Assembly: GCF_000153765.1 (NCBI RefSeq) | Contig: NZ_DS022295.1 | Span: 628,887 to 692,886 of the forward strand | Source of the DNA: Mariprofundus ferrooxydans PV-1 | Lineage (GTDB): Bacteria > Pseudomonadota > Zetaproteobacteria > Mariprofundales > Mariprofundaceae | DNA: 64,000 bases | Direction of reading: 5' to 3' | Part shown: in pieces, positions 1 through 64,000 of the stretch | Numbering within the stretch: position 1 is the stretch's first letter | Layout of the letters: each line of letters begins with the position of its first letter | The notes under the pieces: generated by a model | Told to the model about the DNA's origin: nothing | What the model saw: only the letters and a program-made list of their open reading frames with translations | Databases searched by the model: none | Position numbers and translations under genes: made by a program

Positions 1-2
1 CC

Positions 3-566
3 GACAACAATAATCCGCACAACTGGCTGAACGATCACGGCGACTACCTCTATCGCTATGCCATGTCCCGGCTGCATGATGAGGAGCTGGCATCCGACCT
101 GCTGCAGGAGACACTACTGGCCGGCTGGAAAGGACATGCAGGATTTTCCGGCAGCTCATCGGTTCGCACCTGGCTGGTTGGCATCATGAAACACAAGATT
201 ATCGATCATATCCGTAAAGAGATTCGCGAGCGCAATCTGGTGGAAAGCGTGGAGTCGGACCCTACCTCAGCCTATTTCGATGCTGATGGCAGCTGGCATG
301 AAGCGCCGCAGGCCTGGCATGAAAACCCCGAAGCACTGTGCGCCAGCGGACAGTTCCATACTGTACTGGATCGATGTATCGAAAAGTTACCCGAGAAGCA
401 GCAGCTGGTATTCCGTATGCGCGATGTCAGCGGAGAAGAGAGTGAGGCCGTATGTAATACCTGCGACATCAGCGCGACTCACCTGCACGTACTACTGCAT
501 CGGGCGCGTATGGCGTTGCGTTACTGCCTGCAACACCACTGGTTCAATCAGGAGGAGAAGTCATGA
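3..566 (+). CDS. Sigma-70 family RNA polymerase sigma factor (5' end outside window)
   Basis: The reading frame is open to the left edge and is already coding sigma-like sequence at base 3, so the start lies outside the window. An in-frame ATG at 63 falls inside the conserved region 2 and is not a likely start. Region 2 is seen as YLYRYAMSRL followed by DLLQETLLAGW and RTWLVGIMKHKIIDHIRK, the core-binding and -10-recognition helices. A linker follows, then region 4 beginning LPEKQQLVFRMRDVSGEE with the helix-turn-helix that reads the -35 element. Its TGA stop overlaps the next gene's ATG (ATGA), so the two are translationally coupled. The sigma plus small zinc-finger gene arrangement matches a sigma-70 subfamily that travels with a zf-HC2 anti-sigma. 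The signal it answers to cannot be told from the sequence. Confidence 0.9.
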   Translation, partial: DNNNPHNWLNDHGDYLYRYAMSRLHDEELASDLLQETLLAGWKGHAGFSGSSSVRTWLVGIMKHKIIDHIRKEIRERNLVESVESDPTSAYFDADGSWHEAPQAWHENPEALCASGQFHTVLDRCIEKLPEKQQLVFRMRDVSGEESEAVCNTCDISATHLHVLLHRARMALRYCLQHHWFNQEEKS

Positions 567-814
567 AGCATGCATGCCAGGAGGTCAGCAGGCTGGCATC
601 CGACAGTCTGGATCGCCCACTCTCCCTGTTGGAGAAGTTGCGTTTTCACATCCATTTGTCGGTGTGCGGAAATTGCCGGAACTACACTGAAAACATGCAC
701 CTGATCCATAAGGCAACCGAGATGATGCAACAAACCAATTACGGTCACATCCGGCTGAGCCGGGAGCAGCAGCAGCGACTGCATGACATCCTGCACAGGG
801 AAACCGGCGTCTGA
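563..814 (+). CDS. Zf-HC2-type anti-sigma factor, 83 aa
   Basis: Small acidic/histidine-rich protein starting in the stop codon of the sigma factor. It carries H-x3-C-x2-C (HLSVCGNC, about residues 31-38), the zinc-binding core of zf-HC2 anti-sigma domains, and an upstream Cys at residue 5. There is no membrane helix, so it would be a cytoplasmic zinc-binding anti-sigma, possibly redox-sensitive as in the ZAS class. That sensing role is inferred only from the family. The coupled position directly behind the sigma factor is the strongest support for the role. Confidence 0.75.
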   Translation: MKHACQEVSRLASDSLDRPLSLLEKLRFHIHLSVCGNCRNYTENMHLIHKATEMMQQTNYGHIRLSREQQQRLHDILHRETGV

Positions 815-864
815 TACCCACAACGCTCACTCCAGCGCCAGGAGATAGTTCTCCGGCTACGGGC

Positions 865-1773
865 TTATTTGTCTTTCAAATCCCACACCCCGTCCCAGTC
901 TGATGCAGGCGGGTGTTGAGATAACTGGTCACAGCGATCAGCCATCACACGCCCTATACCCAGGCCGAAGTCACGGTATACTTTTAAAAACAGCGCTTTT
1001 GCAGCAACCCACTCGCGCTTGCAGAATAAGTCGTAGGCTTCTGAGTAGTAAGGGATAGAGTTCATTTTTTTGTCAAATCTCGGGTCATTATCAACGAGAA
1101 GCTCATACAGAGCTACCGGCTCGCGAAAGTTTTTCAATCGTACCCGGTCAATGAATCGCCAGGAAAATCTCGCATCGCCTTTGATATATACTTCAGCACT
1201 GTTGAAAAAACTCTCTGAAATCAGAATCCTGGCATCATAGAACTTGGACATCCCCTCTATTCGGGCTGCTTCATGTACACCGATGCCGATCGGGTGATTG
1301 CGTTGATCCAGATAGTAATAGACCAGCGCTATATCCCCGACTGTAATGCCAAAACCGACATCAATATTCGGCCGGGTCACGCCTGCATCCGTTGATTCAT
1401 TATACACACGCATACGTCCGGTCAGGCGATAAATATTTTCCAGGATGTATTTGGTATTATCTTCGGGGAAGATGGCCATCAATCCGTCGCCATAAATTTC
1501 CGTGTGCGTTTTATTGTGTCCCAGATACAGGTATTCATAAGAGGTCTTATGCACATCGAGAATGAATTTATCGTATGTGAATTCCTGTTCTTGGCTGTCA
1601 CTGTTATTTCGGTACATACCCTGCTCAAAATTCAGCAGAATATCAGTGGAGTCCCGCAGATCGCAGAACATAATGATTCGTTTCGATTTTTCAGCGGCGG
1701 GTTGATCACTGCATGCAACAGCTGCCTGTTCAGCCCCTGATATTGCCTTATCAGGTCTATTTGTGCTTACCAA
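865..1773 (-). CDS. Class III adenylate/guanylate cyclase-like protein
   Basis: 302 residues, no signal peptide or membrane helix. A class III cyclase catalytic domain occupies about residues 30-220. The first metal-binding stretch reads MFCDLRDSTD and the second YGDGLMAIF, so both metal aspartates are present. The Asn/Arg catalytic motif is altered: the usual V-N-x-A-A-R is V-H-E-A-A-R here, so the Asn is His while the transition-state Arg is kept. At the purine-selecting positions, alignment by eye puts Glu (E-I-Y-G-D) where adenylate cyclases have Lys, and His where they have Asp. Substrate is therefore uncertain. The C-terminal 80 residues (after LYELLVDND) are helical and may be a TPR-like tail. 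It is last in a leftward unit behind two TolB-like genes that are preceded by a CRP-type site. Confidence 0.75.
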   Translation of the reverse strand: MVSTNRPDKAISGAEQAAVACSDQPAAEKSKRIIMFCDLRDSTDILLNFEQGMYRNNSDSQEQEFTYDKFILDVHKTSYEYLYLGHNKTHTEIYGDGLMAIFPEDNTKYILENIYRLTGRMRVYNESTDAGVTRPNIDVGFGITVGDIALVYYYLDQRNHPIGIGVHEAARIEGMSKFYDARILISESFFNSAEVYIKGDARFSWRFIDRVRLKNFREPVALYELLVDNDPRFDKKMNSIPYYSEAYDLFCKREWVAAKALFLKVYRDFGLGIGRVMADRCDQLSQHPPASDWDGVWDLKDK

Positions 1774-1842
1774 GAGATCTTGCTCCTTCGTGTAAGCATG
1801 CAGCGGACGAATCTCTCTGACCAGTCATACAGGAGTAAAAAC

Positions 1843-2934
1843 TCAACTGACTTTTGCGGGCAGGAGAATCGTCCAGATATGGAAGCCGGACGTTCTTCCG
1901 CGTACCTGGTGGCTTTTACTCTCTTCACGACTGACCTTGCGGTCCGAATGGAAATAGATTCTGCCATTATTGGCAAAGCTGGGCGCGCCGTCGCTGGCCT
2001 TGTTGGTGGTCAGACGCGTCAGATTGCTACCATCACGACCGATCAGCCAGATGTCCCAATTACGCTGCTGCTTACTACTATGCCCGCCATCTTTATCATC
2101 TTCATCCTCATCACCGCGATTCGAGGTAAATGCGATCCAGCTGCCATCGGGGCTCCAGACAGGCTGGGCATCAACATGCTCACCGGAGGTCAGTTGTACC
2201 AGGTCCGAGCCGTCTGTATTCATCATGAACAGATGCCAGAAATGTCCATCCTGCATGGTAAATACCAGGCGTGAACCATCCGGCGAGAGCGCCGGGTTAG
2301 AGCCGGGAGAGAGCACCTTTTCAGCCCCCTGCTCAGTGATCAGGGTAAGGTTGTACTGATAACCACGTCTGTCCCAATCGATGAATGTGGCCTCTGTCTG
2401 TCTACCACGATGTCCAACAGCAGTGCCATGTTTTGGGGTCATGCGCGCAACAATCATCTCGCCATTGTTGAGTAGCACCGGGAATCGCAATTCGCCGTCC
2501 AGACGACGATACAACTTTCTGACTGATCCACCGTCTACCGGCTTCTCCCATAAATCCAGGCTGTTCTCACGGTAGGAAAGAAATGTCACCTTGTCCGGTC
2601 CATACCATGCGGCTGAATCCATTACCTGCTGATCGTAGTCGCTGACCACATTGATCGGATCACCATTTTCAAGCATCCGCTGCGATATAATCGATTTACC
2701 GCGATGCGTCGACACCACGAGCAGATGGTTACCATCCGGTGAAACCCTGGGATACATCTCATTTTCACCGGGCTCCAGGGTCAGCAGGCTGGCATGATCA
2801 CCCGCGTCAGCCGACTCATCCGTATGCAGTGCCTTGCCTGCCTCTTCCAGCCAGTCCATCAGATCTGCCGCCTGCGACGCAGAAGGCACAGACAGCAGCA
2901 GCAGAAGGGTCAGGCTGACAAAAGATTGCTTCAC
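1843..2934 (-). CDS. TolB-like periplasmic beta-propeller protein (WD40/PD40 repeats)
   Basis: 363 residues with a Sec signal peptide (hydrophobic LTLLLLLSVPS, probable cleavage after SQA). The mature protein is built from TolB/PD40 blades with the repeated signature S-P-D-G (SPDGNHLL, SPDGSRLVFTMQ, SPDGSWIAFTSN) and LVQLTSGEH/LTRLTTNKA strands. TolB itself also has an N-terminal domain and works with Pal in the Tol envelope system; this protein lacks the rest of a tol operon beside it, so it is a paralogue of unknown partner. It lies 12 bases downstream of a second protein of the same family and equal length, which points to tandem duplication and co-transcription. An acidic/basic low-complexity patch (GDEDEDDKDGG, about residues 275-285) is unusual. 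Confidence 0.75.
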   Translation of the reverse strand: MKQSFVSLTLLLLLSVPSASQAADLMDWLEEAGKALHTDESADAGDHASLLTLEPGENEMYPRVSPDGNHLLVVSTHRGKSIISQRMLENGDPINVVSDYDQQVMDSAAWYGPDKVTFLSYRENSLDLWEKPVDGGSVRKLYRRLDGELRFPVLLNNGEMIVARMTPKHGTAVGHRGRQTEATFIDWDRRGYQYNLTLITEQGAEKVLSPGSNPALSPDGSRLVFTMQDGHFWHLFMMNTDGSDLVQLTSGEHVDAQPVWSPDGSWIAFTSNRGDEDEDDKDGGHSSKQQRNWDIWLIGRDGSNLTRLTTNKASDGAPSFANNGRIYFHSDRKVSREESKSHQVRGRTSGFHIWTILLPAKVS

Positions 2935-2946
2935 AGACGCTGATCC

Positions 2947-4038
2947 CTACTTCAGCTTCAACTGCCAGATATTCCAGCCCGACGTCAGCTCGGTCTGGGG
3001 CTTTTCAGGATCGCGATTAGAGTGAAACACGACTGTATCCTTATCCATCCACGCAGGTCCGCCATCAACAGCGCGGCTGGCATTGGTCAGGCGAGTTATA
3101 CTGTTGGTGTTCAGATCCATCATATAGATAGAAGTGCGGGTGACTGCACCGGCTGAGTCCCGATTCGATACAAACAGCACACGACTGCCATCCGGACTCC
3201 ATGCCGGCTCAAAATCACCGAATGGAGAGTCGGTCAACTGGACCAGTTCACCACCGTTGATCTCCTGCATCCACAGATCGTAATTACCCTTCGTTTCACG
3301 CACAAATATCACTTTTCGTCCATCCGGTGAAATAGTGCCGTCAAAGGCATTGGGAATCATCGTCAGATCACCGCTCTTTCGGTCAAGTATATACAGCGAT
3401 GGTGGATCGAATTTATTATCATTGCCTGCCTTGGTGGCCTTATAACCGGCCTTGATTCTGAAGTTATCGCCATCATAGGTGCGCCAGAGCTGTCCGATCA
3501 GTTCGGAATCCGGATGCTTGCCAAAAGAGCTCAGCATCTCATTCTGGCGCAATTTCTGAAACGGCGTATCAAAGCACCAGACCTGACCATCACTGCTGGC
3601 ATTGAGGTGATAGGGAATCACGCCGCCACGGTAGGTCGCACCCGAGATAATAGCGAGGTGGCTCTCCCCGTGACCGCGCCACATCCAGGCGGAAATCGGC
3701 CCCAGTCGATTACTGACATAGCCGACCGAGCCATCCTGCACAGCCACGCCGAATCGGATAGCTTCATCCACAACCATCGGCTTTACTTCGCGCACTGCCG
3801 CCTTGGGAGAGAATTTAGAAACACGAACCACGCCACTATGATCCGGTACCATCGTGCTATACACCATAAAATCGCCAGCCACTGAGGGGTAGATGCTATC
3901 CACGCCCTTGGTAACAATTAACGGCGACACAGGATATAACGCATCCTGAGCCGTTTTATGGCCAGGTTCTGCTGAAAATACGGGTTGGCAAACAGTCATC
4001 GCGGCAGCGAATCCCGCCAGTAACAGTCTGGATTTCAT
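2947..4038 (-). CDS. TolB-like periplasmic beta-propeller protein, first of a tandem pair
   Basis: 363 residues with a Sec signal peptide (LLLAGFAAAMTVCQPVFSA). Propeller blades are recognisable from SPDGRKVIFVRE, LVQLTDSPFGDFEPAWSPDG and ITRLTNASRA, the TolB/PD40 pattern. The neighbouring downstream gene encodes a protein of the same length and fold, although the two diverge strongly outside the blade signatures. It is first in the leftward unit that ends with the class III cyclase. Upstream, within 90 bases of the ATG, are an 8-bp direct repeat and a perfect CRP-like palindrome. Function is unknown; a periplasmic sensing or scaffold role is a guess based on the fold only. Confidence 0.75.
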   Translation of the reverse strand: MKSRLLLAGFAAAMTVCQPVFSAEPGHKTAQDALYPVSPLIVTKGVDSIYPSVAGDFMVYSTMVPDHSGVVRVSKFSPKAAVREVKPMVVDEAIRFGVAVQDGSVGYVSNRLGPISAWMWRGHGESHLAIISGATYRGGVIPYHLNASSDGQVWCFDTPFQKLRQNEMLSSFGKHPDSELIGQLWRTYDGDNFRIKAGYKATKAGNDNKFDPPSLYILDRKSGDLTMIPNAFDGTISPDGRKVIFVRETKGNYDLWMQEINGGELVQLTDSPFGDFEPAWSPDGSRVLFVSNRDSAGAVTRTSIYMMDLNTNSITRLTNASRAVDGGPAWMDKDTVVFHSNRDPEKPQTELTSGWNIWQLKLK

Positions 4039-4050
4039 TTAGCGCTCCTG

Positions 4051-4067
4051 TGTACAAAGCCTGTACA
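4051..4067. promoter_or_regulatory. Direct repeat of TGTACAAA upstream of TolB-like unit
   Basis: Two copies of the octamer TGTACAAA (second starting at 4062) lie at an 11-bp spacing, one helical turn, 12 bases upstream of the ATG of the first TolB-like gene. The core TGTACA is itself palindromic. The position suggests an operator or leader element for this unit. No specific regulator is recognised. Confidence 0.3.
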
Positions 4068-4109
4068 AATTATTGGTCGCAATCTTGCAAAACATTTGTT
4101 TGAACTGCT

Positions 4110-4125
4110 TGTGATCTGCGTCACA
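4110..4125 (-). promoter_or_regulatory. CRP-type binding site (TGTGA-N6-TCACA)
   Basis: The sequence reads TGTGATCTGCGTCACA, an exact match to the Crp/cAMP consensus TGTGA-N6-TCACA. Its centre is about 80 bases upstream of the ATG of the first TolB-like gene, a usual distance for a CRP-activated promoter. The unit it would control ends with a class III nucleotide cyclase. That makes a cyclic-nucleotide feedback loop plausible but unproven. The site is symmetric and could also act on the divergent side, but the genes to its right also read leftwards. Confidence 0.6.
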
Positions 4126-4196
4126 GATGAATGTATTTTAACGGCGTATTCACCCGCACCGCAAGCACAACGCCAGCGGGAGTGACAGCTTCCGAA

Positions 4197-4433
4197 TCAG
4201 ATTTTCCCTTCCGACTTTAAATCATTGAGTAAATCTTCATAGCTGATGACCGGTTCGTAATCCTGCGCCTCAAAAGCCATCAGGTTCTGATGATCCTCTG
4301 CCAGCAAAGCCTTAACAGCTTCGTTCACCACATCCGATATCGAACGGTTTGTACCTGCCGATTTCAGCTTCAGAGCCCTGTGAATATGCTCATCAAAATA
4401 AACCGTGCACTGTTTTGCTTTTGCTTCCGCCAT
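4197..4433 (-). CDS. Ribbon-helix-helix DNA-binding protein (antitoxin/CopG-like)
   Basis: 78 residues from the ATG at 4433, chosen because GAGAGGTG sits 6 bases upstream. The N-terminal half has the ribbon-helix-helix pattern: a short strand (KQCTVYFDE), a helix (HIHRALKLKSAGT), then NRSISDVVNEAVKALL. The acidic C-terminal tail (EDHQNLMAFEAQDYEPVISYEDLLNDLKSEGKI region) resembles the disordered toxin-binding tail of antitoxins. No toxin gene is adjacent: the next genes are pgi on one side and TolB-like on the other. It is either an orphan antitoxin or a small regulator. Confidence 0.65.
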   Translation of the reverse strand: MAEAKAKQCTVYFDEHIHRALKLKSAGTNRSISDVVNEAVKALLAEDHQNLMAFEAQDYEPVISYEDLLNDLKSEGKI

Positions 4434-4498
4434 ATTTCGCACCTCTCTCATCCACGAGTGTAAAGTCAACACATTAAGACGTCAAAACATCAATGCGC

Positions 4499-6145
4499 CT
4501 ACTCTTTCTGGTGCTTTTTATAGTAATTAATCAGACCATTGGTGGACGAGTCATGTCCATGGGTATCTTCAAAGTCGTCCAGTTCCGGCAGAATCTTCCG
4601 GGCCAGTTGTTTACCCAGCTCCACGCCCCACTGATCAAACGCATTCACATCCCATATCACACTTTGCACGAATGTTTTGTGCTCATACATCGCGATCAGG
4701 CTGCCGAGCGCATGCGGCGTCAACTTTTGAAACAGAATCGAGTTGGTCGGCCGATTGCCCGGAAACACCTTATGCGGCACCAGCGCTTCCAGCGCTTCGC
4801 CACTCAACCCCTCTTCGATCAGCTCCTGGCGCACTTCCTCTGCAGTTTTCCCCAGCATCAGCGCCTCGGTCTGGGCAAAGAAGTTGGACATCAGCATCGG
4901 ATGATGACGCCCGACCGGATTTTTTGTTTCAACCGGCGCAAGAAAATCACAGGGTACCAGCTTGGTACCCTGATGGATCAACTGGTAAAAGGCATGCTGG
5001 CCGTTGGTGCCCGGCTCCCCCCAGATGATTGGACCTGTGGAGTAATCAACCAGCGTGCCATCATGTTTGACCCGCTTGCCACTGCTCTCCATATCACCCT
5101 GTTGAAAATAGGCCGGAAAACGGTGCATATACTGATCATAAGGCAACAACGCATGTGAATCCGCGTCAAAAAAGTTGTTATACCACACGCCCAGCACAGC
5201 CAGAATAACGGGAATATTCTCCTCCAGCGGAGCATGGCGAAAATGCTCATCCATCTCGTGCGCGCCGGAGAGCAGCTTCTCAAAATTATCCATGCCGATA
5301 TACAGCGCAATGGAGAGTCCCACAGCACTCCACAACGAGTAGCGGCCACCCACCCAGTCCCAGAATTCGAACATATTAGCCGGATCGATCCCGAATGCGG
5401 CAACAGCCCGGGCATTGGTGGATACGGCAACAAAATGTTTGGCTACGGCCGTCTTGCTGCCGCCACGGGTAAGGAACCAGTCGCGAGCCGTACGCGCGTT
5501 GGTGATCGTTTCCTGTGTTGTGAACGTTTTGGAGACAATGACAAACAGTGTCGTTTCCCTATGCAGATGGCGCAGTGTCTCCACCATATGAGTGCCATCA
5601 ATATTGGATACAAAATGCATATGGAGCATATCGCGACCAAACGGCGTCAGCGCTTCGGTTACCATCACAGGTCCGAGATCGGAACCGCCAATACCGATGT
5701 TCACAATATCGGTAATCGGTTTACCTGTACTGCCCAGCCACTCCCCTGAACGAACCGCTTCGGTAAACTCACGCATCTGCTTCAACACCCTGTTTACATC
5801 GGGCATCACATCCTGCCCATCCATCATGACAGGCCTGTTCGATCGATTTCGTAGCGCGGTGTGGAGGACGGCCCGATTTTCGGTATTGTTGATCTTTTCA
5901 CCGTTGAACATGCGCTCCGTCCAGCCGGAGACATCACACTCCCTGGCAAGCTCTATCAACATTTTCATACTCTCTTTGGTAATGATGTTCTTGGAATAAT
6001 CAACGAGAATATCATTGAAGTGCGCAGAGAATGTATCAAATCGATTGGCATCAGCCGCAAACAGCTCACGCATATGTACCTGTTTCATTTCTTCAGCATG
6101 CGCCGCCAGCTTTTTCCATGAATTCAGTTGCGTCAAATCAGACAC
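4499..6145 (-). CDS. pgi: Glucose-6-phosphate isomerase
   Basis: Interconverts glucose-6-phosphate and fructose-6-phosphate in the cytoplasm. The start is taken as GTG at 6145 because GGAGGGG lies 5 bases upstream and the resulting 548 residues match the length of the gamma-proteobacterial enzyme; the longer frame to 6211 has no ribosome site. Signatures are present: [26 protein letters not shown] (phosphate-binding), [15 protein letters not shown] with the catalytic Glu-containing MESSGK, and the C-terminal [16 protein letters not shown] with the catalytic Lys. It is transcribed divergently from glgA, with which it forms a hexose/glycogen metabolism cluster. Confidence 0.96.
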
Positions 6146-6336
6146 GTGTCCCCTCCAGCATGTACTCATCACAATGCACATATAGTACCGACTCAGGAGG
6201 TGGAAGGCCAAATAAATTACACCACGCCATGATCCCTCTATGTCGTAATAGATATACCGGCGATAAAATTCTTACATTAGTTCATCCTGCCCGGAATGTG
6301 CTAGTCTTCACGCCTGATCATGAAGGGAGCAAACAC

Positions 6337-7794
6337 ATGTCAGCACTAAATATTGTATTCATAGCATCTGAAGCCTCGCCATTGGCCAAGACCGGCGGCC
6401 TGGCTGATGTAACCGGTTCATTACCACATGCCTTGAAACATCTGGGACATGATTTGACAGTGATCATCCCCTTCTATCGACACCATTTGCAACAAGCAGG
6501 TATTACAACCACGCCGATGAATCAGAGCATTGAAATGTGGGCTGATGGTATGCAGCGCATCTGTCCGCTGCACCAGACAGAGTGCGATGGGTTACGTTTC
6601 ATTCTGGTTGAACAGGATGACCTGTTCGACCGGGAGGGTATCTACGGACCAGCCGGCGGCGCCTATGAAGATAATCTGCTGCGCTTCCTGTTGTTCGACC
6701 GCGTTGCGCTGGAAGCTGCCGCCCTGCTGGATCATCCGGTTGATATCCTGCATTGCCATGACTGGCAAACAGGCATGATTCCGGTGTTGCTCAAAACCCA
6801 GTACCAGCACCAACCGAATATCGCCCGTGCAAAAACCGTATATACCATTCATAACCTTGCCTATCAGGGCTATTTCCCGGCCACATGGATTCACCGTCTG
6901 GGGCTGCCCTCACATCATTATCACCCCGAAGGCTATGAGTTTCACGACCAGATTAACTGCATGAAAGCAGCGATTGCCTATGCCGATGCACTGACAACGG
7001 TCAGTCCCACTTATGCTGAAGAGATCCTGACACCGGAGTACGGCTGTCATATCGAGGGCTTCCTGCGCAATCATGCCTACAAGTTAAGCGGCATCGTCAA
7101 CGGGCTGGATATCGATCAATGGAACCCGCAAACAGACACATCTATTGCCGCCACCTATGGAGCCGGCAACATAGCAGGTAAAAAGCAATGCAAGGCATTA
7201 CTGCAACAACAATGCGGACTGAGTGTCTCTGCCGACACTCCACTGCTGGTGTTGATTTCACGACTGGCAGAGCAGAAAGGTATCGACCTGCTGTTGGCCA
7301 ATGCAGCCCAATGGGTGGAGCGTGGTTATCAGATCATTGTACTGGGCTCCGGTGATCCACAGGATGAGCATAGTCTGCACGCTCTGGCTGATGCCTACCC
7401 GTCCAGCCTCTATTTCTGGCGCGGCTTTAATGAAACGCTGGCTCGCCAGATCTATGCCGGCGGAGATATCTTCCTGATGCCGTCGCGTTTCGAACCGTGC
7501 GGACTGGGTCAGCTGATGGCCATGCGTTACGGCACGGTGCCAGTTGTACGCGCTACCGGCGGCCTGAAAGACACGGTCACCGATCACACCTCCAATCCGG
7601 AGAATGCCACAGGCTTCCATTTTACCGATGCAACTCCCGAAGCATTTGATCATGCACTTGAAGCTGCCATAGCCGCCTACCGTCAACCTCACCACTGGTC
7701 GGATATCCGCACACGCGCTCTGAAAAGAGATTCTTCCTGGGAAGCATCGGCTGCGGACTATGCGCACTTGTACAATCAACTGCTAAATCGGTAA
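6337..7794 (+). CDS. glgA: Glycogen synthase (ADP-glucose, GT5)
   Basis: Transfers glucose from ADP-glucose to the non-reducing end of alpha-1,4-glucan. The start at 6337 is chosen because GAAGGGAG precedes it and the protein then begins directly with the GT5 N-terminus SALNIVFIASEASPLAKTGGLADV, in which K-T-G-G-L binds ADP-glucose. The C-terminal Rossmann half shows LLVLISRLAEQKGIDLL and the E-P-C-G-L-G-Q motif at PSRFEPCGLGQLMAMRYG. At 485 residues it has normal bacterial length. The glucokinase gene follows after 5 bases, so the two are an operon. Confidence 0.96.
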   Translation: MSALNIVFIASEASPLAKTGGLADVTGSLPHALKHLGHDLTVIIPFYRHHLQQAGITTTPMNQSIEMWADGMQRICPLHQTECDGLRFILVEQDDLFDREGIYGPAGGAYEDNLLRFLLFDRVALEAAALLDHPVDILHCHDWQTGMIPVLLKTQYQHQPNIARAKTVYTIHNLAYQGYFPATWIHRLGLPSHHYHPEGYEFHDQINCMKAAIAYADALTTVSPTYAEEILTPEYGCHIEGFLRNHAYKLSGIVNGLDIDQWNPQTDTSIAATYGAGNIAGKKQCKALLQQQCGLSVSADTPLLVLISRLAEQKGIDLLLANAAQWVERGYQIIVLGSGDPQDEHSLHALADAYPSSLYFWRGFNETLARQIYAGGDIFLMPSRFEPCGLGQLMAMRYGTVPVVRATGGLKDTVTDHTSNPENATGFHFTDATPEAFDHALEAAIAAYRQPHHWSDIRTRALKRDSSWEASAADYAHLYNQLLNR

Positions 7795-7799
7795 CGCTG

Positions 7800-8720
7800 A
7801 TGTCTTTGATACTGGCTGCCGATATTGGCGGCACCAATATTCGGGCAGCTGTCGTTGATAGCTACGGCACACTGCTGCATGAGCATAACGTCACAGCCCG
7901 GCTAAGCGACCCTGAGCTGAGCGCAGACGCGATTATCACCATTATCGCCGGTCTGCTGCGTCCGATGCTTAAACATCATATTACGGCTGTCGGCCTTGGC
8001 TTCCCCGGCTTTTTTCGCGGTGACAGCGGTATGTTGGCCGCTTCCCCTAATCTGCCCAACATCAGCGAACTGGCGCTGGCTGATCGCCTGCATGAAGCCC
8101 TCGACCTACCCGTAGCCGTGCAGAACGACGCACTGTGCGCCGCTCTCGGAGAACATCAGTTCGGTGCGGGCAGAGGCTCACAAAACCTGCTGCATATGAC
8201 ACTGGGCACCGGCATTGGCGGCGGTCTGATCCTGAACAAGCGGGCATGGAGCGGTGAATTCGGCATGGCCATGGAGATAGGCCACTTGCGCGTAGCCGAA
8301 GAACGGCTCTGCGGCTGCGGTCTGCACGGCTGTCTAGAAGCCTATGCCTCTGCTACAGCTGTATCCGATCGTTATAAGGAAGAGAGCGGAGAACAACATA
8401 GTGCCGAGACGATCTATCAGCTTGCCGTCGCAGGCGATCAACAGGCGAAAACCATCATTGAACAAGCAGGTCATTATCTGGGGGCTGCCATTGCCGAAGC
8501 GATCAAGCTGCTGGATATCCATAACGTCACGATCAGCGGCGGCCTGACAGGCGCATGGCCTCTCCTGCACCCTGCCCTGGTAAAGACGCTGGATGAGCGA
8601 CTGATTCCTCCGCTCAGAAGCACTGTCAATGTATATCGAACGACACTCGGCGATCATGCAGGTCTGCTCGGCGCCTCGGTGATTGCACGCAATGCGCTTG
8701 CAGCCCGCGATGCAGAGTAA
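7800..8720 (+). CDS. ROK family glucokinase
   Basis: 306 residues with the actin-like ATPase fold: phosphate-1 motif ADIGGTNIRAAVVD at the N-terminus, catalytic Asp in VAVQNDALCAALGE, glycine-rich LGTGIGGGLI, and the ROK zinc-binding signature CGCGLHGCLEAYAS (about residues 170-183) preceded by EIGHLRV with its zinc His. Most likely it phosphorylates glucose released from or destined for glycogen. Other ROK sugar kinases (N-acetylglucosamine, mannose, fructose) cannot be excluded without assay. It follows glgA by 5 bases and shares its transcript. The small transposon-like element begins 16 bases after its stop. Confidence 0.88.
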   Translation: MSLILAADIGGTNIRAAVVDSYGTLLHEHNVTARLSDPELSADAIITIIAGLLRPMLKHHITAVGLGFPGFFRGDSGMLAASPNLPNISELALADRLHEALDLPVAVQNDALCAALGEHQFGAGRGSQNLLHMTLGTGIGGGLILNKRAWSGEFGMAMEIGHLRVAEERLCGCGLHGCLEAYASATAVSDRYKEESGEQHSAETIYQLAVAGDQQAKTIIEQAGHYLGAAIAEAIKLLDIHNVTISGGLTGAWPLLHPALVKTLDERLIPPLRSTVNVYRTTLGDHAGLLGASVIARNALAARDAE

Positions 8721-8726
8721 CTAACT

Positions 8727-9161
8727 ACAACCATAGCAGGGCAATCGAATTAAAATATTGTAGTCACCAATATGAGTACATGGATGATCTAGAACTGGAA
8801 ATATACTTGTCCTTTCTTTGGCGGCACAAAAAGGCAGGAGCCGTTTGGACGAGCTTTAGCTCGCCCGTAGGGTGAAAGCCAGGAGGCTTGAATCACAAAA
8901 AGGCAGGAGCCGTTTGGACGAGCTTTAGCTCGCCCGTAGGGTGAAAGCCATGAGGCTTGAATCACAAATAGGCAGGAGCCGTTTGGACGGGCTTTAGCTC
9001 GCCCACGGGTGAGGGGCAGGAAGCCCCGAATCACAAAAAGGACAGGTAAATACTGATGCAGTCCTTACTTGATATTACGATCAGCTACGGCACGGCTACG
9101 GATTGAATATTCAGTAAATGAATAAAGGCGCATTTTAATACGATTGCCCTGACAACCATAG
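8727..9161. mobile_element. MITE-like non-autonomous transposon with 10-bp target duplication
   Basis: An element of 415 bp (8737-9151) is bounded by 20-bp terminal inverted repeats with one mismatch; the outermost 11 bp, CAGGGCAATCG, are perfect (8737-8756 and 9132-9151). Immediately outside, ACAACCATAG occurs as a direct repeat at 8727-8736 and 9152-9161, a 10-bp target-site duplication. No transposase is encoded. The interior holds three 69-bp tandem repeats. A partial second copy of the left end lies at 21661-21778. Target duplications of this length occur in IS4- and ISAs1-type elements; which family would mobilise it is not determined. Confidence 0.82.
8825..9031. repeat. Three tandem 69-bp repeats inside the MITE-like element
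   Basis: Units begin at 8825, 8894 and 8963, with the next partial unit starting at 9032; the period is exactly 69 bp. Units 1 and 2 are almost identical, unit 3 has diverged near its end. Each unit contains an imperfect hairpin around GAGCTTTAGCTC. Because 69 is a multiple of three, the minus strand stays open across the array and would read a 23-residue repeat; this looks like a by-product of the repeat length, not a gene. There are no unique spacers, so it is not a CRISPR array. Confidence 0.9.
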
Positions 9162-9227
9162 GCTTGTGCGCCAACCTTCCGTGTTGGCAATCGCTGAGCT
9201 GAAACAGGCCGCTGATAGTGTATCCAT

Positions 9228-9250
9228 AACCCCGATAAAATCGGGGTTTC
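9228..9250 (+). terminator. Rho-independent terminator, probably for glgA-glk
   Basis: AACCCCGA-TAAAA-TCGGGGTT forms an 8-bp stem with a short loop, followed on the plus strand by a T-rich stretch (TTCTACTTATTATT). The region lies downstream of glk and beyond the transposon-like insertion. The element therefore appears to have landed between the glk stop codon and its terminator. Confidence 0.55.
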
Positions 9251-9371
9251 TACTTATTATTGGGACAATTCGGCCTGTTCGACCAAAGGCAATGAATATG
9301 GCAGTGTGCCGCCATTCTGTTCAGGTTCTTCTCATTGCAGAGAATCCTGATGACATCACACGGAGAAGCTC

Positions 9372-9857
9372 ATGAAATTCGGCCCGCAGAAAGTAATCAG
9401 GTTTGACTATACCCTGTCTGATAACGATGGAGAGGTGATTGACTCCACCGAAGGACAGGAGCCGCTGGCTTTTATCTATGGTTCGGCTGCCTTAAAACCT
9501 GCTCTGCGGGAGCAAATGGAAGGCAGGCAGGCCGGTGACAGCTTTAAGGTAACAGTACAGCCGGAAGACGGTTATGGCTTGCGCGATGAAAGTCTTATCA
9601 GGGAAGTCGGACGCGATATGTTCGGCGATATCGAACAGCTTGAAGCAGGCATGTTATTTCAAACGGCAAATGCCGGCGGCGCCACTGAAATGGTAACGGT
9701 CGTCGCAGTCGGTGATGACACGGTCACCGTGGATCACAATCATCCGCTGGCCGGTGTTACGATGAATTTTGCTATCGATGTCGTCGAAGTGCGCGATGCT
9801 ACGCAGGAAGAGATCAGCCATGGCCATGTCCACGGACCTGGTGGACACCAGCACTAG
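9372..9857 (+). CDS. slyD: FKBP-type peptidyl-prolyl isomerase, SlyD family
   Basis: 161 residues. The SlyD/FkpA-like FKBP core opens with VIRFDYTLSDNDGEVIDSTEG and continues with PLAFIYGSAALKPALREQMEG; the inserted-flap chaperone region follows (QPEDGYGLRDESLI through VDHNHPLAGVTMNF). The C-terminus is short and histidine-rich (HGHVHGPGGHQH), the metal-binding tail that in SlyD binds nickel. It acts in the cytoplasm as folding helper and proline isomerase, possibly as metallochaperone. Its stop codon overlaps that of the convergent GST gene. Confidence 0.92.
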   Translation: MKFGPQKVIRFDYTLSDNDGEVIDSTEGQEPLAFIYGSAALKPALREQMEGRQAGDSFKVTVQPEDGYGLRDESLIREVGRDMFGDIEQLEAGMLFQTANAGGATEMVTVVAVGDDTVTVDHNHPLAGVTMNFAIDVVEVRDATQEEISHGHVHGPGGHQH

Positions 9858-10495
9858 GAGTTACACGGCAACAGCTGCTGCACATCACCGGCATGCCATT
9901 GGGGATATCGGATCATCGCAGCGCTGAACAACTCGCTCTGCTGCCATGCGGCTAACCATGCACGCAGGGACCCGTAGGGTGTTGCTGCGAACCACGCCGG
10001 CTCCACGGCTGCAAACTGGCGGATGAACGGAAACAGTGCCACATCTGCCAGACTTGTCTGCTCTCCGCACAAATACCTGTGTTGGCACAGGCGGTCATCC
10101 AACTCGGCAACAAAGCGTTCCGCCTGCTTCCGGTGAAACACTGCATCCGTTTCCGGAGCGTAGCGTTCGGGATACTTATAACGATCCAGGTGATATTTAA
10201 AATCCCCGTCATTGCGCGCGATGATCTCCGGCAACAGGTCATCAGCCTTTAGCCAACCATCCGGATCATGGTGTATAAGCGCCCACTGCATGACCTCCAG
10301 GCTTTCATCGATAACCGCCCCGTCCGTCAGGACCAGTACAGGCACCGTCCCCTTGGGCGATTTTTCCAGCATCTCGGCCGGCTTATCCCTGAGCACCACC
10401 TCTCTCAATTCACACTTCACGCCGGCATAGAGCAGCGCCATGCGAGCTCGCATGGCGTAGGGACAACGACGAAAGCTGTAAAGAACAGGCAGCAT
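9854..10495 (-). CDS. Glutathione S-transferase family protein
   Basis: 213 residues from the ATG at 10495, which overlaps the apaG stop codon (TGATG). The N-terminal thioredoxin-like domain has LYSFRRCPYAMRARMAL, with a Cys-Pro-Tyr at the position of the catalytic residue in omega/beta-type GSTs and glutaredoxin-like enzymes, then GTVPVLVL and the D-E-S motif (VIDESLEVMQW) that binds glutathione's glutamyl group. The C-terminal half is the all-helical GST domain (SLADVALFPFIRQFAAV). The substrate is unknown; a thiol-transferase role is more likely than conjugation because of the active-site Cys. Confidence 0.85.
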   Translation of the reverse strand: MLPVLYSFRRCPYAMRARMALLYAGVKCELREVVLRDKPAEMLEKSPKGTVPVLVLTDGAVIDESLEVMQWALIHHDPDGWLKADDLLPEIIARNDGDFKYHLDRYKYPERYAPETDAVFHRKQAERFVAELDDRLCQHRYLCGEQTSLADVALFPFIRQFAAVEPAWFAATPYGSLRAWLAAWQQSELFSAAMIRYPQWHAGDVQQLLPCNS

Positions 10496-10878
10496 CAATT
10501 CAGGCTACCGGGACAAGCCAGTGTAAAGGGTGGAATCGGCGCATCAAACGCCGTGTCATCTGCAGAAACCATCTGGTAACTGCCTTGCATACAACCCACC
10601 GGCGTGGCCAGAACAGAGAAGCTGCTATAAGCGTACGCATCGCCCGGTCTGATCACCGGCTGCTCACCGATAACACCTTCCCCGTTCACCTCATCGACAT
10701 GACCGTTTGCATCGCTGATCAACCAGTGCCGCGAGATCAGCTGAACCGGCTGTGCCCCATGGTTACGAATCGTAATGTGGTATATGAAGACATAACGATC
10801 ATGTGCAGGATCGGAATGAGCGGCTGCATATTCGCTTTGTACTGTCACATCGATGGGCTGTTGGCTGACTGGATTCAT
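10495..10878 (-). CDS. apaG: ApaG protein
   Basis: 127 residues from the ATG at 10878; a longer frame to 10908 exists but adds non-conserved residues. The ApaG (DUF525) fibronectin-like fold is recognisable: IDVTVQSEYAAAHSDP, RYVFIYHITIRNHG, LISRHWLISDANG, VNGEGVIGEQPVIRPG and GSYQMVS. ApaG is linked in other bacteria to diadenosine polyphosphate turnover (apaH neighbour) and to cobalt/magnesium efflux; its biochemical role is not settled. Here no apaH or ksgA is adjacent. It is coupled to the GST gene. Confidence 0.92.
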   Translation of the reverse strand: MNPVSQQPIDVTVQSEYAAAHSDPAHDRYVFIYHITIRNHGAQPVQLISRHWLISDANGHVDEVNGEGVIGEQPVIRPGDAYAYSSFSVLATPVGCMQGSYQMVSADDTAFDAPIPPFTLACPGSLN

Positions 10879-11108
10879 CCCGACACAATAGCACGCGGGA
10901 TTCCACAATTCATTGCCAGATAAATTACGGACATCCGTAGAGTCGGGAGCTGCACCCGAATAAACAGCGTTTTGCCAGCGCTACGCCTCTCCCACTTTAC
11001 ACAACAGATATAAATCCCTGTACAGTGCATTCCGCTGCCGGTCATAATCTGCACGCGCGCTGAACATTCTGCGTACAGATCACGTTTGGCGTCTGTACCA
11101 GCCATGGA

Positions 11109-11132
11109 CCGCTCCAGCTTACCGGAGCGGTT
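11109..11132. other. Hairpin upstream of the GH130 gene
   Basis: ACCGCTCC and GGAGCGGT form a perfect 8-bp inverted repeat with an 8-base spacer, 32 bases upstream of the GH130 start. No T-tract follows on either strand, so it is more likely an operator or leader hairpin than a terminator. The rest of the 10879-11164 gap shows nothing I can support. Confidence 0.35.
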
Positions 11133-11164
11133 AGCATCATCAGAAAAGAGAGGGGGCTAACAAC

Positions 11165-12148
11165 ATGAGCAATGTACGAGTCATCGGAGGAGCGCCCTTG
11201 CCCAACCTGCCGTGGGAAGAGAGAGCGCAGGGATCACAGGAGGTCGTCTGGCGCTATAGCCGCAATCCGATCATTCCCCGCAACCCGTTTCCCGGTGCGA
11301 ACAGCACATTCAACAGCGCTGCCGTGCCATTCAACGGAAAATTCGCCGGAGTATTCCGCTGCGATTCCACGGCACGTGAGATGCAGATACATGCCGGCTT
11401 CAGCGATGACGGTATTCACTGGCAGATCAACCCCGAACGCATCCGTTTCATCCATGAAGATGCGGAGATTAACGGCTGGGAATACGGTTACGACCCGCGC
11501 GTGGTATGGATTGAAGATCGGTATTATATCACATGGTGTAACGGCTACCACGGCCCTACCATCGGCGTGGCATGGACCACCGATTTCAAAGAGTTTCATC
11601 AACTCGAAAACGCATTCCTGATCTTCAATCGCAACGGGGTGCTCTTTCCACGCAGGATCAACGGCAAATTCATGATGTTGTCGCGCCCGAGCGATAACGG
11701 ACACACGCCATTCGGCGATATTTTTCTCAGCCAGAGCCCGGATATGGTGCACTGGGGCTGTCACCGTCATGTCATGGGCTGCACAGGCGGCTGGCAGTCC
11801 ACCAAAATCGGTGCCGGCCCCATCCCGATCGAAACAAGCGAGGGGTGGCTGCTATTCTATCACGGGGTATTAACCTCCTGTAACGGCTTCGTTTACAGCT
11901 TTGGCGCAGCCCTGCTTGATCTGGATGAGCCGTGGAAGGTCATTCATCGCTCTAAAAACTTCCTCATCGCACCGTGGGAACAGTATGAGTGCGTCGGGGA
12001 TGTACCCAACGTCACCTTTCCCTGCGCAGCACTCACCGATGCAGCAAGCGGTCGCATCGCCATCTATTACGGCTGTGCCGATACCGTGACCGGACTCTGT
12101 TTCACCACCGCTCAGGCCGTCATCGATCATCTGAAGGCGGGGAACTAG
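11165..12148 (+). CDS. Glycoside hydrolase family 130 phosphorylase-like protein
   Basis: 327 residues forming a five-bladed propeller typical of GH130. Recognisable are [18 protein letters not shown], the general-acid region [18 protein letters not shown], and the phosphate/substrate loop [25 protein letters not shown], whose Lys and His residues bind phosphate in phosphorolytic members. GH130 enzymes mainly phosphorolyse beta-1,4- or beta-1,2-mannosides. The exact substrate is not readable from sequence. A GPH-type sugar symporter starts 5 bases downstream, which suggests uptake of an oligosaccharide followed by phosphorolysis. Confidence 0.9.
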
Positions 12149-12153
12149 AAACC

Positions 12154-13989
12154 TTGGAGCCCTCCCGCCCCCGCTCCGACAGAGCAGCCGGCAAACTGTC
12201 GGTAAAACAGAAGCTGGCATGGGGCGTCGGCGGTTTCGGTGAAAATATTGCCAATGCCGCGATCCTGTCGCTGGTTTACCCGATCTTTAACGTAGCGCTG
12301 GGCTTGAGTACGCTGGCTATCGGGCTGGCCATGTCTCTCTCCCGCATTGCCGATGCCTTCATCGATCCGGCAATCGGTAACCTGACAGACAATACGCGCT
12401 CGCGCTGGGGACGGCGGCGACCATGGATGCTCATCGGCTCCGTGATGATGGCGCTGTTTTTCAGCAGCGTCTGGTTTCTGCCCTCACTGATGCCGCAACT
12501 ACCGAAGATGGTGACGGTACATCTGCAGCAGGCGTCAAATACCGACATCGCGACAGCCGGAGTTCAAAAACCCGGCTTACACGATTCACTCTCCTGGTTT
12601 ACGGTCAGCAACAGGGATCTGACGCTCTCCGGCAATGCCTCATCGGCTGATTTCAGCGTAATCCTGCACCGGCAGCCTGAATCCCCTACCCGCTTTACCA
12701 TTCAGACAACGACAGACAAAAGCGCCCCGCTTCACCTGAGCATTCATCCGCAACAACTGAGCTTCACAGCTGTGAACTGGCAGATACCGCAGGTCGTCAC
12801 CGTAAGCGCTCTGTTTTCACACGGCGATGCGACGAACGTCTCGATGGCGCTACGTATTCTGCCAACCAGTGATGTGCTGAATATGCCGCTGCTCAATAAG
12901 CTAGGTATCATCTCCTGGTCATCGCTGCAGATGTTTCTGGCCTTTGCGCTGGTCTGCCTGCTCTTCTATTTCAGCTTCAGCATTTTCGTCATCCCCTACT
13001 CCGGCCTCGGCATTGAGCTGACCGACGACTACAGCGAGCGCACCAACCTGCAGATCTACCGGCTGCTCGCATCGTTCTGCGCCAGCCTGCTGGTCGGTTA
13101 CCTCTACCTCTGGTCACAAAAAACAGGCGCATGGCTGGGTGGAGATGAGGTATTGGGCGCACGGTGTGTCGGTGTCGCTATCGGCCTGCTGGTACTGATC
13201 TCCACGATGCTGCCTGCGATCTTCTGCCGTGAGCGCTTTGCTGCAATTGAGCGCAAAAGAGATCATCTGCCGCTATTTAAAGCTATAGGGCTGACGGCAG
13301 CCAACCGGAGTTTCCGCATGTTGATGGGCTCGGTATTTGCCGTCTTCATGGGCCTGTTCTTCTCGCTGCCGTTCATGACCTACATCGGCATCTACTACTG
13401 CTGTCAGGGTGACAAACTGCTGGCGGCAGAGATCGGCGGCCTGATGACCGTGATTCAGGTCAGCGGCCAGTTTCTCGCCATGCCGCTTATCTCCTGGGCC
13501 AGTGAACGCATGGATAAAAAGAGTATTCTGTTCAGCGGGCTTGCCATCGCCATTACCGGCTACCTGTCGAGCTGGTGGCTGTTCACACCCGAGCACCCGT
13601 GGTGGCAGATCATCCCCGTCGTCGTGGCTGCCTGGGGATTGTGCGCCTGCTGGGCGGTCAACGGCTCGTTTGCTGCCGATATCTGCGATGAGGATGAGCT
13701 CTGCACCGGACATCGGCGCGAGGGGGTATATAGTGCGGTGTTCGCGCTGGTATATAAAAGCGCCATCGGCATCGTGGCACTGGGCAGCGGCGCGCTGCTG
13801 GCCTGGGCTGGTGTGGCAGGTCAGGAAACGATGCTGACAGATGATACGCTATTAAAGGTACGGGTCGCCTATCTGGCCATTCCGGTAGTTTTTCTGAGTC
13901 TGGCCATATTGTCGATGTGGTTCTACCCGCTTACCCGCGAACGTGTGGTACAGATCCAGGAGCAACTGCGTTCACTACGAAGTGAATGA
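12154..13989 (+). CDS. GPH-type sugar:cation symporter (MFS) with inserted periplasmic domain
   Basis: 611 residues from the TTG at 12154, which has GGCGGGGA upstream; GPH (MelB-like) transporters are usually 450-500. The first half has the family hallmarks GVGGFGENIANA, SRIADAFIDPAIGNLTDNTRSRWGRRRPW and, after the insertion, IPYSGLGIELTDDYSERTNLQIYR. Between helix 3 and helix 4, on the periplasmic side, about 140 extra residues (roughly 112-255) are inserted. They include PQQLSFTAVNWQIPQVVTVSA, the strand pattern of Calx-beta/Ig-like domains of bacterial surface proteins. It is probably the transporter feeding the GH130 enzyme encoded 5 bases upstream. Confidence 0.88.
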   Translation: MEPSRPRSDRAAGKLSVKQKLAWGVGGFGENIANAAILSLVYPIFNVALGLSTLAIGLAMSLSRIADAFIDPAIGNLTDNTRSRWGRRRPWMLIGSVMMALFFSSVWFLPSLMPQLPKMVTVHLQQASNTDIATAGVQKPGLHDSLSWFTVSNRDLTLSGNASSADFSVILHRQPESPTRFTIQTTTDKSAPLHLSIHPQQLSFTAVNWQIPQVVTVSALFSHGDATNVSMALRILPTSDVLNMPLLNKLGIISWSSLQMFLAFALVCLLFYFSFSIFVIPYSGLGIELTDDYSERTNLQIYRLLASFCASLLVGYLYLWSQKTGAWLGGDEVLGARCVGVAIGLLVLISTMLPAIFCRERFAAIERKRDHLPLFKAIGLTAANRSFRMLMGSVFAVFMGLFFSLPFMTYIGIYYCCQGDKLLAAEIGGLMTVIQVSGQFLAMPLISWASERMDKKSILFSGLAIAITGYLSSWWLFTPEHPWWQIIPVVVAAWGLCACWAVNGSFAADICDEDELCTGHRREGVYSAVFALVYKSAIGIVALGSGALLAWAGVAGQETMLTDDTLLKVRVAYLAIPVVFLSLAILSMWFYPLTRERVVQIQEQLRSLRSE

Positions 13990-14019
13990 TTCACAGCCCT
14001 GCTCCACTTAACTGCCGGA

Positions 14020-15717
14020 TCAGGCCGGGGCGATCGCATCCTCGATAACAAACTGGATAGCCTGACCGCCGCGGTAATCATCCTTTTGCAGCTGGCCGAT
14101 CAGCGATACGGTCATGCCCTGTTCAATCACCCCGTTCATCGCGCCTGCCCCGAATACAATACCATCAAGCCAGCGGCTGCCATCGGTCAGTTTCAAACGC
14201 ACCACATTACCCTTTAAATTCCGTCTCTCGGCAATCTGTATATCCCGGAGCAACCAGAGGCTCGGTGGATTGGCGCGACCGAACGGCTCAAAACGGGCAA
14301 GTCGTTCAGCCAGTCCGAAATGCATGGCTCCGGCCTCCAGCACGCCGTCAACCTGCTGAACCAGATGATCTGAAACACCTTCGGCCTGCCTTGCCACAGC
14401 AGCAGCAAATGCCGCGTGAAAAGCAGCCCAGTTCCCAGCCGTGATCGTGCCGCCACCGGCGCCTGCATGACCGCCAAAACCTGCCAGATGATCACTGCAA
14501 TCATTCAACAGCGCACCGATATGAAAGCCGTTCATACCGCGCAGGGATACGCGGATATCACCCTCGGGGGTGACAAATCCGACAGCTGCCGGTCGACCGT
14601 GCTTGCGCGCCAGCCGCCCAGCAGCCAGCCCCACAACACCGGCATGCCAACGCTCATCATACACTGCCAGCACATCCGTATCGGCCAGCTTCTCTTCCGC
14701 CTGCTTAAATACTTCTACTTCCACCTTGCGGCGCTGCTTGTTGGTCTCGTCCAGTTGCTCCGCCAGCCGCAGCGCCTCACCGGCATCGGAGGTAGAGAGC
14801 AGACGCATGGCAGCTTCACCATGCTGCATGCGACCGGCAGCATTAATGCGCGGCGCCAGATGAAAACCGATCGTTTCAGCCGTTACCGTCTTGTTCACCC
14901 GCGCCACCTGCATCAGGGCGGCCATGCCGATGGATGGTGCGCTGTTTAACCGCTGCAGCCCGTGCGCCACCAGAATCCGGTTAACGCCGACCAGATCCAT
15001 AACATCGGCAACCGTCGCCACTGCCACCCGATCCAGCAAGGCACGCAGGTCATAGGCGGGTCTGTTGCCCTGATCAGTCAGTTTTTTCCACACAGCCATC
15101 AACAGAAAAAATGCCACACCGGTACCGCACAAGGCACGCTCGGCAAAGCCGCAATCACTGCGCGCAGGATTCAGCAGCGCAAAAGCCGCCGGCAGCGTTG
15201 CCTCAGGCAGATGATGATCGGAGATAATCAGATCAAAACCGAGGCGGGCAGCCTCGTCACAGGCATCGAAACAGGTCGTACCTGTATCCACACTCAGGCC
15301 CATGCGGCAAGCGGATTCGGCAACGACCTGACGCACCGATTCCACTCCGACACCGTGACCGTCATCGGCCCGGTGCGGTATGGAAAAGGTGACCGTAGCA
15401 CCGGCTGCACGCAGTGCTTCCACCAGTATCGCCGTTCCATTAACGCCGTCGGCATCAAAGTCGCCAAAGATGTGAATCGCTTCGCCATTACCGATCGCCC
15501 GGGCCAGACGCGTTGCCGCCTTGTCCATATCCTTCATGGCAAACGGATCGGGCAGATCGGCCAGACGCGGCGAAAAGAAATCATCGGATTCGGTTAAACC
15601 GCGCGCATCCAGCAGTCCCTGCCATGCAGCCAGTGGATCTGCAGCGGCAAGCGGCCCGTTGCGCCACTGCAGCAGGCGGCCTTTGGCCGTACGCTGCTCA
15701 GGCAGGCTCATGCTCAT
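14020..15717 (-). CDS. recJ: Single-stranded-DNA-specific exonuclease RecJ
   Basis: 565 residues, normal length. The DHH phosphoesterase motifs are clear: IFGDFDADGVNGTA (motif I), VDTGTTCFD, ISDHHLPEATLP (the DHH motif) and, in the DHHA1 half, GGHAGAGGGTITAGN. An OB-fold ends the protein. RecJ is the 5'-3' ssDNA exonuclease of RecFOR recombination, mismatch and base-excision repair; recO is also in the window. Its ATG overlaps the stop of the rpfE-like gene (ATGA), so it is translated as the last gene of the hom-thrC-rpfE-recJ series. Confidence 0.96.
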   Translation of the reverse strand: MSMSLPEQRTAKGRLLQWRNGPLAAADPLAAWQGLLDARGLTESDDFFSPRLADLPDPFAMKDMDKAATRLARAIGNGEAIHIFGDFDADGVNGTAILVEALRAAGATVTFSIPHRADDGHGVGVESVRQVVAESACRMGLSVDTGTTCFDACDEAARLGFDLIISDHHLPEATLPAAFALLNPARSDCGFAERALCGTGVAFFLLMAVWKKLTDQGNRPAYDLRALLDRVAVATVADVMDLVGVNRILVAHGLQRLNSAPSIGMAALMQVARVNKTVTAETIGFHLAPRINAAGRMQHGEAAMRLLSTSDAGEALRLAEQLDETNKQRRKVEVEVFKQAEEKLADTDVLAVYDERWHAGVVGLAAGRLARKHGRPAAVGFVTPEGDIRVSLRGMNGFHIGALLNDCSDHLAGFGGHAGAGGGTITAGNWAAFHAAFAAAVARQAEGVSDHLVQQVDGVLEAGAMHFGLAERLARFEPFGRANPPSLWLLRDIQIAERRNLKGNVVRLKLTDGSRWLDGIVFGAGAMNGVIEQGMTVSLIGQLQKDDYRGGQAIQFVIEDAIAPA

Positions 15718-16622
15718 AGCTGCGACTGCAACATGCTTAACAACGCCGGTTCTGCCTTTACGGACTTCGGCTGCCAGTCGGGTTTACCCCACCCGGGCAG
15801 CCATGATTTTTTCATCACTGCCGCATAGCCGTCTCCGGCCAGTATCACCATCTCCGGCAAAGCTGAACCCGTCTGCAACAGCTCGTCCAGTCGGGCGGAA
15901 TCGCTGATGATCATACGTGCACTACGACCATCGGCGATAGCCTGCAAAAACGGATTACGTGTCGCCACGGGTATATGTCGTGAAGCCAACTCATCCAGCT
16001 GCGGCCACTCAGCTGAGCCCCACAACCAGATACCGTTGATATCGCTCTCCTGACGCTCGTGTCGTTCCATGGATGGATGCTGAAACAGCAGCATTTGCAG
16101 CTCGGATAGCAGACGATCAAGGCGACCACCATCCTCACCATCATGATGACGGTCCGGCAGCATATGGCCGGCAATGGCGGCAAAACTGTGCGGATATGCA
16201 TCCAGCGCTTTTTTGCATGTTAACAACAGGGCTGCGCCGACATTCAGCAACTGCATCTGCTCTTCGGCAAGCAGCGGATTCAACACAGCACACAGCCGCA
16301 CGGCATCATCAGCCGTCCATGCCAGCTGCCCTTCCGGCAGCACATGCACCGCATCGCGCATCAGCTGCGCATGATAGGGTGAAGCCACCCAGACCTGTCG
16401 GGTACCTACCGGTATAGATGACGAAGCCGCCGCCAGCAGTGCCGCCGGCGCACACTCTGTCAATGCTGAATACCAGCCGAGCGGATTTTTGGCTGCACAC
16501 TCATACCAGCTGCAACGCCTGCCTGCCAATTGCTGCTGCCATAATAAAACATCAGGATGGCACTGGAGCCCATCCTGATGTTGAAGTAGTGCATCGGTAA
16601 TAATCAGAAGATCAATAGACAC
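15714..16622 (-). CDS. RpfE-like protein (recJ-linked, function unknown)
   Basis: 302 residues from the GTG at 16622, which follows the thrC stop by a few bases; an upstream extension would overlap thrC. There are no membrane helices. The protein resembles the alkaline-phosphatase-like/phosphoglycerate-mutase-like proteins annotated as RpfE in Xanthomonas, where rpfE also neighbours recJ. The N-terminus reads SIDLLIITDALL, and the middle contains INGIWLWGSAEWPQLDE and the C-terminus VILAGDGYAAVMKKSWLPGWG. Identification rests on these stretches and the recJ linkage. No catalytic site can be claimed. Confidence 0.6.
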   Translation of the reverse strand: MSIDLLIITDALLQHQDGLQCHPDVLLWQQQLAGRRCSWYECAAKNPLGWYSALTECAPAALLAAASSSIPVGTRQVWVASPYHAQLMRDAVHVLPEGQLAWTADDAVRLCAVLNPLLAEEQMQLLNVGAALLLTCKKALDAYPHSFAAIAGHMLPDRHHDGEDGGRLDRLLSELQMLLFQHPSMERHERQESDINGIWLWGSAEWPQLDELASRHIPVATRNPFLQAIADGRSARMIISDSARLDELLQTGSALPEMVILAGDGYAAVMKKSWLPGWGKPDWQPKSVKAEPALLSMLQSQL

Positions 16623-16629
16623 TCGCCTA

Positions 16630-17688
16630 TTACGACTCCAGCGCCTTGCGCACCGCAGACTCGGTGGCATCAATGGTCACCGGCGAAGCAACGCCCTTCA
16701 TCGCCGTATCCGGATCTTTCAGACCGTTACCGGTCAGTGTACAGACAATGCTCTGACCCGGCTTGAAGTAACCGGCCTTGTTGAGCTTGATAATGCCGGC
16801 AACAGATGCAGCGGATGCCGGCTCGCAGAATACGCCTTCCAGACAAGCCAGCATATTATAAGCCTCAAGGATCTCTTCATCGGTTACGGCATCAATACGC
16901 CCGCCGGATTCATCGCGCGCGGCTTCAGCCTGCTTCCATGATGCCGGCTTGCCGATACGGATGGCTGTTGCAATCGTTTCAGGGTTATTGACCGGATGAC
17001 CCAGCACGATCGGCGCGGAACCTGCCGCCTGGAAACCGAGCATTTTCGGCAGCGTTTTGGAGATGCGTTTCTCCTGATACTCCTTATAGCCCATCCAGTA
17101 GGCGGTGATATTACCGGCATTGCCGACAGGCAATGCGTGGAAGTCCGGTGCAAAACCAAGCTCATCGACAATTTCGAATGACGCTGTTTTCTGACCCTGA
17201 ATACGATAGGGATTCACTGAATTCACCAGCGAGATGGAGCCATCGGCTGAAATCTCACGTACCAGCTCCAGCGCATCATCGAAGTTGCCGCGAATCTGGA
17301 TCACTTTGGCGCCATAACGCATACCCTGACTCATCTTGCCCAGAGCAATCTTGCCGTCCGGAATCAGCACATAGGCTTCCATACCGGAGTTGGCGGCATA
17401 GGCAGCGGCCGAGGCGGAGGTGTTACCGGTTGAGGCGCAGATAATCTTGCGCGAACCGGCGTTATAGGCCTGTGTCACCGCCATCGTCATACCGCGGTCC
17501 TTGAATGAACCGGTCGGATTCAGCCCTTCGAACTTGAGAAAGATGTTCAGTTCGGGATTGATCGCATTGCGCAGGTTATGCGACTCGTGCAGCGGTGTGT
17601 CGCCTTCATACAGCGTGATCACCGCATCATCCTTGCTTATGGGCAGAAAAGCGCGGTATCGGTTGATGATTCCTTCATATCTGGGCAT
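16630..17688 (-). CDS. thrC: Threonine synthase
   Basis: 352 residues, the short class of threonine synthase, PLP-dependent. The Schiff-base lysine is in [14 protein letters not shown], the substrate/phosphate motif in [16 protein letters not shown], and the cofactor-phosphate loop in [19 protein letters not shown]. It converts O-phosphohomoserine to threonine. It lies 12 bases downstream of hom, so the two are one operon. No homoserine kinase is present here, so that step must be encoded elsewhere. Confidence 0.95.
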
Positions 17689-17700
17689 GATCTCTATTCC

Positions 17701-19026
17701 TTATGCAACGGCTGATTCTTTACGCAGAATCAACACATCGTCTTCTACGGCTTCCAGGCCGATAATGCGGCTGATAGCCGCCTGCATATTTCCTTCGGTT
17801 GTCTCATGCGTCAGCATGATAATCGGTACATTATGGCTGGCATGACGCTCTTTCTGTGTCAGCGCTTCCAGGCTGATGCGATGATCGGCAAGAATCGATG
17901 TGACCGACGCAATCACGCCGGGCTGATCCTTGACCATCAAACGAATGAAATATTCACATTCCGTATCGGCCATCGGCATGGTTGCTATATCACGACGTGA
18001 CGCCTCAACAAACCCCATCGGTGGCGCCAGATGCGCAATACCGTCAGGAAAGCCACTGGCGATATCCATGATATCGGCAACCACAGCCGATGCCGTCGGG
18101 CGCTCGCCGGCGCCGCGACCGAAATACATTGTATGCTCGACATAATCACCGGAAATCTGCACGGCATTATACGAATCGGACACCTGCGCCATTTGGGATG
18201 AGAGCGGCACCAGTGTCGGGTGCACACGCATTTCAACAGCATCGACATCACCGTTATCGCCATGCGGCTTGGCAATGCCCAGCAGTTTGATGCGATAACC
18301 CAACTCATTCGCCGCCTGAATATCGGTAGCTGTAATCCTGCTGATGCCTTCGGTAAACACCTCTTCAAAGCGGATCTTCGAGCCAAAAGCCATGGCTGCC
18401 AGAATGGAAAGTTTCTGGGCGGTATCAATCCCCTCGACATCAAATGTCGGATCGGCTTCGGCATAACCGAGCGCCTGCGCCTCTTTAAGTACATCGGCGT
18501 AGTCGGCGCCCTCATTTTCCATTTTGGTCAGAATGAAATTACAGGTGCCGTTAAGAATACCATATACCGACTCAATGGCATTGGCGGCCAGGCCTTCGCG
18601 CAGTGCTTTCATGCATGGAATACCACCGCCGACCGCTGCTTCAAAGCCGATCTGTAAACCTTTGTCGGCCGCAACAGGAAACAGCTCCTCGCCATGCTTG
18701 GCGATCAGCGCCTTGTTGGCGGTGACCACATGCTTGCCGTTAGCCAGTGCTGCAGAGACAAATGTACGAGCCGGCTCATAACCGCCGATCAACTCAACCA
18801 CCAGATCAATATCATCGGCCGCAACAATATCATTGGCATCATCGCTGATACGCACGCCGGTGAAATCCAGACCACGATCACGATTCAGATCACGATCGGC
18901 GGCCGCTACCAGCCTCACCTCTTTACCGAGACGGCGACTGATCAGATCTCTCTGCTCAATCAGGATGCGTGCCACGCCGGTACCGATCGTACCCAGACCC
19001 AGCAGCCCTACTCTCAATTCAGTCAT
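17701..19026 (-). CDS. hom: Homoserine dehydrogenase
   Basis: 441 residues, monofunctional type with C-terminal ACT domain. The NAD(P)-binding N-terminus is VGLLGLGTIGTGVARIL; the catalytic region includes VTANKALIAKHGEELF, GFEAAVGGGIPCMKALREGL and LNGTCNFILTKMEN; the ACT domain opens with VKDQPGVIASVTSILADH and mediates threonine feedback in the family. It reduces aspartate semialdehyde to homoserine. It is flanked by thrC downstream and an aminotransferase upstream, the order common in beta/gamma-proteobacteria. Confidence 0.96.
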   Translation of the reverse strand: MTELRVGLLGLGTIGTGVARILIEQRDLISRRLGKEVRLVAAADRDLNRDRGLDFTGVRISDDANDIVAADDIDLVVELIGGYEPARTFVSAALANGKHVVTANKALIAKHGEELFPVAADKGLQIGFEAAVGGGIPCMKALREGLAANAIESVYGILNGTCNFILTKMENEGADYADVLKEAQALGYAEADPTFDVEGIDTAQKLSILAAMAFGSKIRFEEVFTEGISRITATDIQAANELGYRIKLLGIAKPHGDNGDVDAVEMRVHPTLVPLSSQMAQVSDSYNAVQISGDYVEHTMYFGRGAGERPTASAVVADIMDIASGFPDGIAHLAPPMGFVEASRRDIATMPMADTECEYFIRLMVKDQPGVIASVTSILADHRISLEALTQKERHASHNVPIIMLTHETTEGNMQAAISRIIGLEAVEDDVLILRKESAVA

Positions 19027-19095
19027 TTATAAACTCCAATTCTGTGAAGGATAAGCGGTAAGGTGTGAGGCGTGAACCTCACGATCTCACCCCGG

Positions 19096-20274
19096 TCATC
19101 CGCCTGCATGCAGGAACTGGCGCATGCCGCGCAGCGCCTGACGAGTCCTGTGCTCATTCTCAATCAGCGCAATACGCACGTAGTTGTCACCGTAGTCACC
19201 AAAACCGATACCCGGTGATACGGCAACGCCCCCCTCCTTGAGCATGCGCTTGGAAAACTCCAGCGAACCCATGGCCTTGAATTCATCCGGAATCTCGGCC
19301 CAGACAAACATCGATGCCTTGGGCTTTTCAGCCATCCAGCCCATCTGATGCATGCCGTTGATCAGCACATCACGCCGCGACTGATACATCGCACGAATCT
19401 CGGCAACACAGTCCTGCGGGCCATTAAGCGCCGCACATGCTGCAATTTGCAGGGGTTGAAAGGTACCATAATCGAGATACGACTTGATCTTGGCCAGTGC
19501 ACCGACAATCTCTTTGTTGCCCACCATAAAACCCATACGCCAGCCCGGCATATTGTAGGTTTTGGAGAGCGAATAAAACTCGACCGCCACATCCTTGGCA
19601 CCGGGAACCTGCATAATGGAAGGGCACTGATACCCGTCAAAGGTGATTTCAGCATAGGCGATATCGGAAATGACAATCAGATCATTCTCGCGGGCGAAAT
19701 CCACCAGTTTAACGTAGAAATCGAGGTCCACCACCTGCGCGGTGGGATTGGACGGAAAGTTGACCACCAGAATCTTGGGACGCGGCCATGAGTCTTTGAC
19801 CGCCTTCTGCACATCCTCAAAATAATCACGGCCGGGCCCCATCGGCACATGACGGATGTCAGCACCGGCAATAATAAAGCCGTAGGGATGGATCGGGTAA
19901 GCCGGATTCGGCGTCAGAATCAGATCGCCGGGCGAAGTGATGGCAACCGCCAGATGCGCCAGCCCCTCTTTCGAGCCGATCGTGGCAATCGCTTCGGTTT
20001 CCGGATCCAGATCCACATCGAATTTGGTCTTGTACCAGCCGCAGATTGCCTTGCGCAAACCGGGAATACCCTTGGACATCGAGTAACGATGATTACGTCC
20101 GTCCTGGGCAGCTTCACACAGTTTGTCGACAATATGCTGCGGGGTCGGCTGATCCGGATTGCCCATGCCAAGGTCAATAATATCCTCACCGGCATGGCGA
20201 AGCTCCATTTTCAGCTGGTTTACAACAGCAAACACGTAAGGAGGGAGACGTTTTATTTTTTCAAATTCACGCAT
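19096..20274 (-). CDS. AlaC-like PLP aminotransferase (class I)
   Basis: 392 residues from the ATG at 20274, chosen because homologues begin with this [12 protein letters not shown] sequence; the frame extends upstream without conserved residues. The fold-type I signatures are [11 protein letters not shown] near the N-terminus, [19 protein letters not shown] (PLP-binding Asp/Tyr) and the Schiff-base lysine in [19 protein letters not shown]. Members of this family make alanine from pyruvate (AlaC) and commonly sit directly upstream of hom-thrC, as here. A methionine-related aminotransferase is the alternative. There is a GTGAGG-N6-CCTCAC hairpin (19065-19082) between this gene and hom. Confidence 0.88.
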
Positions 20275-20672
20275 GATGATAAAGGCAATGCTCCAGGAAT
20301 GTGACCGGCTAAAGGACAGAATGCAATGAATCAAGCATCAACCTAAAGATGCCGCTGAGTGTACGAATCACTGTCATCCCGGTCAAGAATGGCAAAAAAA
20401 ACTACGTCCTGACAGAACTATTTTCGGGCATCTTTCCCCGGACCGGTCGACCTGCTGTTTTGCATCTTTCCAGCTCTCCGTCTTCAATAACAATTAAGTC
20501 TGCCAGGCAACACGGTTGCTTCTGTACACCTGCGGAAGAAGCACCCTCCGGCCAGCCATACGAGCAAATCCCGGCTGTACCGGGGAAGACAACATCACGC
20601 TGCACAAACCCTGCTTGCGCTATAGCGCTCCATGGACGATAATCAGCAAATATTTTTACCCGGAAAAAGGAG
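20275..20672. other. Divergent intergenic region, 398 bp
   Basis: This gap separates the leftward aminotransferase operon from the rightward triheme cytochrome and must hold both promoters. Short frames in it have no coding character or ribosome sites. I see no tRNA, riboswitch or clear operator. The cytochrome start is preceded by AAAAAGGAGA. Confidence 0.5.
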
Positions 20673-21500
20673 ATGGCTATTCTGCACAGATATATAATCG
20701 CTGCCCTGATCGGCCTGATCACAGCTCCAGCAGTTGCCGCAGCATCCGACAATATAGACGGCAAGGCGCTTTACGCAAAAAACTGTGCATCATGTCATGG
20801 CGCAAGTGGCGGCATCTCTCCCATGGGCAAAAGTCTGAAGCCCTACCCTGCGCGCAATCATCGCGCCATTGCGAAATATGCCAGCCGTAACGAGCTGCGC
20901 CGGATTATCACCAATGGCGTTGAGGGGACGAGCATGACCCCCAAAAAATATTCCCTTGATCCGCTTCAGATTGAAGCAGTCATCGACTATATCCGCACCT
21001 TCGAATATACCCCGGATCTGGTCAATGGCAAAAAGCGCTTCGAGGCAGTTTGCTCGGGTTGCCACGGCATGGACGGGCGGGCTAAAACAGGCGTTGGCGC
21101 CAAAAACCTGGTCTACTCCAACCTCGATCTGAAAGGCATCGTGCATACCATGCGCTATGGTCGGCCCGGCACACTGATGACCAGCAAACGCCACCAGTTA
21201 AGTAATACCGATATCGCTGATATTGCCAACTATGTCTACTCCCTGCGCCATCTGGCCAGCGCGAAAGAGGGCAGAAAACTCTACGCAAAAAACTGCGCCA
21301 CATGTCATGCCACGCCTGCATCGATCAAACTCTTCGGCAATGCCGCTGCAAAACGCTCGATTCGGGATATGGATGACCGCGAACTTGATCTGCGTATCCG
21401 CCACGGTCGCCATGTGGATAGAGCAGGCGAGCATATTGCCCACCTCTCCGACGACGATATTCAGGATCTGATCGCCTATATCCGGCAGCAGGTGAAATAA
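20673..21500 (+). CDS. Periplasmic triheme c-type cytochrome
   Basis: 275 residues with a Sec signal peptide (hydrophobic IIAALIGLITAPAVAA). Three CXXCH heme-binding motifs, CASCH, CSGCH and CATCH, each open a class I cytochrome c-like domain, so the protein is three tandem domains of about 85 residues. Likely distal Met ligands are in VEGTSMTPKKYSL and RPGTLMTSKRHQL; the third domain lacks an equally clear Met. This protein probably transfers electrons between membrane complexes and terminal acceptors. There is no operon partner: a repeat-rich gap follows. Confidence 0.88.
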   Translation: MAILHRYIIAALIGLITAPAVAAASDNIDGKALYAKNCASCHGASGGISPMGKSLKPYPARNHRAIAKYASRNELRRIITNGVEGTSMTPKKYSLDPLQIEAVIDYIRTFEYTPDLVNGKKRFEAVCSGCHGMDGRAKTGVGAKNLVYSNLDLKGIVHTMRYGRPGTLMTSKRHQLSNTDIADIANYVYSLRHLASAKEGRKLYAKNCATCHATPASIKLFGNAAAKRSIRDMDDRELDLRIRHGRHVDRAGEHIAHLSDDDIQDLIAYIRQQVK

Positions 21501-21660
21501 GACGCCAGCCTTTGACTGTCGGTGTTGCCAAAAAACCTCCTTTTAGATCTGCCTCGGTATGCATATTTTAGCGGAGTAGAGCGGCGGAGCCGTGGCCGTT
21601 AAAATATTCATGCTGAGGGGACCCGAAGGGCAGAGATAGCGGAGGCGGCTTTCTTTCGTC

Positions 21661-21778
21661 CTTTCTTTGCCGCCAAAGAAAGGACAAGTATATATCACAT
21701 ATACATTGTGCCAGTTCAAGAAGCATCCATGTTATTCATATTGAGTGACTACAATATAATTTAAATGCGATTGCCCTG
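21661..21778 (-). repeat. Partial second copy of the MITE-like element end
   Basis: The reverse complement of this stretch begins CAGGGCAATCGCATTTAAAT and runs through ATTGTAGTCAC, AATATGA, CATGGATG, GAACTGG and ATATACTTGTCCTTTCTTTGG, matching 8737-8830 in the same order with small gaps. A perfect TCCTTTCTTT/AAAGAAAGGA hairpin around GCCGCC lies at its inner end. I find no second terminal repeat in 21501-21660, so the copy is truncated or rearranged. The remainder of that gap contains an imperfect palindrome (GCATATTTTAGCGG with CCGTTAAAATATTCATGC) and no gene. Confidence 0.75.
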
Positions 21779-21816
21779 ACTGTTTCGTATACCGATGGCC
21801 TTAACTTGTCCTGAAG

Positions 21817-22545
21817 CTATAACCCGAGCGCATCCTCAAGTTTCAGAGACTTGCCGTTCACCGCATCGGCAGTGGCAGCAAGCATGCGCAGGAAGCCTTC
21901 TGCCGCCTGCTCAGGTCCCGGCACTTCCATAGGGTCCATACCCATGAAGGCCCGCCTGAACAGCGCGGTGCGCATTCTGCCCGGATCAATTGTTACAAAA
22001 CGGTAAGCCTTGTCTGCGTGCTCGGCATGCCACATGGCAGCAGCATAACCAAGCGCACGCTTGGCCAGTCCGTATGCGTGCCAGTTGGGCAGGTCGTTAT
22101 CCAGCATCTCGCAACTGGTGAAAACCACCGTCGCTTCCTCCGCGCGCCGGATCAGCGGCAACATGCTCTGGGTTAACATATTCGGGGCTGTCAAATGGAT
22201 ATCGAGCATGGCACGGAAATCATCCGTTTTGACATACTGCATCGGAGTACAGTACTGCAGTGAACCGGCGCAATGGATCAGTCCGTCCAGGTGCGGAATC
22301 TGATCCTTAAGCCTTAGAAAGAGTTTGCCGTAGGCATCAAACTCCAGCAAATCAAACGGCACACAAAGACAACGTCCGCCCGCCTGTTCAACCAGATCCT
22401 GCGTTTTGGCCAGTGCATCCACATCGCGAGCCAGCGCAATCACATTGGCGCCCATCTTTCCCAGGGAGACGCAAACAGCGCGTCCCAGACCGGCGGATGC
22501 TCCGGTGACCATGACAATCGATTTATCATTAATAACCCTTGTCAT
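21817..22545 (-). CDS. Short-chain dehydrogenase/reductase (YciK-like)
   Basis: 242 residues, classical SDR. The cofactor motif TGxxxGxG reads TGASAGLGRAV; the structural NAG motif is HCAGSLQY; the catalytic Ser lies in VVFTSCEM, and Tyr/Lys in YGLAKRAL. A sequence style with LARDVDALAKTQ and VTIDPGRMRT resembles the YciK group of proteobacterial SDRs whose substrates are unknown. It is the last gene of the leftward unit starting with the 37-residue membrane protein; the gap to the RDD gene is 16 bases. Confidence 0.85.
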   Translation of the reverse strand: MTRVINDKSIVMVTGASAGLGRAVCVSLGKMGANVIALARDVDALAKTQDLVEQAGGRCLCVPFDLLEFDAYGKLFLRLKDQIPHLDGLIHCAGSLQYCTPMQYVKTDDFRAMLDIHLTAPNMLTQSMLPLIRRAEEATVVFTSCEMLDNDLPNWHAYGLAKRALGYAAAMWHAEHADKAYRFVTIDPGRMRTALFRRAFMGMDPMEVPGPEQAAEGFLRMLAATADAVNGKSLKLEDALGL

Positions 22546-22561
22546 ACATGCGGCTCCTTAC

Positions 22562-23149
22562 TTATCTACTCTTGTTTTCAGCTGCGCTTTGCCGCACCAC
22601 GATACAACCGGCCAGCAAATCATGCAGGGCTTGCCGTTTTTTCGTCAGAGCCAGACAAACAAGACTGAGCAGAGGCAGCAGCGCAACCGTCGCATAGGTC
22701 GTGTTCTGGGTTTTCCCGGTCAGGATGGAGAGTATGACAAACGCCGATGCCAGCCAGGTGAGCATCAATACCGCGAAACGGATGCTGGCGACAAGCGATG
22801 TCGGAAACTCGCCGTCATCAGCGGTAACGACCAGCAAACGCCATGGTCGCATCCCCGTAGTTTCTCCCGAGCGACTCCAGAAGCCGGTGAAATAGGCCCA
22901 GAAGATAGCCAGGGCAAGCACGCCCTTGATCCATTGAGGCATGCTTCCCAGTGCCTGTTCAGCCGCAGTTATCGGAATAAAGATCAGAAAGGCCAGTGCA
23001 AACACCAGACCGAGATCATATACGGCAGCGGCAAAGCGGACCATGATACCGGCCAGTACAACCTGTGGTCTCCCCTCTTGCCCCGTCGGCACATCTCCCT
23101 GATTCTGTTTCCCCGCAGCCACGCCCCTCTCCGTTCGATCACTGCTCAT
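22562..23149 (-). CDS. RDD family membrane protein
   Basis: 195 residues from the ATG at 23149. A hydrophilic N-terminus is followed by an RDD domain with four predicted helices: VVLAGIMVRFAAAVYDLGLVF (carrying the Arg and Asp residues that name the family), then VLALAIFWAYFTGFW, the signature TTGMRPWRLLVV, and IRFAVLMLTWLASAFVIL with an end in KRQALHDLLAGCIVV. RDD proteins are integral membrane proteins, some implicated in ion or osmolyte transport; this one's role is unknown. Its ATG lies within the last codons of the upstream 37-residue frame. Confidence 0.85.
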   Translation of the reverse strand: MSSDRTERGVAAGKQNQGDVPTGQEGRPQVVLAGIMVRFAAAVYDLGLVFALAFLIFIPITAAEQALGSMPQWIKGVLALAIFWAYFTGFWSRSGETTGMRPWRLLVVTADDGEFPTSLVASIRFAVLMLTWLASAFVILSILTGKTQNTTYATVALLPLLSLVCLALTKKRQALHDLLAGCIVVRQSAAENKSR

Positions 23150-23252
23150 TGGCACGATTTTTTGCCTGCCGGTAGCGTTTGGTGGCAAAGAAACCCGCCC
23201 ACCAGCAGAAGGCCGCAAAGGGCAACATAAACAACAATAATTTCCACTCCAT
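23139..23252 (-). CDS. Small single-helix membrane protein, 37 aa
   Basis: Translated from the ATG at 23252, the frame reads MEWKLLLFMLPFAAFCWWAG and then a basic tail FFATKRYRQAKNR ending in NEQ. GGAGGTGATC, a near-perfect Shine-Dalgarno match, lies 4 bases upstream. It has one hydrophobic helix followed by positive charges. The pattern resembles the N-terminal membrane anchor of LapB/YciM (LLFLLLPVAAAYGW style), but without the TPR domain. The 3' end overlaps the RDD gene start by 11 bases, indicating translational coupling. Function unknown. Confidence 0.65.
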   Translation of the reverse strand: MEWKLLLFMLPFAAFCWWAGFFATKRYRQAKNRANEQ

Positions 23253-23286
23253 CCCGATCACCTCCGACCCGCCTGCCTGCGTTGCT

Positions 23287-23322
23287 CAGACAAAGGGCCC
23301 GCGCTTGCGGGCCCTTTGTCTG
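23287..23322 (-). terminator. Terminator of the bc1 operon
   Basis: CAGACAAAGGGCCCGC and its exact complement form a 16-bp stem with a four-base loop, 22 bases beyond the cytochrome c1 stop codon. The lower stem is A/T-rich (AAAG/CTTT) and supplies the U-run. It separates the bc1 operon from the following leftward small-protein/RDD/SDR unit. Confidence 0.8.
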
Positions 23323-23343
23323 CAAAGATCAATCATCTATAGA

Positions 23344-24039
23344 TCAGTGCTTGATATCTTTCCATATCTCTTTCTTCAGCAGGTAGAATACAAGTGTCAG
23401 CAGGATCAGGAACCCCACCACATACCTGCCGATGGCACGGCGTTCGTTCTGGTGCGGATCACTGATATAGGCGAGGAAAGCCGACACATCCAGCGCCTGT
23501 TGTTCGAGATCGGCCGTATCCGCAGCATCATGCCCCAGCCAGGAGAGTGGATCAGGCATGGCAATACGATTTCCGGGAAAGTACTCATTGAAATTGCCGT
23601 CCGGCACATGGCCTGCAGGATCGTGTTCAAACCCTGTAAGAATCGAATAGACATAGTCCGCGCCGCCGCGCCGGGCACTGACAATCAGCGACAAATCGGG
23701 CGGCACCTTGCCATAGGAGACTTTTGCATCCTCCGGAGCAAGATCGGTAACCATGCCTGCAATCAACGGCTTGTCGCCGCGTAAATCATCCACATCTTCG
23801 CGCGACAGGCTGGTCTCGGGATAGTCGATCAAGTCCCTGTAGGTCACGTACTTGGCCGAATGGCAGCCCATACACAACTCGGTGAACACAGTCAGGCCCC
23901 GACGAATCTGCGCCTGATCGGTAACATCGATATCGGCATGCTTGAGGGCAACCCCATGCCCTTCACTGGCATGGCCGGGAAGTGCTGCAAACAGGCCGCC
24001 CAGCATGAATGAAACTGCCATCATCTGTTTCAGTTTCAT
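23344..24039 (-). CDS. petC: Ubiquinol-cytochrome c reductase, cytochrome c1 subunit
   Basis: 231 residues from the ATG at 24039, one base after the cytochrome b stop. The signal peptide is MMAVSFMLGGLFAALPGHA. The heme motif is CMGCH in FTELCMGCHSAKYVTYRD, and P-P-D-L-S-L-I (KVPPDLSLIVSARRG) is the cytochrome c1 signature. The C-terminal anchor is VVGFLILLTLVFYLLKKEIW. It receives electrons from the Rieske protein and passes them to soluble cytochrome c. It is last of the three bc1 genes. Confidence 0.95.
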   Translation of the reverse strand: MKLKQMMAVSFMLGGLFAALPGHASEGHGVALKHADIDVTDQAQIRRGLTVFTELCMGCHSAKYVTYRDLIDYPETSLSREDVDDLRGDKPLIAGMVTDLAPEDAKVSYGKVPPDLSLIVSARRGGADYVYSILTGFEHDPAGHVPDGNFNEYFPGNRIAMPDPLSWLGHDAADTADLEQQALDVSAFLAYISDPHQNERRAIGRYVVGFLILLTLVFYLLKKEIWKDIKH

Positions 24040-24040
24040 G

Positions 24041-25261
24041 CTAAATCTCCTCCGGCAGCGGCCGGGTTTTCTCGAATTTATGCACAAAGGGCAGCATAAA
24101 GAAGAATGCAAAATAGTAGATGGTGGCCAGCTGTCCTATCAGCTTCAGCGTCGGGGTAGGTACGGAATGTCCGCAATAACCCAGTACCAGCACAGAAATG
24201 AAGAACAGGATGACCATCTGCCGGAAAACCGGTCGGTAACGCGCTGAACGCACCTTGCTTCGGTCGAGGAATGGCAGCAGAAACAACACGGCCAGCGATG
24301 CCCCCATCGCGATCACGCCCAGCAGCTTGTTTTCAAACGAGCGCAGGATGGTATACCACGGCGTCAGATACCACACCGGAGCAATATGAGACGGCGTCTG
24401 CAGATTATCGGCCGCTACATAGTTATCCACCTCAATGAAATAACCGCCCAACTGCGGATGGAAGAACACCACATAACAATAAAGAATCAGGAACACGCCG
24501 ACACCGAATGCATCCTTGACGGTATAGTAGGGATGAAACGGAATCGTCCCCTTCCCTTCATGCACATCCACACCCGTCGGGTTATTCGAATGCACCACAT
24601 GCAGGGCATGCACATGACCGCCGACAATGGCCGCCAGCAGCAGCGGGAAGAGATAGTGCAGCGAGAAAAACCGGTTCAATGTCGGGTCGCCGACAGCAAA
24701 GCCGCCGCGCAACAACTCCTGCAGGAAGCTGCCGATAACCGGCAGTGCGCCAAACAGGTTGGTAATAACCGTTGCTCCCCAGAACGACATCTGTCCCCAC
24801 GGCAACAAATAGCCGAAGAAGGCAGTCCCCTGCATAATCAACAGGATCACCACGCCGATAATCCACAACAGCTCGCGCGGCCCCTTATAGGAACCGTAAT
24901 AGATACCGCGTCCGATATGCATATAGACCACAATAAAAAAGGCCGATGCACCCACCGCATGCATGTAACGGATCAACCAGCCGAAATTTACATCGCGCAT
25001 AATGCGCTCAACCGAGTCAAATGCGACGCTGTAACCGCCTGAAGTCATCATGGCACTCGGTTTATAGTACATCGCCAGGAAAATACCTGAAAGAATCTGG
25101 ATCGTCAGCACAAGCATCGCCAGTGAACCGAAACTCCACATATAGTTCAGGTTTTTGGGTGTCGGATAGTCCGTCAGATGCGCCCGCGTCAACTTCACAA
25201 TGTCGCTTCGCTCATCAAGCCATTGCGCCAGCCGGGAATTCAGCATTTTTTCAATCACCAT
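24041..25261 (-). CDS. petB: Ubiquinol-cytochrome c reductase, cytochrome b subunit
   Basis: 406 residues, eight transmembrane helices. The heme-ligand histidine pairs are in RYMHAVGASAFFIVVYMHIG (helix B) and HYLFPLLLAAIVGGHVHALH (helix D). The quinol-oxidation loop reads P-V-W-Y (VWYLTPWYTIL) instead of the common P-E-W-Y; PVWY is a known natural variant in some proteobacteria. As a long single cytochrome b it is of the bc1 rather than the split b6f type. It is encoded between the Rieske and c1 genes. Confidence 0.97.
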   Translation of the reverse strand: MVIEKMLNSRLAQWLDERSDIVKLTRAHLTDYPTPKNLNYMWSFGSLAMLVLTIQILSGIFLAMYYKPSAMMTSGGYSVAFDSVERIMRDVNFGWLIRYMHAVGASAFFIVVYMHIGRGIYYGSYKGPRELLWIIGVVILLIMQGTAFFGYLLPWGQMSFWGATVITNLFGALPVIGSFLQELLRGGFAVGDPTLNRFFSLHYLFPLLLAAIVGGHVHALHVVHSNNPTGVDVHEGKGTIPFHPYYTVKDAFGVGVFLILYCYVVFFHPQLGGYFIEVDNYVAADNLQTPSHIAPVWYLTPWYTILRSFENKLLGVIAMGASLAVLFLLPFLDRSKVRSARYRPVFRQMVILFFISVLVLGYCGHSVPTPTLKLIGQLATIYYFAFFFMLPFVHKFEKTRPLPEEI

Positions 25262-25273
25262 GCACCTCTCTGG

Positions 25274-25876
25274 TTAACCGATAAGAATTTTGGTGTCGGA
25301 CAGATACTTGTACGGAACCGTATAGAGATTGAACGGGGCGGGAGAGCCATCAATCACGCGTCCGGCAAGATCATACAACGATCCGTGACAGGGGCAGTGC
25401 CAGCCGCCCGGCCAGTCTTCGGGCACCGAACTGCCCCACTCGGCACGACCGGGGCTCGGTTTGAACAGCGGGATACAGCCAAGATGCGTGCAGTTGGCAA
25501 TCAGCACCAGATGTTCGGGTTTAATCGAACGTGTCATCCGCTGTTCGGTGGTCTTCATCCAGTCGGCCTGTACTCTGGGATCGGCAAGTGATTCAGGATC
25601 CTTGAGTTTGTATTCATACTCCTTGAGGCGGCTGAGCATCGGTTCGGTGCGGTGTACGACAAAAACAGGTTTTCCCTGCCATGCAATCACCACCAGCTGA
25701 CCCGGCACCAGTGTATCAAGGTTAAATTCGGTGGTCGAAACCGCCATGGTATCGGCGGCCGGCATCATGGAGCCGACAAACGGAACGGCCACGCCGGCCA
25801 CCCCGACAGCACCCAGTCCCGATGCGACGCCCCACAGAAAGTTCCTGCGTCTGGAATCGACTTGATCTTCTGCCAT
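25274..25876 (-). CDS. petA: Ubiquinol-cytochrome c reductase, Rieske iron-sulfur subunit
   Basis: 200 residues. The N-terminus has a Tat-type signal-anchor (SRRRNFLWGVASGLGAV). The [2Fe-2S] ligands are in CTHLGCIP and CPCHGSLYD, spaced as in proteobacterial Rieske proteins. It extracts the first electron from ubiquinol at the cytochrome b outer site. It is first of the three contiguous bc1 genes and lies 56 bases downstream of the duplicated-domain cytochrome. The tatABC genes needed for its export are about 2.6 kb away on the other strand. Confidence 0.96.
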   Translation of the reverse strand: MAEDQVDSRRRNFLWGVASGLGAVGVAGVAVPFVGSMMPAADTMAVSTTEFNLDTLVPGQLVVIAWQGKPVFVVHRTEPMLSRLKEYEYKLKDPESLADPRVQADWMKTTEQRMTRSIKPEHLVLIANCTHLGCIPLFKPSPGRAEWGSSVPEDWPGGWHCPCHGSLYDLAGRVIDGSPAPFNLYTVPYKYLSDTKILIG

Positions 25877-25932
25877 GTTTCCTCCGACGTCATCGCAATG
25901 ATGACGAGATTCATCAATAATGGGTAACCCGG

Positions 25933-26673
25933 TTATTCCTTGTCTGCATCTGCTGAACTTGTGACCTTGATGAAGGAGATGATTTCATCCTCATCACTGC
26001 CGGTCCGGTGTTGAGGCGGCATCAGCGTGCGCGCCTCGGGGTTGCCGGTGAACTCCTTGATGGCCTCTTCACTGTTATTATCCCATTTGCGGATTTTTTC
26101 CTCGGTCCAGACCCACGGTTCACCCTTGATGTATTTGGTAAACTTGTACTTATAACCCGGGTAGGTGCCCGCCTTGCGACCCAGCACACCCTTCAGGCTC
26201 GGACCAATCTTGTTTTTTCCGGTGACAAAGTCATGACACATCTTGCATGAAACCTGCGAGCCCGCCTGTGGAGGCAATTTAACACCCTGACTCGCCATCT
26301 GGATATAGTTAATAATTTCATCTTCTGTAGCGCCGGTATACGCCTGGCGCGGCATCTTCGTCTTAGCTGCCGGATTGTGGGTAAACTCTCTGACAGCCCG
26401 TTCACTGTCATTATCCCATCTGCGCAGCTTTGCCTCGGTCCAGACCCATGGTTTACCCTTGAGATATTTGGTAAAGGTATACTCATATCCCGGATAGGTT
26501 CCCGCCGTACGACCGATAATGCCTTTCAGGCTGGGACCGATTCTGTTCTCGCCGGTGGTGAAATCGTGACACATCTGGCAACGCCTCTCGGCCCCGGCAT
26601 ATGCAGCAGAGGAACATGAAGCAACTACAATAACAGCCATGCATACACTATAAACAGATCGGCACACATTCAT
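25933..26673 (-). CDS. Diheme cytochrome c with duplicated domain
   Basis: 246 residues with a Sec signal peptide (VCMAVIVVASCSSAAYAG). Two homologous class I cytochrome c domains of about 100 residues follow. Domain 1 starts CQMCHDFTTGENRIGPSLKG and domain 2 CKMCHDFVTGKNKIGPSLKG, each continuing with R-K/T-A-G-T-Y-P-G-Y, W-V-W-T-E and R/K-W-D-N-(D/N)-S-E. Probable Met ligands are TKMPRQ and TLMPPQ. The high similarity of the halves indicates recent internal duplication. Being upstream of and co-directional with the bc1 genes, it is a candidate electron acceptor of that complex. Confidence 0.9.
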   Translation of the reverse strand: MNVCRSVYSVCMAVIVVASCSSAAYAGAERRCQMCHDFTTGENRIGPSLKGIIGRTAGTYPGYEYTFTKYLKGKPWVWTEAKLRRWDNDSERAVREFTHNPAAKTKMPRQAYTGATEDEIINYIQMASQGVKLPPQAGSQVSCKMCHDFVTGKNKIGPSLKGVLGRKAGTYPGYKYKFTKYIKGEPWVWTEEKIRKWDNNSEEAIKEFTGNPEARTLMPPQHRTGSDEDEIISFIKVTSSADADKE

Positions 26674-26870
26674 AATTTCGCCCCTCCTTTATCCGTTAAA
26701 TAATTATGGATTTTCGCTTTGCAGAGCAGCCCTGTCAAGAGACGCAAAGCAAGCTCAAGGAGTATAACCAGCAAGCAAGCCATTGTCTTCTCAAATCATG
26801 CAATGCAGCTCTGATTTTATCATGTTAAAATAGAATAGCCGCAGAAACATCTGCATGGCAGATTCCCGGC

Positions 26871-27944
26871 ATGGTTGCCGCATACCCCGAAATTCAGCCG
26901 GAACACTGCCTGAACACTCACCTTTCCGATATACGTAAACCTGCGTGTACGCATTGTCTGGACAGATGTCCTGCCGATGCCATCACGCTGAACGCCGAGC
27001 ATGTCCCGCAGCTGAATGTTTCAGCCTGTACCGGCTGTACCGGCTGCGTGCCTGCCTGCCCGGCCGATGCTATCGAAGATAAAGCTCTGTCTCCGGTGAA
27101 CCTGCTGCAACAGGCCCGCCAGCTGGTAATGCAGGGGCAAAGTGAAATCAATGCAGCATGCAGTGCTGTTACCGATACCCGCCCCGGCCTGAGAGTGCAC
27201 TGCCACGCCTCCTGGGACCCTGCGCTGCTGGCCTGCATGGCCGCTGAGGGTGTACGCATACTGCATCTGGAAGGGATCGACCAGTGTGACACCTGCCCTG
27301 CCCGTCACGGCTCCAGCCTGATGCAGCAAACAGAGAAAGATTATGCCACGCTGAACAAATCACTGGGTATTCAACTGCACATATCCCGCAAAGCCAAAGC
27401 AGTTGTGGTCGAAAAACCGCAACCCACAGCCGAACCGGAGCCGCAACGTCGCGCTTTTTTCCGCAGTCTGATCCCCACGCTTACACAGGGCGCAGCCATG
27501 GCCGCATCCCAGATCGGGCAGGCGGTCAATCAGGCCACTGCCCCGGAGATGGCGGAAACGGATACCGAGCATGGCAGCCATTTACCCGTGCGCCTGCAAC
27601 TGTTTCTGCGTGCCCTGCCCCGCCTGCAGGCGAATTTCACGCCCGTACCATTCATACCATCGCTGCCATTAGGGGCGGTACAGGCAAATGCCAGCTGCAC
27701 GGCCTGCAATCAGTGTGTTGAGCAATGCCCCACAGAGGCTCTCGGCATCAGAGAGTTTGGTGCAAATAAAATCCTTGAATTTCAGCCTGATGCATGCACA
27801 GGATGCAGGCAGTGCGTGAACACGTGTCCGGAGGACGCGCTCGAGTCATTACCCGGCATTTCACTGCCGTCTGTACTGACCCGGCGTGCGCGACCGTTGA
27901 TCATGGTGCGCGGGGATATGCTAAAAAAAGAACCGGGCCAATAG
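26871..27944 (+). CDS. Polyferredoxin-like 4Fe-4S protein
   Basis: 357 residues, no signal peptide, so cytoplasmic. The N-terminal cluster region shows CTHCLDRCPADA and CTGCTGCVPACPADA. A middle region has CDTCPARHG. The C-terminal pair is CTACNQCVEQCPTEA and CTGCRQCVNTCPEDA, i.e. two classical dicluster ferredoxin domains separated by a Cys-poor linker (about residues 160-250, containing FFRSLIPTLTQGAAMAASQIGQ). It most likely relays electrons between redox enzymes in the cytoplasm; the partner is not evident. The zinc-ribbon membrane gene follows after 34 bases. Confidence 0.82.
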   Translation: MVAAYPEIQPEHCLNTHLSDIRKPACTHCLDRCPADAITLNAEHVPQLNVSACTGCTGCVPACPADAIEDKALSPVNLLQQARQLVMQGQSEINAACSAVTDTRPGLRVHCHASWDPALLACMAAEGVRILHLEGIDQCDTCPARHGSSLMQQTEKDYATLNKSLGIQLHISRKAKAVVVEKPQPTAEPEPQRRAFFRSLIPTLTQGAAMAASQIGQAVNQATAPEMAETDTEHGSHLPVRLQLFLRALPRLQANFTPVPFIPSLPLGAVQANASCTACNQCVEQCPTEALGIREFGANKILEFQPDACTGCRQCVNTCPEDALESLPGISLPSVLTRRARPLIMVRGDMLKKEPGQ

Positions 27945-27978
27945 CGACCGCCCTTAGCTTAAAGGAGGATGATTAACC

Positions 27979-28383
27979 ATGGGAGAACATGTAACCCGCT
28001 CAATTGAGTTCAAAAGCCAGAGTAACGAGAGCACAAATCCTGCAGAGATGCACCTGACTGCATTTTCGCAGCAGGAGATGAAAGTGCGCGCACTGCAATC
28101 CCTGTTGGGCTTCTGGTTGATTGCCGCAATATGCGTGCTGATTCCAATCGCTCACTTCGTGCTGGTCCCCGGATTTTTCATCGGCGGTATTGTCGTAGCT
28201 TCACGGCGCTGGAAAACCGCAGAAGAGGGTCGCGATGCGACAGGCACCTGCCCTGACTGCAGCAAGGATATCTGCATCCCGCTGGATAAAATCGCCGAAT
28301 TACCCCAATGGCACGATTGCCCCGAATGTGCAAAACCGCTTGCACTGCAGCTGCCGGAAGCAGCAGAAACGTCGCAGGCCTAG
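27979..28383 (+). CDS. Membrane protein with C-terminal zinc ribbon, unknown function
   Basis: 134 residues. A hydrophilic N-terminus is followed by one long or two short hydrophobic helices (SLLGFWLIAAICVLIPIAHFV and VPGFFIGGIVVAS). The cytoplasmic tail carries C-P-D-C and C-P-E-C 33 residues apart (about residues 90-125), a zinc ribbon. AAAGGAGG lies 10 bases upstream of the ATG. I do not recognise the family. It sits between a polyferredoxin and tatA, on the same strand. Confidence 0.7.
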   Translation: MGEHVTRSIEFKSQSNESTNPAEMHLTAFSQQEMKVRALQSLLGFWLIAAICVLIPIAHFVLVPGFFIGGIVVASRRWKTAEEGRDATGTCPDCSKDICIPLDKIAELPQWHDCPECAKPLALQLPEAAETSQA

Positions 28384-28456
28384 CCAAGCACCATTGTCGC
28401 GTTCATACTTGCGCCGCAAAAGTATCAAGGCTGATATGCAATTTTGGAGGTAGAAT

Positions 28457-28642
28457 ATGTTTGGTTTGGGAATATGGGAGCTGATAGTCATTCTCGTTAT
28501 TGTGCTGGTCATTTTTGGTGCCAAACGTCTGCCTGAACTGGGAGAAGGCCTTGGTAAATTTGTCCACGGTTTGCGTAGCGGCCTGCAAAATGATGACGAT
28601 AAGGAAAAGCACGGTGAGGAAAAGTCCTGACCGGCTCTTAAA
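28457..28642 (+). CDS. tatA: Sec-independent translocase protein TatA
   Basis: 61 residues from the ATG at 28457, preceded by TTGGAGGT. The TatA pattern is clear: a single helix [29 protein letters not shown], in which F-G-x-K-x-L-P-E-L-G is the hinge, then the amphipathic helix [11 protein letters not shown] and a charged tail ending EEKVLTGS. TatA multimers form the pore for folded Tat substrates. It is followed by tatB and tatC in normal order. Confidence 0.94.
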
Positions 28643-28667
28643 GCAACTCTCTCCAGCATAAATTATC

Positions 28668-28958
28668 ATGGAACTGTTCGGCATTGGATGGATGGAAATG
28701 ATTGTGATTGGTCTTGTGGCATTGATTGTCGTGGGACCGGCACGACTGCCTGAGGCAGCACAAACCATAGGCAATGTGATCGGCTATCTGTCGCGTCAGT
28801 GGAAAAACATCCAGCAGGAGATTCGTCAGCCTGTGGAGGGTGAGATCACTGACATCAAAGGCCGCTTTGAAAGCACCATTCGTGAAGTAACCGATATCGA
28901 GCCGCTGAGCGTCAAGAAGAAAGACCACAAGCCCACCGAACAGACTGAACAACATTGA
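28668..28958 (+). CDS. tatB: Sec-independent translocase protein TatB
   Basis: 96 residues with N-terminal helix GIGWMEMIVIGLVALIVVGP and ARLPEAAQTIG, then an amphipathic helix and a longer charged tail than TatA. The Glu in the membrane segment (MEM) is typical of TatB. TatB and TatC together bind the twin-arginine signal. Its TGA stop overlaps the TTG start of tatC. Confidence 0.92.
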   Translation: MELFGIGWMEMIVIGLVALIVVGPARLPEAAQTIGNVIGYLSRQWKNIQQEIRQPVEGEITDIKGRFESTIREVTDIEPLSVKKKDHKPTEQTEQH

Positions 28959-29695
28959 TTCCTCACCTGATTGAGCTGCGCAACCGTCTGTTGCGCTATA
29001 TGCTGATACTGATTCTGACTCTGCTGATCTGTTTCTGGCAGGCCGATACACTATTCGCCTGGCTCTCGCATCCGTTACGCGATGCACTCGGCCCGCATCC
29101 GGTGATGATTTTCACCGCTCCTCACGAAGCGTTTTTCACCTACCTGCGGGTCGCCATGTTTTTCAGCTTCTTTTTTACATTCCCGTGGCTGCTGTCTGAA
29201 TTATGGGCCTTTATCGTGCCCGGCCTCTATGAGCATGAAAGAAGCCTGTTCACCCCCCTGCTGCTCATTGGCGGACTGCTGTTTTACGGCGGCGGCCTGT
29301 TTGCCTATTTCGGCGTCTTCCCTTTTGCGTTCAAATTCTTCTTTGGCTTTGCGACCGATCAGATCACAGCCATGCCGTCGCTGAAGGAATCCCTGACGCT
29401 GTTCATGCGCATGCTCTTTGCCTTCGGCCTTGCCTTTGAGCTACCGATGGTCTTATTGCTCCTGATGCACTTTGGTGCCGTAACTGCTGAACAATTAAAG
29501 GCAAACAGAGGCTATGTTGTCCTCATCATATTCGTACTCGCGGCGGTTCTGACGCCACCGGATATCATCACACAGATCATGCTGGCACTGCCGATGTGCC
29601 TGCTATTTGAGCTCACGCTGGTTGGCCATCGCTTCCTGAAAAAGCGGGCTCATGCCGCCGAAGAAGAGGCAGCCTCGTCCGAATCAAACAGTTAA
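28955..29695 (+). CDS. tatC: Sec-independent translocase protein TatC
   Basis: 246 residues, six membrane helices. The start is an unusual TTG at 28955 overlapping the tatB stop; no ATG exists near the conserved N-terminus HLIELRNRLL, so coupling from tatB probably drives translation. Signatures include FTAPHEAFFTYLRVAMF, P-W-L-L-S-E-L-W-A-F and FAFGLAFELPMVLLLLM. TatC recognises the twin-arginine motif. In this window the Rieske protein and ActB1 carry such signals. Confidence 0.95.
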   Translation: MIPHLIELRNRLLRYMLILILTLLICFWQADTLFAWLSHPLRDALGPHPVMIFTAPHEAFFTYLRVAMFFSFFFTFPWLLSELWAFIVPGLYEHERSLFTPLLLIGGLLFYGGGLFAYFGVFPFAFKFFFGFATDQITAMPSLKESLTLFMRMLFAFGLAFELPMVLLLLMHFGAVTAEQLKANRGYVVLIIFVLAAVLTPPDIITQIMLALPMCLLFELTLVGHRFLKKRAHAAEEEAASSESNS

Positions 29696-29831
29696 CCCTG
29701 AGCTTCCCCTGCCCCGCCATATGCTGATCCAGGCTTGATCAGATTGAGCAGATCGCCCGCGTAAAAATCACAGAATAGTTCTTGATAGGAAAATAATTTT
29801 ACCCGGCATGAATTGTGCCCGTAGGAATTAT

Positions 29832-31154
29832 ATGATTCAGGCCTATAATGGCCCCATGCGCTATCCATTACCATCCGAATTTGCCATGCGTTCCCGACTC
29901 AACGATGAGTTACACACTCACCCCTATGAGCCTCTAAACCCTCCTGAGCACGTTGTTTCCATTGCCATGTTGACCGGTGAGGAACAACACGATCAGGTAG
30001 ATGCGCACCTTGCCTCGCTTTGTGAACACTTCGGTAAACAAACTCCGAAAGAGAGCATCCGCTGGCGCATGGATTTCGGCATCTTCCGCATGAAAGTAGA
30101 AAAGCATCAGGAGTTCACGCGCTATAAACTGGTCAGCAAGCCTGACACGAAGGCTCAGGACGACCTGTTCTCGGATTCGCCGCTTGCCCTGCTCCCCGAG
30201 GGCTGGCTGGCCGCTCTCCCGGGTGAGATGCTGGTTGCCATCGATATCGTTATCCTGCCCTATCCGGAAGATGCTTCCCCCCGGCAACTGGTGGATAAAT
30301 ATTCGGGATATTTCGATGCCACTACATTGACCGCATCTCAGGTCGGTCGCAGCAGCAATGTCGCCTTCACCGACTTTCAAATTCGCGATGATGGCATGTC
30401 GCGCCTGCTTGTTTTCACGAAGGCCAAATTACCGTCTCAAATCGGTCGCCTGACTCACCGGCTTATTGAAATGGAAACCTATCGCATGATGGCATTTATG
30501 GCCGTCCCCGAAGCGCGCAGACTCCTCAAGGAGCTGCCGCTCGCAGATGCCAGGCTAACGCAGCTCACACGCGCCATTTCCGACGGCGAAGGTGTGGATG
30601 ACGAAGCCCTGATGCACCAGCTGACCACACTTGCCGCCTCTGTCGAAAACCTTGTGGCTACACATTACCGGCGTTTTTCAGCAACGCAGGCCTACTTCAG
30701 TCTGGTATTCAAGCGTCTGAATGAACTGCACGAAGAGCCCATCGAAACCATGCCCACTATCGGCGGCATTCTGGAGCGTCGGCTGGAACCTGCGAGAGAC
30801 ACCTGTGACTCGGTCTCCCATTGGCTGACTCAGCTGGCCACGCGCGTCAGCAAAACCACGCAACTGTTGCGCACGCGCATTGATGTGCAACATGAAAAGC
30901 AGAATCAGGAGATGCTCGCTGCGATGAACAGGCGTTTCCAGTTGCAGCTGCGGCTGCAACAAGCGGCAGAGTTGCTATCCATTGCCATCTTCACCTATTA
31001 CACGGTCAACCTTCTGGATTATGTATGCCAGGAACTGGCCCTGCTGGCCGGCATTCCCCTTGAATCACTGCTGGTCAAATCGGTTGCCGCCCCGGTGTTG
31101 GCGCTCAGCGCCTTCCTGCTCATGCGTCGCCTGAGATCAAAACGGGATATCTGA
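29832..31154 (+). CDS. DUF3422 family membrane-anchored protein
   Basis: 440 residues from the ATG at 29832, which has TAGGAA 6 bases upstream; ATG 29856 is an alternative. The DUF3422 N-terminus RSRLNDELHTHPYEPLNPPE is recognisable, followed by an alpha/beta region with SIRWRMDFGIFRMKVEKHQEFTRYKL, and a helical part (IGRLTHRLIEMETYRMMA). A coiled-coil section ends in two C-terminal hydrophobic helices (LLSIAIFTYYTVNLLDYV and VLALSAFLLMRRL). The C-terminal architecture resembles CorA-like proteins. Function in the family is unknown. Confidence 0.85.
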   Translation: MIQAYNGPMRYPLPSEFAMRSRLNDELHTHPYEPLNPPEHVVSIAMLTGEEQHDQVDAHLASLCEHFGKQTPKESIRWRMDFGIFRMKVEKHQEFTRYKLVSKPDTKAQDDLFSDSPLALLPEGWLAALPGEMLVAIDIVILPYPEDASPRQLVDKYSGYFDATTLTASQVGRSSNVAFTDFQIRDDGMSRLLVFTKAKLPSQIGRLTHRLIEMETYRMMAFMAVPEARRLLKELPLADARLTQLTRAISDGEGVDDEALMHQLTTLAASVENLVATHYRRFSATQAYFSLVFKRLNELHEEPIETMPTIGGILERRLEPARDTCDSVSHWLTQLATRVSKTTQLLRTRIDVQHEKQNQEMLAAMNRRFQLQLRLQQAAELLSIAIFTYYTVNLLDYVCQELALLAGIPLESLLVKSVAAPVLALSAFLLMRRLRSKRDI

Positions 31155-31337
31155 CAGGCAGAGTTCGGCCATATTCTGACGCTCGATTAATTGTATAAGC
31201 TAGCTTAACAAGTAGACTCGGTAGTTGGGATAGAACATATTCGGTCGTCTAAAGTTTGTTTTGTATAAGTTGGATGCGATTTATGAGTCACAAATTCTGG
31301 GCTGGGCTTGTCATGCTTAAGAGGGGAAGAAAGTTTT

Positions 31338-33701
31338 ATGGAACCAATTGATTTTAAGGAAATTGCAGAACTATTAAACAACTCCAATAATATTGAGTTT
31401 AACCCTAAGCCAATTAAATCGGACAAGAATAAGAGTTGGGATTTGTATAAAGGTCACTACAAAATTCATGGAGAGACACTTGCTTTCGAAGTTTTATACT
31501 TGCATGCAAAGGTAACGGTTGAATCTCTGAACTCTGCTTATCAGCAAGCATTCACAAAGGACTTTACACGGGTTGTCTATCCGGCTTCATTAGATCGGAG
31601 AATTAAAGCCCATAAAGAAATATTCAAAGAAGCAAAAAACTTATGTACCACAAAAGAGTATCTCTCTTCGTTTATTGCTGAAGAGCTGAAGAATTATTCT
31701 GAGAAGCTGAAGTCTAGAAGTCCAAAATTCTACATAAACCCAAACATTGACGTTCCAATTGGAGTAACCAGAAAATTCCCCAACCCTATTATTGGGGCTC
31801 TCAAAGACCCTAGGGAATCGGGAGAGCTAATTGTACTCCTTGCACAGCCGGGGCAAGGTAAAACATTCATGAGTGAGTATGTTGTTTCGAAGTTGGCGGA
31901 GAGCGATAAGGATTTTTTTCCAATCTACATAAACTCTGAACAATGGGCCACAATGGGGCCGGCAGAAATTGGCTCGCTATGGAAGACCATTACACACTCA
32001 TTTCGCCATATGGAGACACCGATTGGATGGGCCACTGGACGAGAGGATATTTTTGTTCAAACAACATTAAGAGCCGGTCTGTTTTGCATAGTGTTTGATG
32101 GGTTCGATGAGTATATTCTTCAAAATCATGGCCGCGTTAATGCAATTGAGATCATCAAGGTACTATCTGAGCTGGCAACTGAAACCTCAGCTAGAATCTT
32201 AGTTACTTCGAGGAGCACCTTTTGGGAGTCTGAAATCGATTCCCAATTAGATAATAGTAACAAAAAATCTATTGCATTCAGTGAATATAAAATGCGCGCT
32301 TTTGACCCAAACCTAGCCCGCTCATATTTCACGAATAGACTCGTTAATGGTCGCCAGGTCAATATGGCTTCGGAGATGTTTAGTAGACTTTATTCTCAAG
32401 AGGATGAGTTCATTGGAAGGGGCTTTACCCTGTCTTTAATAGCCGACTTGTTTTCAGATCCTGATGATATTGTGCCATATGACTCGACCAAACACAGCCC
32501 ATTTATGTGGCTGATGGCAGCTCTTTGTGAGAGGGAGCAACGAAGACAAGACTTACCAATTAATGCTGTTGAACAAATAAAGATCTTAAGCCTATTCGCT
32601 GCCGAGATTGCTCAAAAAGAAGAGCCTAACCAGATTCTCTTAGACTTTTGCATAGAAACTGTTGCTCCAAAGTTAAGTCCTGATGCAAGAAAAAACTGTA
32701 TGAATAATATGGCTCCGCATCCATTAATAAATTTGATTCCTGACTCAGGTCAGTGGGACTTTACACAAAAACAAGTAAATGTAACTTTTCTTGCAAACTA
32801 CCTGTTAAATGCTACGGAAGGTGAAGTAGCTCATTTTTCTAATAAAGCCGATATTAATGATGACTTTTTGAGTGATGTTGGAATTGCATTAGTGCAGCTT
32901 CTCAATACTTTTGGAGACCAAGAAGAGGATGCAGAAAAGCTAATTTCACGGTTGCTAAATCCATCAGATATTACTATTCCAGAATACATCGACTCTTTTG
33001 ACTGCCTCAGAAGGCTAGCCTTTATTGTTGCATTCCGATTTGTTGAAGCATCCGACTTAAAAGAAAAGCTAGAAAGAACAAATTTGCTTCTAAGGCTTTT
33101 TCCAAATAATAAGCTGGAGCGTATCCCTTTTTTTGGCGCTATTGCAAAATATGACTTTTCAAAAGTTACGTTTACACGATGCAAATTTGACCATGTTCGC
33201 TGGGGAAATTGTAAGTTTGGTCCGGAAACTATCTTTGAGCACTGCAATTTTATAGGGACTGGAAGCTCAAATAACTGCGAAAACTTTGGCCTTGCTAAAT
33301 GGAACAACTTAATCGCAGATAGTGAAGGGCAAGCTTTCATTGATTCACAGCGAATATTAGCCGGAACAAAGAATTATGACTTGAATGATCTTAAGTCTGA
33401 TATTGATTCAGTATTAAAAAAGTTCTTTGTCGCTGGAGGGTTGGGGTTTAAGAAGATCAACGTAAATCACATAGCAACGGGACATATAAGTACTTCATAT
33501 CATAAGGGACAGATTATTGAGTGCCTTTCACAGCATGTTTTTTCGCTAAAATCAAATGCTGGAATAGCAGAAAAAAACTACTATGAAATAAATAACGAAT
33601 CTCAAGAAGCAATGCGATTTTTTGCGAACAATAATGTTTATACCGGGGGCATAAAGTCGGCCTTCAAGAAACTGGCTTCAGATTTATGTCTGAACACATA
33701 A
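31338..33701 (+). CDS. NACHT-type STAND NTPase with pentapeptide-like repeats
   Basis: 787 residues from the ATG at 31338 (upstream GAGGGGAAG). About 165 N-terminal residues match no family I know. The NTPase follows: Walker A AQPGQGKTF (about 168-176), Walker B FCIVFDGFDEY (about 248-258) with the D-G-F-D-E arrangement of NACHT proteins, and sensor-like ILVTSRSTFWES. Residues about 604-639 have a five-residue periodicity (FSKVT, FTRCK, FDHVR, WGNCK) like pentapeptide repeats, and an unassigned C-terminal domain ends the protein. NACHT proteins in bacteria are often single-gene antiphage sensors. The gene is strikingly AT-rich compared with its neighbours, indicating horizontal acquisition. 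No second toxin or protease gene is fused to it. Confidence 0.82.
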   Translation: MEPIDFKEIAELLNNSNNIEFNPKPIKSDKNKSWDLYKGHYKIHGETLAFEVLYLHAKVTVESLNSAYQQAFTKDFTRVVYPASLDRRIKAHKEIFKEAKNLCTTKEYLSSFIAEELKNYSEKLKSRSPKFYINPNIDVPIGVTRKFPNPIIGALKDPRESGELIVLLAQPGQGKTFMSEYVVSKLAESDKDFFPIYINSEQWATMGPAEIGSLWKTITHSFRHMETPIGWATGREDIFVQTTLRAGLFCIVFDGFDEYILQNHGRVNAIEIIKVLSELATETSARILVTSRSTFWESEIDSQLDNSNKKSIAFSEYKMRAFDPNLARSYFTNRLVNGRQVNMASEMFSRLYSQEDEFIGRGFTLSLIADLFSDPDDIVPYDSTKHSPFMWLMAALCEREQRRQDLPINAVEQIKILSLFAAEIAQKEEPNQILLDFCIETVAPKLSPDARKNCMNNMAPHPLINLIPDSGQWDFTQKQVNVTFLANYLLNATEGEVAHFSNKADINDDFLSDVGIALVQLLNTFGDQEEDAEKLISRLLNPSDITIPEYIDSFDCLRRLAFIVAFRFVEASDLKEKLERTNLLLRLFPNNKLERIPFFGAIAKYDFSKVTFTRCKFDHVRWGNCKFGPETIFEHCNFIGTGSSNNCENFGLAKWNNLIADSEGQAFIDSQRILAGTKNYDLNDLKSDIDSVLKKFFVAGGLGFKKINVNHIATGHISTSYHKGQIIECLSQHVFSLKSNAGIAEKNYYEINNESQEAMRFFANNNVYTGGIKSAFKKLASDLCLNT

Positions 33702-33756
33702 TTATTATTTAGATGATTCCCTTATATTACAAATATAGCGTTATGTGATTGAATGG

Positions 33757-33815
33757 GTGTCTTCTTTTGATCGGCCCGTCCTCACCATGGCTAGGAACGG
33801 CCAGAAACGGACTTT
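33757..33815. repeat. Degenerate palindromic repeat, copy A
   Basis: TGTCTTCTTTTGATCGGCC at left and CGGCCAGAAACGGACT (33798-33812) at right form an imperfect palindrome and resemble copy B at 34586-34640. It lies between the NACHT gene and the small membrane-protein gene; the rest of that gap holds nothing else I can support. Confidence 0.4.
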
Positions 33816-33962
33816 CACATATGACAAATGCTCGGATCGATGATTAGAACAACGTAGTCTGCCACCTGTTATGCTCCTGAAGGTGGCCGATAGTGCTGGA
33901 ATGCTTGCGGAGATAGTAAGTGCAGCTAATCTCGACGTTTTTGACTATGGGAGGATTGCAAA

Positions 33963-34481
33963 ATGGACTGGACGGGATTACTCAAGCATCTTGGCATATC
34001 ACGTGGGATAGTCCTCGCTATTTTTATCACGACCTTCACGATGAAGTTTGGACCAGAGTATTTCGAAAGTATCCCAGCAACCCCTGCCCCGTGGCCCGCT
34101 ATTGCCTTTGCGCTTATGATCCTCACCGGTATTTTATTGCTTATCTGGGCTGTTATCGGAATATGGGAGTTCATTGTAAGAAAGTGGCATTCGATCTTCT
34201 CTTTTGTGTATTCAAAACTTCCAATGACTCAACTACAGATCGATTTGTTATACGGCATGGGACAACACCCATCCCGCTTCTTGGATTTAGATCGACTCCC
34301 TTATGGGAATTATGGGGAGGAAGTGCTTACGCGGCTTGAGGCAATCGAGGCAATAAGAAATCTTTCTCGAAAAGGGTATGTCGAATTCTATAGATCCAAT
34401 AATACTGCATTCTTGACGCCAAGAGGCGAAAAAGCTGCTCTTCGAATTGAGAGGAAGACCCAAAATGTTTCCCAAGACTGA
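33963..34481 (+). CDS. Two-helix membrane protein, SieB (superinfection exclusion)-like
   Basis: 172 residues, with GGGAGG 9 bases upstream of the ATG. Two membrane helices: SRGIVLAIFITTFTMKF (residues 13-30) and AIAFALMILTGILLLIWAVIGIW (47-69), joined by a proline-rich loop (ESIPATPAPWP). A soluble part follows with winged-helix-like spacing (TQLQIDLLYGMG, LTRLEAIEAIRNLSRKGYVEFY, FLTPRGEKAAL). The layout and the N-terminal segment resemble phage SieB superinfection-exclusion proteins; this is recognition by eye and is not certain. It lies in the same AT-rich island as the NACHT gene, 261 bases downstream on the same strand. Confidence 0.5.
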   Translation: MDWTGLLKHLGISRGIVLAIFITTFTMKFGPEYFESIPATPAPWPAIAFALMILTGILLLIWAVIGIWEFIVRKWHSIFSFVYSKLPMTQLQIDLLYGMGQHPSRFLDLDRLPYGNYGEEVLTRLEAIEAIRNLSRKGYVEFYRSNNTAFLTPRGEKAALRIERKTQNVSQD

Positions 34482-34585
34482 TTTCCTTGGCTAAGACGAC
34501 CACAAAGGAAGAAGACGTATGTTAAGTGATGAATACTTAGTCGATTCACAAAAACTGAATCGCCACTAATTTTCTAGACAGGCCT

Positions 34586-34640
34586 AATGTCCACTTCTGG
34601 CCGAACCTCGTCGGTCGCATAACGGCCAAAAGCGGACATT
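34586..34640. repeat. Palindromic repeat, copy B
   Basis: AATGTCCACTTCTGGCCG (34586-34603) and CGGCCAAAAGCGGACATT (34623-34640) are 18-base inverted repeats with two mismatches around a 19-base loop. Related degenerate copies occur at 33757-33815 and near 35451-35500, so one copy stands beside each gene of the island. It lacks a T-tract. It does not clearly contain the R and L cores of integron attC sites. Confidence 0.7.
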
Positions 34641-34700
34641 CAGCAATCATAGAAAGTTAGTCTATAGAAGCTGTACGGGGTGAGGGCGGATTTGTGCACC

Positions 34701-35342
34701 TTACCTTCCCATGTCCGCCAAGAACTTCTGTGATTCTTCTAGAACCACCAGGGCAATATGTAATAGGAAGGTATGAACAACAGGCACATCATTTAGCGTG
34801 TAGCTTTCAATAGGAGCCTTGAATACTCCGTAGCCTCCATCTGAGTGTGAGCCTTCAATAGCGGCATATCGATGGATTAGTCTTAGCGGAGTAAATGGAA
34901 CCATTTCTGGAGTGCTCCCATCTTCTTTTGGTGCTTCCCAGTCTAGAAGAAATCCTTCATTGACCCATTCATCCAAAGAAGTCTCTGAGTACTGTGGTGG
35001 TGCATGATATTTGGCAGATATAATCGGGAGCGGCTCTGGAAAAGTAAATATGATAGCTCGCCGAGTCACATCTTGGACCACCTCACCTTCGGGGGTGACT
35101 TCCTTTATGTTCATACTGCCAATTTGATCTAGCTTATAAACAGTAAATTCTTTGCCAAAATGATTCGCTAAATCAAACAATAGCCCGTTACCATCCCCCT
35201 TTCCCACCAATGATCGTAACAATGCTCCAATATGCATAATCTCAGCTGAGTCCTGCCCTATCAGGTAACGGGAAGACGCTCCCTTCAGCAACCTCACTCG
35301 CTTTTCCAACTCAGTTAGACGCTGTTCGATTTCTTTTTTCAT
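34701..35342 (-). CDS. Hypothetical protein with N-terminal coiled coil, 213 aa
   Basis: The N-terminus MKKEIEQRLTELEKRVRLLK is a short coiled coil. The remainder is a soluble alpha/beta region with VTRRAIIFTFPEPLPII, SLDEWVNEGFLLDWEAP and PVVHTFLLHIALVVLEESQKFL. No signal peptide, membrane helix or catalytic motif is seen, and I do not recognise a family. It is the only leftward gene of the island, convergent with the SieB-like gene. It could be a third part of the island or unrelated cargo. Confidence 0.65.
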   Translation of the reverse strand: MKKEIEQRLTELEKRVRLLKGASSRYLIGQDSAEIMHIGALLRSLVGKGDGNGLLFDLANHFGKEFTVYKLDQIGSMNIKEVTPEGEVVQDVTRRAIIFTFPEPLPIISAKYHAPPQYSETSLDEWVNEGFLLDWEAPKEDGSTPEMVPFTPLRLIHRYAAIEGSHSDGGYGVFKAPIESYTLNDVPVVHTFLLHIALVVLEESQKFLADMGR

Positions 35343-35633
35343 ATCCTGCTAGGGTAATCTGCTTCTCAGCTAGGACAACCCCCTTATCTATAGGCATGAC
35401 AACTTTTAACTATTTAACAATTAAAAAGGTTAGAGCCCTCTTTTTGACTGGCCGCATTTGGCCGAACTACGCCTGTCAGCTAGCAGCTGCACTGGCCGTC
35501 GTCATTCCATGAGTAGCGCGAATACCACCTGAGACTACCCCACCCCGGAATGCAGTCATAAGAGATAAACATCCCGGCAGGTCTGCTGGCGTAACAACAA
35601 TCGAAATATGAAACAGGTGGAATCGATCGGCAC
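35343..35633. repeat. Intergenic tail of the island with repeat copy C
   Basis: Around 35445-35500 the sequence reads GGCCGCATTTGGCCGAACTACGCC and then CAGCTAGCAGCTGCACTGGCCGTCG, sharing TTGGCCGAAC and GGCCG elements with the palindromes at 33757 and 34586 but more decayed. No coding frame is credible here. This is the right edge of the AT-rich island; the act operon terminator begins at 35634. Confidence 0.35.
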
Positions 35634-35666
35634 AAAAAAAACCGGAGGCGCATATGCGCCCCCGGT
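35634..35666 (-). terminator. Rho-independent terminator of the act operon
   Basis: On the minus strand ACCGGGGGCGCATATGCGCC and CTCCGGT fold into a near-perfect 13-bp stem (the centre GGCGCATATGCGCC is self-complementary; one G-A mismatch), directly followed by eight Ts. It lies 27 bases beyond the actF stop codon, a textbook terminator. Confidence 0.92.
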
Positions 35667-35693
35667 TCAGGTCAATCTGTGTTACAGTGAAGA

Positions 35694-36761
35694 TCAGGCT
35701 TCAGCGTGTCTTCTTTCCATAACTTCTTCATCAGTACCGTAGAGACCATCTTTCTTCATGCGACGGTTCCACAGGAAGCAGCCTACGAGGAACACGCCGG
35801 CTGTGATGGCGATATCTTCCCATGATGAAAAGAATGGTGTGTGATCGATATCATCCGCATGCGGGCTGATGATCCACATATACCGCTCCAGGAAGGTACC
35901 CATCAGGATGCTGAATGCCGGGAACAGCATCAGCGCCGGTGAGTGGCGGATAGCCGAGAAGATCAGCATCAGGAACGGAATGAACGAGTTCATCAGGAAG
36001 AATGCCCAGAACAGGAACCAGTTAGGACCATCCATCATCTTGTGGAAACGCTCAATTTCAAACGGCAGATCACCATACCACATGATCAGATACTGCATGA
36101 AGAATGCGTAGGTCCAGATGATGGTCAGAGCCAGCATAATCTGGGCGCAGTAGTTGAACACGTAATCATGCGTTGGCCGCTTTAACAGGTTGCGCTTGCG
36201 CAGGAAGAACAGTGCAATGATAAAGAAGGCCAGGAATACGCGCATCATGCTTTCAAAGTGGTAAGGGCCATAAATCGGGCTCCACCAGCGCGGAATCTGA
36301 GTCATCTCGAAGTCCCATGACATGATCGTGCCATAGATGCAGTAGATGAACGGAACCAGCAGCGCAACATTACGGAACTTGCGGCGGGCAACCGGATCAG
36401 CGGTTGGATACTCTTGCTTCTGCAATTTTACAAAGTAGCTGCAGAACGCCCATACCGCCAGGAACAAACCGATCTGTCTCAGATCGAAGAAGATAATATT
36501 GTGCCAGCCGTTTAACGGCTCGCCGAATGTATCCCCTCCCATCCATGGGAACGACTTGGCACCGGAAGCCAGAATAATCAGCAGCAGCACAAAACCCAGT
36601 GGAAACAGCGCAGTGGCTGAGGACATCAGGAATCTTACTTCATAACGCCATTTACCGTTTACCAGATGCAGCACAGCACACCAGAAAATTGCTGCCAGCG
36701 GCATGTAAAGGGCAAACAGGAAGTTGTCCATCAAAATGGCCCAATTCGCATATGAGTTCAT
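35694..36761 (-). CDS. actF: Alternative Complex III subunit ActF
   Basis: 355 residues, about ten membrane helices. It belongs to the ActF membrane subunit family: short N-terminus, ALYMPLAAIFWCAVLHLVNGKWRYEVRFL, GWHNIIFFDLRQIGLFLAVW and the central ESMMRVFLAFFIIALFFLRKR. ActF packs in the membrane arm of the quinol:electron-acceptor oxidoreductase. It is last of seven act genes; the gap to actE is 3 bases. Confidence 0.9.
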   Translation of the reverse strand: MNSYANWAILMDNFLFALYMPLAAIFWCAVLHLVNGKWRYEVRFLMSSATALFPLGFVLLLIILASGAKSFPWMGGDTFGEPLNGWHNIIFFDLRQIGLFLAVWAFCSYFVKLQKQEYPTADPVARRKFRNVALLVPFIYCIYGTIMSWDFEMTQIPRWWSPIYGPYHFESMMRVFLAFFIIALFFLRKRNLLKRPTHDYVFNYCAQIMLALTIIWTYAFFMQYLIMWYGDLPFEIERFHKMMDGPNWFLFWAFFLMNSFIPFLMLIFSAIRHSPALMLFPAFSILMGTFLERYMWIISPHADDIDHTPFFSSWEDIAITAGVFLVGCFLWNRRMKKDGLYGTDEEVMERRHAEA

Positions 36762-36764
36762 CTT

Positions 36765-37322
36765 CTACTCCTTACCCTTGTTTGCCTTGGAAGACAACAC
36801 TTCCTTGGCGCGCTCTTCCTTGGTTTTGGCAACCATCTCCTTCTCAATCACGTTGCGAAGATAGTTAACCAAGTCCCAGCGCTCGCTAGGTGTCGTGTCG
36901 TAGCCATAACGCGGCATGATATAACTGCCGAATGTGATCGTACCCCAGATCCAGCCATCGCTCAGTTCCTTGACATAGTCTGAACTCAAATCCGCCGGCG
37001 TAGCTTCAAAGATCTTGCCGACAGGGCCGTTGCCTTTACCGGACTCGCCGTGGCAAGGCAGGCAGTAGATGGAAAACAGTGCATGACCTCTGTTAATGGA
37101 AGCCGGTGTAGCTTTAACCGGATTCTTCAGCCCTTCGGACGCATCGCGATCTGCGATTTTGGTCCATGGGCCACCTACCGGCACCGAGTCCTTCGGATAG
37201 GTATTGATAGGCGGTTCCTGAGGCTTAATGGAGGGTTGATTCATCAGGTCGCGCGACCATGGCCAGGCCAGAGCCGTCACAGGCAATGCAATAATGCAGA
37301 TAAATAACAGAATCTTTCTCAT
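36765..37322 (-). CDS. actE: Alternative Complex III subunit ActE, monoheme cytochrome c
   Basis: 185 residues with an N-terminal hydrophobic signal (ILLFICIIALPVTALAWPW) and the ActE hallmark DLMNQPSIKPQEPP immediately after. The single heme motif is CLPCH in YCLPCHGESGKGNGPVG, with a likely Met ligand in SYIMPRYGYD. It is the periplasmic exit cytochrome of ACIII. The stop of actD overlaps its start. Confidence 0.93.
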   Translation of the reverse strand: MRKILLFICIIALPVTALAWPWSRDLMNQPSIKPQEPPINTYPKDSVPVGGPWTKIADRDASEGLKNPVKATPASINRGHALFSIYCLPCHGESGKGNGPVGKIFEATPADLSSDYVKELSDGWIWGTITFGSYIMPRYGYDTTPSERWDLVNYLRNVIEKEMVAKTKEERAKEVLSSKANKGKE

Positions 37323-37852
37323 TGTGTCACTTCCCTGATTTCCAAAGCGCCATTGCTTTGTAATGCTGTACGTACTTTTTCCATGTGTTCAGGCCGCATC
37401 TGAACTTCAATGCCGATGTGATCTTCACTGACCTTCTGGTTGTAATGCTTCTTCAGACGACGCGGCAGACCTGCGTAGATAAAGAATGCAATAATGGTGC
37501 TCAATACACCAAACAGAATGGTACCTTCATACATGATGACAATATCTGTCGGCAGAGGGATGACCGGTTTTCCGCCCTGCGGCTGAACCGTAAACATCGC
37601 CTGTGCAGCAGCTGCTACCAGCAGGAAGGCGCACAATGTACCGGTGATGGCGCCAAAGAAGGTAAAGCGCTGAATCGGCTGATTAAAGTGACCCAGCATC
37701 TCTTCCACTTCCGGATGCTCGATCGGTGAGTAAAGCTCGATGTTCTCCACAATCATCTCTTTAAGATCGAGCATTTTGAGTTCAGCAACAGCGTCCCTGG
37801 CCTTGTCAAAGTCCTCGTATGTGGCAAAAAGCAATTGCTTTTTTCTTCTCAT
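37319..37852 (-). CDS. actD: Alternative Complex III subunit ActD (DUF3341)
   Basis: 177 residues. The cytoplasmic ferredoxin-like N-terminus (LFATYEDFDKARDAVAEL) is followed by two helices (FFGAITGTLCAFLLVAAAAQ and EGTILFGVLSTIIAFFIYAGLP) and an EHMEKVRTALQSNGALEI tail. The DUF3341 pattern S-P-I-E-H-P-E is present. It is a membrane-bound structural subunit. It overlaps both actC and actE by 4 bases. Confidence 0.92.
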   Translation of the reverse strand: MRRKKQLLFATYEDFDKARDAVAELKMLDLKEMIVENIELYSPIEHPEVEEMLGHFNQPIQRFTFFGAITGTLCAFLLVAAAAQAMFTVQPQGGKPVIPLPTDIVIMYEGTILFGVLSTIIAFFIYAGLPRRLKKHYNQKVSEDHIGIEVQMRPEHMEKVRTALQSNGALEIREVTQ

Positions 37853-39246
37853 GCCAAGCCTCCCTCAGAACGCATCACTTCATCCTTGATCTTGCCGATA
37901 TCTTCCATCTCATCGCGAGAGCTTGCATGCCTGCGATGGAAGACCATCTCCTTCACTTCATACATCGACACACTTGGGAAGATCTTACAGAAGATCAGGA
38001 AGAGCATGGTAAACCAGCCGAAGCTCGCAGCCGTCAGTGTCAGCTGTACCGTGCCCGGCCATACTACAGCCCATGTCCATGGCTCGTGGTTGCTGGCCAG
38101 TGGCGGACTAACGATCTGGAAACGCTCCAGCCACATACCCAGCTGCAGAACCAGTGACAGCCAGAACATTGCCCACATATTGTGACGGAACTTCTCAAAG
38201 GCCATCGCAAACGGTGCAACCATAGCGCAGAGCAACATGCCCCATACAACCGGTGCGTACGGACCGATGAACTTCTGAATCAGTACTTCCTTCTCGAACA
38301 TATCGTTGGAGTACCAGATCGAAGCGTACTCACCGAGGTTGAGGAAGTTCCAGACCATGGCAATCGCAAATGTCAGTTTTGCGGTCTTATCCATAATCTC
38401 GGTAGTCATATATGCTTCAAACTTGAATATATAGCGGAGCATGACAAACAGCGTGATGATAGCTGCACAGCCTGAGTAGAGCGCGCCGGCCACAAAGTAA
38501 GGCGGGAATGAAGTGATATGCCAGTCAGGCATGATCGACATGGCAAAGTCGGAAGCCACGATCGAGTGAACCGACACAGCCAGAGGAACCAGGAAGCAGG
38601 CGATCAGCACGTAAGTCTTGCGGAAAGCCATCCACTCGGTAGCACGTCCCATCCAGCCTACAGACAATGCGGTATACAACTTCTTGCGCCATCCCTTGGC
38701 ATTATCACGACAGATCGCAAGATCCGGAATCATACCGACATAGAGGAACAGGATTGAGCTCAGTGCGTAGGTAGTAATTGCGGCGGCATCCCATAACAGC
38801 GGCGAACGGAAGTTCGGCCAGATGGTGTGCTGATTCGGGTAAGGCAGAACCCAGTACATATACCATACACGACCCAGATGGATCACCGGAAAGATTGCAG
38901 CAGTCAGAATGGAGAACAGGGTCATTGCCTCTGCAAAGCGGTAAATCGGCTTTCTCCAGTCGGCTTTCGTCAGCAGCAGGATCGCCGACAACAATGTACC
39001 TGAGTGACTCATGCCGATCCAGAATACAAAGTTCGAGATATAGAGCTGCCAATAGTGCGGCTTGTCCATCAATGCCACACCCAGACCATGCTTGTACTGG
39101 TAAACCTCTGCAGCCACGCCGCATAGAACCAGAGCAATACACACGGCTAATACGATCCAGAATGCAGCTCTGGGCGACTCAAGGCTGGCTAGAACATCCT
39201 TGTTGATCCTCGCCCATTCAATGTCTTTCATACTGTATGAACTCAT
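37849..39246 (-). CDS. actC: Alternative Complex III subunit ActC (NrfD-like)
   Basis: 465 residues, about ten helices, NrfD/polysulfide-reductase membrane-subunit family. Features include FWIGMSHSGTLLSAILLLTKADWRKPIYR, with the His typical of ActC, and a second repeat PPYFVAGALYSGCAAIITLFVMLRYIFKFEAYMTTEIMDK. ActC and ActF are the two large membrane subunits; ActC is taken to form the quinol site next to the ActB2 clusters. It is in frame order with actB2 upstream (49-bp gap). Confidence 0.94.
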   Translation of the reverse strand: MSSYSMKDIEWARINKDVLASLESPRAAFWIVLAVCIALVLCGVAAEVYQYKHGLGVALMDKPHYWQLYISNFVFWIGMSHSGTLLSAILLLTKADWRKPIYRFAEAMTLFSILTAAIFPVIHLGRVWYMYWVLPYPNQHTIWPNFRSPLLWDAAAITTYALSSILFLYVGMIPDLAICRDNAKGWRKKLYTALSVGWMGRATEWMAFRKTYVLIACFLVPLAVSVHSIVASDFAMSIMPDWHITSFPPYFVAGALYSGCAAIITLFVMLRYIFKFEAYMTTEIMDKTAKLTFAIAMVWNFLNLGEYASIWYSNDMFEKEVLIQKFIGPYAPVVWGMLLCAMVAPFAMAFEKFRHNMWAMFWLSLVLQLGMWLERFQIVSPPLASNHEPWTWAVVWPGTVQLTLTAASFGWFTMLFLIFCKIFPSVSMYEVKEMVFHRRHASSRDEMEDIGKIKDEVMRSEGGLA

Positions 39247-39295
39247 TTAAATTATTCCCCTCTTCCGCAAGAATCTGAATTTCGCGAAACGCGAA

Positions 39296-40153
39296 TCAAG
39301 CTTCTGTATCGCGTACGCGATCCAGATACATGACACACGACTCTGTATTCAACTCTTCAAGCACACGGTAACCGCGCACATCCTCACTCTTGTCCTGCTC
39401 ATAGCGATCCAGCTCGACCTGATGCGATGCCCAGGATTTTTTAACCTTGCTCTCGGGATCCTTCAGGTTCCCGAAGACAATAGCCTGAGTCGGACAGCCC
39501 TGCTGACAGGCAGTCATCAGAGTGCCGTCTTCGACATGCTCCGGATGCCCTGCATCTTCGGCCGCATCCTTGGCAGCACGAATGCGCTGTACGCAGAATG
39601 TGCACTTCTCCATCACACCCTTATCGCGAACGCTCAAATCCGGATTCAGCTGCATTTCAAGCGGGTGCGGCAGATCCTTCCAGAATTCAAAGAAGTTGAA
39701 GTAACGTACCTTGTACGGGCAGTTATTGGCGCAGTAGCGGGAACCGACGCAGCGGTTATATACCTGCGTATTCAGTCCGTCCGGCGAGTGATAGGTAGCC
39801 GCCACAGGGCAGACAGGCTCACACGGCGCATGATTACACTGCTGACACATCATCGGCAGGTAGTGCGCACCACGCTCAGGGAAATCACTTGCCTCTTCCT
39901 GTTCAATCTCAGGTGTACCTTCAGGCTCGGTCCAGTAGCGCTCAATGCGCATCCAGTGCATGGAGTGGCCGCTTCCGCAACGCTCCTTGCCAACAACCGG
40001 CAGGTTATTTTCGGCATAACAGGCAGTCACACACGCGCCGCAGCCAATGCACTTGTTCAGGTCAATGGCCATACCCCACATATAGGGTTCTTCCGCGTAA
40101 TAATCCTGCTGACGCAGCCGGGACCAGTTTTCCAGCATCCGTTTCAGTGCCAT
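39296..40153 (-). CDS. Alternative Complex III iron-sulfur subunit (ActB2, separate gene)
   Basis: 285 residues, cluster-binding protein of the DmsB/NrfC type. Four cysteine groups are present: CIGCGACVTACYAEN, CQQCNHAPCEPVCPVAAT, CVGSRYCANNCPYKVRYFNF and CTFCVQRIRAA with CQQGCPTQA. The family normally holds three [4Fe-4S] and one [3Fe-4S] cluster. In Rhodothermus-type ACIII this domain is fused to the C-terminus of ActB; here it is an independent gene 3 bases after actB1. No Tat signal is present, so it would be co-exported with ActB1. Confidence 0.93.
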   Translation of the reverse strand: MALKRMLENWSRLRQQDYYAEEPYMWGMAIDLNKCIGCGACVTACYAENNLPVVGKERCGSGHSMHWMRIERYWTEPEGTPEIEQEEASDFPERGAHYLPMMCQQCNHAPCEPVCPVAATYHSPDGLNTQVYNRCVGSRYCANNCPYKVRYFNFFEFWKDLPHPLEMQLNPDLSVRDKGVMEKCTFCVQRIRAAKDAAEDAGHPEHVEDGTLMTACQQGCPTQAIVFGNLKDPESKVKKSWASHQVELDRYEQDKSEDVRGYRVLEELNTESCVMYLDRVRDTEA

Positions 40154-40156
40154 GGT

Positions 40157-42442
40157 TTAAGCCCCCTTTTCCGTAAGATCAAAGTTCTCGGCTGTGGTTG
40201 TTTTAACAAGTTCACGTCCGGCCTGTGTGCTGGTGTTACTTTCCAGAACAAGGTCACCATTTGCCAGCGTAACCAGCTTGCCGCGACTCTCAATCTTGGC
40301 AACCTTCACATCCGTTGCATAGGTCGCCAGCTCACCTGTTTTACCGTCAAACAGGGCAGCCAGGATACTGAACGGGTTGACACCTACGCCCTTGGCGTAG
40401 CGGCCATATTCGGTATGACCCTGACCCAGCGGAATTGCTACTGCATCCGGATGAATACCCGGGAAGACCACGACCTTTACCTTGGCCTTGCCTGCAGATG
40501 ATTCGACCTGGACAACATCGCCGGTAATGACACCCAGCTTTTCGGCCGTTTTAGGGTGAATCTCAATCCACGAGTCCCACACCACCTCGGTCAACTGATC
40601 CGGAAGCTCCTGCAGCCATGGCACATTGGCATGACGGCCATCCCACAGACCGAGTCTGGCTGACGGGATCAGGCGGAACGGATAATTGGCATTGGCCTTC
40701 TCTGCCGGCAGAGTGACTGCAGAGACCTTTGCTTCAATTTTCGCAGCCTTGGCAACCTTCATCTGCACAAAACCGTCGGAGAGAATACCCTGCTTGAAGG
40801 CCTCCTCTTCGGTCTGGCCCGGCACCGAAGGTTTATACTGCTTCACCAGCGCCGGACGCATGGTCCACAGAGCGCCCATGACATAGGCCTGATAACTGTC
40901 CCACTGCTTGAAATTCGGATCCATATGCTTGAGCACATCCAGCATCAGATCACCGAACGAGCGTGTTGCATGGCTGCCGAACACAGGGTTCATAACAGGC
41001 TGCTGCAGGCCGAGATAACCATCGGTAGCGGCATACGCCGGCATCGTGGTATTCCACTCCTCCAGATAGGAGTGAACTGGCAGAACCAGGTCGCAGGCCA
41101 TGGTTGTTTCATCCGGGAACATCGAGAACGAGATACGGAATTTAGCCTTATCAAATGCCTTATCCGCCTGCATGAAGCCCGGTGCCTGATACAGCGGGTT
41201 GCTGCCGAATACGACAACCGTATCAAAGCTGCCCTTATTCAGGCCATCAACCATCGCCTTGACTTCAGACCAGCCGCCCATACGCGGCGCCAGAGCAGGA
41301 AACGGATCTTCGCTACGTGGCAAAATCGTTTCACCGACATTACCCAACAGCACGTTCAACATCAGAATCGCACGCGCTGTCTCGAAACCATGCTGTACGC
41401 CTTCAGCACTCGCACCGGACAGGACAAGTGATGGCGAGCGATCGGTCATCAGATGATGCAGGTGATGGATTCGCTCAACCGGGATATCACACAGCTTCGC
41501 TACTTCGTCAACGTTTACATCCTTCAGGGATGCAACCACATCTGCGGGAACCCTGTCGGCATATTCAGATTTTTGTACAAGCAGTGAGGCCAGTGCCAGA
41601 GCCAGATGCCCTTCGGTACCCGGACGTGCAGGAATCCAGCGATCCGCATTGGCGCCGGTCAGTGTCATCTTCGGCTCAATCTGCACCAGTGTACCGCGCG
41701 GTGCATTGCGGAACTCAGCATATTGGGTGGAAAACTGCACCGGTGACATCCATGTGCCCAGGAAATCCGCACCAAACGACACAATCAGCCTGGCTTTATC
41801 AAAATCCAGTCGCGGCATGTAAGAGCCGAACATCTCCTGATTAGCCGCATGACCCACTGCCGGTGGCAGCGTATCAAATACAAAATGGTTCTTTGCTCCG
41901 GCAGCCGCCAGATAGGCATCCACCAGGGCTCTGTGATGTCCACTGGTTGCGCCGCTCAGCCATGCCAGCTTTGCATTTTTGCGTCCCAGGTTTTTTCTCA
42001 GCACATCTTCCGCTTCATCCCAGGAAATCTCTACCAGCTTACCACCCTTGCGCAGCATCGGCTTGGTCAGGCGGTCCGGATTATAATGGGACTGCAGGCC
42101 TGCCTGTCCCATCGGACAGAGTCGACCATGATTCACATCTGAAACGGGATTGCCTTCCAGCTTCAGAACGCGACCTTCGCGAATGCGTGCATGCACACCA
42201 CACCCTGCCGGACACTGTCGACAGGTGGATGCATAATACATCTCGATACCGGGACGCACATAATCCTGCGGGTCAACATTCGGCTCGACTTTTTCCTTGC
42301 GAACCTCGATATCCACTTCATTAATAATATCGGTGTCTCCACAGCCGCTGAGAACAAGCGCACTGCCCGCTGCGCCACCAAGACCCATCGCCTTTATAAA
42401 GCTGCGGCGAGTCCAGTTGCTGCTCGATTTGTTTTCGCTCAT
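40157..42442 (-). CDS. Alternative Complex III large subunit (ActB1, molybdopterin-oxidoreductase fold)
   Basis: 761 residues from the ATG at 42442 (GGAG upstream). The N-terminus carries a Tat signal with TRRSFIKAMGLGGAAG, followed by a Cys at the cleavage region (LSGCGD). The protein has the fold of the DMSO-reductase family large subunit. In ACIII this subunit is described as lacking Mo cofactor. It retains a CxxCxxxC set plus a fourth Cys (STCRQCPAGCGV and GRLCPMGQAG, about residues 72-115), the arrangement that binds a [4Fe-4S] cluster in complex iron-sulfur molybdoenzymes. No catalytic Cys/Ser ligand to Mo is evident. Confidence 0.9.
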   Translation of the reverse strand: MSENKSSSNWTRRSFIKAMGLGGAAGSALVLSGCGDTDIINEVDIEVRKEKVEPNVDPQDYVRPGIEMYYASTCRQCPAGCGVHARIREGRVLKLEGNPVSDVNHGRLCPMGQAGLQSHYNPDRLTKPMLRKGGKLVEISWDEAEDVLRKNLGRKNAKLAWLSGATSGHHRALVDAYLAAAGAKNHFVFDTLPPAVGHAANQEMFGSYMPRLDFDKARLIVSFGADFLGTWMSPVQFSTQYAEFRNAPRGTLVQIEPKMTLTGANADRWIPARPGTEGHLALALASLLVQKSEYADRVPADVVASLKDVNVDEVAKLCDIPVERIHHLHHLMTDRSPSLVLSGASAEGVQHGFETARAILMLNVLLGNVGETILPRSEDPFPALAPRMGGWSEVKAMVDGLNKGSFDTVVVFGSNPLYQAPGFMQADKAFDKAKFRISFSMFPDETTMACDLVLPVHSYLEEWNTTMPAYAATDGYLGLQQPVMNPVFGSHATRSFGDLMLDVLKHMDPNFKQWDSYQAYVMGALWTMRPALVKQYKPSVPGQTEEEAFKQGILSDGFVQMKVAKAAKIEAKVSAVTLPAEKANANYPFRLIPSARLGLWDGRHANVPWLQELPDQLTEVVWDSWIEIHPKTAEKLGVITGDVVQVESSAGKAKVKVVVFPGIHPDAVAIPLGQGHTEYGRYAKGVGVNPFSILAALFDGKTGELATYATDVKVAKIESRGKLVTLANGDLVLESNTSTQAGRELVKTTTAENFDLTEKGA

Positions 42443-42473
42443 CTTCAAATCTCCTATTCCAACGCCGTCTTTA

Positions 42474-43226
42474 TTACTTGTGGCACTGCCAGCAATCATG
42501 CGGCGCGTGAACGAGATGGTCTCTCACCTCGGCAGGCAAACGATCTGTCAACTTTTTGACTTCGGCTGCCTTCATAGTTACAGGATGCTCCGGATCCAGC
42601 ACAGCTGGCTGTGGGAACTCCACCTTCATCACAGGCTTGTCCGTAGCGGCGACCGGAGACATCCAGCGCTCTGCAGGCATTGGCTTGCCGATATCCGACT
42701 CACCCTGAAACTGTGTATGACAACTCAGGCAGAAGCCCATGGTCAGAGCCTTAACCTTCCTGCCGACGGTGAATGTCTTAACATCGCCATGACACATCGC
42801 GCAAACCTGCTGGGTAGGCCGGCCATCCTTGAAAATAAAGCGCTGAACATGTCGCTTGTGAGAAAAATAGACGAAGTCAGGCAGGTCATGCACCTTCAGC
42901 CATGGAATAGGCTTCTTCTGCTCCCAGTAGGTAAACAACTTCTGAATACGAGGTTTATCACGCACCGAAGGAAGGTGCTGATGGCAGCCAATACATTTGG
43001 CCACAGGGGGTATGCCAGCCACAATACTGCGCCGCGCATAGGTATGACAATACATACAATTTATACCGAACTTGCCGGCATGCCGGTCATGCGGAAATTC
43101 GATCGGCTGCGGTGCATTACTTACATCATCCGCCCATGCGCCGAAGGGGAGCAAACACCCCGCAGCAAATACCAACACGGTCCACGCCAGCCTGAATGAC
43201 CAGGTCGCACTTATTCCTTGACGCAT
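42474..43226 (-). CDS. actA: Alternative Complex III subunit ActA, pentaheme cytochrome c
   Basis: 250 residues with Sec signal peptide/anchor (WTVLVFAAGCLLPFGAWA). Five CXXCH motifs: CMYCH, CIGCH, CAMCH, CLSCH and CWQCH; the last is two residues from the C-terminus. Flanking histidines (FPHDRHAGKF, FSHKRHVQRF) supply the sixth ligands for bis-His hemes. It is the first gene of the act operon and accepts electrons from the iron-sulfur subunits. Confidence 0.95.
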   Translation of the reverse strand: MRQGISATWSFRLAWTVLVFAAGCLLPFGAWADDVSNAPQPIEFPHDRHAGKFGINCMYCHTYARRSIVAGIPPVAKCIGCHQHLPSVRDKPRIQKLFTYWEQKKPIPWLKVHDLPDFVYFSHKRHVQRFIFKDGRPTQQVCAMCHGDVKTFTVGRKVKALTMGFCLSCHTQFQGESDIGKPMPAERWMSPVAATDKPVMKVEFPQPAVLDPEHPVTMKAAEVKKLTDRLPAEVRDHLVHAPHDCWQCHK

Positions 43227-43353
43227 ATCGAGAACCCCTCCCTTTTTGCTTCCTATAATTAATAACTACTTGTCTGGCGAACGGGGGATACACTACACAA
43301 TATCCGCACGCCAATCCAGCCCAAACATTAACCACTATTCATCTTATATTTAA

Positions 43354-43371
43354 CCCCTATGATACTAGGGG
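43354..43371 (-). terminator. Possible weak terminator after rpe
   Basis: CCCCTA-N6-TAGGGG forms a 6-bp stem 18 bases beyond the rpe stop; on the minus strand it is followed by the A/T-rich TTAAATATAAG, not a clean T-run. It separates the sdh-rpe transcript from the act operon. Confidence 0.3.
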
Positions 43372-43388
43372 AAATTCGCCTGTCAGGC

Positions 43389-44057
43389 TTAAACGTTGGT
43401 GCCCAACGCCCTCAATTCTGCAATAGCAGCCGCATAATCCGGCGTATTGTAAACCGCTGAGCCGGCCACCAGAGCATCCGCACCAGCGGCTGAAACCTCG
43501 GCAATTGTTTTAACGTTAACGCCGCCATCGACTTCCAGCCAGGCATCACAACCGGCATCGTCCAGCATCTTGCGCGCCTGACGAATCTTCGGGGTCACAG
43601 CATGGATATAGGACTGACCGCCGTAGCCCGGGTTCACACTCATCAGCAACACCAGATCCACACAGTGCAGCACATGCTGAATGGTCGATACAGGCGTGGC
43701 AGGATTCAGGCTGACGCCCGCCTTCTTGCCCAGCGAGCGGATCAACTGCAAGGTGCGCTCCAGATGCGTACATGCTTCCTGATGCACGGTAATAATATCA
43801 GCGCCGGCATTGGCGAAGAATTCAACCTGCGTATCCGGATGATTCACCATCAGATGCACATCAATCGGCTTACTGGTATGACTGCGGATAGCCTTGCATA
43901 CATTATCGCCAATGGTAATCGGCGGCACGAAGGAGCCGTCCATAACATCGAAGTGAATCCAGTCGCATCCACCCTCATCTATCGCACGAATCTCTTCGCC
44001 CAACTTAGCAAAGTCGGCCGACAGAATGGACGGCGCAATGACCAGATCTTTCTTCAT
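43389..44057 (-). CDS. rpe: Ribulose-phosphate 3-epimerase
   Basis: 222 residues, TIM barrel. Signatures: IAPSILSADFAKLGEE, the metal/catalytic HFDVMDGSFVPPITIG, VHLMVNHP, MSVNPGYGGQSYI and EVDGGVNVKTI. It interconverts ribulose-5-phosphate and xylulose-5-phosphate in the pentose-phosphate and Calvin cycles. It is 47 bases downstream of the DUF1573-cytochrome gene and co-directional. Confidence 0.96.
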   Translation of the reverse strand: MKKDLVIAPSILSADFAKLGEEIRAIDEGGCDWIHFDVMDGSFVPPITIGDNVCKAIRSHTSKPIDVHLMVNHPDTQVEFFANAGADIITVHQEACTHLERTLQLIRSLGKKAGVSLNPATPVSTIQHVLHCVDLVLLMSVNPGYGGQSYIHAVTPKIRQARKMLDDAGCDAWLEVDGGVNVKTIAEVSAAGADALVAGSAVYNTPDYAAAIAELRALGTNV

Positions 44058-44104
44058 GTGTGATCCCCCTCGAAATTTGGTAGCGATTTATAGCGTCAGG
44101 CAGC

Positions 44105-44857
44105 TCATTCGTCCAGCGTTAATAGCCACCGGCTGAGCACGGCTATCTGATCCGGACTCAGGGGACCCCCGTGCTCCTTTGCGAAACCCGGCATATGCCG
44201 GCTGCCTGTTCCCGCGGCAATGACCGCGGCCAATAATCCTGCATCCTTATGTCCGGCCAGCTTCGGCGCATAGGCTCCCTGCCCGTTTGCCCCGTGACAC
44301 ATTACACAAACAGCCTGATAGATAGCCGGCCCCGTACTCTTTCCCGCAGCCGGCGCAAAATGACACGAGCCGCACTTGCCATCGAAGATACTCCGCTTTG
44401 ACCCGACCATATGCGGGTTCTCCGTCACCTCAAGCGTCAACCATGCCCTGCTGCGGTGGCCGTGAGCATCCGTGAGCTCCACCCACTTGCGCACATCATT
44501 CTCCTTGGCAAAGGTATCGACTGTGACCCTGATACGCGTAAATCCGCCCGGCATCAGCAGGCGCTGCTCCGGCTCGGCAACGGAGCAACCGCAGGATGTG
44601 GTCACGGCAACGATATTTTCCATCTGATCCCCTGCATTACGCACACGCAGAAAAACAACAGCCTTATCGCCCTCTTTGACAGAACCCCCATCAACATGGT
44701 CTGGTTCAAACACGAGCTGCGATGGCTCTGCTTCAAGATCCGCCGAATGCACGGGCGGCTGTTGTTCCGCCATGCCGCCCTGCTTCATCGCCTCGCCAGC
44801 CGGAGCACAGGCCACCAGCATCAGCAATAACAGTGTGTAAATCAGTTTATCAGCCAC
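44105..44857 (-). CDS. Lipoprotein fusion of DUF1573 domain and diheme cytochrome c
   Basis: 250 residues from a GTG at 44857 with GGAGGTG 9 bases upstream. LLMLVACAP is a lipobox, so it is probably a membrane-anchored lipoprotein. Residues about 45-150 form a DUF1573 Ig-like domain with its hallmark TSCGCSVAEPE and PGGFTRIRVTVDT. The C-terminal 100 residues have two CXXCH motifs, CGSCH and CVMCH, the second opening a class I cytochrome (CHGANGQGAYAPKL with a Met in HMPGF). It overlaps sdhE by 16 bases, so it may belong to the sdh transcript. I know of no characterised protein with this combination. Confidence 0.8.
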   Translation of the reverse strand: MADKLIYTLLLLMLVACAPAGEAMKQGGMAEQQPPVHSADLEAEPSQLVFEPDHVDGGSVKEGDKAVVFLRVRNAGDQMENIVAVTTSCGCSVAEPEQRLLMPGGFTRIRVTVDTFAKENDVRKWVELTDAHGHRSRAWLTLEVTENPHMVGSKRSIFDGKCGSCHFAPAAGKSTGPAIYQAVCVMCHGANGQGAYAPKLAGHKDAGLLAAVIAAGTGSRHMPGFAKEHGGPLSPDQIAVLSRWLLTLDE

Positions 44858-45069
44858 GGCTTAAGCACCTCCGGAACAGGGGATTCACCATGCATCATGG
44901 CCTGCAGGAGAGGAGGTTCACAACACAGCAGCGACTCGATCGCATCAACGACACCGGCAAGCTGAAAATCCGCCTGCATTAATCCGGCCAGCCAGGCATC
45001 GAGCTCCAGCATACCCTGTCTGTTCAAACGGTAACGTAGTCGGCGAATTGCCAGTTCAGATTCCTGCAT
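44842..45069 (-). CDS. sdhE: FAD assembly factor SdhE
   Basis: 75 residues. The SdhE/YgfY pattern is recognised in IRRLRYRLNRQGMLELDAWL and ESLLCCEPPLLQAMMHGE. SdhE promotes covalent attachment of FAD to SdhA. Its usual R-G-x-x-E motif is altered to Q-G-M-L-E here, the Arg being replaced by Gln. The placement downstream of sdhB fits its role. Confidence 0.85.
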   Translation of the reverse strand: MQESELAIRRLRYRLNRQGMLELDAWLAGLMQADFQLAGVVDAIESLLCCEPPLLQAMMHGESPVPEVLKPWLIN

Positions 45070-45133
45070 CTCGTAAACCTATGGGTCCCTTCCCCGAATG
45101 ACAAACCCGACCGGATCCTCAACCTGTATTTAT

Positions 45134-45477
45134 CACCACGAAGAACATAGAAGAGCAAGCGCCGAACCAGCGTTGAGCCACAGAGCCCGCGAAAGACACT
45201 CATGAACACAAGAGACCTGAAGTCTACACACTACATCACGTTCTGTGCGTATGACATGTCTTTCCCTCTCGGTGTCCTTTTCCAAAAACAAAAACCTCTA
45301 TCGCGCGCCGGAAGCTTCGGATGTAGCGCTTCAGTCGATGATAGGGCTACGAACACGTATCCCTCTGAGTCCTCTGTATAATCAGCGGCGAGAGTTTTTG
45401 ACTATGATTGATATCCGTGCTGAACAGATTACAAACAGTAAAAGGATTTCCTCCGTGTCCTCTGTGTCCTTCGTGGT
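45134..45477. repeat. Inverted pair of CACGAAG-type repeats between sdhB and sdhE
   Basis: ACCACGAAGAACATAGAAG at 45134-45152 and CCTCCGTGTCCTCTGTGTCC...CTTCGTGGT at 45450-45477 are opposed copies of the dispersed bacterial repeat family ACCACGAAGGACACAGAGG. Degenerate related pieces (AGCCACAGAGCCCG, CCCTCTGAGTCCTCTG) lie between. The whole 420-bp gap has no credible gene; a long rightward open frame starting in it runs antisense through sdhB. The paired arms could fold in the sdhB-sdhE mRNA. Confidence 0.55.
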
Positions 45478-45490
45478 AAAAACGATCTTT

Positions 45491-46201
45491 TCAGGACTTG
45501 CGGGCCAGGATTTTGCGCTTGATATTATCAATGGCCGCCGTCGGGTTGAGATCTTTCGGGCAGGCTTCCATACAGTTCATGATCTGATGGCAGCGATAGA
45601 GGCGAAATGCATCCTCCAGCTGATCCAGTCGCTCACCCATGGCCTCGTCGCGCGAATCGACAATCCAGCGATTGGCCTGCAACAGCGTGGCAGGCCCCAG
45701 AAACCGATCGCCGTTCCACCACCAGGAAGGACAGGATGTCGTACAGCAGCCGCACAGAATACACTCATACTGGCCATCAAGCTCCGCACGCTGGCCAGGC
45801 GTCTGCAGTCGCTCATGCTCCGGCACCGGCGTAGTGGTCTTCAGCCAGGGCTGAATCTGGCGGTACTGATCGAAGAAGTGATCCATATCGACAACCAGAT
45901 CGCGAATCACCTCCATGCCCGGCAACGGCCGCACATGAATCGGCTGTTTCAGACCGGCAATCGGCGTAATGCATGCCAGCCCGTTAATACCATTGATATT
46001 CAGCCCGTCGGAACCACAGACACCTTCACCGCAGGAACGACGATAGGTTAACGTACCGTCCAGTTTCCACTTGATATAATTAAGCGCGTCCAGCAATTTC
46101 ATGCCGGAGCCGGAAAGTGGTACTTCATAGGCCTGCATAAACGGCTTATCGTCCTTTTCAGGATCATAACGGAAAACGGAGAGCTTGATCATTTCAGACA
46201 T
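45491..46201 (-). CDS. sdhB: Succinate dehydrogenase iron-sulfur subunit
   Basis: 236 residues from the ATG at 46201 that overlaps the sdhA stop (TGATG). Cluster ligands: [2Fe-2S] in RSCGEGVCGSDGL, [4Fe-4S] in CILCGCCTTSCPSWWW, [3Fe-4S] in CHQIMNCMEACPKDLNP. It carries electrons from SdhA's FAD to the quinone site. It is last of sdhCDAB; the unusual repeat region follows. Confidence 0.97.
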   Translation of the reverse strand: MSEMIKLSVFRYDPEKDDKPFMQAYEVPLSGSGMKLLDALNYIKWKLDGTLTYRRSCGEGVCGSDGLNINGINGLACITPIAGLKQPIHVRPLPGMEVIRDLVVDMDHFFDQYRQIQPWLKTTTPVPEHERLQTPGQRAELDGQYECILCGCCTTSCPSWWWNGDRFLGPATLLQANRWIVDSRDEAMGERLDQLEDAFRLYRCHQIMNCMEACPKDLNPTAAIDNIKRKILARKS

Positions 46202-48000
46202 CAATAGACCCTCTTCTTCGGCGGAAATGATGCGACCGTCATCGGCTTCATGCGCACAGGCTTGTAATCGAGCGTCACACGGTCATCACGGATCGTCGCC
46301 AGCGTATGCCTGAGCCAATCCGTATCATCACGCTCCGGATAGTCGTCACGGGCATGAGCTCCGCGCGACTCCGTGCGCGCCAGCGCACCTGCAGCGGTCA
46401 CCCGGGCCAGCGCCATTAAATGCTCCAGCTCCATAGCCTCAATCAGTTCGGTATTAAAAATCCGGCTGCCATCGGTGAGTACGGCCTCTGTATCCATTTC
46501 AGCCGCCAGCGCCTCAATCCGCTGCACCCCTTCAGCCATCACTTCCTCGGTACGATAGACGCTGAAGTGCTCCTGCATAATCGTCTGCATACGCAAGCGC
46601 ACCTCTGCAACAGGTAATCCACCCTGCCTCTGTGCACTGCGCAACCACCCCTCAACGCGCTCCACACCCTTCCGCCAGCAATCCTCCGCCAGTGTCGGGT
46701 GATAACGGTGCTGCTTCAGTCGCTTGAGCACCTGATTGCCGCAGGCGCGACCGAAGACAACAATCTCAAGCAGTGAGTTACCACCCAGCCGGTTGGCGCC
46801 GTGTACGGACACGCAGGCCGCTTCACCGATCGCATATAAACCCGGATAGCTCGCCTCTTCTCCGTCATCACCTTTACAGACCACCTCACCGAATCGGTTG
46901 GTCGGTATGCCGCCCATGGTATAGTGCATGGTCGGCTGCACCGGAATCGGCTCTCTGGTGCAGTCCACGCCGGCAAAACGCAGGGCCAGCTCATGAATAT
47001 TGGGCAGCTTGGATAAAATCAGTTCTTCGCCCAGATGATCCAGCTTGAGCAGCACATGATCCCTGTTCGGGCCGCAGCCGCGGCCCTCCCGTATCTCCAG
47101 CGCAATAGCACGCGACACCACATCACGGCTGGCCAGATCTTTTGCCGTCGGCGCATACCGCTCCATAAAACGCTCGTTCTCCGAGTTGAGCAGATAACCG
47201 CCCTCACCGCGCACACCCTCGGTAATCAACGGGCCGACATCAGCGATGCCGGTCGGATGAAACTGGAAGAACTCCATATCCTCAACTGGCAACCCGGCCC
47301 GTACGGCCAGCGCACCACCATCTCCGGTGCAGATATGGGCGTTGGTTGTCATCTTGAAAATACGTCCGGCGCCACCTGTTGCCAGCACCACCGCCTTGGC
47401 CTGAAACATATGATATGTACCACGAGCGATATCCCAGGCCATGACGCCCTGACAACCATCCTCGTCGGTGATCAGGTCAAGGGCAAAAAACTCCTGATAG
47501 AAATGCGTGCCTGCCCTGAGGTTCTGCTGGTAAAGACTATGCAGGATCGCATGGCCTGTCCGGTCGGCTGCAGCACAGGTGCGCGATGCCTGGCCACCCT
47601 CACCGAATTCCCGCGACTGGCCGCCGAACGGCCGCTGGTAGATTGTGCCGTTCTCCAGACGTGAAAACGGAACGCCCTGATGCTCCAGTTCACGCACCAG
47701 CAGCGGCGCAGCCCTGCACATATATTCAATAGCATCCTGATCGCCGAGATAGTCGGAGCCCTTGATCGTATCATACATATGCCACTGCCAGTGATCGGAG
47801 AGCACATTGCCCAGTGACGCATTGATACCGCCCTGTGCCGCCACCGTATGTGAACGTGTCGGCAACACCTTGGTGATCACCGCCACACGATGGCCGGCGT
47901 CAGCCAGCTGCAGCGCACAACGCATGCCTGCACCACCGGAACCGATAATCACCACATCGTGAAAGTGGTGCTCCACCTTGTCCGTGGATAAATATGACAT
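46201..48000 (-). CDS. sdhA: Succinate dehydrogenase flavoprotein subunit
   Basis: 599 residues, standard length. FAD-binding [18 protein letters not shown], the covalent-FAD His in [16 protein letters not shown], substrate-binding [19 protein letters not shown] and the catalytic-arginine region [17 protein letters not shown]. It oxidises succinate to fumarate on the cytoplasmic face. The gap to sdhD is 16 bases. Confidence 0.98.
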
Positions 48001-48016
48001 CGTTAAACTCCCACCG

Positions 48017-48379
48017 TCAGCCGCCCCAGGCCCAGATAATTGCCATCCACCAGATACCGAAGCCGGACATCATGACCAGCATCCCTCCAATCAGGCTGAC
48101 ACGCCAGCCGATGGCCGGCACATAATCTTCAATCATCACTTTCAGGCCCATATAGGCATGAATAATCAGCGCGAAAATCAGGATGGTATGAAGCAGACGG
48201 GAAACGAAATGATCGACAATATCGAGTAGTCCGAATTGATCGACCACACCGGCATAGACAAGGATCAGCACCACAAAGGGCAACGGCAGCAACACAGCCA
48301 GCACCACTGCGGAAAGGCGCTGCAAATACCAGTCTCTGAAGCCGCTGCGGGCGGATCCGGGTTCTTTGACCAGCCTCAT
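48017..48379 (-). CDS. sdhD: Succinate dehydrogenase membrane anchor subunit SdhD
   Basis: 120 residues, three helices. The heme-ligand-type His lies in [18 protein letters not shown], the Sdh cytochrome b anchor motif, and [20 protein letters not shown] forms the N-terminal part. Its ATG overlaps the sdhC stop (ATGA). Together with SdhC it binds quinone and heme b. Confidence 0.92.
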
Positions 48380-48762
48380 AGCAGTATCCCGAGTATCAGA
48401 GCAATAACGAGCGTCAGAGCAATAACGATGCGGGCCGACAGGCGCATCATCTGTCGAGACTCACACCATCCGGCATCAATCGAGAGAAAGCGCAATCCGT
48501 TACAAAAATGAAAAAACAGCGCGATACCGGCCAACCACAGGGAGAGCTTACCCAGTTCCGAATGGAGCCAGGACTGCGCCTGTACAAAATCTTCCGGACT
48601 GCCTGTCATGCCATGCAGCAACCATAAATAAAGCGGCACAAACAACACCAGTACCAGGCCGCTGGCCCGATGGACAACACTGGCCAGCATCGTCGCCTGC
48701 CAACGATAGATCGATAGCCGTGGTGACAATGGCCGCTGTTTCATCTTGCCCACATTATTCAC
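48376..48762 (-). CDS. sdhC: Succinate dehydrogenase cytochrome b556 subunit SdhC
   Basis: 128 residues. RPLSPRLSIYRWQATMLASVVHRASGLVL is the SdhC signature (R-P-L-S-P-x-L-x-I-Y and H-R-x-S-G), with helix FHFCNGLRFL carrying the second family signature. It is the first gene of sdhCDAB; the upstream nnr gene ends 64 bases before it and may share the transcript. Confidence 0.95.
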   Translation of the reverse strand: MNNVGKMKQRPLSPRLSIYRWQATMLASVVHRASGLVLVLFVPLYLWLLHGMTGSPEDFVQAQSWLHSELGKLSLWLAGIALFFHFCNGLRFLSIDAGWCESRQMMRLSARIVIALTLVIALILGILL

Positions 48763-48826
48763 GCCTCAACCCTCCTTCACGGATTCGTGCATAGCTGCAA
48801 CAACACAGCCTACGCGCCCTCCCCCT

Positions 48827-50407
48827 TCAGTCACCATGTTTCCTTTCGATACCCTGACGCAGGCCTGCCACCATGCCGGCCAACTCTCCGGCCAGATACC
48901 AGCCGTTCTGCTCACCGGCCTCTCCATGCAGGCCGACCCCGGCACCAAGCATCATGCCGACATCGGTATCATTTCTGTAACAAACTGCCAGCTGACGCCC
49001 CAGCATACCAGCCAGCACATCACCGGAGCCTGCCACCGCCAGTTGCGGAGAGCCGGAGGGATTGAGCATCACATCGCCCTGTGGTGAGGCGATCAGAGTT
49101 TCATTGCCCTTGAGAACCACCCAGCATGCATAACGTTTGCAGAGCTTCAGCACCGCTTTTTTGCGATCCGACTGAATATCATCCACCGTGCATGAAAGCA
49201 GGCGGGCCGCCTCGCCCGGATGCGGTGTCAACACCGTCAAGCTGTCGCGTTCACTCACGCGCGATTGCAGAGCTGCATCGGCAGCGATCATGTTCAATGC
49301 ATCAGCATCCAATAATAACGGGCGATCCACATCCAATAGTCGGGCCAGCAGTGTAGTCTGGGCGCAGCCCCAGCCGGGGCCTGCAACAATGGCATCTGCC
49401 TGATCAATCAGACCATCCCCTTCACGCATCCATGCACCCGATGACTGGCTATGCACCATCGTTTCCAGAGAGCCGGAAGCCACCACTGGGTAGACATCAT
49501 CCGGGCACACCACGCTGACCAGACCGGCACCGGCAGCCAGCGCCCCCAGCGATGCAAGGCGCGGCGCTCCGGTAAAGCCGGCCGACCCGCCAAAAATCCA
49601 AACGCGGCCGAAATTTCCCTTGTGGGACAAGCGGTGTCGCTTCGGCCAGGCCTGTCCTATCATATCTGAATGAATAAAGCAGGCGCTGCGCAGCACTGTG
49701 GAACCCTTGCTTACCGATGGATCCGGCACAGCCGCCCATGCACGACACAGGGTTTCATCTTCTACACCTATGGCTGAGGCAGGCAGCAGTCTGCCTGAGA
49801 ATTCCGGGCCAACGCCCATCCAGTAACCCCATTTATAGGCGGCAACAGGCAAGGTGAAATCGGCCTTTACCGCATCCCCCATCACCTCACCGCTATCGGC
49901 GTTGAGACCACTGGCGATATCAATACTGAGTACTGGCCGGTCGGCCTGATTAATCTGGGCGACCGCTTTGGCAAGGCGTCCACTCAGCGGACGGGTGAGG
50001 CCTGTACCAAACATGGCATCAACGACCATCACTGCGCGTAACAACCAGCGATTCAACTCGGCAAAGCATCTGTCTGATGAGGCATCTCGCAGTTTGGCGC
50101 CGGCTTCCCTGGCCAGTTCAGCATGCATCAGTGTGTCGCCGCCCAGTGTGTCCAGCGGCACCAGCATCACCAGCGTGACGGGAATGCGCCTTGAACGAAG
50201 ATAGCGTGCGGCGGCAAATCCATCACCACCATTATTACCCGGCCCGATCACGATAACCACGCGTCCGAAATCCGGCATATAATCCAGCACGGCGTCGGCA
50301 ACCGCCCGACCGGCCCTGTCCATCAACTCGAAGCCGGATATCCCTGCCTCTGTTGTTGTCATATCCGCCCAACGCATCTGGTCGGCACTTAAAATACGTA
50401 CACTCAT
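48827..50407 (-). CDS. nnr: Bifunctional NAD(P)HX epimerase/dehydratase
   Basis: 526 residues. The N-terminal epimerase (NnrE/YjeF_N) has MDRAGRAVADAVLDY, GPGNNGGDGFAAARYLRSR and VDAMFGTGLTRPL. The C-terminal ADP/ATP-dependent dehydratase (NnrD) has GNFGRVWIFGGSAGFTGAPRLAS, TVLTPHPGEAARLL, VLKGNETLIASP and the final GSGDVLAGMLG. It repairs hydrated NADH/NADPH. Start at 50407 with GGAGGG upstream. Confidence 0.95.
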   Translation of the reverse strand: MSVRILSADQMRWADMTTTEAGISGFELMDRAGRAVADAVLDYMPDFGRVVIVIGPGNNGGDGFAAARYLRSRRIPVTLVMLVPLDTLGGDTLMHAELAREAGAKLRDASSDRCFAELNRWLLRAVMVVDAMFGTGLTRPLSGRLAKAVAQINQADRPVLSIDIASGLNADSGEVMGDAVKADFTLPVAAYKWGYWMGVGPEFSGRLLPASAIGVEDETLCRAWAAVPDPSVSKGSTVLRSACFIHSDMIGQAWPKRHRLSHKGNFGRVWIFGGSAGFTGAPRLASLGALAAGAGLVSVVCPDDVYPVVASGSLETMVHSQSSGAWMREGDGLIDQADAIVAGPGWGCAQTTLLARLLDVDRPLLLDADALNMIAADAALQSRVSERDSLTVLTPHPGEAARLLSCTVDDIQSDRKKAVLKLCKRYACWVVLKGNETLIASPQGDVMLNPSGSPQLAVAGSGDVLAGMLGRQLAVCYRNDTDVGMMLGAGVGLHGEAGEQNGWYLAGELAGMVAGLRQGIERKHGD

Positions 50408-50437
50408 TCATCCCTCCGTTCACCTGACATCCCTCGA

Positions 50438-50800
50438 TCAGGTTGCCTTTGCACCCCTTTTATACAACAAGCTTACCAACAATATAGCGCCGGCAGTATC
50501 AGCCAACCAGTCAAACACACTGGCATCACGTCCGGCCACAAAGGACTGATGCCACTCATCCGAGATACCGTAGAGCGAGCAGAACAGCACCGCTCCAGCC
50601 GTGCGGTACAACATACGGCTACCTGGCCATGAGTGCCAGAACAGACAGCTCATGCCGGCGTAGGCTGCAGCATGTATCAATTTATCCTGGCCACTAAAGG
50701 CAAGAGGTACGGGCAGATGAGATTGAGCAGACAAGGCATAAATCAACAGACAATAAAGCACCAGACACAGCCTCCATGCCCAACGTACATACACGCTCAT
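50438..50800 (-). CDS. VanZ-like family membrane protein
   Basis: 120 residues, about four helices. The VanZ motifs are DKLIHAAAYAGMSCLFW and YGISDEWHQSFVAGRDASVFDWLADTAGAI. VanZ confers low-level teicoplanin resistance in enterococci, but most relatives, including this one, are of unknown function. It lies 30 bases upstream of nnr, co-directional. Confidence 0.88.
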   Translation of the reverse strand: MSVYVRWAWRLCLVLYCLLIYALSAQSHLPVPLAFSGQDKLIHAAAYAGMSCLFWHSWPGSRMLYRTAGAVLFCSLYGISDEWHQSFVAGRDASVFDWLADTAGAILLVSLLYKRGAKAT

Positions 50801-51111
50801 CCCCCTCTACCCATCAACACCCTCCAGCCTCATCAAAGCAAAAATCATGCGACCAGCTTAACCAAATCCCCCCCCGTTCGTCCAGATCTCACAACAGACA
50901 GGCACACACGGCGTGGGGTAATTAAATACTAAAGCAGCCGCCCCTCATGACGATATATATGTATCGTTCCATACTGCTTGCCTCGAGTTATCTGCTAACC
51001 CGAATATGCCCGGCGCAAATAGCCCACACCCACTCACCTGACAGACAAGGAGCTGAGAGCCAACATAATGAAATACTTGCACGACCAGATGTTTGCCATG
51101 AGTTTACAGCT
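50801..51111. other. Divergent intergenic region, 311 bp
   Basis: The gap lies between the leftward VanZ-like gene and the rightward receiver gene. A frame from 50947 runs into the receiver, but its 55 extra residues have no similarity to receivers or signal peptides. I see no RNA gene or clear operator. Confidence 0.4.
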
Positions 51112-51495
51112 ATGAAACGCATCCTTGTCATCGAAGATCAAACCTCCATTCGCGAGATCGTCTCTGATCTCCTGCGCGAGTTCGAACTGGCAGATACGGT
51201 TGCAGAAGCTGACTCCATTGAACAGGCGCGACAGCTGCTGGCAGATGCCTGCTGGGATGCAATCATTACCGACATGAGCCTGAGCGACGGCAACATTCTC
51301 GACCTGATTGAATCTATGCAACTGCAAGGCTATGCCTTCCCGCCCATCCTGCTGATGAGTGGTTTCCTCTACGGCGAGTCGGAACTGCGGGCAAGAAAAA
51401 CGGGCATCCGCCACATTCTTTCCAAGCCATTTGTTCCCAGTAAATTGATCGACTGCGTACAGCTGATGCTCGAATCGGGCCGGCATGCCAAATAG
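51112..51495 (+). CDS. Single-domain response regulator (receiver only)
   Basis: 127 residues from the ATG at 51112, where the receiver fold begins (MKRILVIEDQTS). The acidic pair is E8-D9, the phospho-acceptor D54 is in AIITDMSLSDG, the conserved Ser is in LMSGF and K105 is in ILSKPF. There is no output domain. The 3' end overlaps the following c-di-GMP enzyme by 11 bases, so the two are coupled, and the receiver probably regulates or is regulated with it. Confidence 0.9.
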   Translation: MKRILVIEDQTSIREIVSDLLREFELADTVAEADSIEQARQLLADACWDAIITDMSLSDGNILDLIESMQLQGYAFPPILLMSGFLYGESELRARKTGIRHILSKPFVPSKLIDCVQLMLESGRHAK

Positions 51496-54400
51496 TCGCA
51501 GCACCGCCTCCACCCTGTTTCGTTACAGCTGGCTGTACATTCTGCTCATCGGACTACTGATCAATTTCGGTAGCTACCGCCACATGCAGAATATGAACGA
51601 GAAAATCATCGGCAATGCAATTGCACTGCACAGTCAGGTAAAGACGGATGCCATCAGGGCAGAGCTGCAGCAACACCTGGATGCCACTCAGGCCATCATG
51701 GCCTTCATACACGGTGAACTTGACTCACGCACCCATCTGGAAAAAAAAGAAGCCGTCACATTTTTCCGCGCTCTGCTGGACATTCACCCCACTGAACTCA
51801 ACGCCGTATCACTGATTCCCCCGCCGGCAATGGGAGAGCCGCTGACCATACGTCAGAACGATATCGTAGTGGTTACCCCGCTGCCGCAGGCCTCACAACT
51901 CAGGCAGATCGCAGCGGGCGATAGCACAAGCTGGCAAATAGAACAGGTCGCGGATCACACTATTCTGCGTATCATTATCGCCACAGGTGTGGCTGATCAT
52001 CGCGCTTATGTCGTTAGCGACTGGAACCTTCAGGCGCTGTTCGAAACTGCCATATCCAATACGCCGATCGCAGGTCTGAACATCAATATTGAGATGCTGC
52101 GCAACCACCGACAGCAGCATCTTCTCACCCATACTTCACGCATGGGTAGCGGGAAACAGGTCGGTCTGGAGCAGTATGCGTGGCACGGCGGCTTTGATCT
52201 TTCCGGCGCTCACTTTATGATCAATGCTGAGCCTGTTCCTGAACTGGTTGAACAATTTCCCGACAATATGGCCCACTGGACCCTGGCGCTGGGATTACTC
52301 ACAACGCTCTTACTGATGCTGCTTTTGTTCAACCGCAGCCGTGTTGACGAACAACTACAGAAAGAGTTGTCGCAACGTACCGGGGAGCTCTCTGCGGAAC
52401 GTCATAAGCTTGCTGCCGTCATCGACCATGCCCTTGAGAGCATTCTCGTCACCGATGAGGAGGGCCGGATTCTGCTCGCAAATCCGGCTTCAAACGAACT
52501 GTTCGGTTATGATGAGCAGACCTGGCAGGAGCTATCTGTTCTAAAGCTGCTGATGGATCATAATGCATCGCCCACCAGCCTGCATAACTGGTTAAGTGAG
52601 CAGGCCGGCAATCACAGCAGCACCGGAGTGGTTCGGGAAATGCAGGGCCGGCGCAGAGATGGTTCGATATTTCCATGCGAAGTCGCCATACATGCTTTTA
52701 CCGCAGCAAACAAACGCCGATGCTCCATTGTCGTACGTGACATGACCGAACTTACACGGCGTCAATGGGTACAAACTACGCTATTGAAGCTGCGTACCAC
52801 CAGTCAGGCAAGCTCGCCGCTGCACACACGCCTGAAACAGATACTGGAAGATATGCTGATGGATCCATGGCATGCATCAGCACAGGCCGGCGCTATTTTT
52901 ACTGCGCGCGGGAAGCAGCAATGGCTTACTGCCAGCTTCGGTTGGAGCGCTGCCGAGAAAAAGCAGCATATTACCGTGCCCGTGAATCAATGCCTCTGCG
53001 GCAATACCCCCGGCTCGTGTGCAGAGAGCCTGTGTATTCCGATCAAACACAACAATAGTCCGCTCGGCCTGCTCCATTTGCAACTGCAACCGGAGGGCCC
53101 GACACCACAGGAGTTCCTCCGTTTCTGCCAGCAGGCAGCAGAAATTATTAGCGAGATGTTATTGCGCGAGCATATACGTCAGGCTCTGGAAGAGAGTGAA
53201 AACAAACATCGTCAGCTGGTTGAAACCACACCGATGGGTATCGTGATTTATTCGAATAATAAAATATGCTATATCAACCCTGCCGCTGTAACGATGCTCG
53301 GAGCAAGCGGTGCCGGTGAGATTCTGGGGCAGGCTGTGCTCAGTTTTATCGTGCCGGATGATCGGGAAGCCGCATCCGCAGACCTTCACACTCTGCAGCA
53401 AGGTGGATATGTTCAGCCGACGGAAGAGCGTTTTCAACGTCTGGATGGCAGCACCTTCTGGGGCGAGCTGCGCGGTGTTCCCGTTGAATATGAGAGTCAG
53501 CCGGCGGTGCAATTGCTGATCCAGGATATCAGTAGTCGTAAAGAGGCGCAGGAGCAGTTACGCCTGCTATCCTATTCCGACGAGCTCACAGGACTACCCA
53601 ACAGGCGTCTCTATAGTGACCGGGTGGAACAGGCGTGCAGCATGGCTCGCCGCAGGAAACGACCGATATCACTGCTCTTCCTTGACCTCGACCGATTCAA
53701 GCTCATTAACGACACCCGGGGCCATGCCTGCGGTGATATGGTTCTCAAAACCGTTGCCAACCGTCTGCTGCAAACGCTGCGCGTCTCGGATACCGCAGCG
53801 CGCATGGGCGGCGATGAATTCGCCGTCCTGCTGCCTGAAACAGAACCTGACAAGGCGTTGCGTGTTGCCGGCAAGCTGATTGCGGCCCTGAATCAGCCGA
53901 TTCTGATCGGTAATCAGGAGCTCATCATTGGCGCAAGTATCGGACTGGCCTCCTTCCCCGCCGATGGTGAGGACGGTGAGACCCTGCTCAAACACGCAGA
54001 CAGTGCCATGTATTATGCCAAACAAAACCGCCTGAACATCCACTGTTTTTCTTCCGTCATGGAGGCTGTGGCCCAGCGACGGATGCAACTCGAAGACAGC
54101 CTCAGGCTGGCCGCCGGGTCAGGACAACTGAGCCTGCACTATCAGAGTCAACACTCCCTTGCAGAGGGCACAATCACCGGCATGGAGAGCCTGATGCGCT
54201 GGCATCATCCGGAGCTGGGCAACATCTCTCCGGGCGAATTTATCCCGCTGGCCGAGGAGACGGGGCTGATTCGATCCATTACAGCCTGGGCCATTACCGA
54301 AGCCTCCCGTCAGGCACTGGTCTGGGAGGAGGCAGGCATTCGCCCCGAGCGCATCAGCATTAATATTTCAGCCGCAGAACTGATGCAGCAGAACCTTGCC

Positions 54401-54856
54401 AGCGAAATCCTGACACTGATCCGTGGAAGCGGTGCAAAACCGGAGTGGATTGAGATCGAAATCACTGAGACCGCAGCCATGAATCAGCCCGAAACAGGCA
54501 TCGGCATTATGCGCGAACTGGTAGAGGGTGGCGTTTCGATTGCCATAGATGACTTTGGCACAGGCTACTCATCACTGGCCTACCTTAAGCAATTACCTGC
54601 TGACCATCTCAAAATCGATATCGCTTTTATCAGAAACCTGCCGGATGATGCTGAGGATGCCGTCATTGTACGTACCATTATAGCCATGGCACACGCGCTG
54701 GGTATGACGGTCGTTGCCGAGGGTGTGGAAACGCAGGCGCAACTGGATTTTCTGCGTCAGGAGGGGTGTGACGGCATTCAGGGCTACCTGCTGGGTAAAC
54801 CATTACCGGCAGATGAAACGAGCACGATGCTGGCCAACAGCAATCTCGCCGTTTAA
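51485..54856 (+). CDS. Membrane c-di-GMP enzyme, PAS-GAF-PAS-GGDEF-EAL
   Basis: 1123 residues. Helix 1 (about 14-30) and helix 2 (about 264-284) bracket a periplasmic sensor. Then come a PAS domain (about 305-420), a GAF-like domain (about 440-565, with the Cys-rich CLCGNTPGSCAESLC), a second PAS (about 570-690), GGDEF (about 692-855) and EAL (about 870-1110). The cyclase site MGGDEFAV is intact, and the inhibitory I-site RVSD lies five residues before it. The EAL motif reads E-S-L, but the other metal/catalytic residues (NIS, EIEITET, DDFGTG, LKID, AEGVET) are kept. Both activities are possible. Confidence 0.93.
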   Translation: MPNSRSTASTLFRYSWLYILLIGLLINFGSYRHMQNMNEKIIGNAIALHSQVKTDAIRAELQQHLDATQAIMAFIHGELDSRTHLEKKEAVTFFRALLDIHPTELNAVSLIPPPAMGEPLTIRQNDIVVVTPLPQASQLRQIAAGDSTSWQIEQVADHTILRIIIATGVADHRAYVVSDWNLQALFETAISNTPIAGLNINIEMLRNHRQQHLLTHTSRMGSGKQVGLEQYAWHGGFDLSGAHFMINAEPVPELVEQFPDNMAHWTLALGLLTTLLLMLLLFNRSRVDEQLQKELSQRTGELSAERHKLAAVIDHALESILVTDEEGRILLANPASNELFGYDEQTWQELSVLKLLMDHNASPTSLHNWLSEQAGNHSSTGVVREMQGRRRDGSIFPCEVAIHAFTAANKRRCSIVVRDMTELTRRQWVQTTLLKLRTTSQASSPLHTRLKQILEDMLMDPWHASAQAGAIFTARGKQQWLTASFGWSAAEKKQHITVPVNQCLCGNTPGSCAESLCIPIKHNNSPLGLLHLQLQPEGPTPQEFLRFCQQAAEIISEMLLREHIRQALEESENKHRQLVETTPMGIVIYSNNKICYINPAAVTMLGASGAGEILGQAVLSFIVPDDREAASADLHTLQQGGYVQPTEERFQRLDGSTFWGELRGVPVEYESQPAVQLLIQDISSRKEAQEQLRLLSYSDELTGLPNRRLYSDRVEQACSMARRRKRPISLLFLDLDRFKLINDTRGHACGDMVLKTVANRLLQTLRVSDTAARMGGDEFAVLLPETEPDKALRVAGKLIAALNQPILIGNQELIIGASIGLASFPADGEDGETLLKHADSAMYYAKQNRLNIHCFSSVMEAVAQRRMQLEDSLRLAAGSGQLSLHYQSQHSLAEGTITGMESLMRWHHPELGNISPGEFIPLAEETGLIRSITAWAITEASRQALVWEEAGIRPERISINISAAELMQQNLASEILTLIRGSGAKPEWIEIEITETAAMNQPETGIGIMRELVEGGVSIAIDDFGTGYSSLAYLKQLPADHLKIDIAFIRNLPDDAEDAVIVRTIIAMAHALGMTVVAEGVETQAQLDFLRQEGCDGIQGYLLGKPLPADETSTMLANSNLAV

Positions 54857-55239
54857 GAGTCTAATTCAGCTACGACAAAAGCCATGGCAATGCCGTCATC
54901 ATCGGTCAGCGACACATGCACCGCCGTGACCCCCTGCTTCTCCGCAACCCGTCTGGCACCACCATATAGCGTGACAGCAGGCTTGCCTGAGGGCAGGTGA
55001 ATCGTCTCTATATCCCGGGGCGCCACCCCCTGGTGAAAGCCGGTTCCCAGTGCCTTGGAGACCGCCTCCTTGGCCGCAAACAACATGGCAAAGCGTCGGG
55101 ACGGATTACCTTTGGCCTGCGACTGCGCTATTTCGGCATCGGTATAGATGCGCTGCAGAAAACGTGTGCCAAAGCGCTCAACCGAACGATTAATACGTGC
55201 AATAACCACACGGTCCACACCAATACCGGCAATCGTCAT
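54853..55239 (-). CDS. acpS: Holo-[acyl-carrier-protein] synthase
   Basis: 128 residues from the ATG at 55239; a TTG six bases earlier is an alternative. The metal-binding GIGVDRVVIARI and the catalytic FAAKEAVSKALGTGF are the AcpS signatures. It attaches 4'-phosphopantetheine to acyl carrier protein. It follows pdxJ, the order seen in many proteobacteria, and its stop overlaps that of the convergent GGDEF-EAL gene. Confidence 0.95.
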   Translation of the reverse strand: MTIAGIGVDRVVIARINRSVERFGTRFLQRIYTDAEIAQSQAKGNPSRRFAMLFAAKEAVSKALGTGFHQGVAPRDIETIHLPSGKPAVTLYGGARRVAEKQGVTAVHVSLTDDDGIAMAFVVAELDS

Positions 55240-55252
55240 CAGCAAGCACCCA

Positions 55253-55963
55253 TCAACGAATCATCACCGCCCGGAAATCTGCAACCGCCTGATGCAACCC
55301 CTTGAAAATCGCATCAGCAATAATGGCATGGCCGATATTGAGCTCTTCAACCTCGGGAAGTGCACAGATCGCAGGTGTATTCTCCAGCGTCAGGCCATGT
55401 CCTGCGTGAACCAACAGGCCGAGATCTGCAGCCAGTTTTGCGCCATCGGCAAGTGCAGCCAGCTCTCTGACCTGTGCTGCCCCCTGATAATTCGCATAAT
55501 GGCCCGTATGCAGCTCAACAACAGCCGCCCCGATCTCCCGGCTTGCCCGAATCTGCTCGGCAACAGGATCGATAAACATCGATACGCGCACACCGGCGGC
55601 GGAGAGGCGCTCAACAGCCGCAGCCATACGGGAGTGTTGACCCACCACGTCCAGCCCACCCTCTGTGGTCAGCTCCTCACGCTTTTCCGGTACCAGACAG
55701 CACGCTTTAGGCTTCAATCGCTCACAGATAGCCACCATCTCGTCGGTAACGCCCATTTCCATATTCAGATGCAGGCCATCGATAGCAGCCAGTCCTTCAA
55801 TATCACGATCCTGAATATGACGTCGATCCTCACGCAGGTGCGCGGTAATGCTGTTGGCCCCGGCAGCAAGGCAGATTGATACCGCCGCCAACGGGTCCGG
55901 ATAAGCCGTCCCGCGCGCCTGGCGGATCGTTGCAATATGGTCAATGTTTACACCAAGATGCAT
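55253..55963 (-). CDS. pdxJ: Pyridoxine 5'-phosphate synthase
   Basis: 236 residues from the ATG at 55963, preceded by AGGAGAG at 6 bases. LGVNIDHIATIRQARGT opens the protein with its phosphate/metal residues; HLREDRRHIQD, LKPKACCLVPEKREELTTEGG and HAGHGLTLENTP are the conserved active-site segments. It closes the pyridine ring of vitamin B6. The usual recO-pdxJ-acpS order is kept. Confidence 0.96.
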   Translation of the reverse strand: MHLGVNIDHIATIRQARGTAYPDPLAAVSICLAAGANSITAHLREDRRHIQDRDIEGLAAIDGLHLNMEMGVTDEMVAICERLKPKACCLVPEKREELTTEGGLDVVGQHSRMAAAVERLSAAGVRVSMFIDPVAEQIRASREIGAAVVELHTGHYANYQGAAQVRELAALADGAKLAADLGLLVHAGHGLTLENTPAICALPEVEELNIGHAIIADAIFKGLHQAVADFRAVMIR

Positions 55964-56001
55964 CCATACTCTCCTGTCATACATTCATTCTCTATTTCTG
56001 C

Positions 56002-56688
56002 TTATCCATGCTGCCGGAAGCTGTCCGGCAGTTTGACGCCGTGTTCACGCAGAACAAGTCCGATCATCATACGCCAGCTCTCCCTGTCCCTTGCTGCCAT
56101 ATGAATGTTCGACTGTCGGATCACGCCGGCCATGCCTTTTCTCAACCCTGCAGATATCTCCATCCCCTCACCGCAATGCTCGCACACCAGATGCGCATGT
56201 TGCCACTGCATCGGTACATCCGCGGCTATCATATCACCGCAAAGCCAGCAGTGTGACAAATCCCCCAGCCATCCCGCCCGCTCCAGCATCAGCCACAATG
56301 CGGCACATTGGCCTTCATCCGCATGGCGATCAGCAAGTAACGACAGGGCTTCATGCAGCTCATGATAGCCGTGAGGGTCCCCGTCCTGAAACAGGGTACT
56401 GCTAACAGCGATCAGCTCCAGTGCCGGGAGCATGCGCGACTCATCCACCAGCTGTTCTCCGCGGCTGATATCTGTCAACGTCCCCATCCCACTGCGTCCG
56501 GGTCGCCAGGTAATATGCAGGCGATACAGCGGTGCCAGTGTGGCGCGAAAAATGCTTTTAGGTCGCCTGGCACCGCGCGCCATGACAGTAATGCGCCCGT
56601 GCCCGGCAGTAAGGATATGACATATCAGTGATGTCTCACTAAAGGGGATACGCCTGAGCAGCAGGCCATCATCGGATATTTCAGCCAT
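56002..56688 (-). CDS. recO: DNA repair protein RecO
   Basis: 228 residues. An OB-fold N-terminus (GLLLRRIPFSETSLICHIL, GRITVMARGARRPKS) is followed by a helical part and a zinc finger with C-W-L-C and C-E-H-C. RecO loads RecA with RecR during gap repair. It is directly downstream of era. Confidence 0.92.
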   Translation of the reverse strand: MAEISDDGLLLRRIPFSETSLICHILTAGHGRITVMARGARRPKSIFRATLAPLYRLHITWRPGRSGMGTLTDISRGEQLVDESRMLPALELIAVSSTLFQDGDPHGYHELHEALSLLADRHADEGQCAALWLMLERAGWLGDLSHCWLCGDMIAADVPMQWQHAHLVCEHCGEGMEISAGLRKGMAGVIRQSNIHMAARDRESWRMMIGLVLREHGVKLPDSFRQHG

Positions 56689-56706
56689 CTGCTGTGGCCG
56701 CCATCC

Positions 56707-57612
56707 CTAGTCCGCACCCAGCCCCAGATCCGACAACTTGCCCGGATGGTTGAACCAGTCCGCATCCACCCTGACCCACAGGTTCAGATGAATCCGGCAA
56801 TCCAGCAATTTCTCCAACCCCATTCTTGCCCGCGTACCAATATCCTTCATACGTTCGCCGCCCTTACCGATCACCATCGGTTTATGACGCTCACTACCGA
56901 CCAGAATTACCGCATCAATCTCGACAGATCCGCCATGCTCTTCAAAACGTTCAATATCAACAGCCGTCTGGAACGGAATCTCCTGCTGCATGGCCAGAAA
57001 CACCTGCTCACGCACATATTCAGCCGCCAGCTGACGCTGGCTCTGATCGGTAAACCAGTCGGGATCATGCAGTGGCGGCTGCTCCGGCAGCAACAGCGTC
57101 AACTGATCCAGCAATGTTTCAATCTGTACGCCGCGTCGGGCCGAAACAGGGATATAGGCTGTAGCACCCGGGTCGAGCTGCTGCATCATGGCCAAACGCG
57201 GCAGCAGCGCCTCTTTTTTAATGGCGTCCACCTTATTCAGCACATGGATACGCGGCTGCTTCAGTCGCCCGTCGGCAAAGCGTTCGATCAACTCGCGCGT
57301 GACGCGATCCAGCGGACAGGTCACATCCTGCATAATAGCCAGCACATCCGCCTCTTCTGCCGCGCCATAGGCTATACGCACCATATTGCGGTTGAGCTGC
57401 TTGTCGCCCTTGTGGATGCCCGGTGTATCGACAAAGATGAGCTGGCGTGCATCATCGTTGTAGATACCGAGGATTCGGTGGCGCGTGGTCTGCGGCTTGG
57501 GCGTTACAATCGCCACCTTGGCCCTGATAATATGGTTCATCAGGGTGGACTTTCCGACATTCGGTCGCCCCAGCAGGGCCACCGTGCCACAACGGAATGC
57601 TGTATCACTCAT
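56707..57612 (-). CDS. era: GTPase Era
   Basis: 301 residues. G-motifs: ALLGRPNVGKSTLMNH (G1), DTPGIHKGDKQLNR (G3), HVLNKVDAIKKE (G4). The C-terminal KH domain has the GKGGERMKDIG loop. It assists 30S maturation by binding the 3' end of 16S rRNA. It overlaps rnc by 8 bases, the classical rnc-era pair. Confidence 0.97.
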   Translation of the reverse strand: MSDTAFRCGTVALLGRPNVGKSTLMNHIIRAKVAIVTPKPQTTRHRILGIYNDDARQLIFVDTPGIHKGDKQLNRNMVRIAYGAAEEADVLAIMQDVTCPLDRVTRELIERFADGRLKQPRIHVLNKVDAIKKEALLPRLAMMQQLDPGATAYIPVSARRGVQIETLLDQLTLLLPEQPPLHDPDWFTDQSQRQLAAEYVREQVFLAMQQEIPFQTAVDIERFEEHGGSVEIDAVILVGSERHKPMVIGKGGERMKDIGTRARMGLEKLLDCRIHLNLWVRVDADWFNHPGKLSDLGLGAD

Positions 57613-58294
57613 CTGTTAATTTACTCCATGCCTGTTCAGCGGCTGCTATTTCGGCCAGTTTTTTTCGCTCGCCACTGCCGTGACCCACAACCTTCTCCTG
57701 CACACTGCAAGTCGCTTCAAAGCGCGGTTGATATCCGACGCCGCGATCAACCAGTACGTATTCAGGCAGACCCCAGCCTTTACCCTGCGTCAACTCCTGC
57801 AAACGACTCTTGGCATCGCGCGGATCCACCCTGCCGATATCATCCAGCATCGGCCGCCATGCTGTAAGCACAACCCGTCGCGACGCATCCCAGCCGGACT
57901 CCTCAAACACCGCACCGATCACAGCTTCGACAGCATTGGCTACAATCGATGGTGACTTGATGCCGTATTCGCCGCGCTCACCATCACCGACAATCAGGCA
58001 GGCAGAGAGCCGCCAGTCGGAGGCGACCACCAACAGGCTATCGCGACAGACAAGGTTTGCGCGCATACGCGAAAGCTGGCCTTCAGGCTCTTCAGGAAAA
58101 CTTTGATGCAGATATTCGGCTACCACCAGTCCGAGCACGGCATCGCCGAGAAATTCAAGACGTTCCAGATCTCCGGAGACTGCACTACGCAGAGCCGAAC
58201 AATGGGTCAGAGCCCGCTTCAACAGTGCCGGGTTATTAAACCTGTATCCAATCACCTGCTGCAACTGCTGCAGTCCTGTCGCCGCTCCGGTCAT
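57605..58294 (-). CDS. rnc: Ribonuclease III
   Basis: 229 residues. The catalytic signature LERLEFLGDAVLGLVV is intact with its metal Glu and Asp; the second acidic set is in NAVEAVIGAVFEESGW. The C-terminal double-stranded-RNA-binding domain follows (AKSRLQELTQGKGWGLPEY). It processes rRNA precursors and double-stranded RNA. It lies 2 bases downstream of the DUF4845 gene. Confidence 0.97.
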   Translation of the reverse strand: MTGAATGLQQLQQVIGYRFNNPALLKRALTHCSALRSAVSGDLERLEFLGDAVLGLVVAEYLHQSFPEEPEGQLSRMRANLVCRDSLLVVASDWRLSACLIVGDGERGEYGIKSPSIVANAVEAVIGAVFEESGWDASRRVVLTAWRPMLDDIGRVDPRDAKSRLQELTQGKGWGLPEYVLVDRGVGYQPRFEATCSVQEKVVGHGSGERKKLAEIAAAEQAWSKLTDE

Positions 58295-58296
58295 CC

Positions 58297-58794
58297 TTAC
58301 GGGCCTGCATGGGGCGAAAAGTGCAGCACAACACGTGCCCGATCACGCCATTTATCCATCCCCGTCAGGCTATGAGGATCATAGTCACCATGCGCATCCA
58401 TCGCTTCAACCGGCCCAAGCAGCCAGACCGTTTCACTGTAGGAGGACCAGATTTCAAGGCCCTTCTCGTCATCTGCTATCTCCAGGTTCACATAGAAACT
58501 GGCGGGCAGGTCCCCGTCTTCAATGTAGTTCAGCTCAAACAGGCGCGGCAGACTGGCTCGCACCGCAGCCACGTCGTCAACACCCTCAGGGTGATTTTTG
58601 ATGATACCGTCAAAGACTGCCTGTACTTTCCAGTCGACATAATAAAAATGCGCAAACTTCATGCCGTTCCATGAAGCAATCCCCAGAATAACCAGCCAGA
58701 TCATCACCTTGATCAGCGAATAACCACGCTGACTATCGTCCGGCCGCCGCACCCGCTCAGGGCAGTCTGTGGTGTTCAGCATCAGGCTACTCAA
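58297..58794 (-). CDS. DUF4845 family membrane protein
   Basis: 165 residues. One hydrophobic helix (SLIKVMIWLVILGIASWNGM, about 26-45) preceded by RGYS, reminiscent of a pilin-like N-terminus. The soluble part has FYYVDWKVQAVFDGII and LEIWSSYSETVWLLGPVEA. DUF4845 genes occupy exactly this place between lepB and rnc in many proteobacteria. Function unknown. It overlaps lepB by 8 bases. Confidence 0.88.
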   Translation of the reverse strand: MSSLMLNTTDCPERVRRPDDSQRGYSLIKVMIWLVILGIASWNGMKFAHFYYVDWKVQAVFDGIIKNHPEGVDDVAAVRASLPRLFELNYIEDGDLPASFYVNLEIADDEKGLEIWSSYSETVWLLGPVEAMDAHGDYDPHSLTGMDKWRDRARVVLHFSPHAGP

Positions 58795-59455
58795 TCAGAT
58801 GCCCCAGACGATCCCAGCGCGGCGCACCTTTCACACTGTCCCATGACCACCAGATGATCGCTGCCCGCCCTACCATGTAAGACTGCGGCACAAAGCCCCA
58901 GAAACGCGAATCGCGGGAGTTATTGCGGTTATCACCCATGGCAAAATACATATTCGGCGGCACAGTCCATTCGCCATCCTTGATTGAAAAGTGCTTACGC
59001 AGCACCGCGTGTTTTACCCCGTCCAGATCCTCTTCATACAGACCGGACACATCCGCGCTGCCGTCACCCATGAAATAGGTCCGCTCACCCTCCTGCACCA
59101 GCGGCATCTCCTTGCCATTCACATACAGGCGATTCTCGCGATAAACGATATGATCGCCGGGCAGACCGACAATACGCTTGATATAATCCTTGCTCTTGTC
59201 ATCCGGATACACGAATACCGCCACATCGCCCCGCTTCGCCTGCTTCGACAGCAACTGGATATCCGTAAACGGAATGCGGAAGCCATAGGTATAACGCAGA
59301 ACGAACAGATAGTCGCCTACCTCCAGTGTCGGCACCATACTGGATGACGGAATTTTAAACGGCGCCACAATAAAGCTGCGGATTACAATGGCCAGCAATG
59401 CAATCACAATCAGGCTTTCCAGCCATTCCCGCCAAACCGGTTTATTACTCTTCAT
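58787..59455 (-). CDS. lepB: Signal peptidase I
   Basis: 222 residues, one N-terminal anchor helix (SLIVIALLAIVIRSFI). The catalytic Ser is in IPSSSMVPTLEVGDYL, the general-base Lys in DYIKRIVGLPGDHI, and the C-terminal GDNRNNSRDSRFWG box is present. It removes Sec signal peptides on the periplasmic side. It is 3 bases downstream of lepA. Confidence 0.97.
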   Translation of the reverse strand: MKSNKPVWREWLESLIVIALLAIVIRSFIVAPFKIPSSSMVPTLEVGDYLFVLRYTYGFRIPFTDIQLLSKQAKRGDVAVFVYPDDKSKDYIKRIVGLPGDHIVYRENRLYVNGKEMPLVQEGERTYFMGDGSADVSGLYEEDLDGVKHAVLRKHFSIKDGEWTVPPNMYFAMGDNRNNSRDSRFWGFVPQSYMVGRAAIIWWSWDSVKGAPRWDRLGHLIE

Positions 59456-59458
59456 TAC

Positions 59459-61285
59459 TTAGCTCCCGTCGCCCAGTTTCAATACAGCCAGGAACGCTTC
59501 CTGAGGTACATTCACACTACCGATAGATTTCATTCGTTTTTTGCCCGCCTTCTGCTTCTCCAGCAGTTTGCGTTTGCGGGAGATATCACCGCCATAACAT
59601 TTTGCAGTCACATTCTTGCGAACGCCCTTGACGGTCTCGCGGGCCAAGATACGGCTGCCGATTGCCGCCTGCAAGGGCACATCAAACTGATGGCGTGGAA
59701 TCAGTTCACGCAGCTTTTTCACCAGATCACGTCCGCGTGACTCGGCAATAGAGCGGTGCACAATCAGGGAGAGAGCATCCACCGGCTCCGCGTGCACCAG
59801 TACATCCAGCTTCACCACATCACTGACAGCAAATTCGGAGATCTCATAATCCATAGATGCATAACCGCGCGATACCGACTTCAGCTTGTCGTAAAAATCG
59901 ATCGCCATCTCGGCCAGCGGCAGGCTGTATGTAAGCATCACACGCCCTTGCCCGATAAACTTCATATCCTGCTGCATACCACGCCGGTCCTGACACAGCT
60001 TGATGATCGTGCCGACAAACTCTTCCGGCATAAAGATATTGGCCAGTACTGTCGGCTCCTCAATACGATCAATCTCCTGTGGCTCAGGAAACTCGCTCGG
60101 ATTGGAAATTTCAATGATAGTACCATCATTTTTATAAATACGGTAAACCACGCTCGGGGCCGTGGTAATCAGGTCGAGATCGTATTCCCGCTCCAGCCGC
60201 TCCTGTACAATCTCCATATGCAGCATGCCCAGAAAACCACAACGAAAACCCAAACCGAGGGCCGAAGATGTTTCCGGTTCAAAGGTAAACGCAGGATCAT
60301 TCATGTGCAGCTTTTCCAGCGAATCGCGCAGATCGTTGTAATCAGCGGAATCCACCGGATAGAGACCGGAAAAGACCATCGCCTTGGGTTCACGGTAACC
60401 GGGCAGAGGTTCACTCGCACCGTTTCTCAGTGTCGTCACCGTATCGCCGACCTTCAGGTCTGCCAGTTTTTTGATGCCGCCAATCAGAAAGCCGACGGCT
60501 CCGGATGAGAGGTGTGAGGTAGAAAACGGTGTCGGCACGAAGTATCCAAGATCCTGTACCTCATAAGAGGCCGCAGTCGGCATCGACATCAGCCGAAAGC
60601 GATCACCTTTTTTCACTGTCCCCTCAAAAATACGAATCAGTGCGACCGCGCCTACATAGGAGTCAAACCATGAGTCCACCACAAGTGCTCTGAGCGGTTT
60701 GTCATCGTGATTTTTTGGCGGGGGAATATATTTTACGATGGCTTCCAGCACATCGATAATGCCCTCTCCCGTCTTGGCCGAAACCGGCAGGGCGAAAGAA
60801 GCATCCAGGCCGATTACATCTTCGATCTGTCGTTTGGCCTCTTCAACATCGGCACTGGGCAGATCAATCTTGTTAATCACCGGAATAATTTCGAGATCAT
60901 TTTCCATCGCCAGATAGACATTGGCCAGGGTCTGCGCCTCCACGCCTTGCGCTGCATCAACGATCAGCAGTGCGCCTTCACAGGCCTGCAGGGATCTGGA
61001 TACTTCATAAGTAAAATCCACATGACCCGGTGTATCAATCATGTTCAACTGATAGATATGACCATCCTTGGCAGGATAATTCAGCGTTGCTGTCTGCGCC
61101 TTGATGGTAATACCGCGCTCCTGCTCCAGATCCATGGAGTCGAGCACCTGTTTCTTCATCTGGCGTTCAGTGAGCGCACCGGTTTCCTCGATCAAACGAT
61201 CTGCGAGGGTCGATTTGCCGTGATCGATATGAGCAATAATGGAGAAATTGCGAATATAGTGTTGAGGATGGGTTGATTTAGTCAT
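59459..61285 (-). CDS. lepA: Elongation factor 4
   Basis: 608 residues from the ATG at 61285, which gives the usual N-terminus ([22 protein letters not shown]). G-motifs [17 protein letters not shown] and NKIDLPSAD are intact. The LepA-specific C-terminal domain ends with [24 protein letters not shown]. It acts on ribosomes with stalled or mistranslocated tRNAs. It is first of the lepA-lepB-DUF4845-rnc-era-recO leftward operon. Confidence 0.97.
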
Positions 61286-61669
61286 TGGCGCGGCAGTGTA
61301 CCGATGCAATCGCGGCGATGCCAACAAACGATTCATCAACAGCCGCACGGCCGCAGAATGACGCGCACTTGCAAAATAACCAAACTCATCTAATTTATGG
61401 GATGCTAGGTGTCTGTCCGACTTATGAGCAATCTACTGCGCGGCAGGAATGGCAGCCAAAATAACCTGATTGATCGTCACATAGTCACCACTATGTTCCT
61501 TTAGAGTCAGGTCGCTTTGACTCGCCCTTCCACCGGCCCGCCGCTACGAGCCACCCTAAGTCCGACAGGTTACCGGGACGATTGATTGGTTCCGGGAGAG
61601 CTGTAGAGGTAGCATTCTTCAATACAATTGTTTTCCGAATTAATCAGCGGATGGGGAGATACGCGTTTC
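61286..61669. other. Divergent intergenic region, about 380 bp
   Basis: The region separates lepA from the SPOR-domain gene. It contains a GGGGAGA ribosome site 11 bases before the SPOR-gene ATG. I see no tRNA, riboswitch or repeat that can be supported. Confidence 0.4.
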
Positions 61670-63310
61670 ATGGGTAAACGGGATGAGAAAGGGAAACAGA
61701 AGGGGCAACAGGAAGCAGAGCTGTTTGAAGAGAGCCTGAGTCATCCGGATGACGACTCTGCTGAGCTGTTCAGCCATCTGCAGGAAGACTTTGAAGCCGC
61801 GCTGGACGAATCGGCAAGTCATAAACAGACACCCGCTGATATCTCACCGGAAGAGATGCAAGAGTTGGTTGATGACGCCACGCACAGCCATGATAAATCA
61901 CTATCCGGCGCAAAAGAAACCGCTCCAACCACCCATACAGGAAAAACAGCTGACGACGCACAAGGTAAACCCCTGTCCGCGCAAACGGATGCAGAAGAAG
62001 CAGACAAACCCCAGGTACAAATGAAAGACGGGGCCAGCAGCAATATGAATGAAGCCGATGAGGTGGACGGTTACTTCGTACAGTTCAGCGAACTGGCAAA
62101 CAGTGCTTCACAACAACAGGAAAACACGCCTGATGATGCAGACGAAGATCTGTTCATGAATTCGGACGAAGACCTGTTTGCCGGTGAAACGCCCTCCCCT
62201 GCACCGGAGCAAAAGCCCATGATACACCCGCTTTCGCCACCAGCAGGCAAGCATAGAGCAGGACGCAGGATTGTAGCTGCCGCCCTGGCACTGGTGGCTG
62301 TCGCGGGCGGCACCATGTACTGGCTTGCCACTCCGGAATCCGATCACCAAACCACTACTGACAGCCATACCCCTGCCACAACAATGACAGATAGCCAACT
62401 GACGCCTCAGGAGCAGGCGATCAATGCGGCGGCCTACCCGGGTGAAGGTGTTGCCGATTCGAAAAAGCAGAAAAAACAATCGCCTGCCGAGCGCATCGCT
62501 GCCGCAGAGAAGATACTGGCCGATGCCCGTGCAGCCAAAGCTAAAAACGTGCAGGCAACAAGTGCAACGACCGAAACAAATGCAAAACAGACGGCCAATG
62601 CGCCAACTACCGCGGAACAAATTGAAACTGCCAAAGCCGAGCTGGCGGCCGAAAAGAAAAGGCTGGCCGATGCAGAAGCTGTTGCCGATAAAATTCGTCA
62701 GGCAAAAGCCGACGCATTGCGGGAGGAGCAACGCCGGGCCAAGGCAGCCGCTGCAGTAAAACAGCTTGCAGAGAACAAGGCTGCAGCTGCCCGGAAAACG
62801 GCCGGGAAACCGGCTACCGGAGAGAAAAGACCGGCAGCTCAACAGGTCGTCATCCGGGAGCACCAACCGATCAGCGACCACTCTGTCAGCAAAAAAATGC
62901 GAACTCCCGGCCAGCGGCAGAACAAGGTCGGGCAGCTGGTTGTTGAGTACGGGGCTCTTGATGGCGGCGCATCGACCAGACCGACCGCCAAACCGGTTAC
63001 CTCCCCTGCAGTAACCCCTGTACATATAGATGCAGCTAAAGCAGGCAAGCAGACGCCTGCTCCGTCCGGACAGGCAGGTCGCTGGGCCGTTATCCTCACC
63101 TCGGCCAGTTCAGATAAATCCGCAAGGCAACAACGGGCTCGTATGCTTGAACTCGGTGTTCAGGCAGAGATAGCAAGAGTCACGAACCACGGTCGGGTTT
63201 TTCATCGCATCCAGATTACCGGTTTCGCAACCCGTCTGCAGGCACAGAAGCAGCTGGATCTCGTCAGCCGCAAGCTCGGACTACATGGTGCAAAAATAGA
63301 AAAACTGTAG
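61670..63310 (+). CDS. SPOR-domain envelope protein
   Basis: 546 residues from the ATG at 61670; an earlier TTG at 61628 is possible. About 190 acidic, low-complexity cytoplasmic residues precede one membrane helix (RIVAAALALVAVAGGTMYWLA). The periplasmic part is Ala/Lys-rich and helical (coiled-coil region AERIAAAEKILADARAAKAK and AELAAEKKRLADAEAVADKIRQ). The C-terminal 75 residues form a SPOR domain (WAVILTSASSDKSARQQ and the final HGAKIEKL), which binds denuded glycan at the division septum. This suggests a division-associated role like DamX/FtsN. Confidence 0.85.
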   Translation: MGKRDEKGKQKGQQEAELFEESLSHPDDDSAELFSHLQEDFEAALDESASHKQTPADISPEEMQELVDDATHSHDKSLSGAKETAPTTHTGKTADDAQGKPLSAQTDAEEADKPQVQMKDGASSNMNEADEVDGYFVQFSELANSASQQQENTPDDADEDLFMNSDEDLFAGETPSPAPEQKPMIHPLSPPAGKHRAGRRIVAAALALVAVAGGTMYWLATPESDHQTTTDSHTPATTMTDSQLTPQEQAINAAAYPGEGVADSKKQKKQSPAERIAAAEKILADARAAKAKNVQATSATTETNAKQTANAPTTAEQIETAKAELAAEKKRLADAEAVADKIRQAKADALREEQRRAKAAAAVKQLAENKAAAARKTAGKPATGEKRPAAQQVVIREHQPISDHSVSKKMRTPGQRQNKVGQLVVEYGALDGGASTRPTAKPVTSPAVTPVHIDAAKAGKQTPAPSGQAGRWAVILTSASSDKSARQQRARMLELGVQAEIARVTNHGRVFHRIQITGFATRLQAQKQLDLVSRKLGLHGAKIEKL

Positions 63311-63390
63311 CTGTTTACTTTAAGCCACACCATTGACAGCCCGGCGACCGCTTCCTAACGTCGCGAAAATTTTTACCATAAGGATCTACA

Positions 63391-64000
63391 ATGTCAGATA
63401 TTTCCCGTTCCATGAATGATTTTGAACAGGCACAGAAGCTGTTGCCTGGCGGCGTCAATTCACCGGTACGTGCATTCAAGTCGGTCGGAGGTACGCCACG
63501 ATTTTTTGCCAGAGCTGCCGGCGCCTACGTCTGGGATGTGGATGATAACCGTTATATCGACTACGTCGGCTCATGGGGGCCGATGATTCTCGGCCACACC
63601 CATCCGGATGTTGTCAAAGGCGTGCAGGAAACTGCAGCGCTCGGCATGAGCTTCGGCGCACCGTGTGAGCTGGAGATCGATCTGGCCCGACTGGTGATTG
63701 ATATGGTGCCATCCATTGAGGTGGTTCGTTTTGTAAACTCAGGTTCAGAAGCAACGATGAGCGCCCTGCGTCTGGCGCGCGGCTTCACCGGCCGGGATAA
63801 ATTCATCAAATTTGACGGTGGTTATCACGGCCATGCTGACGGATTTCTGGTCAAGGCCGGTTCCGGTGCTGCCACCTTCGGCGAGCCTGACTCCGCCGGC
63901 GTCCCGGCAGACTATGCCAAGCTTACCCTGACCGCGCCGTTCAACGACATTGAAGCGGTCAAGAGCCTGTTCGCACAAAACAAAGGCGAAATCGCCTGCA
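63391..64000 (+). CDS. hemL: Glutamate-1-semialdehyde 2,1-aminomutase (3' end outside window)
   Basis: 203 residues seen before the right edge. TAAGGATCTACA precedes the ATG. The N-terminus is diagnostic: [24 protein letters not shown], then [39 protein letters not shown] and [14 protein letters not shown]. It makes 5-aminolevulinate for heme, in keeping with the heavy cytochrome demand in this genome. The Schiff-base lysine lies beyond the window. Confidence 0.97.

Follow-up and report, generated by a model that had tools for sequence, protein, structure and literature searches.

Genomic setting and boundaries of the element

The window, i.e., the whole 64-kb stretch of the Mariprofundus ferrooxydans PV-1 genome that was analysed (C3:628887-692886), contains a glucokinase-like gene (glk), a 415-bp non-autonomous element that starts 16 bp past the glk stop codon, a terminator-like hairpin and a gene for a prolyl isomerase, which are arranged as follows:

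7800-8720, plus strand: ROK-family glucokinase-like gene, glk (PF00480, E 5.7e-67)
8727-8736, no strand: left target-site duplication ACAACCATAG, read directly; duplications of 10 bp likewise flank other copies as well as 10 autonomous IS copies of a sister genome
8737-8756, plus strand: left terminal inverted repeat (TIR) CAGGGCAATCGAATTAAAAT, with 95% identity to either end of the ISAs1 IS of sister species G006
8757-8824, plus strand: left sub-terminal arm, with a homologous arm in the ~366-bp sister elements
8825-8893, plus strand: three-hairpin unit 1 (covariance model R2, 82.3 bits)
8894-8962, plus strand: three-hairpin unit 2, 99% identical to unit 1 (R2, 83.9 bits)
8963-9031, plus strand: three-hairpin unit 3, diverged, with compensated stems (R2, 80.6 bits)
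9032-9046, plus strand: beginning of a truncated fourth unit (CACAAAAAGGACAGG), from tandem-repeat finding (TRF)
9047-9131, plus strand: right sub-terminal arm; the other arm of the 368-bp sister element matches it at 83% identity
9132-9151, minus strand: right TIR CAGGGCAATCGTATTAAAAT in minus-strand reading, from TIR alignment
9152-9161, no strand: right target-site duplication ACAACCATAG, read directly
9228-9248, plus strand: intrinsic-terminator-like hairpin downstream of the element
9372-9857, plus strand: FKBP-type prolyl isomerase gene, the next downstream (PF00254, E 2.2e-10)

An earlier note had described a complete MITE-like element with 20-bp inverted ends and a 10-bp target duplication, inserted at 8737 and 9151, and both the architecture and the exact boundaries were borne out. 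The two TIRs are complementary at 19 of 20 positions, and ACAACCATAG abuts both of them directly; the probability that a perfect 10-bp repeat would stand by chance at exactly both predicted positions is about 1e-6. With up to three mismatches allowed, the TIR pattern occurs three times in the 64-kb window, compared with an expectation of 0.01. The element was also said to have no transposase, which is correct because its sole open reading frame of at least 60 aa (81 aa, minus strand) is simply a translation of the repeat itself. The 69-bp triplication that had been seen inside the element was recovered as well (TRF: 69-bp period, 3.2 copies, 8825-9046), with the addition that it belongs to a structured repeat that is widely dispersed and occurs outside the MITE as well. 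A single base separates units 1 and 2, and unit 3 aligns at 75% identity without gaps. The fold of the whole element was far more stable than those of shuffled sequences on both strands (z of -7.4 and -8.9).

As the element lies between glk and the terminator-like hairpin, the repeat array is probably part of the glk transcript, in its 3' untranslated region. None of the 21 other species of the genus had an FKBP gene within 1.5 kb of glk, and the joined flanks of the element aligned inside glk only; since these species do not retain the glk-FKBP neighbourhood, no empty site could be demonstrated.

A MITE family and its putative ISAs1-type partner

A BLAST search of the element against its own 2.99-Mb genome revealed six further copies or remnants that share ends or arms with it:

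C4:81486-81853: complete copy, 368 bp
C3:~206373-206737: complete copy, ~365 bp, with a degenerate duplication (CCCGCCTTTG/CCTCCCTTTG, 8 of 10 positions by eye)
C3:423271-423519: complete copy, 249 bp, with one hairpin unit and an imperfect duplication
C4:1290440-1292559: complete copy, 2120 bp (375 bp without a nested IS), with a perfect 10-bp target duplication CTCAATTATC
near C4:~794547: decayed copy
window positions ~21510-21778 (start approximate), minus strand: truncated second member in the window, compared by eye, with the left end lost and the right end CAGGGCAATCGCATTTAAAT intact

Among these copies the end arms are homologous and the centres vary, with hairpin units in the element beside glk and a different palindromic module in the copies of ~366 bp; the palindromic centre of the second member in the window also differs from that of the 8737-9151 element. 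The 249-bp sister with its single unit supports a change in the number of units. The 2120-bp copy was considered as a candidate autonomous element and rejected, since the 562-aa transposase in it is encoded by a nested IS5-family IS (NF033578; positions 1648-3392 of the extracted locus) that has TATTTA on both sides and accounts for the unusual length of this copy. Elsewhere in the window, a 44-bp direct repeat (20756-20799 and 21266-21309, 77% identical, 510 bp apart) resembles, by eye, a duplicated cytochrome c domain.

The earlier note had proposed that the termini be sought across the genome, both for related elements and for an IS with the same ends. The termini are indeed found again at the ends of elements in the genome and in the genus, where the end motif was present in 17 of 23 genomes and its reversed control gave no match. 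The 20-bp ends are also those of an IS, which was found in sister species and not in the host itself. In one of these species (G006), an IS of 1333 bp (C44:65-1397) has identical 19-bp ends on both sides and encodes a 376-aa transposase that matches NF033564 (ISAs1) at 406.9 bits, compared with a cut-off of 70 bits, as well as PF13808 and PF01609; on these profile matches, it is assigned to the ISAs1 family with an ISAs1-type DDE transposase. The MITE TIRs are 95% identical to both of its ends over 20 bp, with 19-20 of 20 bases matching. In the host genome, no ISAs1 transposase was detected above the cut-offs, the best PF13808 score being 13.7 bits against a cut-off of 32.3 bits, so that the MITE family looks orphaned there. 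The species nearest by glk protein (G009) has matching IS ends, which are broken at contig ends or at a gap. A search of plasmids and phages gave no match to the element.

Evidence for the length of the target duplication came from another sister species (G016), which carries many near-identical IS copies broken at contig ends. Among its 55 end flanks, reverse-complement matching gave 10 pairs of exactly 10 bp and no pair of 11 bp, compared with 0.01 matching pairs at 8 bp in shuffled flanks, and every matching pair joins one end at the transposase start to one end at the transposase stop. By this comparison of flanks, a 10-bp duplication is characteristic of the ISAs1-type IS in the genus, and its length agrees with that at the MITE. 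Small elements in two other genomes also have 10-bp duplications, one of 325 bp in G021 (CCGCCAAACA) and one of 90 bp in G005 (TGTTTAAGTG). It weighs against the ISAs1 reading that no recognisable duplication was seen at the G006 IS copy and at several small elements. Outside the ends of the G016 copies, the target showed a weak preference for T at 16 and 20 bases and for G at 22 bases (~0.15-0.2 bit each; flanks L159-L213); a target motif for the IS was rejected, as the T preference is only weak.

In sister species, five small elements bounded by ISAs1-type ends (L118 514-714, L119 557-881, L120 535-757, L121 472-561, and L122 553-697; 90-325 bp) have unrelated interiors, and several of them contain other palindromic repeats (GTCATCCCCGAATG..., CCCGCGAAGGCGGG...). 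It looks as if ISAs1-type ends frame interchangeable hairpin cargo, which would make the interior of such a MITE a replaceable palindromic load.

Taken by sequence, the MITE has the 20-bp ends of the sister-species ISAs1 element and a duplication of that element's length, and we consider it very probable that the 415-bp MITE was mobilised in trans by an ISAs1-family DDE transposase. What the comparison demonstrates is compatibility of ends and not descent from a G006-type IS: past the terminal ~20 bp no similarity was found between MITE and IS, and for this reason the element is better described as an end-compatible MITE than as an internal-deletion copy. That so little is common to the two, and that the host genome has no ISAs1 transposase, could also be explained if a transposase of another DDE family with similar ends moves the MITE and the match to ISAs1 is convergent; however, agreement of 19-20 of 20 bases at both ends, together with a 10-bp duplication equal in length to that of the ISAs1 IS of the same genus, makes such convergence highly improbable.

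If ISAs1-type mobilisation is accepted, an ISAs1-type IS would formerly have been active in the host lineage, and its transposase would have bound the 20-bp ends of the MITE, excised or copied it, and inserted it at a staggered cut of 10 bp just past the glk stop codon, where gap repair would have left ACAACCATAG on both sides. With the transposase now missing from the host, the MITE should be immobile. Its centre is palindromic cargo of an exchangeable kind, in this element a dispersed three-hairpin repeat in three tandem copies; the tandem array was probably expanded by slippage or unequal recombination, given the single-base difference between units 1 and 2 and the one unit of the 249-bp sister.

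The resemblance to the ISAs1 (H-repeat) family lies in the 20-bp ends of the G006 IS, CAGGGCAATCG(C/A)ATTAAAAT, and in the 10-bp target duplication seen in the genus, whereas the window element lacks a transposase and has only the terminal ~20 bp in common with this IS. BOX elements of Streptococcus pneumoniae, which have fixed end modules and a variable number of middle units, are similar in having fixed ends around a variable middle-unit count; however, the sequences differ, and the ends in the window are IS-type TIRs with a target duplication. MITEPye1 of Paracoccus yeei, a bacterial MITE with IS1182-type ends (PMC11578231), is likewise short, intergenic and without a transposase, has an IS-matching TIR and a duplication, and folds into long stem-loops. 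Unlike MITEPye1, the MITE in the window has ISAs1 as its partner family, its partner is missing from the host, and its palindromic cargo is exchangeable. In itself, the MITE is an ordinary but unusually well-documented ISAs1-type element. An orphan MITE family is now tied to an autonomous partner in sister species, with ten precise 10-bp duplications, which makes trans-mobilisation testable.

The three-hairpin cargo unit

The three-hairpin module is more interesting than the MITE that carries it, and this cargo deserves separate study. Aligned units of the genus are 69-76 nt long and consist of three stem-loops with conserved linkers (UUGGAC ... GCCCGNAGGGUGAGG ... GAAUCA) and many compensatory changes; elsewhere in the genus they occur singly or in tandem. 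Base pairs are exchanged at several positions, such as pair 6 of hairpin 1 (GC 32, CG 28) and pairs 3 (GC 44, CG 17) and 4 (GC 31, CG 23, AT 12) of hairpin 3. Among distinct sequences, Watson-Crick pairs made up 84% in hairpin 2 and 90% in hairpin 3, compared with means of 64% and 70% (maxima of 71% and 77%) in a control in which 3' arms were swapped between equal-length sequences.

Searches for the unit with the covariance model R2 gave 53 matches in the host genome; of 120 relatives, 61 had matches, and so did 59 of 299 Pseudomonadota genomes, approximately a fifth of this sample, for which the numbers of copies were subject to a cap. Exact matches to the linker pattern were found in Zetaproteobacteria including Mariprofundus, Akkermansia, other Verrucomicrobiales, Deltaproteobacteria MAGs, Pseudomonadales, and Ectothiorhodospiraceae; a single match in Saprospirales has no hairpins and is probably due to chance. 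In one genome (G072), the same unit lies in two differing flanking contexts, and thus it is a module in its own right. No Rfam 15 family reached its gathering score in the window, no unit was matched in seven loci, and the best hit on the array was RsmY with 14 bits against a gathering score of 57. Literature searches by sequence strings and by topic, within the collection of papers covered, found no description of the unit, and among the papers listed none gave its sequence in a relevant context. The cargo is thus a high-copy module with strong compensatory change that is absent from Rfam and present in at least one phylum besides Pseudomonadota.

Two explanations of the unit were considered, both of which concern the cargo and leave the reading of the element as a MITE unaffected. 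It might be a dispersed decoy RNA for CsrA/RsmA, in which GGA hairpins transcribed from the 3' ends of genes titrate the regulator. Such a decoy is suggested by the GGA loops of hairpins 1 and 3 and by the two CsrA homologues of the host: among 76 units, 80% have GGA within the inner portion of hairpin 1 and 70% within that of hairpin 3, and 29 of the 40 distinct hairpin-3 sequences whose stems have at least four pairs carry GGA in the loop. CANGGANG, which matches the RsmE site consensus, occurs in 24 of 52 distinct hairpin-3 sequences. The unit combines GGA in loops with covarying stems, as a decoy would, and the array beside glk precedes a terminator-like site. However, stem mismatches were equally often G-T and A-C (16 vs 14, p=0.86), which could not be used to choose a strand and weighs against RNA because selection on the RNA of one strand should favour G-U; RNA-level selection, as read from aligned stems, is thus not shown by the mismatch counts. 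The units show only a weak bias in orientation relative to the upstream gene (23 same vs 13 opposite), and those of Akkermansia and Verrucomicrobiales retain the linkers, mostly without GGA loops. We therefore regard a decoy function as unlikely. If the module does work as RNA, it would represent a large unnoticed class.

The other explanation, a REP-like DNA palindrome module whose hairpins are near-perfect at the DNA level, was given about an even chance. Such a module might be maintained by single-stranded DNA processing or by template-switch correction of quasi-palindromes, and it might be spread by some enzyme and by passengers such as the present MITE. It would account for stems that carry compensatory changes together with wobble pairs that lack strand asymmetry, for the intergenic position of the units, few of which lie between divergent genes, and for their mosaic combinations with other palindromic modules. 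A link to RAYT or IS200-type (Y1) transposases was rejected, as the unit is near only 2 of 30 Y1_Tnp loci in the genus; no dedicated enzyme was identified, and linkers conserved across phyla exceed what a palindrome needs. On balance, a decoy RNA is no more likely than a DNA-level palindrome module. The broader proposal that the unit is an uncatalogued cross-phylum structured module with freely exchanged stems, which acts as transcribed RNA (e.g., a mobile CsrA-like decoy) and hitch-hikes in ISAs1-type MITEs, is in our view unlikely.

Among known systems, REP/BIME sequences with RAYT are similar in being dispersed intergenic palindromes with compensated stems, whereas the unit has three different hairpins in 69-76 bp, is repeated in direct tandem and shows no RAYT linkage. 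Decoys of the CsrB/RsmZ type and the candidate RNA TwoAYGGAY (listed in PMC2864571; its loop motif is taken from the name) share GGA or AYGGAY in hairpin loops. Unlike these RNAs, the units have no Rfam match, are dispersed in high copy and also occur in lineages whose units have no GGA loops. In addition, units were observed just downstream of a tmRNA-like sequence in two genomes of the same family (L238 and L240), which was recognised by the Rfam tmRNA model in L240 and by eye in L238.
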